A DNA stretch of 58,115 nt from Anaerolineae bacterium (lineage in GTDB: Bacteria > Chloroflexota > Anaerolineae > DRVO01), in contig JABLXR010000023.1 in the NCBI GenBank assembly GCA_013178015.1, positions 1 to 58,115 on the forward strand, read 5' to 3'. Positions 1 through 58,115 of this stretch are shown here, in pieces (within the stretch, counting starts at the first letter, position 1; every line of letters begins with the position of its first letter). The notes under the pieces are model-generated. The model had not been told where the DNA came from. It did no database searches and was given only the letters and a program-made list of their open reading frames with translations. The translations under genes were made by a program, and so were the position numbers.

Positions 1-1
1 G

Positions 2-1720
2 GTTCCAACCCCAACGATCCGACTGAGGATACTGAAACTGAGCTGGACGTACAGTGGCGATCCGTCGGCCAGCGAGTTCCAACCCCAACGATCCGACTGA
101 GGATACTGAAACGGGCTGGGTGCAGAAGGCAGGCGACCAAGTCAGCGTCCTCTAGTTCCAACCCCAACGATCCGACTGAGGATACTGAAACAGCGGGGCA
201 CGATGGGACTCGTGGTCGCGCCGACATGTTCCAACCTCAACGATCCGACTGAGGATACTGAAACCGTCGATCCAGGCCCAGTCGAGGTTCGGCCCGCGCA
301 GTTCCAACCCCAACGATCCGACTGAGGATACTGAAACTGCCAGTACTGGTAGTCCCAGGGAGCCGGGTTAAAGTTCCAACCCCAACGATCCGACTGAGGA
401 TACTGAAACCCGAACTGCTCGGGCGTGAGCTCGAGCGCTTCCCAAGTTCCAACCCCAACGATCCGACTGAGGATACTGAAACGAAGCTGAGGGATTCTGC
501 TGGCCTATGATTCCGTTGTTCCAACCCCAACGATCCGACTGAGGATACTGAAACATAGGTACCCACTCCGTCGGGACGCACCAATGCTGTTCCAACCCCA
601 ACGATCCGACTGAGGATACTGAAACTCCGATGAATAATACACATTGCTCCACCAGACTACGGTTCCAACCCCAACGATCCCACTGAGGATACTGAAACTG
701 GCGCGGATAGAGGAGGCCGCCTCCGCAGGCCCCGGTTCCAACCCCAACGATCCGACTGAGGATACTGAAACGCTTCCCCAGGGCCACCACCGCCAGAGGC
801 CGAGCCGCCGTTCCAACCCCAACGATCCGACTGAGGATACTGAAACCCCACCACGCTGACGAACTCCGGCACCACCACCACGTTCCAACCCCAACGATCC
901 GACTGAGGATACTGAAACTGCTGGACAAGTCCACCAGCGGGGGCGGGGTGGAGTTCCAACCCCAACGATCCGACTGAGGATACTGAAACGGCATCGCATC
1001 GGCCGCCTGGCAGCGCTCCGCTCGGTTCCAACCCCAACGATCCGACTGAGGATACTGAAACAGTTTGACGCTAGTACAGCCGACCAAGCGGGCCCATGGG
1101 TTCCAACCCCAACGATCCGACTGAGGATACCGAAACACGCACACACACACAGGAGGCAAACATGGCCCGCGAGTTCCAACCCCAACGATCCGACTGAGGA
1201 TACTGAAACGGCCAGGCCACTCCGGAGAATCTCCTCCAGGCCCTACGGTTCCAACCCCAACGATCCGACTGAGGATACTGAAACCGCCCGTAGTGGGGCG
1301 GGGGATGGGGCGTGCTACGTTCCAACCCCAACGATCCGACTGAGGATACTGAAACACTGGTGAAGGCGGGGAGTGCTCTGGCCACCAAGATGGTTCCAAC
1401 CCCAACGATCCGACTGAGGATACTGAAACTGCTGGAGGCCTTGGGCCTGTCCGACGTGCGCCTGAGTTCCAACCCCAACGATCCGACTGAGGATACTGAA
1501 ACGCTGAGGCTCCTATCGTAGTAGTCGTAGACCTCCCGGTTCCAACCCCAACGATCCGACTGAGGATACTGAAACGGCATAGCTGCCCCCGCTTACCTCG
1601 GTGCCCCCACGTTCCAACCCCAACGATCCGACTGAGGATACTGAAACGTTGGACTGGCACTCTGGGACCAGTGGAGCCGCAAGGTTCCAACCCCAACGAT
1701 CCGACTGAGGATACTGAAGC
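2..1720 (+). CRISPR. CRISPR array, 24 repeats of 37 bp, 23 spacers
   Basis: Repeats of 37 bp begin GTTCCAACCCCAACG and end GGATACTGAAAC. They start at 2, 76, 155, 228, 301, 373, 446, 518, 589, 662, 735, 810, 882, 953, 1025, 1100, 1173, 1248, 1319, 1393, 1466, 1539, 1611 and 1684. Spacers are 34-42 bp and all differ. Four repeats carry one substitution each: at 237 (C to T), 681 (G to C), 1131 (T to C) and 1719 (A to G). The last one changes the terminal GAAAC to GAAGC, which marks the right end as the old, trailer end. The leader and new spacers should therefore lie to the left, outside the window. A 3' end of the form GAAAC is common for the crRNA 5' tag and agrees with plus-strand transcription. 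Each repeat can form only a weak hairpin (ATCC with GGAT around a 6-base loop). No cas gene is visible, so the type cannot be assigned. Confidence 0.98.
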
Positions 1721-2197
1721 CCACCCCACCCCGAGGGCATCCTCCATTCCGATGCTGCCGCCCACGCAGGACCCCCACTACACGCTCGCTCGAGCCGCTG
1801 GCCCCTACCCCTGAGTGTTCCCGTCCACGCCCACAGCGTAGGCGTGCACGCTAACCCCCTTCGAGCAAGGTCTTACCCTCCAGCCGAGCGCCCTCTAGGG
1901 TGCAGGTGGCATCGTCCGGTACGAACAGGCTATCCGCCATGATCCCAGCCAGAGACGCAGCTCACACGTACTCGTCTGCCAGAGCGCACCGCCTGGTTCG
2001 GAGCACTGCCTGAGACCAGACGGCTGGGAGCCAGATCACCTACCCATCTGGCTTTCCATCGCACTGGTTCAGATCACCGTGGGAGCGGCAGCGAGGACGG
2101 ACTCACCCTGCAACCAATGCAGCTAATATATGACCCAAAGGCGCTGGTACCACAGCTCTGCTCGGGCAGCGACGAGCGCCTCGGGCTCCCCGCGCCC
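1721..2197. other. Gap between CRISPR trailer and first gene
   Basis: About 480 bases follow the degenerate last repeat before the stop codon of the minus-strand membrane protein gene. I see no convincing coding frame, no RNA gene and no further repeat copy here. The stretch is the trailer side of the array and may hold its transcription end, but no clear terminator hairpin was found. Confidence 0.6.
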
Positions 2198-3079
2198 CTA
2201 CGCCAGTGATGTCTCCTGGACGTTCCGCAACAGCAGGTACGCCATGACGATACCGGTGCCGGCGATGAGGGGGAAGACCACCACCTCGGCCGCCGCCATG
2301 GGAACACCGGCGACGGCCTGGCCCACGATCATAGCCACCAGCGCCAGGCCCATGGTCACGAACTTGATCAGCGCCACCGACGTCAGAAGGTACCCCAACG
2401 GCCGACGTCGCAGGAGCAACACTCCGGCCAGGAAGGCCAGCGGCACTACCAGCCCCAGATCGAGCACCTGGATGAAGAGGGTGGTATTGGTGGCTAGGCC
2501 GATGGGCGGCTCGCCGGCCAGCTGCGCGGGCACGATCCGTCCCAGCCAGGCCAGCGACAGGAACCCGCCCACAACAAACAGGAAAGCGGCGATGGCGCGC
2601 CGGGGCAGGCCCTCTCGGAAGTGAGCCGCAAGCGAGCGGAGGTCCACCGATAGCATGGCCACAGTGAAGGCGAATACGCTGAGCGAGAAAAGGGCCACGT
2701 AGACTAGGAAGAGCTCGTTGAAGGCGGCGCCGAAGGCCATGCTGGTGTAGGTGTAGAGGAAGTAGGCCAGCGTTCCGGTAAGGAGCAGCAACCCTCGCCA
2801 CGAGCCCCGCCGATACAGCCACAGGGAGACCAGGAGCAGCGGTACCCCAATCGCCAGAGTCACCGCGTCCTGCGGCATCACCTGAGCCGCCATGAGCACA
2901 GGCTCGTAGCGGTAGAGGCCGCGCCCGTAGATCTCGACCGTCTCTCCCCGGAGGGTAGTGAACTGGTAGCGCGATCCTTCGCCCCGGTACAGGAGGCCCG
3001 TCCCGGCAGCCAGCAGCGCCAGGAGGACGATCAGGATGGTCAGTGCGCTGAGAGTGCTGGATTGCCGCATGGCGGTCAC
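2198..3079 (-). CDS. Multi-pass membrane protein, function unknown
   Basis: The 293-residue protein has one N-terminal membrane segment (about residues 10-30), a short outside-type segment of about 40 residues (GRGLYRYEPV), and then six or so hydrophobic segments through to the C-terminus. I do not recognise a named family or catalytic motif. Its start overlaps the stop of the flavodoxin-like gene upstream by four bases (ATGA), so the two are probably translated together and may work together at the membrane. A role in holding or serving an exported flavoprotein is possible but is only an inference from context. Confidence 0.8.
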   Translation of the reverse strand: MTAMRQSSTLSALTILIVLLALLAAGTGLLYRGEGSRYQFTTLRGETVEIYGRGLYRYEPVLMAAQVMPQDAVTLAIGVPLLLVSLWLYRRGSWRGLLLLTGTLAYFLYTYTSMAFGAAFNELFLVYVALFSLSVFAFTVAMLSVDLRSLAAHFREGLPRRAIAAFLFVVGGFLSLAWLGRIVPAQLAGEPPIGLATNTTLFIQVLDLGLVVPLAFLAGVLLLRRRPLGYLLTSVALIKFVTMGLALVAMIVGQAVAGVPMAAAEVVVFPLIAGTGIVMAYLLLRNVQETSLA

Positions 3080-3720
3080 AGCTGGTCCGGGAAAAGCTGT
3101 TCGGCCCAGGCCCGGATGCCCTGCCAGTCCCGCCGGTCACCCTCCGGGATGCCAGCAAGCTTGAGGGCAAGGTGCCCGGGCAGGGGAAGGGGACCCAGTT
3201 TGCCGGCGAAGTACGCCTCCTGGCCGGGAGTCACCAGGGCCCGTACCGGTTCGAGGTAGGCAGCGCGTCTGGATCGGCTGGTGCCAGTGTCGTCCAGGTT
3301 GAGCAGATGGGTGCAGAAGACGGCCAGGGGCTTCTGGGACAGGGCAGCCCTATGTTCCTGCACGTACTCGATGGCTCTCGGCAGCCAGCGGCCGCCCTGC
3401 ACCGCGCTCCCCAGGACTACGGCATCGTAGAGCGACGGATCGCCCGCCTCTTCGATGGGCAACACGTCCGTGGCCAAACCCCGGTAGCAGAGCCGCTCCC
3501 CTATGGCCTCGGCCACCTCGCCAGTGGAACCGTACATGCTCCCGTAGGCCACCAGGACCCTCTTCGCGTCCTCAGCCCCTTCGCAGCTGGAGTAGACTGG
3601 CGCCACCGCGGGCACGCGAGTCCCGAGGACAACCACCCCGGCGCACCCCAGCGTGCTCACTCCGAGCGCCCCGGCCATCAACAGCAAGGCCCGCCGCCGG
3701 CTGCTGTCTAGCTCCGCCAC
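3076..3720 (-). CDS. Exported flavodoxin-domain protein
   Basis: A flavodoxin-like FMN-binding fold of the protoporphyrinogen-oxidase/Flavodoxin_5 type is indicated by VLVAYGSMYGSTGEVAEAI (phosphate-binding loop) and VVLGSAVQGGRW later on. The protein should carry FMN and move electrons. I place the start at GTG 3720, because GGGGAG lies 6 bases upstream; longer starts (GTG 3774, ATG 3768) have no SD. With this start the N-terminus reads VAELDSSRRRALLLM, followed by a hydrophobic run and TLGC, which resembles a twin-arginine signal with a lipobox. A folded, cofactor-loaded exported flavodoxin would need the Tat route. The length of 214 residues is normal for the family plus a signal. It is coupled by a 4-base overlap to the membrane protein downstream. 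It could instead be membrane-anchored with a cytosolic domain. Confidence 0.8.
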   Translation of the reverse strand: MAELDSSRRRALLLMAGALGVSTLGCAGVVVLGTRVPAVAPVYSSCEGAEDAKRVLVAYGSMYGSTGEVAEAIGERLCYRGLATDVLPIEEAGDPSLYDAVVLGSAVQGGRWLPRAIEYVQEHRAALSQKPLAVFCTHLLNLDDTGTSRSRRAAYLEPVRALVTPGQEAYFAGKLGPLPLPGHLALKLAGIPEGDRRDWQGIRAWAEQLFPDQL

Positions 3721-3854
3721 ATTGAACTCCCCTAGTGACTGTGCGAACGTGCCCGGCACAGTGGCCATGGACACGTGTATGGTGCCGACTGGCCCATTGT
3801 AGGTCGCCCCGGCCTCCTGGACAAAGATACACCGCCCTGGTCATAGTAGGAGAC

Positions 3855-4118
3855 GTGGCGACATACAAGGCGTCCCGACACAATGGGCACGATTGCGGCC
3901 ACAGGAAGAAGCTGCATAGCACCAGAGTCACGGGCAAGGGCCGGATCACCATCCCGGCGCGGGTGTGGAGGCCCCTCGGCCTCAAGGCCGGCGACCGAGT
4001 CACCTTCGTGGTCCAGGAAGGCCGGGCTTCCCTGGTGCCGCTACCACCTCGCTTATGGAACTCAGTGGCTCCCTGCCCGCCACGCGGCCCTTCCCCAGGG
4101 GGGCGTACGACGAGATGA
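3855..4118 (+). CDS. AbrB/SpoVT-type antitoxin
   Basis: The segment STRVTGKGRITIPARVWR followed by LGLKAGDRVTFVVQEG is a typical swapped-hairpin AbrB DNA-binding domain, as in VapB/MazE-like antitoxins. Such proteins bind and neutralise a partner toxin and repress their own promoter. The start is uncertain. GTG 3855 gives a beginning (VATYKAS) like many family members, but its purine-rich site is only about 2 bases away; an ATG at 3735 would extend it into the divergent gene. The tail after the domain (about 20 residues, Pro/Arg-rich) is unlike the family. A PIN-domain gene starts 49 bases downstream, which supports the toxin-antitoxin reading. Confidence 0.65.
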   Translation: MATYKASRHNGHDCGHRKKLHSTRVTGKGRITIPARVWRPLGLKAGDRVTFVVQEGRASLVPLPPRLWNSVAPCPPRGPSPGGRTTR

Positions 4119-4167
4119 GAACAGAGACGGCTCGGGCTCTCGGGCGGGACGTGAAGTCAGCGGATCG

Positions 4168-4590
4168 GTGAGGGAAGCTTACGGTGACGCGAATGTCATC
4201 GTCTGCTTCCTCAGCGATCAGCTCTCCAGTCTGGCGGAGGAGTCGGCGCGGTTGTTCCGAGAGGTGGCAGGCGGTCGGCTGCGAGTGCGCGTCTGCACCA
4301 TCACTCCAGCTGAGGTGGTCTCGGTGATGGCCTCTTACTTCCGGCGGTCACTCCCAGAGGTAGCGGAGGTGGTTGCCGAGCCGATCATCCAGGACGGCAT
4401 AGAGGCCGAAGAGCAGGAGGTGCTGCTGGTGGCACTGGCCCTATGCCGCGAACACGACCTTGACGTCGCTCATGCCCTGTTAGCTGCCAAGATGCCGGCT
4501 GGAAGCTGCCGAGCCATCCACAGCTTCGATCGTCACTTCGATCGGTTCGCCGGCGTTGAGCGCCTTTGGCCGGGCGCCAGCAACCTCTGA
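4168..4590 (+). CDS. PIN-domain ribonuclease toxin (VapC-like)
   Basis: The 140-residue product has a PIN domain: YGDANVIVCFLSD at the start supplies the first acidic residue (Asp 7), ITPAEVVSVMAS gives the conserved Glu, and the C-terminal DVAHALLAAK and SFDRHFDRF blocks give the later acidic positions. VapC toxins are Mg-dependent RNases that cut tRNA or rRNA. I chose GTG 4168, the first start just before the domain; the SD is weak. It follows the AbrB-type antitoxin gene in the same direction. Family assignment is firm, target unknown. Confidence 0.75.
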   Translation: MREAYGDANVIVCFLSDQLSSLAEESARLFREVAGGRLRVRVCTITPAEVVSVMASYFRRSLPEVAEVVAEPIIQDGIEAEEQEVLLVALALCREHDLDVAHALLAAKMPAGSCRAIHSFDRHFDRFAGVERLWPGASNL

Positions 4591-4719
4591 CTGTCGCTGC
4601 AGCCTCCTCCTACAGGAGCAGCAGCTCTAGGCCTCCCTTGTCAGCCGGGTTCCGCGGCGCCATACTGCCGCCGGTACGGGCCGGCCCCGCGCCGGCTCTT
4701 CGCCTAGGGGAGGGGGACC

Positions 4720-5883
4720 ATGGCCGAGCCCAGGATCACCGGCATCGAAGTCCACGAGTACGAGTACGCCTTACGCGACATCGGGCTCGACCAGAGCGGC
4801 TTCAACCTGGTCTACGTGCCCGGGAGCTCCTTCGCCCGCAAGGGCTACATCATCCGCATCCTCACCGACTCGGGCCTGGTGGGCGAGTACGCCGGGGGCC
4901 AGGCCGCCGAGTACTCCACTCTGCCCACCCTCGCCCCCTACCTCCTAGGTAAGAACGCCCTGGAGCGGGAGCGCATCTACACCGACGTCAAGCGCGCCCT
5001 GCGCCAGGTGGCCCGCATCGGCATTGCCCCCATTGACAACGCCCTATGGGACCTGGCCGGCCGGTACTTCGGCGTGCCCATCTACCGCCTGCTGGGCGGC
5101 TACAAGGACCGCTTGCCCTGCTACGCCTCCACCTACCACGGCGACGCCAACGGCGGCCTTTCCAGCCCGGAGGCCTACGCCGATTTCGCCGTGCAGTGCG
5201 GCGACATGGGCTACCCTGCCTTCAAGATCCACGGTTGGTACGGCGTTCCCATCGGCCAAGAGGTGGCCACGGTCAAGGCCGTGCGCCGGGCCGTAGGCGA
5301 CGGCATGGACCTGATGCTGGATCCGGCCTGCGAGTACATCACCTTCGGGGACGCGCTCAAGGCGGGTTGGGCCTGCGACGATGCCCGCTTCTTCTGGCTG
5401 GAGGACCCCTACCGCGATGGAGGCATCTCCCAGTTCGGCCACCGCAAGCTGCGCCAGCTGATCCGGACGCCGCTCCTGATGACCGAGCATGTACGCTCCT
5501 TGGAGCCCCACATAGACTTCGCCCTGGCGGACGCCACCGACTTCGTCCGGGGTGACCCGGGCTATGACGGCATCACCGGCACCATGAAGATCGCCCACGC
5601 CGCCGAGGCCCTGGGGCTGGACATCGAGCTGCACGGCTTCGGCCCGGTCCAGCGCCAGTGCATGGCCGCCATCCGCAACACCAACTACTACGAGATGGGC
5701 CTGCTCCACCCCAAAGCCCAGGACCTGGGCGACATCCCCTTGTATCGGGACGGCTACCGCGATGCGCTGGACGCGGTGGATGGGGAGGGGTGTGTCCCGG
5801 TGCCCCAGGGGCCGGGGATGGGGGTGGGGATCAACTGGGAGTGGGTGGAGAAGCACCAAACGGGGAAGGTCGAGTACCGGTAG
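4720..5883 (+). CDS. Enolase-superfamily sugar-acid dehydratase/racemase-like protein
   Basis: The 387-residue protein matches the mandelate racemase/muconate lactonizing enzyme group. The order is a capping domain (about 1-130), then a barrel with Lys169-Ile-His171 (FKIHGW), Asp201, Glu228 (LEDP), Glu256 (TEH) and His305 (LHGFG). Asp, Glu and Glu are the expected Mg ligands, and Lys/His are the acid-base residues. Most such enzymes dehydrate sugar acids. The second-strand motif is KxH, not the KxK of mandelate racemase, so substrate and stereochemistry cannot be read off. The start ATG 4720 has GGAGGGGG just upstream. The next gene, 95 bases on, is a sugar-type oxidoreductase, which suits a small carbohydrate catabolic pair. 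Confidence 0.88.
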   Translation: MAEPRITGIEVHEYEYALRDIGLDQSGFNLVYVPGSSFARKGYIIRILTDSGLVGEYAGGQAAEYSTLPTLAPYLLGKNALERERIYTDVKRALRQVARIGIAPIDNALWDLAGRYFGVPIYRLLGGYKDRLPCYASTYHGDANGGLSSPEAYADFAVQCGDMGYPAFKIHGWYGVPIGQEVATVKAVRRAVGDGMDLMLDPACEYITFGDALKAGWACDDARFFWLEDPYRDGGISQFGHRKLRQLIRTPLLMTEHVRSLEPHIDFALADATDFVRGDPGYDGITGTMKIAHAAEALGLDIELHGFGPVQRQCMAAIRNTNYYEMGLLHPKAQDLGDIPLYRDGYRDALDAVDGEGCVPVPQGPGMGVGINWEWVEKHQTGKVEYR

Positions 5884-5893
5884 ACCTGATCCC

Positions 5894-5950
5894 CCTTCCC
5901 TGAGAAGTGAGGAAGGAGAGTCGGACCTCCCTCTCCCGTGTGTGAGAGGG
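5894..5950. repeat. Double hairpin between two catabolic genes
   Basis: Two short inverted repeats follow the dehydratase stop. CCTTCC at 5894 pairs with GGAAGG at 5911. CCCTCTC at 5929-5935 pairs with GAGAGGG at 5944-5950 across an 8-base loop. No T-run follows. The second resembles the stronger hairpin at 28847-28875 and may be the same kind of dispersed intergenic element. Confidence 0.5.
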
Positions 5951-5978
5951 CGGCTCTCAGGACCCCAGGAGCGAAACC

Positions 5979-6980
5979 ATGAACACCGTACGTTGGGCCA
6001 TCGCCGGGTGCAGCGACATCGTGGAACGAAGAGTGGGAGACGCCATGCGCTCCCAGCCCAACAGCGAGATCATCGCCTTCCACTCCCGCAGCCTGGACCG
6101 GGCCCGCGCCTTCGCCGAGCGTTACGGGGCCCGCACCTACTACGACGACCTGGACCGCCTCCTAGCCGACGACTGCATTGACGTCGTCTACGTCGCCACC
6201 GAGGTGGACCGCCACGCCGACCAGGCCATCGCCGCCGCCCGGGCCGGCAAGCACGTGCTGGTGGAGAAGCCCATGGCCCTGGACGTGGACCAGTGCCGGC
6301 GCATGATCCAGGCGGCGCAGGAAAACGGAGTCCACCTGGAGGTGGCCTACTACGCCCGCTTCCTGCCCAAGTCCATCGCCATGCGCGAGATCATCGCCCA
6401 GGGACGGCTAGGGCGGGTAGTGCGGGCTGTCATCCGGGTGGTCGGCTACTATGACCCCGACCCGACCGATCCCAAGCGCTGGAGGGTGACAGGCCGAGGC
6501 GGGGGGAACATGCTGGCCGACGTGGGCAGTCACCGGCTGGACCTGTTGGCCTACCTCATGGCCGGCCGCCCGGTGGCGGTGTGCGGCTTCGCCGATCGCC
6601 TCAGCATGACCTACGAGGCGGCCGACACCGAGACCGCCCTGGTCCGGTTCGACAACGGCGCCCACGTCACCGTCCTGGCCAACGCCAATGTTCCCCATCC
6701 GGGCCGGTTCAGCAGCGTCGAGATCTACGGCACCGAGGGCTCCTTGCTCACCGACCCCTGGTCTGACGAGCCGGTGGCGGTGGCGGGGAGCGACATGGAG
6801 CCCTTGGTCGTGGAGCAGCCGGCTAACGTCCATTTCCCCCTGATAGACGACTTCGCCCGCGCCATCGCCCAGGGCCGGGCACCCCGCTTCACCGGGGTCG
6901 ACGGCATGTGGGCTACGGCCGTCATCGCGGGCACGTATGAGTCGCAGCGGACAGGACGGGTAGTGAAGATCGAGGAGTAG
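5979..6980 (+). CDS. Gfo/Idh/MocA-family oxidoreductase
   Basis: The 333-residue protein has an N-terminal Rossmann fold (VRWAIAGCSDI), the family hallmark Glu96-Lys97-Pro98 in VLVEKPMAL, and a C-terminal beta-sheet substrate domain with the ADVGSHRLDLLAYL helix that usually carries the catalytic His. Members use NAD(P) to oxidise or reduce sugars and cyclitols. The start ATG 5979 has AGGAG about 8 bases upstream. The nucleotide loop reads GCSDI in place of the common GxGxxG, a frequent variant. It likely works with the dehydratase just upstream. Substrate unknown. Confidence 0.88.
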   Translation: MNTVRWAIAGCSDIVERRVGDAMRSQPNSEIIAFHSRSLDRARAFAERYGARTYYDDLDRLLADDCIDVVYVATEVDRHADQAIAAARAGKHVLVEKPMALDVDQCRRMIQAAQENGVHLEVAYYARFLPKSIAMREIIAQGRLGRVVRAVIRVVGYYDPDPTDPKRWRVTGRGGGNMLADVGSHRLDLLAYLMAGRPVAVCGFADRLSMTYEAADTETALVRFDNGAHVTVLANANVPHPGRFSSVEIYGTEGSLLTDPWSDEPVAVAGSDMEPLVVEQPANVHFPLIDDFARAIAQGRAPRFTGVDGMWATAVIAGTYESQRTGRVVKIEE

Positions 6981-7080
6981 CCGCGGAGACACAGAGCAGG
7001 GGATGGTTGACAGGTCAGGGCCGTGGGAGTGCGGCCTTGGCGCCCGGTGTAGGGGGCGGACGGCGGAACCCGACGATGAG

Positions 7081-7122
7081 CACTGACGTGTCTATTGCGC
7101 ACACTGACGTGCCCATTGCTGA
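7081..7122. promoter_or_regulatory. Two tandem 21-bp direct repeats upstream of kinase gene
   Basis: CACTGACGTG occurs at 7081 and again at 7102, each followed by YMYATTGC-type sequence, so the unit is 21 bp, or two helical turns. It lies about 220 bases before the histidine kinase start, within the 6981-7341 gap. That spacing suits two protein dimers on one face of the DNA. Nothing else coding is evident in that gap, which begins with GCGGAGACACAGAG, a motif seen again in similar form at the right edge of the window. Confidence 0.45.
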
Positions 7123-7341
7123 GGGCCCGTGGTCGAGGTGTGAGTGTATCCGGGCGTGAGAGGGGTTACGCGTCGAGTGCGCGCCAGTGCGGATAGGGCC
7201 GGCACCTGAGCGAGTCACACAGAGATGCGCATTCATGACGACGCGCCCTGGGACATGCTATGCTGACCCTGCATCGTATCCGCCCTCGTGGGCCATGTGG
7301 TGGTCCGGAGTGCGGGAGAGGTCCTTGAGTTGGAGGTGACG

Positions 7342-9615
7342 GTGGCACTCGCTGCTCCTTCTGCTCCGGTAGATTCGGGGAGTATGCCGGGGGCGGCCCC
7401 AGCGCCTCCCCACCGCTATGGCTGTGACGCCCTCGAAACCACTCTCTATGTGACCAACCTGGCCTCCATGGCGACGGCCTATGTCGCTCTGGTTGTAGTC
7501 ATGACCCTGAACTACCGGGAGGCGAGGTGGGATCTCGTCATCGGGCCGGCGTTCCTTGGCCTGTCGTCCCTAGTTCTCCTGATGTGCCGGGGGCATTACC
7601 GGGTGCGCGGCATCGCCCTTATGGCGGCCATGCTGTTCTCGGTGTTCCTCGCAGATCGCTCCTCCACTCTCCCGCAGATCCAGGTGCTTTACTCGTCTGT
7701 GGTGCTACTGACCGGGCTGCTGCTGGGCGCGATTCCCGCTACGGCGGCCGCCGCTGCCGCTAGCCTCGCCACGGTCGGGGCAGGGAGTGTGTCCGCCGAC
7801 TACCTGCCCTGGAATCTGGGGCTTCTCTGGCTGAGCTGCGCCACAGTCTGGGTGGCCATGGGCAGCATCCTGTCCGTCGTCAGGCACTCCGAAGAGAGCG
7901 AGGCCCGGGCCTGGCAGTTCGCTCGCCAGGCCGGCGAACGGAGGGGCGAGCTGGCCGCAGCTAGGAAGGCCCTGGCCGATGTCTACGAAGCCCTGCAGCG
8001 CACCAACCACGAGCTGGCCGTAGCCCGAGAGGAGGCCGAAGAGGCCCGCCAGATCAAGGCCCAGTTCGCGGCCAACATCAGCCACGAGTTGCGCACCCCC
8101 CTCAACCTGATCATCGGCTTCAGCGAGATGATGCATCGTTCGCCGGAGACATACGCTGGCGTACGGTGGACCCCGGCCCTCCGCGCCGACATCTACGAGA
8201 TCTACCAGGCCAGTCGTCACCTGTCCGGGATGATAGACGACATCCTCGACCTCTCCCGCATCGAGTCCCAGCGGCTTCCTCTTCGCCTCGAGCCCACCGA
8301 CATGTCCGAGATCATCAACGAGATGGTCGCCACCGCGCGCGGCCTGCTGCGCGGCAAGGACGTATCCCTGGAGGTGCACCTGGACTCGGAGCTTCCCCCG
8401 GTAGTGGTGGATCGGACGCGCATCGGGCAGGTTCTGCTCAACTTACTCAATAACGCCGTCCGCTTCACCGACCGCGGCACAATCGCAGTGAATGCTTCCG
8501 TCCTAGAGGGGGAGATCGTGGTCGCGGTCTCGGACACGGGCGTGGGCATCGCGCCGGAGGACATGGCGACCATCTTCGAGGAGTTCGGCCAGGCCAAGGG
8601 TAGCATCACGGGGGGACGAGGCGGGGCCGGGCTGGGTCTGGCCATCTGCAAGCAGTTCGTACATCTGCACGGTGGCCGGATCGAGGCTGAGAGCACGGTA
8701 GGTGTGGGCAGCACCTTCCGTTTCCGCCTGCCCCTGCCGGAGTCAGGGCGGGCGCGCTCGCGTCTGTCCTACTACGCACCCGAGGGATGGTCGCCTCCGG
8801 TGCCCGAGAACCCCCTGGGCAGCGCCGTCCTGGTGCTGGGGCGGCAGTCGCAGGCTGCTGCCTCTTTGGCCCGCGCCATCCAGGGCTACCGCGCCGTTCC
8901 CGTGGACGACCTCGACGAGCTTCCGGCGCGAGTCGAGGCCGATCACCCAGCCGGCCTGGTGCTGGTGAGCGATCCGCATGCACCCGACGCCTTCGAGGCT
9001 GAGGCACTCCTGTGTGCTGCCGGGCGGGCCGACATTCCCCTTATCAGGTGCCGGATACCCACCGAGCCCCCGGAAGCGCTGGTAGGCCGAAAGCTAGGGG
9101 TGGCCGGTTACCTGGTGAAGCCTGTTCATCGGGAGTCGCTGCTTGCCGCAGTGAGGGCTGCCACCCTCTGGCCGAAGCGGGTCCTGGTGGTAGACGATGA
9201 CCCGGGCTTCGTGAACTTGGTACGCCGTATGCTGGAAGCCGAGTTCCGGGGGGTGCAGTTCCGCACGGCCTACTGCGCCGAGGAGGCTCTCGCCGTCCTG
9301 GCAGAGGAGAGGCCTGACCTGGTCCTGGTGGACCTCATCATGCCGGATCGTAGCGGCACCGAGGTAGTGGAAGCCGTGCGCCGGGACCCGCGTCTGGCCG
9401 AAGTGCCGGTGATCGTGACTACCGGCTCCAACTACGCTGACACCGTCGTCTCTGGCGGTCTGGGCGAGATCTCGCTGGTGAGAGGCGGCAGTCCCAGCTA
9501 TGAGGAGTGGGGCCGCTACGTCAGCGCTCTGTTGGGGGCTGCGCCGCCCGACTACTCCCGCCCAGCACCTCGTGCAGGGCTCCCAGCAGTTGCCGCTGAG
9601 AGACTGGCTTCCTGA
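7342..9615 (+). CDS. Hybrid sensor histidine kinase with pseudo-receiver and receiver
   Basis: About six membrane segments (residues 35-180) are followed by a coiled coil (about 185-245), a HisKA domain with His248 in [14 protein letters not shown], and an ATPase domain with [14 protein letters not shown] and GGAGLGLAI. Next comes a receiver-like domain with GYLVKP but Ser-Asp-Pro in place of the phosphoacceptor, then a true receiver with VVDDD near residue 615 and Asp664 in VLVDLIMP. The last receiver lacks the usual Lys-Pro near its end. I chose GTG 7342, which has GGAGG 5 bases before it; GTG 7288 is the longer alternative. It senses an unknown signal with its membrane part. The last 31 codons overlap the regulator gene on the other strand. 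Confidence 0.9.
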
Positions 9616-10804
9616 GGTAGGCCTGGGCGCCCAGTATGTGGGCCAGCTCGGGCTCGTTCAGGATAGAGCAGACAACGATAGGCACATCGGCCAGGGCGGC
9701 GTCTCTGCGCAGGCGCTGAAGGAGCTGCCAGCCATCGGTGTCGCGCATCATTACGTCCAGCACGATGGCGTCCGGAGGGTCGCCCTCGAGGGCCCGCAAC
9801 GCCTGCGAGGCGTCCAGGGCCCCGGTCACTCCGAAGCCTTCGCCGGTCAGATACCGCTCGAACAGCCGGAGGAGGCGCTCGTTGTCGTCAATGAGCAGTA
9901 TGCGGCGGGTCTGCTCTTCGCGGAAGGCCAGGCGTACCTCCACCAACCGGCCTTCTTCCAGGACCGTGTCCAGCTGCCCGCCCTGGGCCTGCATCAGCTC
10001 CTCCGCCGCAACCAGCCGCTCTCGCCGTTCCCGCGCCTCGACCGAATCGTCCTCAAGCAGAGGAGGCTCGAAGGCGATGACGAATGCTGCCGCCCGCTCT
10101 CCTTCTCCCCAGCTTAGCTCTATCCGCCGGGGCCGGCTGAGGAAGGAGGCGCTCAAGGCGGCGAGCAGGGCCTGTCGTGCCAGGGTGGGGTCGGCCCAGG
10201 CCCGTCGAGGCTGTCGGGGCGGCCTGACCTCCAGCCCGGCCTGCATCTCTCGCGCCAGCGCCTGAGCCGGCCCCAGCACCGCCTCCACGACGGTGGCCAG
10301 ATCCAGTCGGGCCGGGAACACCCCCAGTTGTTGCACCTCTCGCTGAAGGCTGTCCACCGCGCCCTGAGAGTAAGGGGCCACTGGAGAGCTTAGCTCCGAT
10401 TGCCAGCGGCGCCACAGGATCTCTGCCATGGCCAGCAGCCCCTTCTGGTGCTCGCGATGGTACTGCCGGACGCTAACGTGCAGCTCTTCTATCACCTCGG
10501 CGATGGAGAAGCCATTGACGTATCGGCGGAGGAGGACGCCGTAGGGCCGCCACTCCTTGTCGTTGGGGGATACGGTAGGAGCGGGCTTGAGTTGCTCCAG
10601 GGTGTCGAGCAGCAGGTTACGGAGGGCCCTGGCGCTATCGTTGAAGGGATCGGGCGAAAGAGCGGCGAGGCGGGCCAGGGGATGGCGCTGAAGGTGGGCG
10701 TGATCGTAGAGGTGCATCAGGGCGTTGCGCACCTGGGCCACGAAGTCGTCGGGGAGGCCCTCGGTCGCCAGAGGTCCGATGTCGGTTGTCGTCTCATCTG
10801 ACAT
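9521..10804 (-). CDS. Response regulator with N-terminal HTH-like and ATPase-like parts
   Basis: This 427-residue protein has a C-terminal receiver with ILLIDDN, the phosphoacceptor Asp in IVLDVMM, and AYLRKP at the switch Lys. The N-terminal 140 residues contain a helix-turn-helix-like block (RRYVNGFSIAEVIEELHVSV), similar in outline to sigma region 4. The middle (about 170-290) resembles a worn histidine-kinase ATPase fold. No HisKA histidine is evident. I place the start at ATG 10804, with GGGGAT upstream; an in-frame extension to 10906 runs into the divergent promoter region. It is convergent with the hybrid kinase, a plausible partner, and divergent from the sugar importer, a plausible target. 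DNA binding is an inference. Confidence 0.8.
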   Translation of the reverse strand: MSDETTTDIGPLATEGLPDDFVAQVRNALMHLYDHAHLQRHPLARLAALSPDPFNDSARALRNLLLDTLEQLKPAPTVSPNDKEWRPYGVLLRRYVNGFSIAEVIEELHVSVRQYHREHQKGLLAMAEILWRRWQSELSSPVAPYSQGAVDSLQREVQQLGVFPARLDLATVVEAVLGPAQALAREMQAGLEVRPPRQPRRAWADPTLARQALLAALSASFLSRPRRIELSWGEGERAAAFVIAFEPPLLEDDSVEARERRERLVAAEELMQAQGGQLDTVLEEGRLVEVRLAFREEQTRRILLIDDNERLLRLFERYLTGEGFGVTGALDASQALRALEGDPPDAIVLDVMMRDTDGWQLLQRLRRDAALADVPIVVCSILNEPELAHILGAQAYLRKPVSQRQLLGALHEVLGGSSRAAQPPTER

Positions 10805-10819
10805 CGTCCGATCCCCATC

Positions 10820-10852
10820 GGCAGATTGTTGGCAGAAAGTGGGCAGAAAATG
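10820..10852. promoter_or_regulatory. Three tandem 11-bp repeats, candidate operator
   Basis: GGCAGATTGTT, GGCAGAAAGTG and GGCAGAAAATG follow one another without gaps. A period of 11 bp puts all three on one face of the helix. The array sits 16 bases upstream of the response regulator start and 92 bases upstream of the first permease start, so it could control both directions. The 10805-10944 divergent gap has no other feature I can support; a TATGAT at 10882 is a weak -10 candidate for the importer. Confidence 0.6.
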
Positions 10853-10944
10853 GGTTGCGACTCGAGCCCTGTATCGGTCAGTATGATTGTACCACACTGC
10901 TGGCACGCCGGTTGCGCGTCGCCTGCCTGCCCAAGGATTGTGAC

Positions 10945-11880
10945 ATGTCGGTAGATGCGACTAGCTTCGCGCGACCGAGCCGCCATCGGTACTCACCAGC
11001 GGCGCGGCGCGAGGCAGTTCAGGGCGTGCTCTGCGTACTGCCATGGGTGCTAGGCTTCCTGGCATTCACGGCGGGGCCGATGCTCGCCTCCGTCTGGCTC
11101 TCTCTTACCGACTACGAGCTTCTCAGACCCATCGCCTACATCGGCTTGGAGAACTTCGGGAGAGCCTCTCGCGATCCCCTCTTCTCGAAGAGCCTGTGGA
11201 ATACCGCCTACTACACAGCTGTCTACGTGCCGCTTCACTTGCTGACAGCGCTGCTCGCGGCTCTACTGCTGAACGTGCGAACGCCAGGCATCGGCGTGTA
11301 CCGGGTTATCTTCTACGTTCCCTCGATAATGCCAGCGGTCGCTAACGCCTTCTTGTGGATGTGGATCTTCAGTCCTAACTACGGTCTGGCCAATGCCGTG
11401 CTGCACACACTCGGCCTCCCGCAGCAGAAGTGGCTGTTCGACGAAGCTCTCGCTAAGCCTTGCTTCGTCATTATGGCCCTGTGGGGGCTAGGCAGCACCA
11501 TGATCGTCTTCCTGGCTGGATTGCAGGGAGTAGACCCGGTCCTGTATGAGGCGTCCTCGATTGACGGAGCGACTCGATGGACTAGGCTCCGCAGCATCAC
11601 GCTGCCGATGTTGACTCCGGTCGTCTTCTTCAATCTGATCGTCGGCATCATCGGCTCGTTTCAGGTATTCACTACGGCCTATATCACGACCGAAGGCGGG
11701 CCCAACAACGCCACGCTCTTCTACGTGCTCTACATCTACCGCCAAGGCTGGGACTTCGGCAAGATGGGTTACGCTTCCGCTCTGGCCTGGGTCCTATTCC
11801 TCCTAGTGCTAGTGCTTACCATAGTCCAGTTCTGGACAGCTGGCAGGTGGGTCTACTACGAGGATGAGGGCAAGGCATGA
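10945..11880 (+). CDS. Carbohydrate ABC transporter permease, MalF/UgpA type
   Basis: The 311-residue inner-membrane protein has six membrane segments and the cytoplasmic EAA loop (YEASSIDGATRWTRLRSI) that docks the ATPase. It forms the channel with the next gene product. The start ATG 10945 has AAGGA 7 bases upstream; an in-frame extension to 10786 overlaps the divergent regulator and was rejected. It is the first gene of the importer operon and overlaps the second permease by four bases (ATGA). Confidence 0.93.
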   Translation: MSVDATSFARPSRHRYSPAARREAVQGVLCVLPWVLGFLAFTAGPMLASVWLSLTDYELLRPIAYIGLENFGRASRDPLFSKSLWNTAYYTAVYVPLHLLTALLAALLLNVRTPGIGVYRVIFYVPSIMPAVANAFLWMWIFSPNYGLANAVLHTLGLPQQKWLFDEALAKPCFVIMALWGLGSTMIVFLAGLQGVDPVLYEASSIDGATRWTRLRSITLPMLTPVVFFNLIVGIIGSFQVFTTAYITTEGGPNNATLFYVLYIYRQGWDFGKMGYASALAWVLFLLVLVLTIVQFWTAGRWVYYEDEGKA

Positions 11881-12803
11881 ATACGGCGAAGCATCTGAGC
11901 GGCATTGCCACCGGCCTCTCTGGGCCGCAGCAGCTGGCACGTCGGAGACCGGCCAGGGCCTCCTGGGTACGGCAGACCGGCCCGCACGCTCTGTTGCAGC
12001 TGCTGCTGATCCTGATGAGCGGCATCATGCTCATTCCGTTCTTCTGGCTGCTGAGCACATCACTGAAGGTGCGTGGAACCGAGTATGTCTTCCCGCCGGT
12101 CTGGATACCCAGGCCAGCCGTCTGGAGCAACTACTACACCGCCATATTCCGGTCGGGTCTGCCCTTCACTCGTTTCCTTCTCAACACGGTCATCATCACT
12201 GTGGCCAACATGGTGGCAGTTCTTTTCGCGGCGTCGCTTGCCGGTTTCGGCTTCGCCCGAATGCGCTTCCCCGGCCGCGAGAAGCTGTTTATGCTGGTGC
12301 TGTCTACACTGATGCTCCCAGAAGTGGTCACCATGATACCTTCGTATCTTCTGTTCCGCTCGCTTGGTTGGATAGACACCTTCCTGCCGCTGATCGTGCC
12401 TACCATCCTTGGCGGCGGTGCTTTCAACGTGTTCCTTTTCCGTCAGTTCTTCCGCAGTATACCGCATGAGCTTGATGAAGCCGCTCGCATAGATGGGGCC
12501 GGGGTTCTGCACACCTACCTCAAGGTGATCATGCCCCTATCGAAGCCGGTGGTCACCACTGCGATGATCTTCACGTTCCTGGGCAACTGGAACTCCTTTA
12601 TGGCGCCGCTGATCTATCTCAACTCGATCGAAAAGATGACGCTGGCAGTAGGCTTGAGAGCGTTCCAGGGGCTGCGGGGGACGGAATGGAACCTGATGAT
12701 GGCGGCAGCAGCAGTGATGATGGTGCCTGTGTTTGTCGTGTTCTTCGCTGCTCAGCGCTACTTCATTCAGGGCATCGTCACCACTGGCTTTGGCGGCAGA
12801 TAG
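11877..12803 (+). CDS. Carbohydrate ABC transporter permease, MalG/UgpE type
   Basis: The 308-residue product has six membrane segments and an EAA loop (DEAARIDGAGVLHTYLKV). A cytoplasmic N-terminal stretch of about 35 residues precedes the first span, which is longer than usual. It pairs with the MalF-type permease whose stop it overlaps. No ATPase gene follows or precedes in the cluster, so a shared ATPase of the MsmK/UgpC kind encoded elsewhere is expected. Confidence 0.93.
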   Translation: MNTAKHLSGIATGLSGPQQLARRRPARASWVRQTGPHALLQLLLILMSGIMLIPFFWLLSTSLKVRGTEYVFPPVWIPRPAVWSNYYTAIFRSGLPFTRFLLNTVIITVANMVAVLFAASLAGFGFARMRFPGREKLFMLVLSTLMLPEVVTMIPSYLLFRSLGWIDTFLPLIVPTILGGGAFNVFLFRQFFRSIPHELDEAARIDGAGVLHTYLKVIMPLSKPVVTTAMIFTFLGNWNSFMAPLIYLNSIEKMTLAVGLRAFQGLRGTEWNLMMAAAAVMMVPVFVVFFAAQRYFIQGIVTTGFGGR

Positions 12804-12861
12804 AGGTTGCGGGCCGCGCGGGGCGAAACCCCGCCCGAGGATATCACAGAGGAGGTTGAGC

Positions 12862-14274
12862 ATGGCCGTTCAAGGTGTGACCCGACGGAGGTTTCTTAAG
12901 ACAGGCGCCATGCTGGTTGGAGCCAGTGTTCTCGGTGCGTGCAGCGCAATCCCCACACAGCAGCCCATCGACCAGGGGCCGGCTGTGGCAGCGACAGCCG
13001 CCCCCGAACGGGAGAAAGCGTCCGAAGGACCGCTCTTCCTGATATACGCGTCGCAGTACTCGGGACCGCCCCTCAACGCTGGTGACATCGAGTTGGTGAA
13101 TCTGTTTGAGGAGGCCAACCCGGACATCAGGATCAAGCTGGCCGTGTGGCCAGGTCAGGACTTCCACGACAAGCTGCGGCTGTTGGCCACGGCCGGTGAT
13201 CTGCCGGACGCTTTCAACATCGAGACCAAGCAGTATCTTGACATGGTCTACCGAGACATGATCCTGGACATCACCGAGCTCTTTAGCGCGAACTCGGGCC
13301 TAACCGAAGATGACTACTGGGCGGGCGAGTGGGAAAAGCAGTGGTTCAGAGGCAAGATGTACCTCCTGTCCCTAGACACGCAGCCCGCCGTCATCTTCTA
13401 CAACAAAGACCTGTTCGATGCTAAGGGCATTCCCTATCCTCCCCGAGACTGGACGGACACGGAGTGGACCTATGAGAAGATGATCGAGACGGCCGGCGCT
13501 CTGACTGAGGGCGAGGGACCGAGCAGGGTGTGGGGCCTCGCCTGGACGCGCTTCTGGCCCTACATCTACCCCATCGCCTGGTCGCTCGGCGGCAGCATCG
13601 TGTCCGATGACAGAGCCAAGTCCACGCTAACCATGCCTGAGACCATAGCCGCACACCAGATGCGGGCTGATCTCGAACTCAAGTACCGCATCACGCCCAC
13701 GCCTGACCAGGCGAGCGAGGGTACGGATCTGATGTTCAACACCAACCGCATTGCCATGGTGGCTACCTCGTCAAGTGGCGCCTGGTACTACAAGGACGTC
13801 CCTGACCTTCACTGGGACATCGGCGTCATGCCTGGGGGTCCCGCCGGCCGCTTCACCCGGTGCCCGCAAGACGGCGTCGCTGTTGGCTCCCAGACCAAGC
13901 ATCCGACGGAGGCGTTCGAGGTTGCCATGTTCATGGCCGGACCGGAAGGTCAGAGGATCATGGACAACCAGTTGGGCCTCGGGTTGCCCACGCTCAAGTC
14001 AGTGGCCGAAGACGATAGCTTCATCCATCCGCAGGTCGCCGGTCTCGAGCACCTCGACCAGACCCTGGTAGTGGACATCTGTCGGGGCAAGTACTACAGG
14101 CATCAGGATGTGACTATCAAGTGGCCCGAGATGACTAGCCTGCTGTCGGCTGAGCAGGACGCGCTCCTGAGTGGCCACATAACCGCGGAGGAGTACTGCA
14201 CCAAGATGGATCCGCTCCTCACTGAGCTGCTCCAGTCCATCCCCGAGGAGTGGCGCAGTTGGGTGGGCGACTAG
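12862..14274 (+). CDS. Extracellular solute-binding protein family 1 (sugar), Tat lipoprotein
   Basis: The 470-residue protein begins VTRRRFLKTGAMLVGAS, then LGAC, a twin-arginine signal with a lipobox. It should be anchored by its Cys outside the membrane and hand sugars to the two permeases upstream. The mature part has the family-1 layout: NPDIRIKLAVWPG and DAFNIETKQYL near the start, and WGLAWTRFWPY in the middle. The start ATG 12862 has AGGAGG 6 bases upstream. An in-frame longer version would begin inside the preceding permease and was rejected. It sits 58 bases after the MalG-type gene. Confidence 0.92.
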   Translation: MAVQGVTRRRFLKTGAMLVGASVLGACSAIPTQQPIDQGPAVAATAAPEREKASEGPLFLIYASQYSGPPLNAGDIELVNLFEEANPDIRIKLAVWPGQDFHDKLRLLATAGDLPDAFNIETKQYLDMVYRDMILDITELFSANSGLTEDDYWAGEWEKQWFRGKMYLLSLDTQPAVIFYNKDLFDAKGIPYPPRDWTDTEWTYEKMIETAGALTEGEGPSRVWGLAWTRFWPYIYPIAWSLGGSIVSDDRAKSTLTMPETIAAHQMRADLELKYRITPTPDQASEGTDLMFNTNRIAMVATSSSGAWYYKDVPDLHWDIGVMPGGPAGRFTRCPQDGVAVGSQTKHPTEAFEVAMFMAGPEGQRIMDNQLGLGLPTLKSVAEDDSFIHPQVAGLEHLDQTLVVDICRGKYYRHQDVTIKWPEMTSLLSAEQDALLSGHITAEEYCTKMDPLLTELLQSIPEEWRSWVGD

Positions 14275-14531
14275 GCAGATCTGCCGGCAGCATCGAAGGC
14301 ATCCGGACGCCGGGGGCACGTGCGCCGGCAGTGCCTTCGGCTCCACCTGATCGCGTGACTGCATGGGGCGGACGTCGTGTTCGCCTCGCGGGGAGTGCCG
14401 CGCCGCTTCACCCGCGACTTCGGAGAAGCATACTGGCGCGGTCCTGGTCCTGGGACGGCGGCCAAGCCGCGAGCGGCACCGAGGTGTGGCCGCAGCCCCA
14501 GACGCAGCAACCGTGTAACAAGGAGACTCTT

Positions 14532-16532
14532 ATGTCCGCAGACAGGCTCACCCGACGCAATCTACTTCAGTTGTGTGCCCTCACTACCGGGGCTGCCGTG
14601 GCTACAGCATGCGGTGGCGCTCCCGGCCCCGCTCCCACGGCGACCGAGGCGCCCGTGCAGGCGCCAGAGACCACCTCCGCACCGGAGCCCACTACGGCGC
14701 CAGCTGTGGCCTCCAGGTATGCGGAGGCGCCTAGTCTGGCAGCACAGGTGGCGTCCGGAGCCCTTCCGCCGGTCGAGGAGCGGCTGCCTCTCGAACCGCT
14801 AGTCGTCGAGCCCTACGCTGAGGTCGGGCAGTACTCGGAAGACCTGCACCGGGTGCTGACCGGCCCCAGCGACCTTGCGGGCCATCGCGTCATACTGCAA
14901 GAGGGATTCGTCCGCTGGGACCGATGGGACTCCCAACGCGGTGAGCTCAAGGTCATCCCGAACATCGCCAAGGGCTGGGACGTGAGTGAGGATGGCCGAA
15001 GCTACACCTTCTACCTGCGCCAGGGCATGAGGTGGTCCGACGGCGAGCCCTTCACCGCCGATGACATCATGTTCTGGTACGAGGCCATCGCGCTGAACAA
15101 GGAACTGTCACCGGCGTTCCCATCCTGGCTGGTTGTGGGCGACGAGCCGCCGGTTATCTCCAAGGTCGACGACTACGCCGTGAAGTTCACCTTCCCGGTG
15201 CCGTTCGGCCTCTTGCTTCAGTTCATGGCCTTCGAGGGGGGGCCGACCGTCATTGCGCCCAAGCACTACCTGTCTCAGTTCCACCCCGACTACGCCGACG
15301 CGGACGAACTGGCAACTAAGATCGAGGAGGCCGGTTTCGAGCACTGGTACGAGCTGTTCGCGGACCGGAACAGCACAATGAACAACCCGGAGTGCCCGGT
15401 CGTGTGGGCCTGGAAGGTGGAGCAGCCGTTCCCCGCCCAGCGTATGATCAGCGTCCGCAATCCCTACTACTGGAAGGTGGATCCTGAGGGCAAGCAGCTG
15501 CCCTACTTCGAGCGGGTGGTGGTTGACCTGGCCGAGAACAACGAAGTAGTCATGATGAAGACCATTGCCGGCGAAGTGGACATGCAGTACCGGCACATGG
15601 GCTTCGCCAACTACTCGCTGCTCAAGGAGAATGAAGAGAAGGGCGGCTATGAAGTGCGGCACTGGATTGGGGGCCCCTTCCCCTGCGTGTACGTCAACCA
15701 GAGCTGGACTGGTGACCCAGTGGTGCAGGACCTGCTGCGCAACAGGGACTTCCGTCATGCCCTCTCCTACGGCATCAATCGAGAGGAGATGAACGATCTG
15801 TTCTGGTTCGGCCTGGCGACACCGGGCAACCCCGTGGGCAGCACTCGGGATCCGTTCTACAAGGAGGGCTACGGCACTACCGCCATCGAGTACGACCCGG
15901 ACCGGGCCAATGAGCTGCTGGACAGCATCGGGCTGGATCAGCGCGATGGCGAGGGGTTCCGACTCCGCTCCGACGGGCAACGGCTGCGGCTTCTGCTGGA
16001 GTGCTATCCTCATGAGATGGGTGTCCCCGGGATTGACATCTTCGGCCAGGTCGCTGGGTACTGGCAGCAGCTGGGGATAGACGCCCAAGCCCGAGAGCTC
16101 GGGCGTGACCTCTGGGGCGAGCGCGCTGACGGCAACGAGTGCATGATGCCTTGTTACGACATCGCCAAGATACTGTGGATCCTCGATCCTGGATGGTTCG
16201 TGCCCTACGGCTGGTGCTACTGGGCGCCGGCGTTCGCCCTGTGGGCTCTCAACCCAGAGGCGGGGATGGAGCCACCGGAGGAGATCAAGGAGATCATTGA
16301 TTGGTACAACCAGCTCAAGCAGGAGCCTGACGAGACCAAGAGGCTAGAGCTGGGCCGGATGATTCTAGACCGTCACAACGAGAACATCTACGTCATTGGC
16401 ACGTGTTCGATTGACATCCAGCCAATGATCGTCAAGAACGGCATCGTGAACGTCCCCACGGAGGCCCCGGCCGAGTACCGGACCTATCATGAGGGCATCG
16501 CCTGGCCATTCCAGCTCTGGCGCCGGAAGTAA
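14532..16532 (+). CDS. Solute-binding protein family 5 (peptide/nickel type), Tat lipoprotein
   Basis: The 666-residue protein starts LTRRNLLQLCALTTG and then TAC, a twin-arginine lipoprotein signal, followed by a Pro/Thr/Glu-rich linker (about 30-70). The mature domain has the OppA/DppA layout, with KGWDVSEDGRSYTFYLRQG and MRWSDGEPFTADD near the front. Family 5 proteins usually pair with DppB/DppC-type permeases, but none is here; the neighbours are MalF/MalG-type. Some members bind oligosaccharides. The start ATG 14532 has AAGGAG 7 bases upstream. The 257-base gap before it shows no other gene. Its use in this sugar cluster is inferred from position only. Confidence 0.9.
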   Translation: MSADRLTRRNLLQLCALTTGAAVATACGGAPGPAPTATEAPVQAPETTSAPEPTTAPAVASRYAEAPSLAAQVASGALPPVEERLPLEPLVVEPYAEVGQYSEDLHRVLTGPSDLAGHRVILQEGFVRWDRWDSQRGELKVIPNIAKGWDVSEDGRSYTFYLRQGMRWSDGEPFTADDIMFWYEAIALNKELSPAFPSWLVVGDEPPVISKVDDYAVKFTFPVPFGLLLQFMAFEGGPTVIAPKHYLSQFHPDYADADELATKIEEAGFEHWYELFADRNSTMNNPECPVVWAWKVEQPFPAQRMISVRNPYYWKVDPEGKQLPYFERVVVDLAENNEVVMMKTIAGEVDMQYRHMGFANYSLLKENEEKGGYEVRHWIGGPFPCVYVNQSWTGDPVVQDLLRNRDFRHALSYGINREEMNDLFWFGLATPGNPVGSTRDPFYKEGYGTTAIEYDPDRANELLDSIGLDQRDGEGFRLRSDGQRLRLLLECYPHEMGVPGIDIFGQVAGYWQQLGIDAQARELGRDLWGERADGNECMMPCYDIAKILWILDPGWFVPYGWCYWAPAFALWALNPEAGMEPPEEIKEIIDWYNQLKQEPDETKRLELGRMILDRHNENIYVIGTCSIDIQPMIVKNGIVNVPTEAPAEYRTYHEGIAWPFQLWRRK

Positions 16533-16543
16533 CGACATGTGCT

Positions 16544-16581
16544 GAGGGAGGGTCGTGCATGAGCGCTCACGGCCCTCCCTC
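16544..16581 (+). terminator. Hairpin after importer gene block
   Basis: GAGGGAGGGTCGTG at 16544-16557 pairs with CACGGCCCTCCCTC at 16568-16581, giving a 14-bp stem with one G-U pair and a 10-base loop. It begins 12 bases after the family 5 binding protein stop. No T-run follows, so it may act as an mRNA end stabiliser or a Rho-assisted stop. The rest of the 16533-16845 gap shows nothing coding. Confidence 0.6.
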
Positions 16582-16845
16582 GGCACCGTCGGCGCTGGCT
16601 GCGACACCAGTAGCTCGCTAGGTACAGTGATTGCCCGCGGCATGAGCTGGACCGGCGACTGGTATCTGTTCGCATAGGCGATTGGTCCCCGAGGGAGCTG
16701 TCCGCGGAGGTCGAGGCCCAGCGACCGCTGACCAGCACCGGTGGCCAGCCTCATGTGGACGGGGACTGTATGCACACATGCGCACTCCGACGGCTTCCCT
16801 TGAGCCTGCTGGAGGGGACTCAGCAACTACATCAGGAGGTATGCC

Positions 16846-17814
16846 TTGGCCCAGAAGATGAAAGCCGCCTGGCTTAGGGGTCTTCGGCGGTTTGAGATAG
16901 TCGAGGTGGACGTGCCGGCGATAGAGCCACACCAGGTGCTGGTCAGGATCGACAAGGTCGGTATCTGCGGGTCGGACCGCGGGATGTGGAGTGGGCACCA
17001 CTTCTTCAACGACCTCTACCGCTGGGAGGATTTCTCTCCTGGCGAACACGGACACGAGGCAAGCGGGACAGTGGTGCAGGTGGGCAGCGCTGTCCGGGAC
17101 GTCAAGGAAGGCGATCTCGTGTGTCGGCTGAACCTCATCGGCTCGCGCGAGCTGGACATGAGGTGCTTCGCCGAGTACGCAGTAGCCGACGCGCCCATCG
17201 TGGTCAACGGCAGCGACCCAGAGGTCGTATGCTTCGCCGACCCTGTGGTGGTGGCGCTCAACCATGTCCACCACGCCAACGTTAACCCGGGAGACACGGT
17301 CCTGGTCATGGGCCAGGGCTTCATCGGTTTACTCATCACCCAGCTGCTCCGGCAGCAGCACGTCAACGTCGTGGCGACCGAGATAGACGAGGGCAAGTTG
17401 CGGCTCTCCAGGCAGTTCGGCGCTGTGACTGTAGACGCGCGCTCCCCAGACTGGGTGGACAACGTGCGCGACACCACCAGGGACATCCACGCGGTGATCG
17501 AGTGCACCGGCGCGGACGAGCCCATCGAAGCAGCCTGTCACCTCCTGAGCCGAGGGGGAACCTTCGTGATCATGGGCGCTACGCGCAGGACGGTCACTCT
17601 GAACTACACCCAGCTGCGGATACGGGGCGCAACCGTGAAGTTCCCCATGAACGGAGTCAATCTGAAGGACAACTGGGCTACAGCGGCTGAGATACTGCAC
17701 AGAAACGAACTGGAGGTGAAGAGCCTGATCAGCAAGCGTGATCGGCTCGAGAACCTTCAGGCCATTCTGGAAGGCTACGATAGCCGGTGGCTGAGGGTCT
17801 TGCTAGAACCCTGA
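16846..17814 (+). CDS. Medium-chain zinc-type alcohol/polyol dehydrogenase
   Basis: The 322-residue protein belongs to the sorbitol/threonine dehydrogenase group. ICGSD and GEHGHEASG supply the catalytic zinc ligands, and VLVMGQGFIG is the nucleotide loop. The four-Cys structural zinc loop is absent, and the protein is shorter than the usual 340-350 residues. The start is TTG 16846: AGGAGG at 16834-16839 is 6 bases away. An ATG at 16841 lies in another frame and stops after six codons, and the in-frame ATG 16858 is too far from the SD. With the next three genes it probably oxidises a sugar or cyclitol. Confidence 0.88.
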   Translation: MAQKMKAAWLRGLRRFEIVEVDVPAIEPHQVLVRIDKVGICGSDRGMWSGHHFFNDLYRWEDFSPGEHGHEASGTVVQVGSAVRDVKEGDLVCRLNLIGSRELDMRCFAEYAVADAPIVVNGSDPEVVCFADPVVVALNHVHHANVNPGDTVLVMGQGFIGLLITQLLRQQHVNVVATEIDEGKLRLSRQFGAVTVDARSPDWVDNVRDTTRDIHAVIECTGADEPIEAACHLLSRGGTFVIMGATRRTVTLNYTQLRIRGATVKFPMNGVNLKDNWATAAEILHRNELEVKSLISKRDRLENLQAILEGYDSRWLRVLLEP

Positions 17815-17928
17815 GAGCAGGCGCAGCTTGTTGCCGCGGCTCCGGGGGTACCGCGGAGTAGCCAGCTGACCGCACGGGCGCACACCCATGCCGCCCGCGC
17901 GAAGGGCTAGTAGAGAAGGGGATGCACT

Positions 17929-18990
17929 ATGGCCGACCTCGTGAGGTTTGGGATCATCGGGTGTGGTGAGATTGGGCAGTCGCTGGGGGGCACTGATACC
18001 TATAGTGGCATTGGGGCCTTCCACGCCCGGTATATAGCCGAGACTGACGGTGCGGAACTGGTGGCGGTAGCCGATATCAAGGAGCGCAACGCGAGGGCGC
18101 TGTCGGAGCAGTACGGGTTGCGGCGGTACTACACCGACTACCACGACTTGCTGGCGCGCCCGGACGTGGACGTGGTGAACATATGCACCCCGAGCGGGAC
18201 GCACGGAGAGATAGCCGTGGCGGCGGCCCGAGCTGGCAAGCACGTCATCGTCGAGAAACCGATGGAGGTCACTCTCGAGAAGGCCGACGCCATCATCGCT
18301 GAGTGTGCCAGGGCAGGGGTCAAGCTTCAGGTGGTGATGCCCCATCGGTTCGGGAAGGGCATGCGCAAGGCTAGAGCGGCGCTGGAATCGGGCGAGCTGG
18401 GCAAGGTCATCCTGGGCAATGCTGTGTGTCGCCGGTATCGCACTCAGGAGTACTACACCGACAGCTCTTGGCGCGGGACCTGGGCGTTCGATGGTGGGGG
18501 CGCCCTCATGAATCAGGGTATTCACATCATTGACTCGTTTCTGTACCTGGTGGGTGATGCGTCCTCTGTATACGGCCGGATGGAGACGCTCGGGCACGCC
18601 GGCATAGAAGTGGAGGATACGGCCGTCGCGGTGGTGAAGCTCAGGTCGGGAGCACTAGGCATGATCGAGGGGACCACCTGCGCCTATCCGGACTTCGGGG
18701 ATCGCATAGAGATACATGCAGAGAAGGGCACTATGGTGCTCGAGGGTCTGCCGCCACGGCTCGTAGTCTGGGAGCCCATGGACTGGACGAAGCGTCTCGA
18801 TCTGAGCCAGTTCGAGGAAGACCAACGAGAGTACTACGGCCACAAGTATATCATCGAAGACATGGTGGGTGCCATCGTTGATGACCGTCAGCCTCAGGTG
18901 CACGGCCAGGAGGGCAGGCGGGCCCTCGAGCTGATCTGCGCTATCTATGACTCCGCTCGGAAGGGCAGAGAGGTGGACGTTAGGGGGTGA
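17929..18990 (+). CDS. Gfo/Idh/MocA-family oxidoreductase (second copy)
   Basis: The 353-residue protein has GCGEIG at 11-16 for the nucleotide, Glu109-Lys110-Pro111 in VIVEKPMEV, and a C-terminal domain with GGGALMNQGIHIIDSFLYL, where the His is the usual catalytic residue. It should oxidise a hydroxyl of a sugar or inositol with NAD(P). It differs clearly from the first copy at 5979. The start ATG 17929 has AAGGGG upstream. The stop is followed 17 bases later by the isomerase/epimerase-like gene, so the two are co-transcribed. Confidence 0.9.
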   Translation: MADLVRFGIIGCGEIGQSLGGTDTYSGIGAFHARYIAETDGAELVAVADIKERNARALSEQYGLRRYYTDYHDLLARPDVDVVNICTPSGTHGEIAVAAARAGKHVIVEKPMEVTLEKADAIIAECARAGVKLQVVMPHRFGKGMRKARAALESGELGKVILGNAVCRRYRTQEYYTDSSWRGTWAFDGGGALMNQGIHIIDSFLYLVGDASSVYGRMETLGHAGIEVEDTAVAVVKLRSGALGMIEGTTCAYPDFGDRIEIHAEKGTMVLEGLPPRLVVWEPMDWTKRLDLSQFEEDQREYYGHKYIIEDMVGAIVDDRQPQVHGQEGRRALELICAIYDSARKGREVDVRG

Positions 18991-19007
18991 GCGTCGGAGG
19001 CGCGGGC

Positions 19008-19865
19008 ATGAGGATCAGCGTCTTCACCGTGGTGATGGGCGAGTACAGCCCCGAGGGCGTGGCGGAGGAGCTGAGCACACTGGGCTATGACGCGGTGGAA
19101 TGGAGGGTGCACCCGGACTTTCACGTGCACCCCGACGCCATCAGTGCGAAGAGCTCCTACTTGAGGAGCCTCACCCAGCAAGCGGGCCTAGAGGTATCGT
19201 GCTTGGGCACGTACGTGCGCGCTAGCCAGGCTGAGCAGCTGGATAGGTGTTGCCGGGCGGCCGCTGAGATGGATTGTCCTCGGATCAGGATCGCTCTTGA
19301 TGAGGACTACGATGGCAGGGCGGGATTCGAGCGCGCACTCGCCGAGGCGAAAGAAGGCCTGAGACGCGCAGAGGCGACACTGCGGCACTACCAGGTTAGG
19401 GGATTGCTGGAGACGCACCATGGGTCCGTCGCCGAAAGCGCCAGTGGCGCGCGGCGGTTACTAAGCGGCTTCTCCCCCGAGACGTACGGCGTCATCTTCG
19501 ACCCAGCGAACATGATCCTCGCCGGGAGAGAGAGCTGGTGGATGGCGGTTGACATCCTGGGTGAGTACCTGGCACACGTGCACGTCAAGAACATCTCGTG
19601 GCTTCGGGACGGCGACGGCCGGTGGCAATGGCACTACGACACGCTGGAGAGGGGCATGGTAGACTGGCCGGAGGTCATTCGGGCTCTCCTGGCCACTGGG
19701 TACGACGGCTACCTGTCTGTCGAGGATCTCTGCGGCACGAGTCTCTCTACCTCAGGGTTGGCTGGGGAAGCCATTGGCGGCGGCCCGCCCGGTGTGTCTA
19801 CCCGAGAGAAGCTCCAGCACGATCTTACCTTCATCAGAGGGTGCCTGGCGCACCGGCGAGGCTAA
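19008..19865 (+). CDS. Sugar phosphate isomerase/epimerase-like TIM barrel
   Basis: The 285-residue protein is of the AP-endonuclease-2-like xylose isomerase barrel family (IolE/IolH/Hyi type). Likely metal ligands are in LLETHHGS, IFDPANM, HVHVKNI and LSVEDL. Members isomerise or epimerise keto sugars and inosose derivatives. I chose ATG 19008, with GGAGG 7 bases before it; an in-frame GTG at 18987 overlaps the preceding stop but has no SD. Its place between a Gfo/Idh/MocA enzyme and an aminotransferase suggests action on a keto intermediate. Confidence 0.87.
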   Translation: MRISVFTVVMGEYSPEGVAEELSTLGYDAVEWRVHPDFHVHPDAISAKSSYLRSLTQQAGLEVSCLGTYVRASQAEQLDRCCRAAAEMDCPRIRIALDEDYDGRAGFERALAEAKEGLRRAEATLRHYQVRGLLETHHGSVAESASGARRLLSGFSPETYGVIFDPANMILAGRESWWMAVDILGEYLAHVHVKNISWLRDGDGRWQWHYDTLERGMVDWPEVIRALLATGYDGYLSVEDLCGTSLSTSGLAGEAIGGGPPGVSTREKLQHDLTFIRGCLAHRRG

Positions 19866-19890
19866 CTTCAGCAGCACACTGAGGAGTAAC

Positions 19891-21123
19891 ATGACTACCC
19901 TGTCAACAGAGCGACTGGCGATAGATGGTGGGACGCCCATACGACGGGATCCCTTCCCAGCCTGGCCAGTCTGGGATGAGAGGGAAGAGCAGGCCCTCCT
20001 GCGAGCCCTGCGCAGCGGCAAGTGGGGCATCGGCAGCGAGATCATCGCCGAGTTCGAAGAGAACTTCGCTTCCATGCAGGAGGCCAGATACTGCGTTTCC
20101 GTGCCCAGTGGCACGGCCGCCATCGCTATGGCACTGCGCGGTGCCGAGGTGACCTATGGCGACGAGGTGATCACCACCCCGTACACGTTCGTGGCCACTG
20201 TGTCGGCCGTGCTGCATGTGGGCGCCATCCCAGTCTTTGCCGACATAGAGCCCCAAACCTACCAGATTGACGCCCGTAGCGCCCAGAGGCTGGTCAGAGA
20301 GAGGACCAAGGCGATCATCCCGGTGCACATCGGAGGCTGCCCGGCGGACATGGATGCGGTGCTGGCGCTAGCGGAGAAGCACAAGCTTCTGGTGATCGAG
20401 GACTGCGCCCAGGCTCATCTGGCCGCCTGGAAGGGGCGAAGAGTGGGCGCCATCGGCGACCTGGGCACTTTCTCCTTCCAGTCCAGCAAGAACATCCCCG
20501 CTGGCGAGGGGGGTGCCGTGGTCGGTGACGACGATCATCTCATGGACCGGGTCTGGTCCTACCGCAACGTCGGGCGGGTGCGACAGGGAGCTTGGTATCA
20601 GCACGAAGTGCTGGGCACAAACGCTCGCATGAGCGTCTGGCAGGCCGCTGTACTGCTGGCGCAGATGACGCGGGCTGAAAAGCAGCTGGCGCGGAGGGAG
20701 AGGAACGCAGCCATTCTCACCGAGCACCTTGCCGATATCCCTGGCATCCGGCCGCTCGAACGCGACGCCCGCGTCACCCACCATGCCTACCACCTTTACA
20801 TCTTCCGCTATGACCGAGCTGGCTTCGGGGGCCGTAGCCGGGAGGAGTTCCTTAGAGCACTGTCAGCGGAAGGAATCCCTGCATGCGATGGCTACACGCC
20901 CCTGTATGCCAAGGACGCCGTCATGGAAGCCAGCCAGGCCCTGGGGAAGTTGACCGGCGTTGCCGTCCCGAGCAAGCAGGAGAATGCTGAGCGTTGCCCG
21001 GTGGCCGAGAGAGTGTGCCGAGAAGAGGACTGCTGGCTAACCCAGAACCTGCTTCTGGGTAGTGAGGCTGACACCGTCTCCATCGCCGAGGCTATCGCCA
21101 AGGTGCAGCGTGCCTGGAAGTGA
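19891..21123 (+). CDS. DegT/DnrJ/EryC1/StrS aminotransferase
   Basis: The 410-residue PLP enzyme has PSGTAAIAMAL, EDCAQAHLA with the PLP-pairing Asp, and the Schiff-base Lys200 in FSFQSSKNIPAGEGG. This GEGG block is close to those of scyllo-inosose and aminohydroxybenzoate-type aminotransferases. It would transfer an amino group, commonly from Gln or Glu, to a keto sugar or keto cyclitol. The start ATG 19891 has GAGGAG upstream. It is the last gene of the run that begins with the dehydrogenase at 16846. Whether it makes or consumes an amino sugar cannot be told from sequence. Confidence 0.9.
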   Translation: MTTLSTERLAIDGGTPIRRDPFPAWPVWDEREEQALLRALRSGKWGIGSEIIAEFEENFASMQEARYCVSVPSGTAAIAMALRGAEVTYGDEVITTPYTFVATVSAVLHVGAIPVFADIEPQTYQIDARSAQRLVRERTKAIIPVHIGGCPADMDAVLALAEKHKLLVIEDCAQAHLAAWKGRRVGAIGDLGTFSFQSSKNIPAGEGGAVVGDDDHLMDRVWSYRNVGRVRQGAWYQHEVLGTNARMSVWQAAVLLAQMTRAEKQLARRERNAAILTEHLADIPGIRPLERDARVTHHAYHLYIFRYDRAGFGGRSREEFLRALSAEGIPACDGYTPLYAKDAVMEASQALGKLTGVAVPSKQENAERCPVAERVCREEDCWLTQNLLLGSEADTVSIAEAIAKVQRAWK

Positions 21124-21283
21124 GGCCCGTTATGGCAGCCAGCTGTCACCTGCCCTGAGGTGAGACGTGAGGAGTGCTAGGGCCTGCTCGCCTGCCAAGC
21201 CGCCTGCCCGGAGGACGAGACTTCGGCTGCCGCCTGGGTTTCCAAGAGCATCCTTTGGTAGAGTGGCCATGACGCCGCACACC

Positions 21284-21343
21284 AGCACCTTCCGCTGCCA
21301 GAAAGGTATCGTCGCCCGCCTGTCCCTGGCAGCGGAAGGTGCT
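21284..21343. repeat. Perfect 18-bp inverted repeat with 24-base loop
   Basis: AGCACCTTCCGCTGCCAG at 21284-21301 is exactly matched by its reverse complement at 21326-21343. It stands alone about 160 bases after the aminotransferase stop and 180 before the next gene, in a 400-base gap with no coding frame I trust. No T-run follows either arm. It may be a transcript end, a small mobile remnant or a structured RNA. Confidence 0.75.
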
Positions 21344-21523
21344 ATTGGAGAGCCCGCACTTCATCTGCTTCCTCTCGCGACTACAGTGAGCATCCCCCAG
21401 GTGCTATCAGGCAGCCACAGAGGGTGTCACCCTGACCCGAGTTGAGGGTAGACCCGGTTCGAGGTGCCAGGTGAAGCGCCGTGGCGCCGACCCGCCAGAC
21501 GACCAAGGTGAGGGAGAGCTCGC

Positions 21524-22543
21524 ATGCAGACTCAGTTGGCGAGCGCCGACCTGGTAGCTAGGTTCCAGTACGTGCTGCGCCGCTGCAAGGTGCAGGAGCG
21601 GGAGACCGTGCTCATCTTCACTGACCCCCGCTTCCCCCATCCCCACTACCCGCCGGCCGCCTTCGCCGCCGCCCGGAGCCTGGGCGCCGACACCTACATC
21701 CTCACCTCCCAGGGCGACCAGCGCTTCGACGACCCACTGGTGCGAGCCGCCTGGAGCCACGCCGACATGGTCCTGGGCATGAGCACCGTCCCCCGAGGGA
21801 TCGGCTCCTGGATGTACACCGACACTCACAGCGAGTCCCTCGCTTCGGGGGCGCGCGTGCTCATGGTCCAGGAGCCGCTGGAAGTCCTGATACGGATGAT
21901 GCCTGCGGAAGCGATCCGTCGGCGGGGGCTCGCCGGCGCCCAGAGGCTCCAAGAGGCCAGGGAGATCCATATCGTCTCCGCGGCGGGCTCGGACTACGTC
22001 CTCCGCAAGGACGGCCGCAAGGGAGCCTACCAGTGCGGCCTGGCCGACGAGCCCGGACGCTGGGATCACTGGCCGTCGGGACTGGTGTGTTGCGCACCCC
22101 TGGAGGACAGCGCCGAGGGCATCTACGTCATCGAGCCCGGGGACGTGCTGCTGGGCCTGTGGCGGCACGCCCGAAGCCGCGTGGTCCTCAAGCTGGAGAA
22201 GGGGCGCATCGTAGAGATCTCCGGCGGGATGGACGCTGCCCTGCTGCAGGCGCACCTAGAACGAGCCGGCGACGAGGGCGCCTTCCGCCTCTCCCACGCC
22301 GGCTGGGGCACCGATCCCCGGGCCGACTGGACACACGTGGGTATGGACTCGGAGTCGCTCTACGGAACGGTCCTAGTGGCCTTGGGCCGCAATACCTTCG
22401 AAGCCCCGGCACCGCACTGCGGCCTCGGGGGGCAGAACCAGTCCGAGGTGCACTTCGACATCTGCTGCCGCCACACCGACCTATACCTCGACGGTGAGCC
22501 GATCATCAAGGGGGAGAGGTTCCTGCCCCCAGACCTGGCGTAA
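21524..22543 (+). CDS. M29 aminopeptidase/NicX-like metalloenzyme
   Basis: The 339-residue protein resembles the aminopeptidase T (AmpS, M29) and 2,5-dihydroxypyridine dioxygenase (NicX) group. The C-terminal half has LSHAGWGTDPRADW, THVGMDSESLYGTVLVALG and QNQSEVHFDICC, matching the metal-ligand region of that family. The two activities cannot be separated by eye. The start ATG 21524 has a GGGAG site about 8 bases before it. The next gene starts 38 bases later and is broken by a stop codon. It may belong to a small ring- or peptide-degrading unit. Confidence 0.75.
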   Translation: MQTQLASADLVARFQYVLRRCKVQERETVLIFTDPRFPHPHYPPAAFAAARSLGADTYILTSQGDQRFDDPLVRAAWSHADMVLGMSTVPRGIGSWMYTDTHSESLASGARVLMVQEPLEVLIRMMPAEAIRRRGLAGAQRLQEAREIHIVSAAGSDYVLRKDGRKGAYQCGLADEPGRWDHWPSGLVCCAPLEDSAEGIYVIEPGDVLLGLWRHARSRVVLKLEKGRIVEISGGMDAALLQAHLERAGDEGAFRLSHAGWGTDPRADWTHVGMDSESLYGTVLVALGRNTFEAPAPHCGLGGQNQSEVHFDICCRHTDLYLDGEPIIKGERFLPPDLA

Positions 22544-22581
22544 CGCTCCGGAGCACGAGCCTGAGCCGGAAGGCCTGTGGC

Positions 22582-23673
22582 ATGACACCCAGGGAACGCA
22601 TCTTGACGGCCGTCTCGCGCCAGAGGCCGGACCGGGTCCCCAAAGACCTTAGTTGGGGGCTCACTCCGGCGGTGCAGCGCCTCTTCCAGGAGAAGACGGG
22701 CCGCGACGACCCCGAGGACTACTTCGGCGTGGACATACGCTTCGTGGGCTTGAGCCTGCCGCCACATAGGCTGGCAGAGGAAGCCCGGCTTCGCCGAGAG
22801 ATTTTCGCTCGCTACCATCCCGAGCTACCAGACGGTGCCACCCTGAGCGAATGGGGCACAGCCCACATCCCGGGCACTTTCCACCACTTCCAGCGCTAGG
22901 TCCCCTCCATGCGCTCCTTCACTACCCTGGCCCAGTTCGAGGCCTATCCCTATCCCGACCTGGCCGCTCCCGAGAGACACCCGCCCGCCGCGACCGCCAT
23001 CCGCCGGTTCCACGACCGCGACCTGGCCGTAGGCGGGGCCATGGCCACCACCATCTTCGAGGTGGCCTGGCAGATGCGAGGCATGGAGGAACTGTTCCTG
23101 GACTTCCAGCTCCGCCCCGAGCTGGCCACTTACCTGCTGGACCGCATCACCGAGGTCAGGCGCCGGCAGGCCCGCTTCTTCGCCGCCCACGACGTTGACG
23201 TCCTCATCCTCGGCGACGATGTCAGCATGCAGACAGGCATGATCATGAGCCCAGCCACCTGGCGGCAGTGGTTCAAGGGGCGCATGGCGGACATCATCGC
23301 GGAGGCTCGCGCCGTGAAGCCGGACCTGCCCATCTTCTACCACTCCGACGGCAACCCGGAGGCCATCATCCCCGAACTCATCGAGATTGGGGTCACCATC
23401 CTCAACCCGGTGCAGCCGGAGTGCATAGACCCGGCGATGGTGAAGCAGCACTACGGGGACCGGCTGGCCCTGTGGGGCACCATCGGCACCCAGACCACCA
23501 TGCCCTTCGGCACCCCGGAGGAGGTGCGCGCCGAGGTCAAACGCCGCATCGAGACGGTCGGACAAGACGGTGGCCTGGTGCTGGGCCCCACCCATTCCCT
23601 GGAGCCAGACGTGCCCTGGGAGAACATCGTGGCCCTGTACCAGGCCATCGAGGAGTACGGGGAGTACCGGTAA
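22582..23673 (+). pseudogene. URO-D/corrinoid methyltransferase-family gene with in-frame TAG
   Basis: Two pieces lie in one frame. 22582-22899 encodes MTPRERILTAVSRQRPDRVP through FHHFQR and ends in TAG (22897-22899). The frame resumes at once as VPSMRSFTTLAQFEAYPYPD and runs to 23673. Together they make 363 codons, normal for the uroporphyrinogen decarboxylase family, which includes methylcobalamin-coenzyme M-type methyltransferases. LILGDDVSMQTGMIMSP and YHSDGNP are typical. The first piece has GGAAGG 8 bases before its ATG; the second piece has no SD at its Met (22909). The likely reading is a fresh nonsense mutation, but readthrough or a sequencing error would look the same. Apart from the stop, both halves look intact. 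Confidence 0.8.
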
Positions 23674-23926
23674 CAGCCTCACGCAAAGGCGCAGAGCCGC
23701 CAAGAGCGGTTTCCACACCCTTCCTCCGCATTTCGGCTTCTCTGCATGAGACCGAGACACCACGTCCTCTTGGCCTTCCGGCGCCCGTGGGTCAACTGGC
23801 CCTTCTGATCGGCCCTGTCTGGCGGCATGCCCCGACGCTATGCGCCGGTCCCCGGCAGCCCACCCTCGTAGGCACTCCCGCCAGAGCGAGGCGTCCTCAC
23901 CGGGACCCTATGGGTGACCCCAGAGG

Positions 23927-23954
23927 TAGTCACCCGCCCTCCGTAAGCTATAAT
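23927..23954 (+). promoter_or_regulatory. Sigma-70-type promoter before glycosidase-like gene
   Basis: A perfect TATAAT stands at 23949-23954, with TAGTCA (4 of 6) 16 bases before it at 23927-23932. Transcription would begin near 23961, about 34 bases before the GTG start at 23995. The 23674-23994 gap holds no gene; it starts with CACGCAAAGGCGCAGAG, a run of the type often scattered between genes in such genomes. Confidence 0.55.
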
Positions 23955-23994
23955 GGCGGCAGCCCGGCGACGCACCGGCGCAGGAGGCAGCATC

Positions 23995-24948
23995 GTGACA
24001 CTTGGCATCGAGGACGGCGCCTTCACCCTGGAAGGCAGGCGCACCTTCCTCCTCGGGATCAGCTACTACGGCGCGCTGGGCGCCCCGGGCGACTGCGTGG
24101 AGCGGGACCTGCAGGACTTCACCCGCTTGGGGTTCAACTGGGTCCGGGTGTGGGCTACCTGGGGCGCCTTCGAGCCCGTCTCCGCGGTGACGCTGGAGGG
24201 CGAGCCGCGCGAGCCCTACCTCTCCCGCCTCCAGGCACTCTGCCGCCTGGCCGAAAGGACGGGCCTGGCGGTGGACGTGACCCTGTCCCGGGGCAACGGC
24301 GCCGTGGGCGTCAACCTGCGGGCGGAGCAGGCCGCCCATCTGCGGGCCGTGCGCACCGTCACCGAGGTGCTGCGACCTTTCCGGCACCTCTACTTCGACC
24401 TGGCCAACGAGCACAACATCCGCGACCGGCGTCACGTGAGCTTCGAGGAGCTTCGAGGGTTGCGGGACGAGGTCAAAGCGCTGGACTCGGAGCGGCTGGT
24501 GACGGCCTCCCATGCGGGCGACATACCCCCCGAGGAGCTGGGGCGTTATGTCAATGAGGCCGGCCTGGACTTCGTCGCCCCTCACCGACCCCGCCACCCT
24601 GGCTCCCCAGGAGAGACGGAGGCGGCCACGCGGGAGTACCGGCGCGCCCTGGAGGAGCTATCGTCTGCCGCCCCCGTCCACTACCAGGAACCCTTCAGGC
24701 GCGGCTTCGGGGAATGGCAGCCGCGCGCCGACGACTTCCTGGCCGACCTGCGGGGAGCCCTGGCGGGCGGGGCGGCCGGCTGGTGCCTACATAACGGTCA
24801 CCAGTGTGACCGGCCCGATGGCCGGCCTCGGCGCTCCTTCGATATGAGCCGCAGTGAGGGCCGGCTCCTGCAACAGCTCGATGAAGAGGAAAGACAGGTC
24901 CTGCAACAGGCAGGGACGGTGGTCGCCGCGGGCGGTTCGGGACGGTGA
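23995..24948 (+). CDS. Glycoside hydrolase-like (cellulase-fold) TIM barrel protein
   Basis: The 317-residue product looks like a clan-A glycosidase barrel. LGFNWVRVWATWGAFEP is an early strand; YFDLANEHNI carries the Asn-Glu acid/base pair; HYQEPFRR holds a possible second Glu. There is no signal peptide, so it would act in the cytoplasm. I chose GTG 23995, because AGGAGG lies 7 bases before it and the promoter just upstream fits; a longer frame to 23953 overlaps the -10 box. The family number cannot be given. The segment around FVAPHRPRHPG resembles that of family 5-like proteins. Confidence 0.7.
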   Translation: MTLGIEDGAFTLEGRRTFLLGISYYGALGAPGDCVERDLQDFTRLGFNWVRVWATWGAFEPVSAVTLEGEPREPYLSRLQALCRLAERTGLAVDVTLSRGNGAVGVNLRAEQAAHLRAVRTVTEVLRPFRHLYFDLANEHNIRDRRHVSFEELRGLRDEVKALDSERLVTASHAGDIPPEELGRYVNEAGLDFVAPHRPRHPGSPGETEAATREYRRALEELSSAAPVHYQEPFRRGFGEWQPRADDFLADLRGALAGGAAGWCLHNGHQCDRPDGRPRRSFDMSRSEGRLLQQLDEEERQVLQQAGTVVAAGGSGR

Positions 24949-24996
24949 GCGGGGGCCAGACGACCGGCGCCTGACAGCCATGGGTGGAGGCCGAAG

Positions 24997-25806
24997 ATGA
25001 GGAGAAGTGGCGTTCTATGGGGGATTCTGCTGGTTCTCGTGGGTCTTCTGCTCCTGCTTAGCAACCTCGGGGTTATCGCGGTGGACGTCTGGTCACTGCT
25101 GTGGCCGCTTCTGCTCATCGGCGTGGGGGTGTGGCTCGTATGGGGAGTGCTGGCGAAGCCGGAGGGGGTGGAGATCGAGGAGGTGAGCATCCCCCTTCAG
25201 GGCGCGGCGCGGGCACGGGTCCGACTCGACCACGGCGCCGGGCAGCTGCGGGTGACGGGCAGGGCCGCCCCCGACCAGCTGCTGTCGGGCAGGTTCGCCG
25301 GCGGCCTCAAGTACGATGTCCTTCGCCGTGCCGACCTCCTCGACGTCGACCTGCGCGTCCCCAGCCGGGTCTACCCTCAGTTCGCCTTCCCCTGGACCTG
25401 GTGGAGTGGCCGCGGCGCCCTGGACTGGGAAGTGGCCCTCAACCCCGAGGTGCCGCTGGAGCTGCACCTGAAGACGGGTGCCAGCGCCACGTGGCTGGAT
25501 CTGTCGGAGCTCCAGGTCACCGAGTTGCGGTTGGACACGGGGGCCAGCTCCACCGAGGTGACCATGCCCGCAGCCGCCGGCTACACCCGGGCTGACGTGC
25601 GCTCAGGGGTGGCGGGGGTGGTGATACGCATTCCTGAGGGGGTGGAGGCCCACATTCGGGCCAGCGGCGGCCTCGCCGATACCAGCGTATCCCCCCGGTT
25701 CGAACGCGTCGGCCCGGGCGCCTACCGGTCCCCCAGCTACGCCACAGCGCCCAATCGGCTGGAGCTGAACGTGGAGGTGGGGCTGGGCTCGGTCAGCATC
25801 CGCTGA
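24997..25806 (+). CDS. LiaF/LiaI-like membrane protein
   Basis: The 269-residue protein starts with two membrane segments (about 7-28 and 33-52) of the LiaI-LiaF transmembrane type, followed by a beta-rich domain of the LiaF/DUF4097 kind with repeating strands (LELHLKTGASATWLDL, LRLDTGASSTEVTM, ELNVEVGLGSVSI). LiaF proteins restrain cell-envelope stress kinases in Firmicutes; elsewhere their role is open. The start ATG 24997 has GGAGG 6 bases before it. No dedicated kinase gene adjoins. Confidence 0.8.
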   Translation: MRRSGVLWGILLVLVGLLLLLSNLGVIAVDVWSLLWPLLLIGVGVWLVWGVLAKPEGVEIEEVSIPLQGAARARVRLDHGAGQLRVTGRAAPDQLLSGRFAGGLKYDVLRRADLLDVDLRVPSRVYPQFAFPWTWWSGRGALDWEVALNPEVPLELHLKTGASATWLDLSELQVTELRLDTGASSTEVTMPAAAGYTRADVRSGVAGVVIRIPEGVEAHIRASGGLADTSVSPRFERVGPGAYRSPSYATAPNRLELNVEVGLGSVSIR

Positions 25807-25873
25807 GAACTGTGCCACACCCATTCTTCGCGGCCACAACGGTGAGCGACGCCTGCCCATACGGTGCAGATAG

Positions 25874-25945
25874 GCGTCCGCCGGCATCGAGATCAACCCC
25901 GAGCACGTGGCAATCGCCAAGGCCCGTCAGGTGTACGAGTCCTGA
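25874..25945 (+). pseudogene. Relic of a DNA methyltransferase C-terminus
   Basis: In one frame, between a TAG at 25871 and a TGA at 25943-25945, the sequence reads ASAGIEINPEHVAIAKAR and then QVYES. GIEINPEHV-x-IAK is the characteristic final block of N4/N6 DNA methylases. Nothing upstream in any frame continues the enzyme, so this is at most the last two dozen codons of a lost gene. A small part of the surrounding 270-base gap is explained by it; the rest shows nothing. Confidence 0.5.
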
Positions 25946-26079
25946 TCCTTGTCACAAGACGAAGGCAGATTCCCAGTTCTCACGCCGCCGGCGCCCGGGT
26001 GGGCGTCCCGATGCCGCAGCTTGCCCCCGTCGCCTACCATCGTCTACCATCCCGCTACACCAGCCGACGTAGGTCAAAC

Positions 26080-26529
26080 ATGAACCCGGAGCCTACCATT
26101 CTCTTCATCTGCACTGGCAACTTCTACCGCTCCCGCTTCGCGGAGGCGGTTTTCAACCATCGCGCCCGAGCCCTGGGTCTGCCTCAACGCGCCTTCTCCC
26201 GCGGCCTCGCCACCCACACGATTGATGGCGACCTCTCCCCCTGGGCCCGGCAGGCCCTCGAGGAACGTGGCATCCCCCTGGACTGCACCGGGCCCACGCG
26301 CATCCCCCTTACCCAGCATGACCTCATGCGGGCCCAGCGCATCATCGCCCTCAAGGAGGACGAGCATCGCCCCCTGATGGAACGACACTTCCCTCTGTGG
26401 GCCGACCGCATCCAGTACTGGCACGTGCACGACCTGGACGTTAGCGAGGCAGATGAGGCCCTGCCCCAGATCGAGCGCCTAGTCGAAGAGTTGATCGAAG
26501 ATCTCAGGGCCGAGGACGGGCGGGCCTAG
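26080..26529 (+). CDS. Low-molecular-weight protein-tyrosine phosphatase family
   Basis: The 149-residue protein has the signature loop Cys11-TGNFYRS in ILFICTGNFYRSRFAEAV, the P-loop of LMW phosphatases and related arsenate reductases. The usual Asp-Pro general acid near the C-terminus is represented by the HVHDLDVSEAD region. It is close to the usual length of about 150. The start is ATG 26080; longer in-frame versions lack family sequence. It could remove phosphate from Tyr or Arg residues. The MFS gene begins about 60 bases downstream. Confidence 0.85.
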   Translation: MNPEPTILFICTGNFYRSRFAEAVFNHRARALGLPQRAFSRGLATHTIDGDLSPWARQALEERGIPLDCTGPTRIPLTQHDLMRAQRIIALKEDEHRPLMERHFPLWADRIQYWHVHDLDVSEADEALPQIERLVEELIEDLRAEDGRA

Positions 26530-26590
26530 GTCGGCGGCCCTTTCGGGCTCGCCCTTGACGCCCGTCTCCGCGTCCCTCACATTGTCCGTC

Positions 26591-27841
26591 ATGGGGCCCA
26601 CATCACCGAGCTCCGGGAGCGGCACAGCCATACGTAATCTCACCGTCCTTCTCAGCGGCATCTTCGTCGTCACCGCCGCTGCCGCCGTTTCCCCGGCCCT
26701 GCCGGCCATGGAAGCCCACTTCTCTGCCGTTCCGGGCGTGAGCCTGCTCGTCCCTCTGGTCTTGACCGCGCCCGCCCTCTCCATCGCCGTCGCCGCCCCT
26801 CTGTCCGGCGCCATCATGGACCGCTGGGGCCGGCGGCCGGTGCTGCTTACTTCCCTGGTCATCGTGGGGCTGGCCGGCAGCGCCGGCTACGCACTCCCCT
26901 CCCTGCCCGCCATCCTGGCGTCTCGGGTGGTCCTGGGCCTGGGGGTGGCCGGCTCCATCACCGCCTCCACCGCCCTGATCTCCGACTACCTTTCCGGCCA
27001 GGAACGCGACCGCTACCTGGGCTATCAGTCGGCCGTCATCTGGTTCGGCGGTACCCTGTTCTCCCAGGTCGGAGGCCTCCTAGCCGACCGGCACTGGCGG
27101 GACCCCTTCCTGCTCTTCCTGGCTGCCCTGGCGGTGGTGCCTATGGCGCTGCTCTGCGTGCCCGAGCCCGACCGCGGATCGGCCCCGGAGCGCACCAGCT
27201 CTCCGCCGACGCCGGAGCGAACCCGATCCTCTTCGGCCGCTTCGGGCAGACTCGGGTTGCGGCTGGCGGTGCCCTACCTGGTGGCGCTCCTGCGCACGGC
27301 CGCCTTCTTCGTGATAGTGGTTCACCTGCCGTTCTATCTGAGCTCCCACTTCGGTGCCGGGGGCGCCCAGATTGGCACCGCGCTGGCTGTGATGAACCTG
27401 TCTGCCGGGGCCGCCGGAATGGCATACGGCCCCCTGGCGAAGCGCTTTCCCCTGTCCTCTCTGTTCGCCGGCATCTTCCTGGCCATGGCTGCCGGCTACC
27501 TCATTCTGGGCCTGGCCACGGGCTACCCCATCATTCTGGCCGGGCTGATCGCGGCCGGGGCCGCCAACGGAGTAGTAGTGCCCCACCTCACCCTGTGGCT
27601 CATCCTAATGGTGCCCCCAGCGACTCGCGGCCGCGCCTTCGGCTCGCTTACCACCGCCATACATCTGGGTCAGTTCGTGTCTCCCATCCTGGTTGCACCC
27701 ATCAGCGGCCGGTTCGCTCTCTCCGGCGCGTACCTGGCGTGCGCCGGCCTTCTGGTCGGGATGGCCCTGCTCTTCAGGGCGGTCGACCGAGCCGGCGGGG
27801 ACCGACCGGGCTCGGGCGCGGGGTGCGCCTCTCCCCGGTGA
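26591..27841 (+). CDS. MFS transporter
   Basis: The 416-residue product has 12 predicted membrane segments, with the MFS loop motif in GAIMDRWGRRPVLLTS after the second span and a soluble central loop (about 195-220). It probably expels a small drug-like or metabolite molecule by proton exchange. The start is uncertain: ATG 26591 and TTG 26555 both lack a good SD. It follows the phosphatase gene and precedes a small membrane protein. Confidence 0.85.
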   Translation: MGPTSPSSGSGTAIRNLTVLLSGIFVVTAAAAVSPALPAMEAHFSAVPGVSLLVPLVLTAPALSIAVAAPLSGAIMDRWGRRPVLLTSLVIVGLAGSAGYALPSLPAILASRVVLGLGVAGSITASTALISDYLSGQERDRYLGYQSAVIWFGGTLFSQVGGLLADRHWRDPFLLFLAALAVVPMALLCVPEPDRGSAPERTSSPPTPERTRSSSAASGRLGLRLAVPYLVALLRTAAFFVIVVHLPFYLSSHFGAGGAQIGTALAVMNLSAGAAGMAYGPLAKRFPLSSLFAGIFLAMAAGYLILGLATGYPIILAGLIAAGAANGVVVPHLTLWLILMVPPATRGRAFGSLTTAIHLGQFVSPILVAPISGRFALSGAYLACAGLLVGMALLFRAVDRAGGDRPGSGAGCASPR

Positions 27842-27957
27842 GGCATCGCCGGCGCAAGCCATGCCGGGCCACTTTTGCGCCTGGTGCGGGCATCAACAAT
27901 ACTGGGGCCGGAATCCGGCGCACGATAGAGCCGCATCCCCTAAGGGCGGAGTCCGTC

Positions 27958-28329
27958 GTGGATGACCTGAGGAGACCGATCCTTATAGGCCTCGGCAGTC
28001 TGCTCGTGGCCCTGGCCCTCGTGGGTGTGTTTCTGCCCCTCCTGCCCACCACTCCCTTGCTGCTTCTCGCCGCTGCCTGCTACGCCCGCTCCTCCGACCG
28101 CTTCTACCACTGGCTGGTCGACCACCAGCGGCTCGGCCCTTATGTCAGGGATTTCCGCTCCGGCCGGGGAATCCCTTTGCAGGGCAAGGTTATGGGCCTG
28201 ATCTGCATGTGGGCCGCCATCCTGTATGCCGTCTTCTTCACCGCCTCCCTGCTCGCAGGCGCCGTACTCCTCCTCATCGCCATGGGCGCCTCCGGCTATC
28301 TCGTCTCCCTGCCCACATCCCGTTCATGA
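27958..28329 (+). CDS. YbaN/DUF454 small membrane protein
   Basis: The 123-residue protein has the DUF454 layout: a first hairpin of spans with VGVFLPLLPTTPLLLLAAACYARSS, the RFYHWLVDHQRLGPYVRDF loop, and a C-terminal span pair. The function of the family is unknown. The start is GTG 27958, with GGAG about 6 bases upstream; the open frame before it is not family-like. Length is normal (about 120-125). Confidence 0.88.
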   Translation: MDDLRRPILIGLGSLLVALALVGVFLPLLPTTPLLLLAAACYARSSDRFYHWLVDHQRLGPYVRDFRSGRGIPLQGKVMGLICMWAAILYAVFFTASLLAGAVLLLIAMGASGYLVSLPTSRS

Positions 28330-28360
28330 GCAAGGCGGTCAGCTCTATTGTGAGGCAATG

Positions 28361-28789
28361 ATGAACGATCCCTCGTCACGGTACGTGCGTTCTCCCGACG
28401 GGCACCACATCGCCAGGCTCCGCTATGCCCAGGAGATCCGCTTTGGGCCGGCCTGCTACAACCTCAGCCTCGACTCCTACGACTTCGGCAGGCGCATCTT
28501 CGGCGAACCCTGCCTCTGGTCGCCCGACTCGTCGCTCGTCGCGGTGCAGGAGTGGCTCACCGCCGACGAACGCCGTGGTCCGCTTACCCGCCTGCTGCTG
28601 GTGGACCTGGAGAGCGGACTTGAGTGTGCCGTCTCCGACGCCAGCAAGGGCTTCCTCGTTCCCCTGCGCTTCGAGGAAGGCAAGCTCGTCTACGTCCGTC
28701 GCTACTACACGTTTGGCCCCCCTTTGACCGTCGAATACGAGCGCGATCTGCCGGGCCCCTGTTGTTGGCGGGGGATCGGTGTGGCCTGA
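28361..28789 (+). CDS. Small beta-propeller-like hypothetical protein
   Basis: The 142-residue product contains propeller-blade phrases (RSPDGHHIARL and LWSPDSSLVAVQEW) and ends YERDLPGPC. It is far too short for a full propeller, so it is either a fragment or a two-blade domain that assembles. ATG 28361 is 5 bases after TGAGG; ATG 28358 is the alternative. No signal peptide. It lies 263 bases before the large secreted propeller gene and may share ancestry with it. Confidence 0.6.
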   Translation: MNDPSSRYVRSPDGHHIARLRYAQEIRFGPACYNLSLDSYDFGRRIFGEPCLWSPDSSLVAVQEWLTADERRGPLTRLLLVDLESGLECAVSDASKGFLVPLRFEEGKLVYVRRYYTFGPPLTVEYERDLPGPCCWRGIGVA

Positions 28790-28846
28790 CAGGTGAACCG
28801 TGACGCGCGACGCACGGCGAGTGGCCGGGCTCACGTGTCGTCCTCT

Positions 28847-28875
28847 CCCCTTCTCCCACGGTGTGGGAGAAGGGG
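28847..28875. repeat. 13-bp perfect hairpin with 3-base loop
   Basis: CCCCTTCTCCCAC at 28847-28859 pairs exactly with GTGGGAGAAGGGG at 28863-28875. The flank continues CCGGGGGATGAG. It lies between two propeller genes and could end transcription of the first, but no T-run follows. The sequence looks like dispersed palindromic elements, and a shorter relative sits at 5929-5950. Confidence 0.65.
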
Positions 28876-29052
28876 CCGGGGGATGAGACTTCCTCTTCCG
28901 AATCTCCGCCTTGACAGCTAACATCCGCCTCGCTATAGGCATGGCAGCCGGACATTACTCGCCTTGAGGATTCCCGGCCGTACGCCTGCCGCGCGCTGAC
29001 CACAGGTCTGCGCCAGACAGCATTGGTCTGGTCGCTGCCCAGGAGGCCGATG

Positions 29053-31002
29053 ATGACCGTTGCCCGTCCCCGCTGGCACCTATGGCTCGCCCTCACCCTC
29101 GCCCTGGCGCTGCTGCTGGCCCAGCCCCAGGCCGTCCTGGCCGCCTCCGTGCGGCTGACCACGGACCCCCTGACGATCGACGTGCGCAGCTTCAAGATCA
29201 GCCCCGACGGCCGATACGTCGTGTACGAGACCCTCGAGCTCAACTCGCCCGGCGAGTGGTCGTTGTACTCCGTGCCCCTCAGCGGCGGCCCCCAGGTTCA
29301 GCTTGTCAGCCACTTCGGTCCGTACGCAGGCGAGCCCCAGTTCCACATAACCCCGGACAGCAACCGGGTCATCTACGGCCTTCCCGACCCACAGGCATCC
29401 TACAGGGTCAGCTTCTGGAGTGTGCCCATAGCCGGGCCGGCGACGGCCGCGGTGAGCTTCGGCCCGGCCGACCGGGATCCGTACAGCTTTGGGCCGTGGT
29501 ACGACATCACGGAGGATGGCTCGATCATGGTCTACAGCGCTAGCGGGACGCTGTACTCGGCACCTGTCAGCGGTCCCGCCGAGTCGCGCAAGGCACTGAG
29601 TATGCCTGGTGAGCCTGTCCCGTTCTTCCTCCTGACTCCCAGCGGCGACAAGGTGGTGTACGCCACATCGGGGACAAGCAAGGGGCCCCGTCTCTATGCG
29701 GTGCCGGCAGCCGGACCGGCCGAGGCGGCAACGCTGCTTTCTGAACTGCCTTCTGGTGCCAGCGTGTCCAACCCAAAGGTCACCTCTGACGGCCGGTACC
29801 TGGTGCTTACCATGTCGACCGGCGCCGACATGGACCGTCACCTCTATAGCCTGGAGCTTTCTCTGCCGCCCGGCGAGGTAATCGAGCCGGTGAAGCTGAA
29901 CGCCGCCGGCCCGCTCGGGGACTGGGTCGTTCTGAGCCCCACTGGGGACCGCGTTGTCTTCACCGTGAACGGTCCTCAGAATACCTGGAGTCTCCACAGC
30001 GTACATCCAGGTGGTCCCGCCTCCGCGAGCGTCCCCATCAGCCTGCCCCGCCCGCCCTACTCCACCGGCTTCTGTCTAGAGATCACCCCCGACGGACAGA
30101 CGGTAGTGTATTGCACGAGAACGTCCACCGAGCCACGTCTCTATCCCTACTCAGTGCCGATAGACGGGCCGCCCGAGGCCGCCGTCCGCCTGGGCGCGCC
30201 CATCGAGAACGACTTGTACTTCGAGCTGCAGTTGACTCCCGACGGTCGCAGGGTGCTCTACGAGGTCGATGCTTCCCTGAGCGAGGCTCTGGTGCATCGC
30301 CTCTACAGCGCTCCGGTGGGTGGCCCTTCCTGGGACTACGTGATCCTGTCGGAGCAGCTCAACGTGTGGGGGACCCCCTATTGGGCAGTTCAGATCAGTT
30401 CTGACGGCCGTCAGGCCCTCCTTCCCGACCTACGCGATCCGGCCCTCCGGGGAGAGCTCTACGTGGTACCAGTGGAAGGCCCGGCGGAGGCAGCAGTCCG
30501 CGTGAACGGGGATCTAGAACCGGGCACAGGGGTCGGGCATCATGCCTTCGCCCCAGACGATGGCCGCGTGGTGTACGTGGCCCGCCACCTCGGGGATACC
30601 TACTACAACCTCTACGTGGCCGACGACGGCAGGGCCCGGGTGGGCTTCGCCGGGCACGAGGTTCACGTGGCCGAGAACGCCCGGACCCTGCGTATACCCG
30701 TCTATCTCAGCCAACCGTCTGTGCTGCCCGTGACAGTGCACGTCGTGGTCGAGTGGGGCGGCGACATCCCGGGCGAAGGCCTCGGAGTGGACTACACCCT
30801 CGAATCCGACGCCGTAACCATCGCGCCTGGCGAGACTGTCGGCTTCGTCATCCTCAACCTGGTGGACGATGGCACTCCCGAGGTCATCGAGACGGCCCTG
30901 CTAGCCCTGTCTAGCCCCGACAACGCCACCCTGTCCAGCCTGTCCCGCATCGCCATCCACATCGCCGACAGACACACGTACCTACCCGTCGCGTGGCGCT
31001 AA
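29053..31002 (+). CDS. Secreted beta-propeller protein with Calx-beta-like C-terminus
   Basis: The 649-residue protein has a signal peptide (LWLALTLALALLLA through AVLAAS). A run of about ten TolB/WD40-like blades follows, each with phrases such as ISPDGRYVVYET, LTPSGDKVVYAT, ITPDGQTVVYCT and LTPDGRRVLYEV. A Calx-beta-like domain comes at the end (VDYTLESDAVTIAPGETVG and VDDGTPEVIETALLAL). The last residues are HTYLPVAWR. It should lie outside the cell as a binding or scaffold protein. The start ATG 29053 is 6 bases after AGGAGG; ATG 29050 is too near. Function unknown. Confidence 0.85.
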   Translation: MTVARPRWHLWLALTLALALLLAQPQAVLAASVRLTTDPLTIDVRSFKISPDGRYVVYETLELNSPGEWSLYSVPLSGGPQVQLVSHFGPYAGEPQFHITPDSNRVIYGLPDPQASYRVSFWSVPIAGPATAAVSFGPADRDPYSFGPWYDITEDGSIMVYSASGTLYSAPVSGPAESRKALSMPGEPVPFFLLTPSGDKVVYATSGTSKGPRLYAVPAAGPAEAATLLSELPSGASVSNPKVTSDGRYLVLTMSTGADMDRHLYSLELSLPPGEVIEPVKLNAAGPLGDWVVLSPTGDRVVFTVNGPQNTWSLHSVHPGGPASASVPISLPRPPYSTGFCLEITPDGQTVVYCTRTSTEPRLYPYSVPIDGPPEAAVRLGAPIENDLYFELQLTPDGRRVLYEVDASLSEALVHRLYSAPVGGPSWDYVILSEQLNVWGTPYWAVQISSDGRQALLPDLRDPALRGELYVVPVEGPAEAAVRVNGDLEPGTGVGHHAFAPDDGRVVYVARHLGDTYYNLYVADDGRARVGFAGHEVHVAENARTLRIPVYLSQPSVLPVTVHVVVEWGGDIPGEGLGVDYTLESDAVTIAPGETVGFVILNLVDDGTPEVIETALLALSSPDNATLSSLSRIAIHIADRHTYLPVAWR

Positions 31003-31037
31003 GGCCGGGCGGCGCCGACGCCAGCCGCGTCCAGCAC

Positions 31038-31080
31038 AAGCCAGCCCTGGCCCGTGCTCGCTCGGGGCCAGGGCTGGCTT
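31038..31080 (+). terminator. Strong intrinsic terminator-like hairpin
   Basis: AAGCCAGCCCTGGCCC at 31038-31053 pairs perfectly with its reverse complement at 31065-31080 around an 11-base loop. The right arm runs into TTTCC. It lies 36 bases after the secreted propeller stop and should end that transcript. The rest of the 31003-31325 gap shows no gene. Confidence 0.8.
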
Positions 31081-31325
31081 TCCACTGGTTTCATCATAGG
31101 CTCCTCTGCAAGAAGGGCCTAAGCCATCGCCAGGAGCGCACATGCCCCACGTGCGTGCGGCGCCCTAGGCGCTGACTGCCGGGCGATGGGAGCTAGTGCG
31201 TGCAGGTATCGACTCCGGCCCGCACCTGGGGGCGCGGACTCCTCGATGGCCTTCTTCCAGCGGAAGCGCCACATGCGTCATACGGTATCATGGTGCCATT
31301 GCTGCCTTCATGGAGGCAGAGGCGG

Positions 31326-31586
31326 ATGGTGAGAACTCAAGTCCTGTTGACTGAAGAACAGCCTGAGCGACTGCAGACCCTGGCGGCCAAGCGCGGCCAA
31401 TCGGCGTCGGAACTGGTGCGTCAGTGTACTGACACTGCCCTTCGCTCATACACCGAGATTGGTGAGGCGGCGAAGCGCCAGCGTGGCCTTGAGGTTGTCG
31501 GCGCCTTCCGCTCGGGCAAGAGCGACATCTCCGCCCGTCACGATGATTACCTGGCCAAGGACTACGCTGGTTGCGCGTCTTCGTAG
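31326..31586 (+). CDS. RHH/CopG-type antitoxin, now without an intact toxin
   Basis: The 86-residue protein starts MVRTQVLLTEEQPERLQTLA with KRGQSASELVRQCTD following, a ribbon-helix-helix domain as in many VapB antitoxins. The C-terminal part (LEVVGAFRSGKSDISARHDDYLAKDY) is the toxin-wrapping tail. The start is ATG 31326, with GGAGG and GAGG stretches upstream. The toxin frame begins 16 bases before its stop and is broken (see the next entry). As an orphan it may still bind its own promoter or a toxin from elsewhere. Confidence 0.8.
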   Translation: MVRTQVLLTEEQPERLQTLAAKRGQSASELVRQCTDTALRSYTEIGEAAKRQRGLEVVGAFRSGKSDISARHDDYLAKDYAGCASS

Positions 31587-31630
31587 ACACCTCAGCCCTC
31601 GACGCTCACCGCCTGACCGCGGATTTCTAG
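31571..31630 (+). pseudogene. Decayed VapC (PIN) toxin remnant
   Basis: From TTG 31571 the frame reads LRVFVDTSALDAHRLTADF and then TAG at 31628-31630, continuing AALTRSTAL before a second stop. VFVDTSAL is the first strand of PIN toxins with its catalytic Asp. What follows resembles a later helix, as if several codons were lost, and the TAG could be an old TGG. The overlap with the antitoxin end is the usual VapBC arrangement. No active enzyme can be made. Confidence 0.65.
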
Positions 31631-31804
31631 GCCGCCCTCACGCGGTCAACCGCTTTGCCAAGCCCCCTCGCTGACTGACTCAGAGCCCCTGTCTGAGTGC
31701 AGGAGGCCAAGCTGAAGGCGTATGGCGCGCTCTACGGCCGCCATGCCCTCATTGACACACCCTCCTCCTCACGGCACACTGTCCCCGATGGAGGTCGCAC
31801 CAAG

Positions 31805-33142
31805 ATGCCGCCTTACAACATCCTCTACTTGCACTCCCACGACACCGGCCGCTACGTCCAGCCCTACGGGCACGCCATCCCCACCCCAAACATCCAGCGC
31901 CTGGCCCAGGAGGGCGTCCTCTTCCGTCAGGCCTTCTGCGCCGGGCCCACCTGCTCCCCCAGTCGCGCCGCGCTCCTCACCGGCCGCTCGCCGCACTCCT
32001 GCGGCATGATCGGCCTGGCCCACCGCGGCTTTCGGCTGAATGACTACAGCCAGCACATCGTCCACACCCTGCGCACCGCCGGCTACTACTCGGCCCTGGC
32101 CGGAGTGCAGCACGTGGCCGCCGAGGCCGAGACCATCGGCTACGACGAGGTACTGGGCCATGGCCTCCCCCGCGAGCGGCGCCGGGAGGCCGAGCATGAC
32201 GCTGCCGAGTTCCTCCGGCACCCGCCCCGGCAGCCCTTCTTCCTGTCCGTGGGCTTCACCGAGACCCACCGCCCCTTCCCCGAGCCTGGCCCCGAAGATG
32301 ACCCGCGCTTCGCCGGGCCGCCCGCTCCTCTGCCCGACGCCCCCGAGACCCGCTACGACATGGCCGCTTTCAAGAGCAGCGCCCGCATTCTGGATGAGAA
32401 GATGGGCGTGGTGCTCGAAGCCCTGCAACAGGGCGGACTGGCCGACAACACCCTGGTCCTCTGCACCACCGACCACGGCATGGCGTTCCCTCGAATGAAG
32501 TGCAACCTGTACGACGGCGGCATCGGCGTCATGCTCATCATGCAGGGGCCCGGCGGCTTCACCGGAGGCAAGGCGATGGACGCCCTGGTGTCGCACCTGG
32601 ACCTCTTCCCCACTCTGTGCGACCTGCTCGAGATCGAGCCGCCCGAGTGGCTGGAGGGTGTCTCCCTCATGCCTCTCATTCGAGGGGAGAAGGACGAGGT
32701 GCGCAACGCCGTCTACTCTGAGGTGACCTACCACGCCGCCTACGAGCCCATGCGCTGCATCCGCACCCAGCGCTGGAAGTACATCCGCCGCTTCGACCAG
32801 CGCCTCCGGCCCGTCCTGCCCAACTGCGACGAGAGCCCTAGCAAGGACCTCTGGCTGGCCCACGGCTGGGCCGACAGGGACTACGACCGCGAGGAGCTCT
32901 ACGACCTGGTGTTCGACCCCAATGAGACCAACAACCTGGCCGCCGAGCCCCACCTGCGGCCGGTGCTGGAGGACCTGCGCACCCGGCTCGTGGACCAGTG
33001 GATGCGCTACACCGATGACCCTCTGCTCGAGGGTTTCGTCCCTCCTCCCCCAGACGCCAGAGTGAACCACCCTGAGGGCAACTCCCCCCAGGAGCCGACC
33101 ATGAGCGGGGCGGAGTTCGTAGCGCTGTGGAGGAGCCGAGGC

Positions 33143-33148
<6 letters not shown>
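31805..33148 (+). CDS. Sulfatase (formylglycine-type, alkaline phosphatase fold)
   Basis: The 447-residue protein has the sulfatase active-site signature Cys50-SPSR in GPTCSPSRAALLTG, which is matured to formylglycine by a separate enzyme, and a metal-binding TTDHGMAF block near residue 225. The C-terminal end has DREELYDLVFDPNETNNLA, typical of the family. There is no signal peptide, so it acts inside the cell. The start ATG 31805 has GGAGGT 9 bases upstream. Substrates might be sulfated sugars or other esters. Its stop codon lies inside a repeat unit of the inverted repeat that follows. Confidence 0.92.
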
Positions 33149-33240
<92 letters not shown>

Positions 33241-33260
33241 ATGCATCAAAGGAGCCGTCC

Positions 33261-34253
<993 letters not shown>

Positions 34254-34276
34254 AGCCCGACATCGGTCACCGCCAT

Positions 34277-35158
34277 CTACCCTTCCTTGCGCGCCACCAC
34301 ACCGAGCGCCGGAGAGTCGGGTTCCAGAGGCCGGCCTGTCAGGTCGGCCCACAGGCTCTCCACCCGGAATCCCTGTGCCTCCAGCATGGCCGTGACCGTC
34401 TCCGGCGAGTACGACCTATCCCAGATGCGGTAGAGGCTGAGGGTGCCGTCCTCCTCTATGACGATGGTCTGCTGCACCTGCGCTTCTGCCTCGGGATAGT
34501 CAAAGTGCTGCGTCAGTCTCAGGTACGGGCCCGGTTTCCAGAAGCCGCCCGCTGAGACGTCCCACTCCTGGTAGCCATCCGGCGGGCGCGGCCACCGTGC
34601 TGTGGGCACGTCGAAGACGAATGCGCCTCCCGGCTTGAGGGCCCGGCGCGTTCGGCGCACCACCTCGTCCCGATCAGCGTCCGAGAGCACCGCCAGGTCG
34701 AAGTAGATGAGGAAGGCGGCGTCGAAACGCTCCCGGTAGTCGAGCTTCAGGTAGTTGAGCTGCACGTACTCGATCTCGAGCCCGTCCTCCCACGCCTGGC
34801 GACGGGCGTAGTCGAGCGAGTTGGGAGAGAAGTCCACGCCGGTGACCCGCAGGCCCCGCCGGGATAGCCTGGAGGCGTAGAGGCCAGGCCCGCAACCCAA
34901 ATCGAGCACGGCATCCCCTGGCTGCAGCCCCAGGTGAGACACTAGCCAGGCCACGATGGCCTCGATGGTCTCGGGGCGGCGGCTGGCGGCGTCGGTGTGG
35001 GGATCGAGGTGGGCGGCCAGCATCTGGCGGGATATGTACGGGTCGTCCCAGAAGCGGGCCTGGTGAGGCGCGAACAGAGGCGGCCTCTGAGCGAGCCGTC
35101 TCAGCAGGCTCAGGTCCAGACCACCGTTGGTGGCCGTTATCTTCAGTTCTTCGGACAA
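34277..35158 (-). CDS. SAM-dependent class I methyltransferase
   Basis: The 293-residue protein has motif I LDLGCGPGLYASRL near residue 85, then VTGVDFSPNSLDYAR and LKPGGAFVFDVPTA further on, all typical of small-molecule methyltransferases of the Methyltransf_11/25 kind. The acceptor is unknown. The start is TTG 35158, 7 bases after GGGAGG on the minus strand; no upstream ATG competes. It stands alone between convergent and divergent neighbours. Confidence 0.88.
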   Translation of the reverse strand: MSEELKITATNGGLDLSLLRRLAQRPPLFAPHQARFWDDPYISRQMLAAHLDPHTDAASRRPETIEAIVAWLVSHLGLQPGDAVLDLGCGPGLYASRLSRRGLRVTGVDFSPNSLDYARRQAWEDGLEIEYVQLNYLKLDYRERFDAAFLIYFDLAVLSDADRDEVVRRTRRALKPGGAFVFDVPTARWPRPPDGYQEWDVSAGGFWKPGPYLRLTQHFDYPEAEAQVQQTIVIEEDGTLSLYRIWDRSYSPETVTAMLEAQGFRVESLWADLTGRPLEPDSPALGVVARKEG

Positions 35159-35384
35159 TGCCTATCCTCCCTGGCAGCGAGAGATGCCAGTGTACCACGC
35201 CCCCGCCTCGCTGCCGATCAGCGTCCGCCCTGGTCCCCGGCCAGGGGATCTGGACTTCAGGAGGCTTCTCTTGACCTCGGCTTTCGTTGTGGCATGATGG
35301 CTGCATCTCAGCTGAATGCCGGCGGAGCTTCATCGCTTCCGCGGGCGACTGAAAGGCTTCCACCAACTCTGTGGAGGATGCGCA

Positions 35385-37238
35385 GTGGATAGACCCGCTC
35401 TGGGCAGCGTTCCCTTCTTTAGCAGCTTTGGTGCCGAGGCGCTGGAGTTCCTGGAACAACGGCTGGAACCGGTGCAAGTGGAGCCGGGCGCTTTTCTCAT
35501 GCGGTGCAATGAAGCCGCCGGGCACGCGTTCGTCGTCTCTCAAGGTCGCCTGCGCCTGCTAGACGCGAGCGGCCGCCAGCTGGCCTGGCTCGGGCCTGGC
35601 AGCGTGGTGGGCGAAGCGGATGCACTCTCGGGAGGACATTACTCGGTCGGGGCCGAGGCGGTTACCGCCGTGAGCGCCTGGGCCCTGCCGGTGGAGGCTA
35701 TACGGCGAGTTGTCCGCCGGTTCCCGGAGGAGCTCCTCACGCTGGAGCGGACACTGGGATACCGGCCCCGGGAGGCGTTGCGCGGGTTTGCCGAGTGGCT
35801 CGCCGAGATGGAGCCGTTCCGAGGCGGGGACACCGACGAACTGATCCAGCTAGCGTCCCAGCTGCAACCGATGGTGCTCGAACCCGGTGAGGAGCTGGGC
35901 GAGCGCAGCCAATCGCGCCTGGTGGTGGTGCAGTCCGGTGAAGTTGACGCTCGGCAGGAAGCGGGCGAGCCTCCGGTGGAGCGGCAGGGTGGCTCGATCT
36001 TCGCCGAGGGCTCCGTGCTCCTCAGCGACGCTGGGGCAGTCGAGGGTCGGGTCACCGCCCCCACTCTGGCCTGGTACCTGCCGGAGCACGCCTACTCCCA
36101 GCAGCGATGGGAGGGCTTCGGGCTACTCGATCGGTTGTTCCCCCAAGCGACCGAATGGACGGCGGCCTCCGGCGCGAAGGAGGCTAGGGCGCCGCGAGGA
36201 GACGCCGCGGGCCCGGGGAAGGCCAGTTCGCGGGCTGATGCTGGGAGCGTGGGTCCGGGGGTTCGGCGCTTGCCCCCGGGCCTCGCCATCCGGCTGGTCC
36301 TGGCCGTGGTGCTGGGCGTGCCCCTCCTGATGGCCTGTGCCAGAGGGATGTATGCGTCTGTGCCGGGCTTCGGCGGCGTGAACCCTACGCGGGACCTGAG
36401 CCGGTATCGCGAGACGGCCATCGCCATGACCCCGATGGTGCTGGCTGAGGCCCTCACCCCGACTCCGACCTTCGCTCCATCGCCCACCCCCGCTCCCACT
36501 GACACGACCGTGCCCACGCCCACGTCGGTGCCCGAGACAGCGACTGCGGTGCCCACCGAGACCCCGGCGCCCACGGATACGCCCGAGCCAACCGACACGC
36601 CTGAGCCCACAGACACTCCACAACCGGCGCCCGAGTCGGTTCCGCTGGCGGCTGTCACCACGCCGGAAGGGGAGCAGGCACCTCCGCCGACGCCGGAGCA
36701 GGAGAGCGAGCCTACTCCCGAACCCACGCCTTTGCCACCACCTCCCGACACGCCGACGCCTGTCCCGCCAGAGCAGCCGGTGGAGGTAGGCATAAGGGCG
36801 TACGACGAGTACGGGAACGAGGTACCCCTAGAGGCACTGCAGGCCAAGTACGGCTTCCACATTAGGAGGGCCGAGGTGCAGTCAGGGCAGCAGGTCTTTC
36901 GGGTGGTGGCCCTGCGGGAAGTGGTGGGCCCAGCCACCATCGTGGTGCGGACCAACCCGCACCAGCCCGTTGCCTTTCACTGGCCGGGCGCCCCGGCCCA
37001 ACCCAACGCGGGGCACGACTGGGATGGCTCCTACGAAATGGGCGTCACCAACGAGCAGGGGGAGGTCGGCTTCGGAATGGGCCGTGGCTCCTACATTCAG
37101 GACCTGAGCGCCGGCGGTCCCCACGGGGTCTGGGTGTGCTCCGCCATTCCCTCGGATGCAGTGTTCGGGCTGGGCATGCTGGGCGGGACGGTGCACGCGC
37201 ACGTGGATGTGGAGTTTCAGCTAGCCACGGCGCCATGA
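35385..37238 (+). CDS. Two cNMP-type domains, one span, Thr/Pro stalk and outside beta domain
   Basis: The 617-residue protein has two cyclic-nucleotide-binding-like beta domains (about 8-110 and 140-240). The first has PFFSSFGAEALEFL and PGSVVGEADALSGG, but no Arg where the phosphate-binding Arg should be; the second is weaker. One membrane span (299-318) follows Arg-rich sequence. A stalk of Pro/Thr/Glu repeats (about 345-465) leads to a beta domain (467-617) with NEQGEVGFGMG, GGPHGVWV and GLGMLGGTVHAHVD. The topology should be N inside, C outside. I chose GTG 35385, 7 bases after GGAGG. It looks like a signal or anchoring device that links the cell interior and the surface; function unknown. 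Confidence 0.8.
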   Translation: MDRPALGSVPFFSSFGAEALEFLEQRLEPVQVEPGAFLMRCNEAAGHAFVVSQGRLRLLDASGRQLAWLGPGSVVGEADALSGGHYSVGAEAVTAVSAWALPVEAIRRVVRRFPEELLTLERTLGYRPREALRGFAEWLAEMEPFRGGDTDELIQLASQLQPMVLEPGEELGERSQSRLVVVQSGEVDARQEAGEPPVERQGGSIFAEGSVLLSDAGAVEGRVTAPTLAWYLPEHAYSQQRWEGFGLLDRLFPQATEWTAASGAKEARAPRGDAAGPGKASSRADAGSVGPGVRRLPPGLAIRLVLAVVLGVPLLMACARGMYASVPGFGGVNPTRDLSRYRETAIAMTPMVLAEALTPTPTFAPSPTPAPTDTTVPTPTSVPETATAVPTETPAPTDTPEPTDTPEPTDTPQPAPESVPLAAVTTPEGEQAPPPTPEQESEPTPEPTPLPPPPDTPTPVPPEQPVEVGIRAYDEYGNEVPLEALQAKYGFHIRRAEVQSGQQVFRVVALREVVGPATIVVRTNPHQPVAFHWPGAPAQPNAGHDWDGSYEMGVTNEQGEVGFGMGRGSYIQDLSAGGPHGVWVCSAIPSDAVFGLGMLGGTVHAHVDVEFQLATAP

Positions 37239-37397
37239 AGAGACGGCTCACCCGCCATTCCGCCCCGGCCTGAGGCCGCAGCGCCGGGGCGGGATGAGGC
37301 CGGCTCCGCGCTCGTCGGCAGGCACCACGCGGATGGACCTCGCCCTCCGTGAGCCGACCATTAGCGGCGGGGCGGGTGCTGTCGGGGGAGGCAGCTG

Positions 37398-39644
37398 ATG
37401 CCTGGACTCCGCTTCCGACGTGCCGCACTGAGAGCCCAGGCGCCTAGCGTTCGCCTGTCGGATGCGGTTCTGCCGCGGCTGGCCTTCTCCCTGCTCTTCC
37501 TCTGGGGCTGGCGCACCCCGGATATCGTCCACTCGATACCCGGTATGGCGGACGTCCTGGAGGTGCTGTGGGGGGTCCGGTGGTATGAGGCCTGCCTTCT
37601 GGAGAGAGGCGTCTCCCCTCTCTACAGCGATCTGATCGCCCACCCGCACGGGTGGCACACGGCCACTCTCGCCCACACCCCGTTCCTCTTCCTGCTCATG
37701 CTCCCTCTGAGCCAGTTCGCCGGGCCCGCATTGGCCTACAATGTCCTTGCCATCGCGTCCTCGGTAGTTGCTTTCGAAGGGGCATCCCGAGTGGCCGGCC
37801 GGTTCACCGAAAGCCGGTTGGCGGCCAGTCTGGTGGGCTTGGTGTTCGCCTTCGTGGGCATGCGCTGGTTCCGGGTGAGTCAGGGCCACCTGAACGTGCT
37901 GTGGCTGTCGGCCCTCCTGCCCTGGCTGCTCTGGGCGCTGGAGGGAGCGCGGCGCAGCCGGAGCCGGGCAGGTACGTGCCGATGGCTGCGGCTGTCCGGA
38001 GTGATCTGGGGCCTGGGCAGCTGCTTCTCGCTCTATGGACTGTTCCTGGGTGGCTCGTGCCTGCTCATCTGGGGTCGGGAGATACTCCGGCCCAGGCGCA
38101 TGGCACAGGCAGCCGCCACTGCCCTCATGGCGCTGAGCATCACCCTGCCGCTGATCCTGCTCTACCGCGCCGGGACGGAGCAGGATGGCGTCATCTCCCT
38201 GGGGCTGTCGCACGTCCTGCATTGGGGGGCCAGCCTGAACAGCCTGGTGGCCCTGAATGTGCACCACCCCATTTCGCTCCTACAGCGGGTCGCCCGGAGC
38301 ATCTACTCCGGGCCTTACGACGAGTCCGGGATGTCCAACCTAGGCCTGGTGGCCTGGGCCTTCGGGGCGCTGGGACTGTGGAGGGCAATGAGGGGACGAA
38401 GCGGGGGCAGCAACCTGGCCGCGCTGGCGGTTGGAGGGGTCCTTCTGTCCTGTGGGCTGCTGCTCAAGTGGAACGGGGAGGCGGTGCTGCTCCCGGCTCT
38501 ACGCCCCCTCAACGAGGCCATCTGGAAGCTGGGCCACCTCCTGAAGCCCGGCCTCTTCACCTCGGGGCAAGCACAGCCGCCATTCGATGGGGGGGTGCCG
38601 CTGCCTGGCTTCCTCCTAACGGCGGTAGTGCCGTTCTGGGAGCACGGCCGGGTCATGGCCCGGTACGCTTTCGTCGGTGGCATTGGGCTGATGGTGCTGG
38701 CGGCGCGGGAGATAGAGACACTGCCTCGGGTCGCCCGGTACCTAGTGGCGCTCATCTGGCTGTTGGAGACTTTGCCCCTACCTGCGTTCGGCGTGCCAGT
38801 GCCGTCGGCCCCCCATCCCGCTTATGCCTGGCTGCTGCAGCAAGAGCGCGACCGCAGCTGGGGCATCGTGGACGTCGCCTACCCCACCCTGATGACCGAT
38901 CCCGGCATCCTCTACGGGACCAGCCTTCACGGGATCCCGACGGCGTCCGGCGGCCGCCCGTACCTGCCTGGCCGCGTCCGCACACTGCACCAGTTCCTGT
39001 CAGAAGACCCACAAGCCCTGGGCTCCCCCAAGGCGGGGGTGGTGCTCCGGAGCTACGACGTGCGCTACCTACTCCTCCACCTGATGGGCGAGGAAGAGCG
39101 CTGGATGTGGGACCTGGTGGTGACGAATCCGGCCCTTGATCCGGTGGGCTGCTTCGAGCCGCCGGAGGGACCCTCGCCCTGGCCGCACCCGATCTGCATC
39201 GCTCAGGTGGATGGAGCCGGTGCGAACGGCGATTCCCCTCCCTTGGACGAGCTGATCCTGCTCCGAGGGTGGTCGGAGCCGGAGGATTGGGGAGTGTGGG
39301 CGGAGGGGACCGAATCGAGCGCCAGATGGCTGGCGGCCGACCGAAGGGACTACCGCCTGGGCGTGGAGGCCTTTCCCCTGGCAGTGCCGGGGCGGAGCCA
39401 GCACGTCGCCATCGAGATCAACGGGAAGCCCCTGACGGCCCATCGCTGGACTGACTGCGAGACCTGGAGTGCCGAGGTGGAAGTGCCGGCGGAGCTGATG
39501 GACAAGGGCTGGAACGAGTTGGTCCTGCGCTATGGGTACGCCGCCCGGCCCTCGGACCTGCCCGAGTCACACACGGACGATGCCCGGTTGCTCTCGGTGG
39601 GCTTCGTCCGGCTGGAGCTTCTTGGCGACGGCGATCAGCAGTGA
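37398..39644 (+). CDS. Large multi-pass membrane protein, GT-C glycosyltransferase-like
   Basis: The 748-residue protein has about ten membrane segments from residue 20 to 460 and a C-terminal soluble part (from about 460) that ends in a beta-sandwich-like segment (HVAIEINGKPLTAH and WNELVLRYGYA). The first loop (SPLYSDLIAHPHGWHTATLAH) with acidic and His residues resembles the active loop of lipid-sugar-dependent GT-C enzymes, but no classical DxD is plain. The start ATG 37398 has GGGGAGG 6 bases upstream. It follows the cNMP-domain protein by 159 bases on the same strand and may be co-transcribed. Enzyme activity is an inference. Confidence 0.7.
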   Translation: MPGLRFRRAALRAQAPSVRLSDAVLPRLAFSLLFLWGWRTPDIVHSIPGMADVLEVLWGVRWYEACLLERGVSPLYSDLIAHPHGWHTATLAHTPFLFLLMLPLSQFAGPALAYNVLAIASSVVAFEGASRVAGRFTESRLAASLVGLVFAFVGMRWFRVSQGHLNVLWLSALLPWLLWALEGARRSRSRAGTCRWLRLSGVIWGLGSCFSLYGLFLGGSCLLIWGREILRPRRMAQAAATALMALSITLPLILLYRAGTEQDGVISLGLSHVLHWGASLNSLVALNVHHPISLLQRVARSIYSGPYDESGMSNLGLVAWAFGALGLWRAMRGRSGGSNLAALAVGGVLLSCGLLLKWNGEAVLLPALRPLNEAIWKLGHLLKPGLFTSGQAQPPFDGGVPLPGFLLTAVVPFWEHGRVMARYAFVGGIGLMVLAAREIETLPRVARYLVALIWLLETLPLPAFGVPVPSAPHPAYAWLLQQERDRSWGIVDVAYPTLMTDPGILYGTSLHGIPTASGGRPYLPGRVRTLHQFLSEDPQALGSPKAGVVLRSYDVRYLLLHLMGEEERWMWDLVVTNPALDPVGCFEPPEGPSPWPHPICIAQVDGAGANGDSPPLDELILLRGWSEPEDWGVWAEGTESSARWLAADRRDYRLGVEAFPLAVPGRSQHVAIEINGKPLTAHRWTDCETWSAEVEVPAELMDKGWNELVLRYGYAARPSDLPESHTDDARLLSVGFVRLELLGDGDQQ

Positions 39645-39811
39645 GCGCAGCACGCCAGGCAGAGTGCTCGGGGCAGTCGCCAGCCTGGGGGCCAGACAGC
39701 CTCTCCCCGCCTGTGCGGGTGACGGCCAGGGGGCCCAGAAACCGCGGCCTCGGCGCCGACGGGTGCCCAACCTGTGACTAGCGCCCGAACTTCCGGGCGG
39801 TAATGCCTGGC

Positions 39812-39840
39812 TTCACACGACCATCAACCTCCTGTATAGT
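39812..39840 (+). promoter_or_regulatory. Sigma-70-type promoter with long leader
   Basis: TTCACA at 39812-39817 and TATAGT at 39835-39840 are 17 bases apart, each 5 of 6 to consensus. Transcription from near 39847 would leave about 207 bases before the Fpg/Nei-like start at 40054. The 39645-40053 gap also holds a small hairpin (CGCCCG at 39782, CGGGCG at 39794) and a 14-bp palindrome ATGGCTGCAGCCAT at 39954-39967 inside that leader. No gene is seen in it. Confidence 0.55.
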
Positions 39841-40053
39841 TCCTCCGTTCAGCGATGGTGGTCAGACGGAATACCGGCGACGCAGGCGGCCTCAGGTGAG
39901 GGCGGAGCACTGCATCCACCCAGGCTCGGGGACGCGCTAGGGCGGACCACGGCATGGCTGCAGCCATCGGGGCATGATAGGGGGCGGCCGTAGGTAGTCA
40001 TCCTTGAGTGGGGCGGATCCGCATCGGCCTGACCGGCGGAAGGGGGGTAGGAG

Positions 40054-40884
40054 ATGATCGAGCTACCGGAAGCGTTCACCATTGCCAGGCAGATGACGGC
40101 GGAGCTGCGCGGCAGGCGCATCCAATCTGGCAATCGGGGCAACTCGCCCCACAAGTTCGCCTTCTACAGCCGCAGCTCTGAGGAGTACGAGGCCATCCTG
40201 CCCGGCAAGAGGGTGGGCGAGTCCGTGGCCCACGGGACCAACATCCTCACCCCTCTCGATCCGGGCTGCTTCCTGGTGTTGGGAGGGGGCGGCGAGCGCA
40301 TCCTGTTCCATGAGGATGAGAAGAGCCTGCCCAAGAAGTATCAACTGCTCCTGCGGTTCGAGGACGGCGCTCACCTGAGCGTGTCCATCCAGGGGTGGGG
40401 CTCGGCCATGCTGCTGGAAAGCCCCGAGCTGAAGGTCCACCCCCACCTGAGGGCCAAGGGACCTTCGCCGCTGAGCGACGAGTTCACCTACGACTACTTC
40501 CGGGGCCTGTTCGAGGGCATCCCGGAGGGCGACCCTCGGGCGATCAAGTACTTCCTGATCAGCGAGCCGGGCGTGTGGGGCCTGGGCAACGGCTACACCC
40601 AGGACATCCTCTTCCGAGCCGGGATCCACCCCCGGAGGAGGGCGGTGGACGTGAGCGAGGACGGGCGGCGGTCGCTGTATCGGGCGGTGCGGGAGGTGTT
40701 GGCCGAGGCGACGGAGCTGGGGGGAAGGGACAGCGAGAAAGACCTGTACGGCCGGCCGGGCGGGTACAAGAGGGTGCTGGACAGCAAGGCGGTGGGGAAG
40801 CCGTGCCCGTTGTGCGGCACGACGATCGAGAAGATCCAGTTCCTGGGCGGGGCGTCGTACTTCTGTCCGGGGTGTCAGAGGTAG
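40054..40884 (+). CDS. Fpg/Nei-family DNA glycosylase-like protein lacking the N-terminal Pro
   Basis: The 276-residue protein has the family layout: an N-terminal beta domain, a helix-two-turn-helix (GVWGLGNGYTQDILFRAGIHP) and a C-terminal zinc finger (PCPLCGTTIEKIQFLGG, then CPGCQR). In classical Fpg and Nei the mature protein starts with Pro, which attacks the damaged base's sugar, followed by Glu. Here the start is MIELPEAFTIA, so Ile stands in place of Pro, while Glu3 is kept. It may bind or process DNA by another residue, or act as a sensor. The start ATG 40054 has AAGGGGGG before it. Apart from this the protein looks intact. Confidence 0.85.
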   Translation: MIELPEAFTIARQMTAELRGRRIQSGNRGNSPHKFAFYSRSSEEYEAILPGKRVGESVAHGTNILTPLDPGCFLVLGGGGERILFHEDEKSLPKKYQLLLRFEDGAHLSVSIQGWGSAMLLESPELKVHPHLRAKGPSPLSDEFTYDYFRGLFEGIPEGDPRAIKYFLISEPGVWGLGNGYTQDILFRAGIHPRRRAVDVSEDGRRSLYRAVREVLAEATELGGRDSEKDLYGRPGGYKRVLDSKAVGKPCPLCGTTIEKIQFLGGASYFCPGCQR

Positions 40885-41276
40885 AAGCCGTGAGAGAGAA
40901 TGGGCCTGAGCCGCAGCTCCCCTGTCTGGTCCCCATGCTGGGTATCCAGACCTGCCTGAGCGATACTGACGCAACCGACTGCTGAACGCGCTATTCGCAT
41001 GGACAGGAGCGGCCTGGCAACATCTCAAGCGCGAGTTCCCTGGACGCGAAGCGCTACCTGCTTCAGCCAATACTCGGTCGCGCTTCAGGCTGGGCGGCTT
41101 TCGTCCACAGTTGCGCATGTGGCAAAGACGGCCCATGGGCTAGCACAAGGGCGCAGCCTGGGGATGGCTCTCCTAGAGGTAGCAGGCCCCATGTTGACGC
41201 CCCGGCGATGGATTCTGCCACATCGAGGGATAGTCATGCCGTCTGGTGACCAATGCCATCGAGGAGGGAGGTCACT
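40885..41276. other. Gap with no supported gene
   Basis: About 390 bases separate the Fpg-like gene from a small gene. Short open frames exist, including one ending at a TAG near 41140 that reads HLKREFPGREALPAS, but none has an SD or a family match I know. No repeat or RNA gene was recognised. Confidence 0.5.
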
Positions 41277-41750
41277 TTGAGTACCGGTGAATCGCAGTCA
41301 TCCATGGTGCGCCTTGCTTGGAGATGGATACCTCTACCGGGTGAGCCTTTCCTGGACCGCGCAGATAGGCTTTTCGCAAGCCTGACCCATGCGGAGTGGC
41401 AGATGGTCCTGTCTCTTCTTGACGTGTACCGAGGAGACGCCAACGTAGAGTGCTTGTACCTGTTTAGAAAGGAAGACTGCACGCTTGGAGCTCACCTGGA
41501 CCTACGCAATGATCCCTCGGCATTCACCGACGGATACTATCCTCACAGCGTGTTGCTCATGGAGTGGCTGCGCGAGTTGGCAGGTGACTACGAGTACACC
41601 AACCCAGAGGGCATAAGCATTTCGGAAAGCGTGGTTCTCTCAGAGGACTGGGCTCAAGATCCAGGTAGACCTTTTGGCATGGGAGATCCCGTCGTTCCCT
41701 TCTGTCAGATCCTGCTTCCCGCCGAAGACGGTAAGCTACCACTTCTGTAG
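41277..41750 (+). CDS. Hypothetical protein, 157 residues
   Basis: I do not recognise this protein. It is soluble, acidic, and rich in Leu and Asp, with WRWIPLPGEPFLDRAD near the front and MGDPVVPFCQILLPAED at the end. The start TTG 41277 is 5 bases after GGGAGG; ATG 41253 in the same frame lies before that SD. The local base composition is visibly less GC-rich than its neighbours, and the gene stands between two non-coding stretches, so a foreign origin is possible. Confidence 0.55.
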   Translation: MSTGESQSSMVRLAWRWIPLPGEPFLDRADRLFASLTHAEWQMVLSLLDVYRGDANVECLYLFRKEDCTLGAHLDLRNDPSAFTDGYYPHSVLLMEWLRELAGDYEYTNPEGISISESVVLSEDWAQDPGRPFGMGDPVVPFCQILLPAEDGKLPLL

Positions 41751-41953
41751 AGCACCAAGGCACGGCTCTCTCCGCCTGGTGTCTTCCCCTCTGTCTGGTC
41801 TGGGAAACCGCGACGGGCTTCTCATGCGGTCAGGGGTCCCGAACAGGACATGAAAGAGTGTGGTGCACCCAGAGTGATGAGCAACCGGTGTGCTCTAGAC
41901 TCTGAAGCGCGCCCACGCCCTGCCGCAGGCCCTCAGCGAGCGCCCGTTCGCTT

Positions 41954-42116
41954 CTCAAGAGAGACCTGAGCCTACCACGGTTGGCGATCATCCCCGTCTC
42001 TCCGCCAGCCATGAGGCGCGGATTCCTCAAGAGAGACCTGGGCCTACCACGGTTGGCGGTCATCCCTATCTCTCCGCCAGCCATGAGGCGTGCATTCGCT
42101 AGGAGAGACTTGAGCC
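41954..42116. repeat. 72-bp tandem repeat, two full copies and a partial third
   Basis: A 72-bp unit starting CTCAAGAGAGACCTG begins at 41954 and again at 42026, with about six differences, and breaks down in a diverged third copy from about 42098. Each unit contains CCTACCACGGTTGGCG and CTCTCCGCCAGCCATGAGG. It lies in the 41751-42451 gap, which has no supported gene. Confidence 0.85.
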
Positions 42117-42155
42117 CGCCAGAATTACAGCGCTTGGTGGTTGCAGTGCGGCGCT

Positions 42156-42314
42156 GACCTGAGCTCTGGCCGTCTCGGTATCTGCGACATCTACAGCACC
42201 AGCGATCAGGTGCCGTCCTGGCGCGGCCGCTCCGACGTGCAGGCGGCGGCCGCGGTCACCCTGAGCTGCACCACGATGTCCCTCGCTCCCGATCCCGCCG
42301 GCGCCCGCAGGTAG
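42156..42314 (+). other. Possible coding remnant
   Basis: One frame reads DLSSGRLGICDIYSTSDQ and then VPSWRGRSDVQAAAAVTLS, ending in TAG at 42312-42314. It has the codon bias of local genes but no start or SD, and I know no family for it. It may be the tail of a lost gene next to the tandem repeat. Confidence 0.3.
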
Positions 42315-42451
42315 GCACCGACCGAGCCCAAGACTGAGCCTCAGCGACCTGGTGGGCTTGATATCCTATCGAACCGGTGTATCATGACGTCGTCCCTCCG
42401 AGACCCGCGACCGGCCCGCCCGTCGGCCTGGTGCTTCGCTGGAGGCGAGAC

Positions 42452-42823
42452 ATGACACAAGGTATGCGCACGGCCTTCCTGATTCACGCGGTGGTCGCTC
42501 TCGTATTCGGATTGGGGTTGTTCCTCATCCCCGCTGCCTTCTTGGGCCTCTTCAACTGGACCCCGATCGACCCGACCATGAGCCGCATCTTCGGCGCCGC
42601 TGCTCTGGGCTTGGCCGTCAGCTCGTGGATGGCCTACCGGGCGCAGTCCTTCGCCGAGGTCCGGGTGAAGCTCTGGCTGGAGATGGTGTATGGGGTGCTG
42701 GGCGCGCTGGCGGGGCTCTATCAGCTTCTCTTCGCCAGCGCTCCCGCCTTCACCTGGCTGATCGTCATCATTCTGGGCGGCTTCGGCGCGGCCTGGATCT
42801 ACTTCTACCAGTCCGCCCGTTAA
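42452..42823 (+). CDS. Small four-span membrane protein
   Basis: The 123-residue protein has four hydrophobic segments (about 8-30, 44-62, 73-93 and 97-118) and short loops; no motif beyond that is evident. The function is unknown. The start ATG 42452 has GGAGG 6 bases upstream, so it is a real gene. It stands alone, convergent with the penicillin acylase gene. Confidence 0.78.
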   Translation: MTQGMRTAFLIHAVVALVFGLGLFLIPAAFLGLFNWTPIDPTMSRIFGAAALGLAVSSWMAYRAQSFAEVRVKLWLEMVYGVLGALAGLYQLLFASAPAFTWLIVIILGGFGAAWIYFYQSAR

Positions 42824-43054
42824 GTGCCTCTGGCAGACTAGAGCTGAATCCGACGCCGGGTGCGACGGGCGGGCACCAACGGATCGGGGGCGGATGCGCT
42901 GGCGACGCGGGCCTGGAGCCCGAGCGCCTGTCGTTCCGTTCTGCGATCTGACTCGGGTCTGGTGGACGTCTCCGGCGCCGGCGAGGTGAGGCAGGGCCGC
43001 CCTCGCCGGCAGGCCGGTGACGCGCCCGCCACCGCCCTAGAGACCCGGCAGCAA

Positions 43055-45490
43055 CTACCCCCGCAACACCAATCGCCCCTCGGCGTTAGCCTCGACCTTG
43101 TCCCTCGACCAGAGCATGGGGTGATAGTGGCCCTCTCGCCAGAGGGAGATCATGTCGTCGTAGTGAGGGCTGGCGGGATGGCCGGACTGGCCCGTGGGCA
43201 GGATGGCGCGGCTGGAGTCCCAGTCGGAGAGGTCCACGATCATGCGCCACGAAGGGCCGGCAGAGTAGTCGTTGAGGGGAAGCCGAGGCAGGTAGAAAGA
43301 GGCATTGACGGTGGTCTGGTCGCCGCCCACAGGGTAGGGGCCGCGGTCCAGCAGGCGGCTCAAGGGACGGCGCTGGCCCAAGGCGTGGTGGAAGCGGAGG
43401 CGATGCAGGTCGCCCCACCGCCAGCGGGTGAGGTCCTCGCCGTGGTGGTGGGTCAGGTAGGCGAGGGTGTCGTTCAGGGCCCCGGCCAGGATGTCCTCGC
43501 GCGACAGAGGGTTGCCGTCTCTGTCGCGGAACCACTCCCGCTCGTCCTCTTCCAGCAGACAGCGAAGGACCTGGCGGCTGTTATCCACCTGCAGGCCGCT
43601 GTAGTGGAACAGGGGGCCCAGGCTGAGGCCCAGGTAGCGCTCAGTGAGGTCCCCCAGCCACGGGCGGAAGACGCGCTCGGCGGCGAAGTGCTCCACCAGC
43701 TTATGGACGGTGGCGGGCACGGAGTCAGGGGTCAGCTCGCAATTCCATTCGCGCAGGAGGGTCAGGACCCGGGCCGCGCGAGGACGATTGTCCTGCAGCG
43801 CCGGGTGCTCGAGCAGGGTGGGGGCGAGGGAAGTGAGGAGGCGCCGGAAGGTCTGGGCGGGGAGCGAGTGAACGTCGTTCTGGATGCGGGCGAAGTCGTC
43901 GGCCGAGAGGCGGTCTTTCTCCAGCAGCAAGTCGGCGATGCGGCGGGCACGGAAGCCGTCGTACTGCTCGCAGGAGAAGCAGTGCGGGTACTCCAGGCCC
44001 GCGACCTTGTTATTGGCGCTGACGACGTAGTGCGTCTTGGGGTTGAGGGCGTGGGGAAGCTCCTCGAAGGGTATCCAGCCCTGCCACTCGTTCTCGTCTT
44101 CCCAGCCGGGCACGGGCACCAGCCCCAGTCGCCCCGGTCGGAGGGGCACCTTTCCGGGGACGTAGAGGCCGATGTTGCCCTCGACATCGGCGTAGACGAA
44201 GTTCTGCGAGGGACAGTCGAAATCGCGGAGCGCCTGGGTGAACTCGTCCCAGTTGCGGGCACGGTTGAGGGCCAGGACGGAGCGGGATAGGTGGGAAGGT
44301 TCGTGTCCAGTCCAGCGGAGGGATAGGGCGACGCGGCTGCTCTCACTGTCGAGGGGCAGCACCGACGTGACCACGGGGCCATGCCGCGTCTTGGTGACCT
44401 CCAGGAGGCGGGGAGCTGCCTCGCCGCGCACGCGGATGTACTCGTGGTGGATGGTAGCCTGCTCCCAGGTGTCACCGGTTCGGTACAGGGTGGAATCATC
44501 GGGGTGGAACCGCTCCAGGTAGAGGTCCTGGGTGTCCGGGAGGGAGGCGGTGACGCCCCAGGCGATGCGGTCGTTGTGGCCGATGACCACGCCGGGGACG
44601 CCCGGGAAGGTGACGCCGGTGACCTCAAGGTCGGGGGCGCTCAGGTGGTTCTCGTACCAGACGGCGGGGATGTCCAGCCCCAGGTGGGGGTCGTTGGCGA
44701 GGAGGGGCATGCCGGTGGCCGACTTATGCCCGTCCACCACCCAGTTGTTGCTGAGGCCCTGGTAGCGGAGGGCGGGCAGCCAAGCGCGAGCGCGGTCGAA
44801 CTCCTCCAGGAGCTGGGCGGCAAGGTCGGCGCCGGTCTGGTCAGGCAGGACGAGGGGATTGTCGGCGGGGTAGTCTCCCCGAAGGCGGGCGGCGCACTCG
44901 GGGCCGAGGTGCGAGATGAGAGCAGCGTTGAGGACCTCCTGCTCCCAGTTGTGGGAGAGGATCCAGGCCTGCATCCGGCCCCAGGCCAGGGTATCTAGGG
45001 GTTGCCAGGGTTCGGGGGCGGTGCGGAGGAGCTGGAACTCCAGGGGCAGGGCGGAGGTGTGGTGCCTGAGCCAGCAGTTGACGCCGTCGGCGTAGGCTTG
45101 CAGGGCATCGAGAGTATCGGAGTCGGTCAGGCGGAGGTCGCGTTGGGCGGCTCGGGTCAGGCCGAGGGTACGGAAAAGGCGATCGGCCTCGAAGGCAGGT
45201 GGGCCGACGATCTCGGCCAGACGGCCGTGTGCCAGCCGGCGGCTGAACTCCATCTGCCACAGGCGGTCCTGGGCGTGGACGTAGCCCTGGGCAAAGAGAA
45301 GGTCGTGCTGGTTGAGGGCATAGATGTGGGGCACTCCCCAGCGGTCGCGTATGATCTCGACGGGATGATCCAGGCCGTGGGCGGCCTCGACGCCGTCGGT
45401 CTTGGGTAGGGGGCGGCGGTAGAGGTAGCGGAGTAGGGCCGTCGCAGCGGTCAGGGCGGCCGCGATCACAAGGGTTCTAGAGTGTCTCAT
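43055..45490 (-). CDS. Penicillin acylase-family Ntn hydrolase
   Basis: The 811-residue precursor has an N-terminal membrane or signal segment (about 5-22), an alpha part with IIRDRWGVPHIYA and FAQGYVHAQDRLWQME, and the self-cleavage and nucleophile site at Ser247 in GLSNNWVVDGHKSATGMP. The beta part has NDPHLGLDIPAVWYE and a long C-terminus. Such S45 enzymes cut amides, including acyl-homoserine lactones and beta-lactam side chains. Export with processing outside the membrane is likely. Its start ATG 45490 has a GAGG site nearby. It is the largest gene here, and an open frame opposite it is only its shadow. Confidence 0.92.
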   Translation of the reverse strand: MRHSRTLVIAAALTAATALLRYLYRRPLPKTDGVEAAHGLDHPVEIIRDRWGVPHIYALNQHDLLFAQGYVHAQDRLWQMEFSRRLAHGRLAEIVGPPAFEADRLFRTLGLTRAAQRDLRLTDSDTLDALQAYADGVNCWLRHHTSALPLEFQLLRTAPEPWQPLDTLAWGRMQAWILSHNWEQEVLNAALISHLGPECAARLRGDYPADNPLVLPDQTGADLAAQLLEEFDRARAWLPALRYQGLSNNWVVDGHKSATGMPLLANDPHLGLDIPAVWYENHLSAPDLEVTGVTFPGVPGVVIGHNDRIAWGVTASLPDTQDLYLERFHPDDSTLYRTGDTWEQATIHHEYIRVRGEAAPRLLEVTKTRHGPVVTSVLPLDSESSRVALSLRWTGHEPSHLSRSVLALNRARNWDEFTQALRDFDCPSQNFVYADVEGNIGLYVPGKVPLRPGRLGLVPVPGWEDENEWQGWIPFEELPHALNPKTHYVVSANNKVAGLEYPHCFSCEQYDGFRARRIADLLLEKDRLSADDFARIQNDVHSLPAQTFRRLLTSLAPTLLEHPALQDNRPRAARVLTLLREWNCELTPDSVPATVHKLVEHFAAERVFRPWLGDLTERYLGLSLGPLFHYSGLQVDNSRQVLRCLLEEDEREWFRDRDGNPLSREDILAGALNDTLAYLTHHHGEDLTRWRWGDLHRLRFHHALGQRRPLSRLLDRGPYPVGGDQTTVNASFYLPRLPLNDYSAGPSWRMIVDLSDWDSSRAILPTGQSGHPASPHYDDMISLWREGHYHPMLWSRDKVEANAEGRLVLRG

Positions 45491-45784
45491 CGGGCCTCAC
45501 TGGTGTGCGGTTGCATCGTAGGGCTGATTGTCGGGGAGGGGAGTGTGCTGTCAAGCGGGGTTGAGAGCTACAGGCAGTCCACCTGTGCCGCGTCTCAGCA
45601 TGTTCTGTTGCATCGTTGGGCCGGAGCTGCTGGTGCCGGACACAGTGACAGGTGCGGGGCAGAGGCACGATGACGAAGTGCCGCCCTGCTGCTAGGGTGC
45701 TTCGCGTTCCGCTGCTGCCCTGAGGACCGTCGGCATCCCCAACCGTCTCCAGGCCGCCGCAACTCCCGCCAACCGAGGCGGTAG

Positions 45785-46345
45785 ATGAGCCACAACACCG
45801 GCGCCCTTCTCATCGTCATTCTCGTTGCCTTCATCCTCTCCGTGTGCGCCGGCGCCTGTGGGATCCTCGTGCTCGCTCCCAGCAGCCTGGAGCCATGGGC
45901 CGGCGCACGGGCTACCGGGACAGGCCGCCACCGTGGCCGCCGACACCGCCGATTCCGACGTCCCACCCGGATACCCGGGCTTCGTGGGCGTGAGCGTCAA
46001 ATCCCCCCTCGCGGTGGCGGCATTGCCTCGATCGGCCTCCCCAGATGGCTGAAGCTAAGCAGCCATCAGCTAGACAGGTGGGTGCAGGAACTGCACGCCC
46101 GGCCGGGTACGCGATCCGGCCAGGACATCCGTTGGAGATGGGTGGGGCAGGCGCAAGCCGCCATCGCCAATCAGAGCGTCACGCTCCACCTTAGCAAGGG
46201 CCGATGGGAGGAGGATGGCCGGTTACATCACCCCGAGGCGGGCGTGTCTGAGGGCCTCGGTGGCGCTCCGGTGATCAGCGTCATGCTGCCGGTGGCAGAG
46301 TGGGAGGAGGTGATCGCCACCTTCCTCGCCTCCACCCGCAGGTAG
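45785..46345 (+). CDS. Membrane-anchored hypothetical protein with a probable double frameshift
   Basis: The reading frame is open from ATG 45785 to 46345 (186 codons), with an N-terminal span (LLIVILVAFILSVCAGACG) and a soluble C-terminus (LPRWLKLSSHQLDRWVQEL and PVISVMLPVAEWEEVIATFL). The middle, from about 45915 to 46020, reads as Arg-rich nonsense in this frame, while the next frame gives QAATVAADTADSDVPPGY with better third-base GC. This suggests two compensating frame changes. No family recognised. It is divergent from the penicillin acylase gene. Confidence 0.5.
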   Translation: MSHNTGALLIVILVAFILSVCAGACGILVLAPSSLEPWAGARATGTGRHRGRRHRRFRRPTRIPGLRGRERQIPPRGGGIASIGLPRWLKLSSHQLDRWVQELHARPGTRSGQDIRWRWVGQAQAAIANQSVTLHLSKGRWEEDGRLHHPEAGVSEGLGGAPVISVMLPVAEWEEVIATFLASTRR

Positions 46346-46555
46346 CGGCTGAGGGTCGCCAGCCGCAGGGATCGCCGGCTTCCCGCCCATCGGGACTCCG
46401 GGGCGGAGACTGGGTGAGAGGGCAGCCGACCTACCCACGCTGGACCGGGCAGGGCTCACGCCGATGACTCCGCCCGCTGGCACACGGGTGCGGCAGCTCT
46501 GGGGACGCTCTGCGCAGCTAAGGCAGGCTCTCGCAGAGCTGGCCCTCGTCCGCAC

Positions 46556-47455
46556 TCAACGTCGCTGCTGTACCAGGGGAAGGTAGAAACGGCTCAGGAT
46601 GCAGGTGCCTGGCTTGCACTTGCCCGCACTGCCAGCCTCGAATATCGCTCTCACTTCTGCTGGCGTGAGCACCCGATTGAACAGCTCCACCTCATCTACC
46701 AGGCCACTAAGAAACCTGCCCCGGAACACGTAGCTCTCGCCAATGGTCACCGGGTTCCCGTTGGGCAGTCTCTGCAGGCCCGGAATAGCGACGGTGGTCT
46801 CGAGGGCGCCGTTGACGTAGACCCGAATCTCGTGATTGGCCTCGTACGTGGCGGCGATGAAGTACCATCGCCCTGGCGTGATCGTGGTGCTCGATACCAC
46901 GTGGCCACCGGCCCCAGCGCCGCCGGCCACGAAGAAGTGGAAACGATCATCGGTCTCGGCCTGGAGGTCCAGGTCCCGTCCCATGCCTGACTTGGCGACG
47001 ATGGTCATGATGTGTCCTACATCAGAGGGCCGCTGGTCGAAGTACACCCAGGCATCGAGGGTGGCCTCCACGGTGGGGTCCAGGGGGTTGGGGTCCAGGT
47101 TGGCAGTGGAGTCCGGGATGAGGACGTACTGACTCACCCCGTCGAGGTGGAAGGCCTCTCCCACCCGACCGGGGGCGAACCCGGCGCCATGCTGCAGTAA
47201 CCCGCCGTATCCATTCCCGGAGATGTCATCGGCATCACCGTCACCCGGCCACCAACCCACCAGGCCGGGCGGCGGGGCGACTACCTGGCTAGCCACATCG
47301 GCAGGGTCCGGAATGGGGCCCGCGGCCTCAGCGCTGAGCCAGCCACTACCGGGGCTCACCGCCGGCAGCAGAGACACGAGCAACACCAAGAGCAGTAACG
47401 CAGACGAGCCGAACCCGTGTACTGGAGGACGCGCACTGACACTGTGCCGCTCCAT
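46556..47455 (-). CDS. Secreted LamG/concanavalin-like protein
   Basis: The 299-residue protein has a signal peptide (ALLLLVLLVSLLPAVSPG, about 19-36) and one LamG-type beta-sandwich with VGWWPGDGDADDISGNGY, VEATLDAWVYF, WYFIAATYEAN, IRVYVNGAL and GLVDEVELFNRVLTPAEV. Such domains bind sugars or other ligands. The C-terminus is SRFYLPLVQQRR. The start ATG 47455 has GGGGAGGAG 8 bases upstream. Likely surface-bound or released. Confidence 0.9.
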   Translation of the reverse strand: MERHSVSARPPVHGFGSSALLLLVLLVSLLPAVSPGSGWLSAEAAGPIPDPADVASQVVAPPPGLVGWWPGDGDADDISGNGYGGLLQHGAGFAPGRVGEAFHLDGVSQYVLIPDSTANLDPNPLDPTVEATLDAWVYFDQRPSDVGHIMTIVAKSGMGRDLDLQAETDDRFHFFVAGGAGAGGHVVSSTTITPGRWYFIAATYEANHEIRVYVNGALETTVAIPGLQRLPNGNPVTIGESYVFRGRFLSGLVDEVELFNRVLTPAEVRAIFEAGSAGKCKPGTCILSRFYLPLVQQRR

Positions 47456-48263
47456 GTGGCCAACTCCTCCCCTTGCCCACTATGCCCCAGGACGGGAGCA
47501 TCCCCTAGCGAACGTCAGGATAAGCTAGAAGGCTTGCGGACGACGACAACATAGCCAGAGAAGCCGAGACCAGCACGCCCAACCTACCGGTCAGTATAGG
47601 TCTGCTGTCTGCTCGGTCAAGCGCCGGGTCAGCATGGTCGCTCTACGCAGGGCAAGCCAGAGATTGGAGTCGCATTCGCGCAGGGCTGGCCGGGCCTGGA
47701 GGCAGGGGTTCCTCGGTACGGTTCGCGGAGGCTTATACACGTATCCTCTAGCAGCAGCCTTCCAAGGGGGAGACACCAGTGTGGGCGCACGCCCGGTCAG
47801 GGCGTCACCAACTGGCGGGAAGGTGCCGTCGGGTCGTCACTCCCGGTTCACTGCCCGGCAGCCCTAAACAGGCTGCCGCCCTCACGCCTCCCACGCTAGA
47901 TCGAACCCGTTACGCTGCCGTACGATCCCGGCGCCCCCACGTCGCCCCCTCTGCCATCCGCGCCCCTGTGCCCCTCCCGCCCGGGTGACTCTATCGCATC
48001 GGGGGCCAGAGGACGGAGCTGGCCCAGGTTGGTGGCGAACAGGCTGCACTCTTCCACCCCTTCCTGCTCGAGCGTGCGCCATAGCACCCCGAAACGCGCC
48101 GCCCCGCCCCGTCTCCGCGACCATCTCCGCCCTGCCCTCCGCCCAGACGCCGTCGGTGCCGGCGGGCAGGTGAGGACCGCGCATCTCTTGTTGGTGACTG
48201 GGGCCACTCAGTCTCACGCCAAGACGCCGAGGTGACTCTGCTTGGCGTCTTGGCGTGAGCTCC
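47456..48263. other. 808-base gap, no firm gene
   Basis: The stretch between the LamG gene and the ABC exporter has only overlapping open frames on both strands. The best, 47896-48207 on the minus strand, includes WRTLEQEGVEECSLFATNL with fair codon bias, but lacks an SD or known family and may be a remnant. The right end holds the hairpin at 48213-48259. Confidence 0.4.
48213..48259 (-). terminator. 16-bp hairpin after ABC exporter operon
   Basis: CTCACGCCAAGACGCC at 48213-48228 pairs exactly with its reverse complement at 48244-48259 across a 15-base loop. It begins a few bases after the last exporter stop on the minus strand, so it can serve as the operon's end. No T-run follows. CTTGGCGTCTTGGCG-type runs are also common as dispersed intergenic elements. 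Confidence 0.6.
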
Positions 48264-49340
48264 CTACGCCGGGTTCAACGCCCCCTCCGACTGAGGTGCC
48301 CGCGCCGCGACGGCCGCGATGACGGCGATCAGCAGCACATTCAGACCTACCAGCACCGCCAACTCCGGCGCCACGGTGGCGAAGGTCCCGCCCTCGAGGG
48401 TGATCTCCACCAACGGCCCGATCATGTAGTAGGTGGGGAAGATTCGCCCGATCCACTGCGGTATCTCGGGGAACAGGTAGACGATGACCGGGGCGTACAG
48501 CAGTATGCCTGCCCCCTTGATCACGGTGAAGAGGGTGTTGATGTCTCTGATGAAGGCCCCCAGCAGAATGCCGACGGCGGCGGCCATGATCGCCCCCAGC
48601 ACCAGCGTCGCCAGCAGGAGCAATGGCTCACCGCCCCAGGCCCGGTTGAGGACCAAAGTGACGGCCACCATGACCACGCTCAAGATCACGCCGAGGAGCC
48701 CCTTGGCCGCAAACACCTCGCCCAGCGACACCGGCGAGGTGGTGAGCGCCCGCAGAGTGCGCTTCTGCTTCTCTTCTACCAGCGTGGCCGCCGGCACCAT
48801 GCCGCCGCTCAGGAACATGGCCATCATCAGGATGAAGGGCAGCAGCCGGGTCTCCCACGGGACTGCCGCCTCCCCGCCCAATGTGGTGGTCACGATCTCC
48901 ACCGGCGCCTCCTGGCCGGCCAGGTCCCGGATCAGCGTCGCCAGGGTCGAGCCCAGCACCGCTCGGTTCCTGAGCGTGCTCTCTCCCCATAGGTAGGCGA
49001 CCAGGCTGGCAGGCTCGCCCCGGATGATCCGCTCGTCGAAACCAGCCGGGAGGACGACGCCCAGATCGACCGCCCCCTCGGCCGTCGCCGCCCGCAACTG
49101 CGCGGCGGAGGTGTAGACCTTCACCTCCAGCGACTCCAGCGCTCGGGCCCGGGCCACCAGTTGCGAGGTGCCCTCATCGGCCAGGCCCAGGCGGGCCTTG
49201 CCCGAGAACACCGTGCCGAAAAGCAGAGAGACGACGACGGTGAGCACAATCGGCATCACCACCGCAAAGATGAACATAACGTTGCGCCACCCCTGGCTGA
49301 TCTCCTTCCTCAGGAGCACGCCGATTCGCCGTAGACTCAC
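48264..49340 (-). CDS. ABC-2 family exporter permease (second)
   Basis: The 358-residue protein has an N-terminal span (MFIFAVVMPIVLTVVVSLL), a large outside loop (about 50-165), and five further spans with TLVEEKQKRTLRALTTSP, the typical ABC-2 motif before the third span. It forms half of the exporter with the next gene upstream. The start is GTG 49340, 5 bases after AAGGAGG and overlapping the stop of the preceding permease gene by four bases (GTGA). An in-frame longer version to 49574 would lie inside the preceding gene. Confidence 0.9.
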   Translation of the reverse strand: MSLRRIGVLLRKEISQGWRNVMFIFAVVMPIVLTVVVSLLFGTVFSGKARLGLADEGTSQLVARARALESLEVKVYTSAAQLRAATAEGAVDLGVVLPAGFDERIIRGEPASLVAYLWGESTLRNRAVLGSTLATLIRDLAGQEAPVEIVTTTLGGEAAVPWETRLLPFILMMAMFLSGGMVPAATLVEEKQKRTLRALTTSPVSLGEVFAAKGLLGVILSVVMVAVTLVLNRAWGGEPLLLLATLVLGAIMAAAVGILLGAFIRDINTLFTVIKGAGILLYAPVIVYLFPEIPQWIGRIFPTYYMIGPLVEITLEGGTFATVAPELAVLVGLNVLLIAVIAAVAARAPQSEGALNPA

Positions 49341-50398
49341 GCGAACCTCCTTCGCAGGCTCGCCATCCCCACCCCAACGAACACGGCAGCAGACGCGGCC
49401 AGCAGGACCAGCGACGAAGCGACCTCTCCCCAGCCGGCGCCGAAATTCACCACCCGACGCACCGCGTCCACCAGGTAGTGCGAGGGCAGCAGTCGTATCC
49501 ACCCCGACACCAGCCCGGGCAGAAGCACCGAAATCCCCGGGATGGCCAGCAACACGACCACTAGTATCCCCCACCCGATCACCGACATGAAATCCCGAGC
49601 TACCGACGCCACCAGGAACGCCAGCCCCGTCACCATGACAGCTCCCAGCAGAAGCGTCACCAGGATCAGCAGCGGCTCCCGCATCAGGCCACCGGTGACC
49701 GCCATCAGCAACACCGTCTGGACAAAGGCCAGGCCGGTGCCAGTGATCAGCTTCCCCAAGAACAGCCCCGGCACCGTCAGCGGCGTGACCAGCAGTGCCT
49801 GCAGAGTGCCAGCCTCCACCTCGCTGCTGATCAGGCTGGCCATCCCCAGAGTCTCCATCATGAGCACGAACACAGCGAGCAGGGGCAGCATACGGTCGCG
49901 CGGAGGCACCTGCTGACCGGCCATGTCCGGCCCCAACACCTCCTCCTGCGTCTCGATGTTCAGAGGCTCGCCCCCGATGAGGAAGGCCAGCTCCCGCACG
50001 AACATGATGTAGACCTCCCCAAACTCGGGCGGAAGGTCGGCGGTGAAGTAGAGCTGAACCGTTGGCCTCCGCCCGGCAGCGATCTGCTCCGTCATGTCCG
50101 GGGGCAGCACCACCCCTACCTGGTACTGGCCGCTGGCCACCGCAGCTCGAAGAGCTTCCTCCGAAGGCTGGCTGTCGAGGACAACCCCTTCTTCGGCCAG
50201 GGCCTCGGCCAACGCCGGTGGCATGACCGGGGCGTAGATGGCCATGGTCAATTCCTCGTCCACGGTGCGCGGCATGAGGAAGTAGGCAGCGATGTAGAAC
50301 ACCAGCCCCAGAACCGTGATGAAAGCGAAGAACCGGTTCCGGAAGTACAGGTTCAGGTCCTTGGCGACGACGGTGAGGACGATGCGGCCGTGGTTCAC
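49337..50398 (-). CDS. ABC-2 family exporter permease (first)
   Basis: The 353-residue protein has the same plan as its neighbour: a span at 22-40, an outside loop to about 165, and then SSEVEAGTLQALLVTPL before the remaining spans. The two probably form a heterodimer fed by the ATPase. The start GTG 50398 overlaps the ATPase stop by four bases (GTGA). Substrate unknown; this type carries drugs, lipids or polysaccharides. Confidence 0.9.
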   Translation of the reverse strand: MNHGRIVLTVVAKDLNLYFRNRFFAFITVLGLVFYIAAYFLMPRTVDEELTMAIYAPVMPPALAEALAEEGVVLDSQPSEEALRAAVASGQYQVGVVLPPDMTEQIAAGRRPTVQLYFTADLPPEFGEVYIMFVRELAFLIGGEPLNIETQEEVLGPDMAGQQVPPRDRMLPLLAVFVLMMETLGMASLISSEVEAGTLQALLVTPLTVPGLFLGKLITGTGLAFVQTVLLMAVTGGLMREPLLILVTLLLGAVMVTGLAFLVASVARDFMSVIGWGILVVVLLAIPGISVLLPGLVSGWIRLLPSHYLVDAVRRVVNFGAGWGEVASSLVLLAASAAVFVGVGMASLRRRFA

Positions 50399-51258
50399 GT
50401 CAGCCTCCGGCCGGTGATGGCGATGAAGATGTCCTCTAAGGTAGCTTCTTCCGTGTGAAGGGTGATGACTCGTTCCTGCCGAAAGAGAGCCTCCACCTCG
50501 GCTGACGTCTCGGGCCGGTCTAGCACGATCTCCCGCACCGCCAGTGCCCCGTCGCCGGTGGCCACCTCGGCCCGCAGGCGGCGCTGGCCGTAGCTCTGCT
50601 TCAGGGCGTGCGGAGTGTCCAGGGCCACGATCCTGCCTTGGTTGATGAAAGCCACCCGGTCGGACAGCCGGTCGGCCTCCATCATGTCGTGGGTGGTGAG
50701 GAACACGGTGGCTCCTCGCTCCCTCTCCTCTAGGATGATGTTGCGGATAGAGACGGCCGAGGCGGGGTCCAGGCCCTCGGTGGGCTCGTCCAGGAACAGG
50801 ATGCGCGGCCGGTTGACCAGAGCCCGGGCGATCATCAGGCGCTGCTTCATGCCCTTGGAGTAAGTCTCCACCCGATCCTGGCCCCGGCCGTCCAACCCCA
50901 CCCGACGCAACAGCGCCCCGGCATCGAAATCCTTCACCCCGAAGAGCTTGGCGAACAGCGTCAGGTTGGCGATGCCAGACATCTGCTCGTACAGGTTGGT
51001 CACCTCGAAACAGACACCGATCTGAGCCTGCACTTCCTTGGGCCGCCGCGCCACGTCCAGCCCCAGCACCGTCGCCCGGCCCTCTTTGGGCCGCAACTGG
51101 CCAGTGAGCATCTTCACCGTAGTGGACTTCCCCGCCCCGTTAGGACCGAGGAAGCCGAAGATCTCCCCCTCGGCCACACTGAAGCTGATGTGATCAACGG
51201 CGGTGAGGTCGCCATAGCGGTAGGTGAGGTCCTCCGCCACGATAGCTGGAGTGCCCAT
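50395..51258 (-). CDS. ABC transporter ATP-binding protein
   Basis: The 287-residue ATPase has Walker A GPNGAGKST at 38-46, signature YSKGMKQRLMIARAL, and Walker B ILFLDEPTEGLDP, with the usual HD switch in LTTHDMMEADRLSD. It powers the two ABC-2 permeases downstream. The start ATG 51258 has GGAGGG 4 bases upstream. It belongs to the CcmA/DrrA-type export ATPases. Confidence 0.93.
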   Translation of the reverse strand: MGTPAIVAEDLTYRYGDLTAVDHISFSVAEGEIFGFLGPNGAGKSTTVKMLTGQLRPKEGRATVLGLDVARRPKEVQAQIGVCFEVTNLYEQMSGIANLTLFAKLFGVKDFDAGALLRRVGLDGRGQDRVETYSKGMKQRLMIARALVNRPRILFLDEPTEGLDPASAVSIRNIILEERERGATVFLTTHDMMEADRLSDRVAFINQGRIVALDTPHALKQSYGQRRLRAEVATGDGALAVREIVLDRPETSAEVEALFRQERVITLHTEEATLEDIFIAITGRRLT

Positions 51259-51752
51259 AGTCCCTCCGATAGCCAAACCGCGAACGCGATAGAGCGGCGA
51301 AGAACGGAGCCCCCTCAAGCACGCCCAAACCAGCATCGAGACGCCGGCCAGACACACCTCGGGGGCTTTGCGCCTCCATTTATACTACTGCTCTCGTCCC
51401 TTGGCCACTGCCGGCAGTGGCTCGGGTATTGAGAGCGAGTCCTAGCTCAGGTCCTGCGCAGGACTCAGGAGGACCAGGACCCAGTTACCCTGCTGACCAG
51501 TGCGCGCCCCCTGGCGAGGGGTGTGAAGCCAGGGTCCTTTCGCGCGTGGGCGCGCGAACTCCTCGAGGGTCCTGGCTCTTTCCCCCCAAAAGGCACGCGC
51601 CCCCTACCGCGTGAATCCACAAACGCGATCAGTTCCCGCCCGATTCTGACCCCACGCACTGGCTCCCCGAGGCGCTCTAGTGGACAGGCTCTTGCGGGAG
51701 CGCCCTATTGAGGCTAGCCTACCTCTGCATCCGATAATGGAGGGTGGTGGCG
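51259..51752. other. Divergent gap with nested inverted repeats
   Basis: Between the exporter and the hydrolase there is no supported gene. A 14-bp palindrome GTCCTGCGCAGGAC lies at 51451-51464. At 51527-51577, AGCCAGG and CCTGGCT enclose an inner 8-bp stem TTCGCGCG/CGCGCGAA (51539-51558, 4-base loop), followed by CTTTCC, which may be a terminator or a cruciform. Confidence 0.5.
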
Positions 51753-52883
51753 ATGTCACCAGAGACAGCGACCGTTCCAGGGAGACTCGGCCTGTCGGAG
51801 GAGCGCCTGGAGTTGGCCGGGCGCGTGCTGGCGGAGGCGGTGGCGCAGGGAACGGTGCCGGCCGCGGCAGCCGCCGTGCTGAAGAACGGCCAGTTCGCGC
51901 GCCTGTGGGCCGCGGGCCGTCGCTCCCCCGCCCAGGATGCCCATCCGGTGCAGGAGGACACCATCTTCCTGGTGGCTTCCCTGACCAAGCCGGTGGTCTG
52001 CGCTGGCGCGATGCTGCTGGTGCAGGACGGGTCGCTCGCGTTGGACCAGCAGGTGGCGGCACTCCTCAAAGGATTCGGCAAGAGGGGCAAGGACCGCATC
52101 ACGGTGCGTCACCTCTTCACCCATACATCCGGCCTCCCCGACCAGCTGCCTAACAACGCCGAGCTTCGCCGGCGCCACGCCCCCATCGAGGAGTTCGTCC
52201 AGGAGGTGTTCTCCGTCGAGCCCCTCTTCCCCGCCGCCACCCGGATCAGCTACCAGAGCATGGGCATCCTCATGCTGGCCGAGATCGTACAGCGGACGAC
52301 GGGCCAGAAGCTGCGTGACTTCCTGCGGCAGCACCTCTTTGGCCCTCTGGGCATGGACGACACCACCCTGGGCCTGCCCGATTCGGGCATGGAGCGCACC
52401 GCTCTGGTCGGCTCTCCCGACGAGCCCCAGTACGGCACCTCGGACTCCGACTGGGGCTGGAACTCGCCTTACTGGCGCGACTTCGGCGCTCCCTGGGGTG
52501 GGCTGCATTCCACCGCCGCTGACCTGGGCCGGTTCCTGGCCCACATGCTGGGAGACCTGCCCGGCCCGCTGACCCCGGCCGCGCGACAGGCTATGGTCCG
52601 CGATCACACTACCCCTATGCCGGATATCCCCCCGGAGGAGAAGCTCACTCACCGCTGGGGGCTGGGCTGGGCCCTGGGGCTGAACCAGTTCGGCGACCTG
52701 ACCTCGCCCGACACCTTTGGCCACATCGGCGCCACCGGCACCGTCTTTTGGGCCGACCCGGCCACCCACCTAGCTTGCGTCTTGCTGACCAATCAGCCGG
52801 GGAGGAACAACTACCTCTTCCCTCGGTTCTCGAACGCCGTGGCGAGCGCGGTGCTGAGGGCGGCCCCGCCCCCGGCCTCGTAA
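51753..52883 (+). CDS. Class C beta-lactamase-type serine hydrolase
   Basis: The 376-residue protein has the nucleophile motif Ser76-Leu-Thr-Lys79 in VASLTKP, a Tyr-x-Ser at YQSMGIL (the family more often has Tyr-x-Asn) and HIGATG as the third box. RHLFTHTSGLPDQ is a family hallmark. It may act as an esterase or peptidase rather than a true beta-lactamase. There is no signal peptide. The start ATG 51753 is 8 bases after GGAGGG; the GTGs at 51744 and 51747 lie within or beside the SD. Confidence 0.88.
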   Translation: MSPETATVPGRLGLSEERLELAGRVLAEAVAQGTVPAAAAAVLKNGQFARLWAAGRRSPAQDAHPVQEDTIFLVASLTKPVVCAGAMLLVQDGSLALDQQVAALLKGFGKRGKDRITVRHLFTHTSGLPDQLPNNAELRRRHAPIEEFVQEVFSVEPLFPAATRISYQSMGILMLAEIVQRTTGQKLRDFLRQHLFGPLGMDDTTLGLPDSGMERTALVGSPDEPQYGTSDSDWGWNSPYWRDFGAPWGGLHSTAADLGRFLAHMLGDLPGPLTPAARQAMVRDHTTPMPDIPPEEKLTHRWGLGWALGLNQFGDLTSPDTFGHIGATGTVFWADPATHLACVLLTNQPGRNNYLFPRFSNAVASAVLRAAPPPAS

Positions 52884-52930
52884 ACGCTGCCCATCGCCAT
52901 CCTACAGGGGGCCGAATCCAACCACTTTCC

Positions 52931-52971
52931 TATACTTCGGCGCTTTCCTTTTTATACCTCTCCACTATACT
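52931..52971 (+). promoter_or_regulatory. AT-rich promoter zone before subtilase gene
   Basis: In a GC-rich setting, three -10-like boxes stand close together: TATACT at 52931, TATACC at 52953 and TATACT at 52966. They lie 148-190 bases before the subtilase start. -35 boxes are weak. Probably one or more promoters for the secreted protease. Confidence 0.45.
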
Positions 52972-53118
52972 GAGGCAGCGGATCTGCCCGGAGTAGAGGC
53001 GCGCCTGCGGCCAGCATCCGTATGTCTTCAGAGTCGCGCTCCCGCGCAGGGCCCGCCGACACCGATACCCGCGGTGGGAATCGTCCCCGGCAGCCCAGCG
53101 GTAGCCAGGAGGAATCAG

Positions 53119-55107
53119 ATGCGGTCAAGGTCGCCTATCGGACAGATCATCGGAGCCCTGCTATTGCTGGCCACCCCGCTCCTGCTGGCGGCCGGCCCGC
53201 CGGCCACGCCGGGCATCCCGGAGGTCGCCACTCACATCGTCGTGTTCGCCGAAGGCGCCGACCCGGGGCTGGCGGCGGAGGCCCTCGCTCGGGCCCACGG
53301 CCTGGCGGTGACTCACGTCTACCGTCACGCCCTCCGGGGCATGGCCGCCGTCGTCCCCGAGGGCAGGCTGGAGGGCCTGCAACGCGACCCGCGGGTGGCC
53401 TACGTGGAAGAGAACGTCCCCGTCTACCTGGCGGAGCAGGTCCTGCCCACCGGCGTGGACCGTATTGACGCCGACCTCAGTCCCGTGGCCGGCATAGACG
53501 GGGTGGATACGCGGGTGGACGCGGACATCGCCATCATAGACACGGGCGTGGATCGGTCGCATCCCGACCTCAATGTGGCCGGGGTCACCGACTGCGCCGG
53601 GCCCAACCCCTTCCGAGGCTCGTGCAAGGACGGCCACGGAGACGACGCTGACGGTCACGGCACCCACGTGGCCGGGATCGCCACCGCCCTCGACAACGGC
53701 GTTGGCGTGGTGGGGGTCGCTCCCGGCGCCCGCATCTGGGCGGTGAAGGTGTTCAGCGACTCTGGCTCCGGCTACCTCTCCTGGGTCATCGCCGGCATAG
53801 ACTGGGTCACGGCGCGAGCCTCGGATATCGAGGTGGCTAACATGAGCCTGAGCTGGGGCGGCAACGTGGCCTCGGCCCGGACCGCCATCCAGAACTCCGT
53901 GGCTCGAGGCGTGGTGTACGTGGTGGCCGCCGGCAACGGCCTGTCGGACGTCTACGGGGCTGACGGCCAGTTCGGCACCTCCGACGACACGGAGCCGGCC
54001 TCCTATCCCGAGGTAGCCACCATCTCCGCCCTCGCCGATTTCGACGGCCGGCCCGGAGGGATCACCAGCAAGACCCTGCGCTTCTCCGCCTGCACCGAGG
54101 ACAGGGACGACTCCTTCGCCTGCTTCAGCAACTACAGCCGCAGCGTCGCACCCGGCAACCCGGTCACCTCGCCCGGGGCCGCCATCGACCTCATGCTGCC
54201 GGGAGTGGACATCCTTTCCACCTACAAGGGGGGCGGCTACGCCTCCATGAGCGGCACTAGCATGGCCTCTCCTCACGGCGCCGGGCTGGCCGCGCTCTAC
54301 ATCGCCACCCACGGCCGGGCCACCAACGCCGCCGGAGTGTACGCCATCCGCCAGGCCCTCGTAGACGCCGGCTGGAACCAGAACCACCTCTCCGGCCTCA
54401 CCCTCTTCGATGACCCCGACGGCAATCCCGAACGTCTGGGCCGGGCCGAGTCCGGCGGCTCAACGCCGGTAGATCAGCCTCCCACGGTCAGCATAACCGA
54501 TCCGAGCGATGGGGCCACAGTGTCGGGCGCGGTAGCCGTCACCGCCCAGGCTACAGACGACAACGGCGTGACCCAGGTGGAGTTCTTCGTGGACGGCACC
54601 AGCATCGGGTCCGACAGCGACGGCTCCAGTGGGTGGTCGGCCAGCTGGGACACCACGGCCTACACCGACGTCGCCTACACCGTGTCCGCCACCGCCACCG
54701 ACACCGCCGGCCAGACGGCCAGCGACAGCATCACCGTCACGGTGGACAACAGCACCGCCCCTCCACCCTCCGACGCCATGCACGTGGGCGACCTGGACGG
54801 ATCCACTACCGTCGCGGGCCGGAACTGGAAGGCCACCGTCACCGTCACCGTCCACGATGCCGGGCACGCGCCGGTCGCCTCCGCCGCTGTGACCGGAACC
54901 TGGAGCGACGGCTACTCCGGGAGCGCCTCCTGCACCACGGGGGCCGGCGGCCAGTGCAGCGTGAGCACCGGAGCCATCAAGAGCGTCCCGTCGGTGACTT
55001 TGACCGTCACCGGAGTATCGCGAGACGGCCTCACCTACGACGCCGGCTCTAACCACGACCCGGACGGCGACAGCAGCGGAACCACCATATCCGTCAACCG
55101 GCCGTAG
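53119..55107 (+). CDS. Secreted subtilisin-family (S8) serine protease
   Basis: The 662-residue protein has a signal peptide (to about 25), an I9-type propeptide (about 30-110) and a catalytic domain with Asp in AIIDTGVD, His in GHGTHVAGIA and Ser in GTSMASPHGAGLA; VVAAGNG carries the oxyanion Asn. An Ig-like domain follows (PPTVSITDPSDGATVSG through SITVTVDN), and then a beta domain (MHVGDLDGSTTVAGRNW to the end). It should degrade proteins outside the cell. The start ATG 53119 has AGGAGG 6 bases upstream. Confidence 0.94.
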   Translation: MRSRSPIGQIIGALLLLATPLLLAAGPPATPGIPEVATHIVVFAEGADPGLAAEALARAHGLAVTHVYRHALRGMAAVVPEGRLEGLQRDPRVAYVEENVPVYLAEQVLPTGVDRIDADLSPVAGIDGVDTRVDADIAIIDTGVDRSHPDLNVAGVTDCAGPNPFRGSCKDGHGDDADGHGTHVAGIATALDNGVGVVGVAPGARIWAVKVFSDSGSGYLSWVIAGIDWVTARASDIEVANMSLSWGGNVASARTAIQNSVARGVVYVVAAGNGLSDVYGADGQFGTSDDTEPASYPEVATISALADFDGRPGGITSKTLRFSACTEDRDDSFACFSNYSRSVAPGNPVTSPGAAIDLMLPGVDILSTYKGGGYASMSGTSMASPHGAGLAALYIATHGRATNAAGVYAIRQALVDAGWNQNHLSGLTLFDDPDGNPERLGRAESGGSTPVDQPPTVSITDPSDGATVSGAVAVTAQATDDNGVTQVEFFVDGTSIGSDSDGSSGWSASWDTTAYTDVAYTVSATATDTAGQTASDSITVTVDNSTAPPPSDAMHVGDLDGSTTVAGRNWKATVTVTVHDAGHAPVASAAVTGTWSDGYSGSASCTTGAGGQCSVSTGAIKSVPSVTLTVTGVSRDGLTYDAGSNHDPDGDSSGTTISVNRP

Positions 55108-55124
55108 AAGCTCGATGGAAGAAG

Positions 55125-55165
55125 CGGCCCGGGAAGGGGACCATGCCGGTTCCTTCCCCGGGCCG
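55125..55165 (+). terminator. Hairpin after subtilase gene
   Basis: CGGCCCGGGAAGG at 55125-55137 pairs with CCTTCCCCGGGCCG at 55152-55165, with one bulged base, 18 bases after the stop. It is GC-rich, without a T-run. Likely a transcript end. Confidence 0.6.
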
Positions 55166-55272
55166 TCTGCGCGCCTTGACCTGCCGCCGCCCTCTGATAG
55201 CGTCGCACTGCCCTCGAGAACGGCCGTCAACGCGGGTCGGCCGTCTCCACTCATTCGCGCAAGGGAGGCAAC

Positions 55273-56085
55273 ATGCGAAAGGCAACGGTTCTGGGCCTGG
55301 CCCTGGCAGTGGCGCTCCTCGCCGTCGCCCTGCCGGGCATCGGCCGGGTCCAGGCCCAAGGCGCACTGGCCGGCCAGCACATCTGCCTCGACCCCGGCCA
55401 CGGAGGCACCGACCCCGGCGCCACGAACGAGCCCTTCGGCCTGGAGGAAGCCGACATCAACCTGGACGTGGCCTTCGGCCTCAAGGCTCTCCTGGAGTAC
55501 GACGGAGCAATGGTGGTCATGACCCGCACGGACGACCGGTATCTGACCAACAGCGATCGCTACACCTTCTGCAATGCGGAGAAGGCGACGCTGCTGATCT
55601 CGGTCCACACCAACAGCGTGAGCGACCCCACCTGGGACGGCTCCCAGACCCTCTACTTCAAGAAGGAAGACCTGGCGCTCGCCCAGGCGGTCCATCCGGT
55701 GCTGTACCAGTACCTGCTGACCGGCGCCCCGGATCAGGTCGCCTTCCGCGACCTCGGCCTCAACCAGTACGCCTCCGGGGTGCTGCTCAAGAGCGACATG
55801 CCCGCCATCATGCCCGAGCCGCTGTTCATGTCCTGCCCCGACGAAGCGCAGGAACTCACGGTCACCATCCACGCGGTGGATGCTGAGGGAGTGGCACTGC
55901 TCGACGCTACCGGTGATCCGATGCCGAACCCCGAGTGCATGGGGTGCCGGCGGGCCCAGATCGCCCAGGCCATCCACGCCGGTGTGTTGGCTTATGTTGA
56001 GAGTGGAGGAGAGGGCGGAGACGATGGCGGGGACAATGGGGGCCAGGGCGGACCACCCTGCGCCAACCCGCCCTGCCGCAAGTAG
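55273..56085 (+). CDS. Secreted N-acetylmuramoyl-L-alanine amidase (Amidase_3)
   Basis: The 270-residue protein has a signal peptide (about 1-29) and the zinc amidase fold: ICLDPGHGGTDPGA (His), the Glu in GLEEADINLDV, and ISVHTNS (second His). It cleaves the amide between muramic acid and the peptide in cell walls. The usual late Glu block is replaced by MPEPLFMSCPDEAQ. The C-terminus is a Gly/Asp/Pro-rich tail. The start ATG 55273 has AGGGAGG nearby. It lies 165 bases after the protease gene; together they may form an outside lytic pair. Confidence 0.9.
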   Translation: MRKATVLGLALAVALLAVALPGIGRVQAQGALAGQHICLDPGHGGTDPGATNEPFGLEEADINLDVAFGLKALLEYDGAMVVMTRTDDRYLTNSDRYTFCNAEKATLLISVHTNSVSDPTWDGSQTLYFKKEDLALAQAVHPVLYQYLLTGAPDQVAFRDLGLNQYASGVLLKSDMPAIMPEPLFMSCPDEAQELTVTIHAVDAEGVALLDATGDPMPNPECMGCRRAQIAQAIHAGVLAYVESGGEGGDDGGDNGGQGGPPCANPPCRK

Positions 56086-56394
56086 CGGGAGGCCTCGGGC
56101 TCTACCGAGCGCGAACGTGCCCGGCGCACGAGGGATTCGCCTTGCCAGCTACGGGAAGGGGGATTCGATACACCCCTCTGGCCGCCAGCCCCTCAGCGGG
56201 GGTCTTCTGCCGCCTGCGCCCTCTGCGGCGAGGCCACCGCATACGGGGGCGCGCTCCTCCGCCGGACGCGTTCATCATGAGAAGCCTACGCCTCCAGGGA
56301 CGTCGTCGCCCAGGAACCACCTACTAGGTCTAGGCAGTTTCCCGCGCGCTCTCCAGCTTGCGCTTTCGACCCGAGCGCACTACCATTCCGCCAC

Positions 56395-56415
56395 CGTTAT
56401 CGCGCTACGATAACG
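56395..56415. promoter_or_regulatory. Inverted-repeat operator of the PadR regulator
   Basis: CGTTATCG at 56395 and CGATAACG at 56408 form a perfect 8-bp inverted repeat with 5 bases between, 22 bases upstream of the PadR-family start. It is unusually AT-bearing for the region. PadR-type regulators bind such dyads and repress themselves and the neighbouring transporter gene. The rest of the 56086-56437 gap has no supported gene. Confidence 0.6.
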
Positions 56416-56437
56416 AGTTGCGTAATCGGCCAGGCAG

Positions 56438-56779
56438 ATGGAGAGAGACCTCTTCCTCGGGTTCGTCAAGACGCACATCCTCTACCACGCCGGCAGGCAC
56501 CCGGTGTACGGTCTCTGGCTCATAGAGGAGCTATCCCACCACGGCTACCAGCTCAGCCCGGGCACGCTCTACCCCATGCTCTCCGGCCTGGAGAGGAAGG
56601 GTCTGCTGGCTCGGGAGCGACGGGTGGTGGAGGGCCGCGTGCGCAAGTACTACCACCTCACCCCTGCCGGCCGGGAGGCGCTGGAGGCGGCCAGAGATAA
56701 GGCCCTCGAGTTGGTGCGAGAGCTGCTGGAGGACGACGACGCCACCCAGCCTCCGGCACCACAGGGGCACGACCACTAG
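56438..56779 (+). CDS. PadR-family transcriptional regulator
   Basis: The 113-residue protein has the PadR winged helix: HPVYGLWLIEELSHHGYQLSPGTLYPML, GLLARERRVVEGRVRKYYHLTPAG and a short C-terminal helix for dimer contact. Such regulators sense small aromatic or drug-like molecules. The start ATG 56438 has a weak SD. The MFS transporter gene begins 78 bases downstream, so it likely controls that gene. Confidence 0.92.
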   Translation: MERDLFLGFVKTHILYHAGRHPVYGLWLIEELSHHGYQLSPGTLYPMLSGLERKGLLARERRVVEGRVRKYYHLTPAGREALEAARDKALELVRELLEDDDATQPPAPQGHDH

Positions 56780-56857
56780 CTATGGCGCCCGCTCGGCACG
56801 GTGCGCGGACGCGAAGGACCGGGCAGTCGCTAGCCCGGCGGCTCTGGAGGGGATGAC

Positions 56858-58115
56858 GTGAGTAGCGCCAGCGGGAGTTCATCGGTGCAGGAGCGCTCCG
56901 GCGTGCGCTCTCTGCCTCGCAACGTGTGGGCCGTCAGCCTCACCTCTTTCTTCATGGACGTCTCCAGCGAGATGGTGCTGAACGTCCTGCCCCTGTTCCT
57001 GTCCAACGTCCTAGGAGTCAAGACCAATGTCATCGGGCTCATCGAGGGCGTGGCGGAGGCCACCTCCAGCATCTTGCGCGTCTTCTCCGGCTGGTTGTCC
57101 GACCGGCTGGGCGGGCGGAAGTGGGTGGCCGTGGCCGGCTACGGTATCTCCGCTCTGACTAAGCCCTTCTTCTACGTCGCCAACTCCTGGGGCACGGTCG
57201 CAGCCGCTCGTTGGGCCGATCGCGTGGGCAAGGGGATCCGCACCGCGCCCCGGGACGCCCTGGTGGCCGACTCCATCGGCCCCAGCCAGCGGGGGTTGGC
57301 CTTCGGCTTTCACCGGGCCGCGGATACCGGAGGCGCGGCCCTGGGCCTGCTTATCGCTCTGGCGGTCATCCTGGCCACGGGCGCGACCCTGAGGGAATCC
57401 ACCTTCCGCACTTTGGTCCTCATAAGCCTGATCCCAGCCTTCCTCGCGGTTATGTCCCTGGCGCTGGGGGCTCAGGAGCCGCGCGCGCCTGCGAAAGCCG
57501 CGCCTCCCAGAGTCACTTTCCGCGGGCTGGGCAAGCCCTTCGCCATCTTCATGCTCATCGTGGCCGTTTTCGATCTCGGCAACTCCTCCGACGCCTTCCT
57601 CATCCTCCGGGCCAACCAGGCCGGGCTGAGCGCCGCCGGCGTCATGGGCATGCTGCTCACCTTCAACCTGGTCTACACCGTGATCTCCACCCCGGCTGGC
57701 TCTCTGTCCGACCGGATCGGCCGGGAGCGTCTGCTCATCGGCGGCTGGCTGGTGTACGCCCTCATCTACCTGGGCTTCGCCCTGGCCGGGGCCGGCTGGC
57801 AGATCTGGACGCTCTACGCCGTATACGGGGTCTATTACGGGATGGCCTACAGCACTGCCAAGGCCATGGTGGCAGACGTGGTCCCGGCCCACCTGCGCGG
57901 CATCGCCTACGGCACCTACGCCGCCGTTCTAGGGGTGCTGGACTTCCCCGCTTCCCTGATCGCCGGCATCCTGTGGGATGGCGTGGGCGCCTGGCAGGGC
58001 TTCGGCCCCAGCGCTCCCTTCCTCTTCGGTGCGGCCATGGCCCTGACGGCAGCAGTCGCTATGTGGGCCTGGCGGCGGGGATACGGAGAGGGGGAGAGGG
58101 GGAGACACGGAGAGG
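56858..58115 (+). CDS. MFS transporter, cut at right window edge
   Basis: The frame is open from GTG 56858 to the end (419 codons seen). It starts VSSASGSSSVQERSG and has about 12 spans, with SGWLSDRLGGRKWVAV after the second and SLSDRIGRERLLIGG in the second half. RWADRVGKGIRTAPRDA, with its Asp and Arg residues in a membrane region, is typical of a drug- or metabolite-efflux subgroup. GGAGGGG lies 5 bases before the start; an ATG at 56853 in another frame ends at once. The last codons run into a GGGGAGACACGGAGAG tract, so the stop is probably just outside. It is likely under the PadR regulator. Confidence 0.88.
   Translation, partial: MSSASGSSSVQERSGVRSLPRNVWAVSLTSFFMDVSSEMVLNVLPLFLSNVLGVKTNVIGLIEGVAEATSSILRVFSGWLSDRLGGRKWVAVAGYGISALTKPFFYVANSWGTVAAARWADRVGKGIRTAPRDALVADSIGPSQRGLAFGFHRAADTGGAALGLLIALAVILATGATLRESTFRTLVLISLIPAFLAVMSLALGAQEPRAPAKAAPPRVTFRGLGKPFAIFMLIVAVFDLGNSSDAFLILRANQAGLSAAGVMGMLLTFNLVYTVISTPAGSLSDRIGRERLLIGGWLVYALIYLGFALAGAGWQIWTLYAVYGVYYGMAYSTAKAMVADVVPAHLRGIAYGTYAAVLGVLDFPASLIAGILWDGVGAWQGFGPSAPFLFGAAMALTAAVAMWAWRRGYGEGERGRHGE

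Follow-up and report, generated by a model that had tools for sequence, protein, structure and literature searches.

A single gene at 35385–37238 (forward strand) of the window, the 58,115-nucleotide stretch of DNA that was analysed, encodes two cyclic-nucleotide-binding-type domains (cNBDs), one membrane span, a Thr/Pro stalk and an outside beta domain in one chain. This architecture is real, widespread in Anaerolineae and apparently undescribed; no description of such a family was found among open-licence papers. By sequence comparison, it belongs as a diverged duplicate, with modules 3 and 4 missing, to a family with four tandem cNBDs, and the window protein is read here, tentatively and at a little short of even confidence, as a stalked surface binding protein joined to a cNMP-independent cytoplasmic pseudo-receptor.

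Gene integrity and the four-cNBD family

The window gene is a single stop-free frame running on the forward strand from either an ATG at 35316 (640 aa) or a GTG at 35385 (617 aa) to a stop at 37238. The GTG, chosen in an earlier sequence-only reading of this DNA, is the better start because the starts of the paralogs L036 and L039 match there, and it is preceded by GGAGG. Residue numbers given here follow the 640-residue frame, from which 23 is subtracted for numbering from the GTG.

The sequence-only reading had proposed the pair of cNBDs, span, stalk and outside beta domain as one protein, and had named a frame error joining two genes, for instance near residue 290, as what would overturn it. 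Codon-position GC is even across all five segments of the gene, and L036 (558 aa, on contig C12 of the same genome) can be aligned at 44% to the window protein over residues 18–451, through both cNBDs and the span and into the stalk. The same domain order was recovered by a search of related genomes in 55 of 63 complete relatives (window protein included), and the build is therefore a family trait, given that the paralog also aligns across the junction. Two joined genes were accordingly rejected; nothing in the frame, the codon-position GC or the comparisons with paralog and relatives spoke for a frame or assembly artefact, which is very improbable. Relatives with separate genes, the second condition named in the earlier reading, turned out to be a minority at most: 8 of the 63 (seven four-cNBD proteins and one two-cNBD protein) are without a recognised outside domain, and at one of these, L108, outside-type domains are found on two neighbouring genes. 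Directly downstream of the window gene, 37398–39644 (forward strand) encodes a predicted 748-aa protein with many hydrophobic stretches and no Pfam match, and further on the reverse strand at 43055–45490 encodes a full-length member of the penicillin amidase family (PF01804, E 1e-241).

A search of the class with the window protein gave matches in 271 of 298 genomes, mostly to cNBDs alone. Reading of the loci revealed a family in which four cNBDs in tandem are followed by one span, a Thr/Pro stalk and, mostly, an outside domain, and a profile of the four-cNBD region found it in 128 of 396 Anaerolineae genomes at E ≤ 1e-60. In a separate draw of 301 genomes from the phylum, four matches to this profile were obtained, the two outside the class covering only half of it. 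In all 63 complete proteins, the window protein among them, the last cNBD is followed by a span; the window protein itself is a reduced relative with two modules (best matching 1 and 2) rather than four with a canonical module 3. One further four-cNBD gene (L119:4118-7742) is split over several open frames and is apparently decayed or misassembled.

The cytoplasmic modules and their ligand sites

The first domain, cNBD1 (35412–35750, forward strand; residues 33–145), places the protein in PF00027 above the curated cut-off (E 1.3e-15; 57.6 bits against 27.5) and is the counterpart of module 1 in the four-module family, scoring 94.8 with the module 1 HMM and 74.5, 50.1 and 63.0 with the others. 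The strongly diverged cNBD2 (35817–36095, forward strand; residues 168–260) lies below Pfam detection and was recovered only with a family HMM built from the relatives (E 8e-13); its best score, 28.0 with module 2, is so close to the remaining 21.4, 19.6 and 22.8 that the assignment is weak for the window copy. NCBIfam returned only sub-threshold matches, to cNBD-containing families. No helix-turn-helix of CRP/FNR regulators was matched above cut-off in Pfam or NCBIfam, and no cytoplasmic anti-sigma domain of the RsgI type is present, PF00027 being the only family found by Pfam. Structure prediction of the cNBD half, as the earlier reading had suggested, gave a model that is weak (pLDDT 62.5, pTM 0.46, from three sequences) and whose best Foldseek matches are nonetheless PKA and PKG regulatory subunits with tandem CNB domains (E 8e-16).

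The sequence-only reading had also noted that the phosphate-binding Arg is missing, and this loss is real at both sites. The cassette of cNBD1 (35610–35651, forward strand) has Glu100, with Asp102 at the position of PKA Ala202 and Tyr109 at that of Arg209, whereas the degenerate cassette of cNBD2 (36003–36050, forward strand) has Glu231 and Gly240 at the Arg position. The Glu of a functional cNMP receptor is thus present without its Arg, and neither site is predicted to be cNMP-competent. The host genome contains one class III cyclase match, so that a cyclic nucleotide is probably made. The suggestion that the protein senses something else or acts as a scaffold still appears the right reading for the window copy, while a cyclic-nucleotide-driven device looks unlikely in it.

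The relatives present a different picture. Across an alignment of 60 four-module proteins, the phosphate-binding Arg is found in 21 of the module 1 sequences, in none of module 2, in 51 of module 3 and in 24 of module 4, and 51 of the 60 proteins have at least one module that combines Glu and Arg with no acid at the Ala202 position. In these proteins module 3 would bind a cyclic nucleotide and the tandem array would change state, a change that the span could relay to the surface part or to partners in the membrane. Four-domain relatives with an intact module 3 seem the better candidates for inside-to-outside signalling, and the window copy the worst placed for a cNMP-driven device, because it is a reduced and diverged member of the family. 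Its two remaining cNBDs would no longer bind cyclic nucleotides and may instead form a platform for oligomerisation or docking, by which the surface domain would be positioned or clustered.

Lack of the Arg does not prevent a cNBD from binding other nucleotides or nucleosides. The PKA of kinetoplastids, including trypanosomes, has Glu at the Ala202 position and a polar residue in place of the Arg, and the ligands of its sites are inosine, guanosine and adenosine rather than cAMP (PMC10959531). Within the window protein only site 1 resembles these sites, with Asp102 as the acid at the Ala202 position, which is Glu in the known sites, and Tyr109 instead of Arg at position 209. It could accordingly be proposed that site 1, which keeps the ribose-binding Glu100, takes a purine nucleoside or a similar uncharged ligand and thereby controls the surface domain from the inside. 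As 52 of the 60 relatives have the acid, Asp or Glu, in module 1, it is not drift, but Asp is shorter than Glu, the model of site 1 is weak, and in 18 of the 60 module 1 sequences Asp occurs together with Arg, so that the acid is not by itself the mark of a nucleoside site. We consider such a switch unlikely, and the parallel with kinetoplastid PKA is a lead, not a demonstration. Crystal structures of the kinetoplastid regulatory subunit are among the best fold matches of the cNBD half, although that protein is a soluble subunit of a eukaryotic kinase, has no span and carries Glu rather than Asp.

A broader proposal would see the whole family as a bacterial class of inside-to-outside receptors, in which unequal tandem cNBDs (site 1 with an acid, site 2 dead, site 3 canonical) read cytoplasmic nucleotides and, by way of span and stalk, control the state of the surface binding domain or its display. 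The window copy would then be a specialised duplicate that has lost the cyclic-nucleotide input and kept a putative nucleoside site. This, too, is improbable at present, with roughly the same standing as the nucleoside switch.

Span, stalk and outside domain

A Kyte-Doolittle scan found a single membrane span at 36282–36338 (forward strand; residues 323–341). It is preceded by RRLPPGLAIR, which by the positive-inside rule would place the N-terminus inside and, by inference, the C-terminal domain outside. The Thr/Pro stalk follows at 36441–36773 (forward strand; residues 376–486) and contains 37 Pro and 26 Thr (63 of 111 residues); its existence agrees with the earlier reading, which had given it 120 residues where 111 are measured. 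The stalk start, TPTFAPSPTP, is shared with the paralogs, the form T[PA]TFAPSPT being common to all copies of family f1, to which the window protein belongs.

Beyond the stalk lies the outside domain (36789–37229, forward strand; residues 492–638), which was assigned to type A by an HMM match of 1e-56. Three related types, A, B and C, which cross-match in HMM searches, can be distinguished among the outside domains of the family. Prediction for this end, again a check suggested earlier, modelled the C-terminal 155 residues as a beta-rich sandwich (pLDDT 81.7, pTM 0.80). The motifs that had been singled out as conserved-looking are indeed so, GFGMG and GLGMLGGT.H.H.D being kept in relatives at 36–44% identity, and among the positions that do not vary in ten sequences are Gly and Met of GMLGG and T.H.H.D. 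This conservation makes it plausible that the outside domain holds a ligand site.

Assignment of the domain to a known fold was rejected: Foldseek found nothing in the PDB at E ≤ 0.001 (best 0.11; TM ≤ 0.30 among the matches listed), and HMM comparison of the outside domains with PDB sequences gave only weak, sub-threshold matches to adhesin or Ig-like domains, at E 0.019 and above. There is likewise no match in Pfam and none in PHROGs; a check for carbohydrate-binding modules yielded only these sub-threshold similarities. Type A domains were found alone, duplicated, behind a signal-like segment, or C-terminal to an N-terminal domain without family match. The named records that encode them are metagenome-assembled genomes of Chloroflexota/Anaerolineae. 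One viral contig from IMG/VR (L063:3987-5639) encodes a 550-aa protein in which a type A domain follows a domain of ~320 residues on a Pro-rich linker. The partner domains in this protein and in L053 matched no Pfam family; a glycoside hydrolase was considered for them and dropped, since no NCBIfam match was found for L063 either and one PDB match, to Scone-R, was weak (E 0.0016).

Because the outside domain is also found alone, duplicated and behind the unrelated ~320-residue domain on its Pro-rich linker, it is proposed to bind a glycan or envelope polymer. A binding role of some kind is inferred from company and conservation together; that the ligand would be a glycan is a guess from domain company and the weakest step of the explanation. 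As a whole, the window protein would be a single-pass protein with its N-terminus inside, presenting a ligand-binding beta-sandwich at the cell surface on a stiff Thr/Pro stalk.

A simpler possibility is that the protein is a plain surface adhesin or wall-binding protein, with its degenerate cNBDs retained as a relic anchor only. The decay of cNBD2, the long stalk, an outside domain that is exchangeable among family members and the sub-threshold likeness to Ig-like adhesin domains would all fit. Site 1, however, still shows good conservation across the four f1 copies (E..DA...G..YS), and the relatives without an outside part retain four cNBDs and the span, which is the reverse of what a relic predicts. 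This alternative is therefore given a small probability, below that of the nucleoside switch, and the stalked binding protein with a pseudo-receptor inside remains the preferred reading.

Sigma loci, history of the window copy and known systems

Of 60 usable family loci, 44 have an ECF sigma factor gene no more than 3.5 kb upstream, in every case on the opposite strand, and the remaining 686 kb of fetched DNA contained no ECF gene of this subfamily. The next gene after the sigma gene encodes a zf-HC2 anti-sigma factor with spans of its own. In 45 of 60 loci a gene with an outside-type domain lies upstream on the same strand; in several of them its product starts like a lipoprotein and has an SH3 domain. 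In 43 of 45 intergenic regions the ECF sigma gene is separated from the cNBD operon by a tRNA-Leu(CAA) gene (e.g. L036:11175-11259, L055:7995-8079 and L067:9412-9498, as in most other family loci). On the ECF-reading strand a TATAAT box is present in 25 of 36 loci, 21 of them with an extended -10, compared with 0 of 36 on the other strand and 2% in shuffles. As this box lies 10–77 bases beyond the tRNA, an ECF transcript would cross the tRNA antisense. The first motif seen ahead of the cNBD operon was considered as an ECF-type promoter and rejected, being the tRNA gene itself; toward the operon, no conserved motif was found besides the tRNA promoter and the ECF-direction -10 box.

This company raises the possibility of signalling in the opposite direction, in which polymer binding by the surface domain would make the cytoplasmic array shift the balance of anti-sigma and sigma factors, in a way functionally comparable to RsgI or RsiV. 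The proximity and fixed orientation of the ECF and anti-sigma genes favour it, but the anti-sigma factor is a separate protein, no promoter motif leads into the cNBD operon, and the tRNA belongs to the same block, so that conserved order alone is no proof of joint function and shared synteny may by itself account for the sigma factor. Moreover, no such sigma/anti-sigma and tRNA-Leu locus is found near 35385, although paralog L036 has one. An outside-to-inside sensor is thus doubtful, about as much so as the nucleoside switch. At another sigma locus, L047, the cNBD protein is replaced by a protein of span, stalk and type A domain without cNBDs, adjoined by a second stalked type A protein (L047:5826-6842 and L047:7026-8051).

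The four f1 proteins have both cNBDs, the span and the stalk start in common. In a tree of cNBD1-2 the window copy groups with L036 and L039 (98/91), and then with L040 (100/100). The other copies carry a type B outside domain and lie at the sigma locus, whereas the window copy carries type A and lies away from it; no orthologue of it was found in two other genomes of the family (93% and 80% complete). These comparisons are most simply read as duplication and relocation together with an exchange of the outside domain, and the preferred stalked pseudo-receptor might work with the type B paralog from the sigma locus. Family f31 (L103 and L104) has also come down to two cNBDs, independently as seen at L103:6256-7989, and keeps modules 1 and 4 where the window protein keeps 1 and 2; reduction has therefore occurred at least twice.

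Most of the cNBD proteins known from bacteria act as transcription factors, channels, enzymes or soluble regulators. The window family shares its domain with the PF00027 proteins, among them CRP/FNR, CNG channels such as SthK and MlotiK1 and the regulatory subunits of PKA and PKG, and, in module 3 of the relatives, also the canonical cassette; the tandem arrangement is as in PKA and PKG. It differs in having a single span and an outside domain in place of a helix-turn-helix, channel or known kinase partner, and the window copy differs further from canonical members in the loss of both Arg residues. Popeye-domain (POPDC) proteins are likewise membrane proteins with a cytoplasmic nucleotide-binding domain, but they are eukaryotic muscle proteins with three spans and a Popeye domain rather than tandem PF00027 domains (PMC5872366). 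The RsgI-type anti-sigma factors of Clostridium thermocellum (PMC12203970) resemble the family in combining a cytoplasmic regulator, one span and an outside substrate-sensing domain and, for most relatives of the window protein, in their sigma-factor company. The window family, in contrast, has cNBDs where RsgI has its anti-sigma domain, the anti-sigma factor being encoded by a separate gene, and no sigma gene lies close to the window copy.

Because the modules divide into intact, dead and acid-bearing ones, the question of ligand can be put directly to the test on a small number of purified domains. To have cNBD arrays on the same chain as a surface domain, in about a third of the sampled Anaerolineae genomes, would be a new link between nucleotide signalling and the cell surface, in a class for which genetic tools are scarce.
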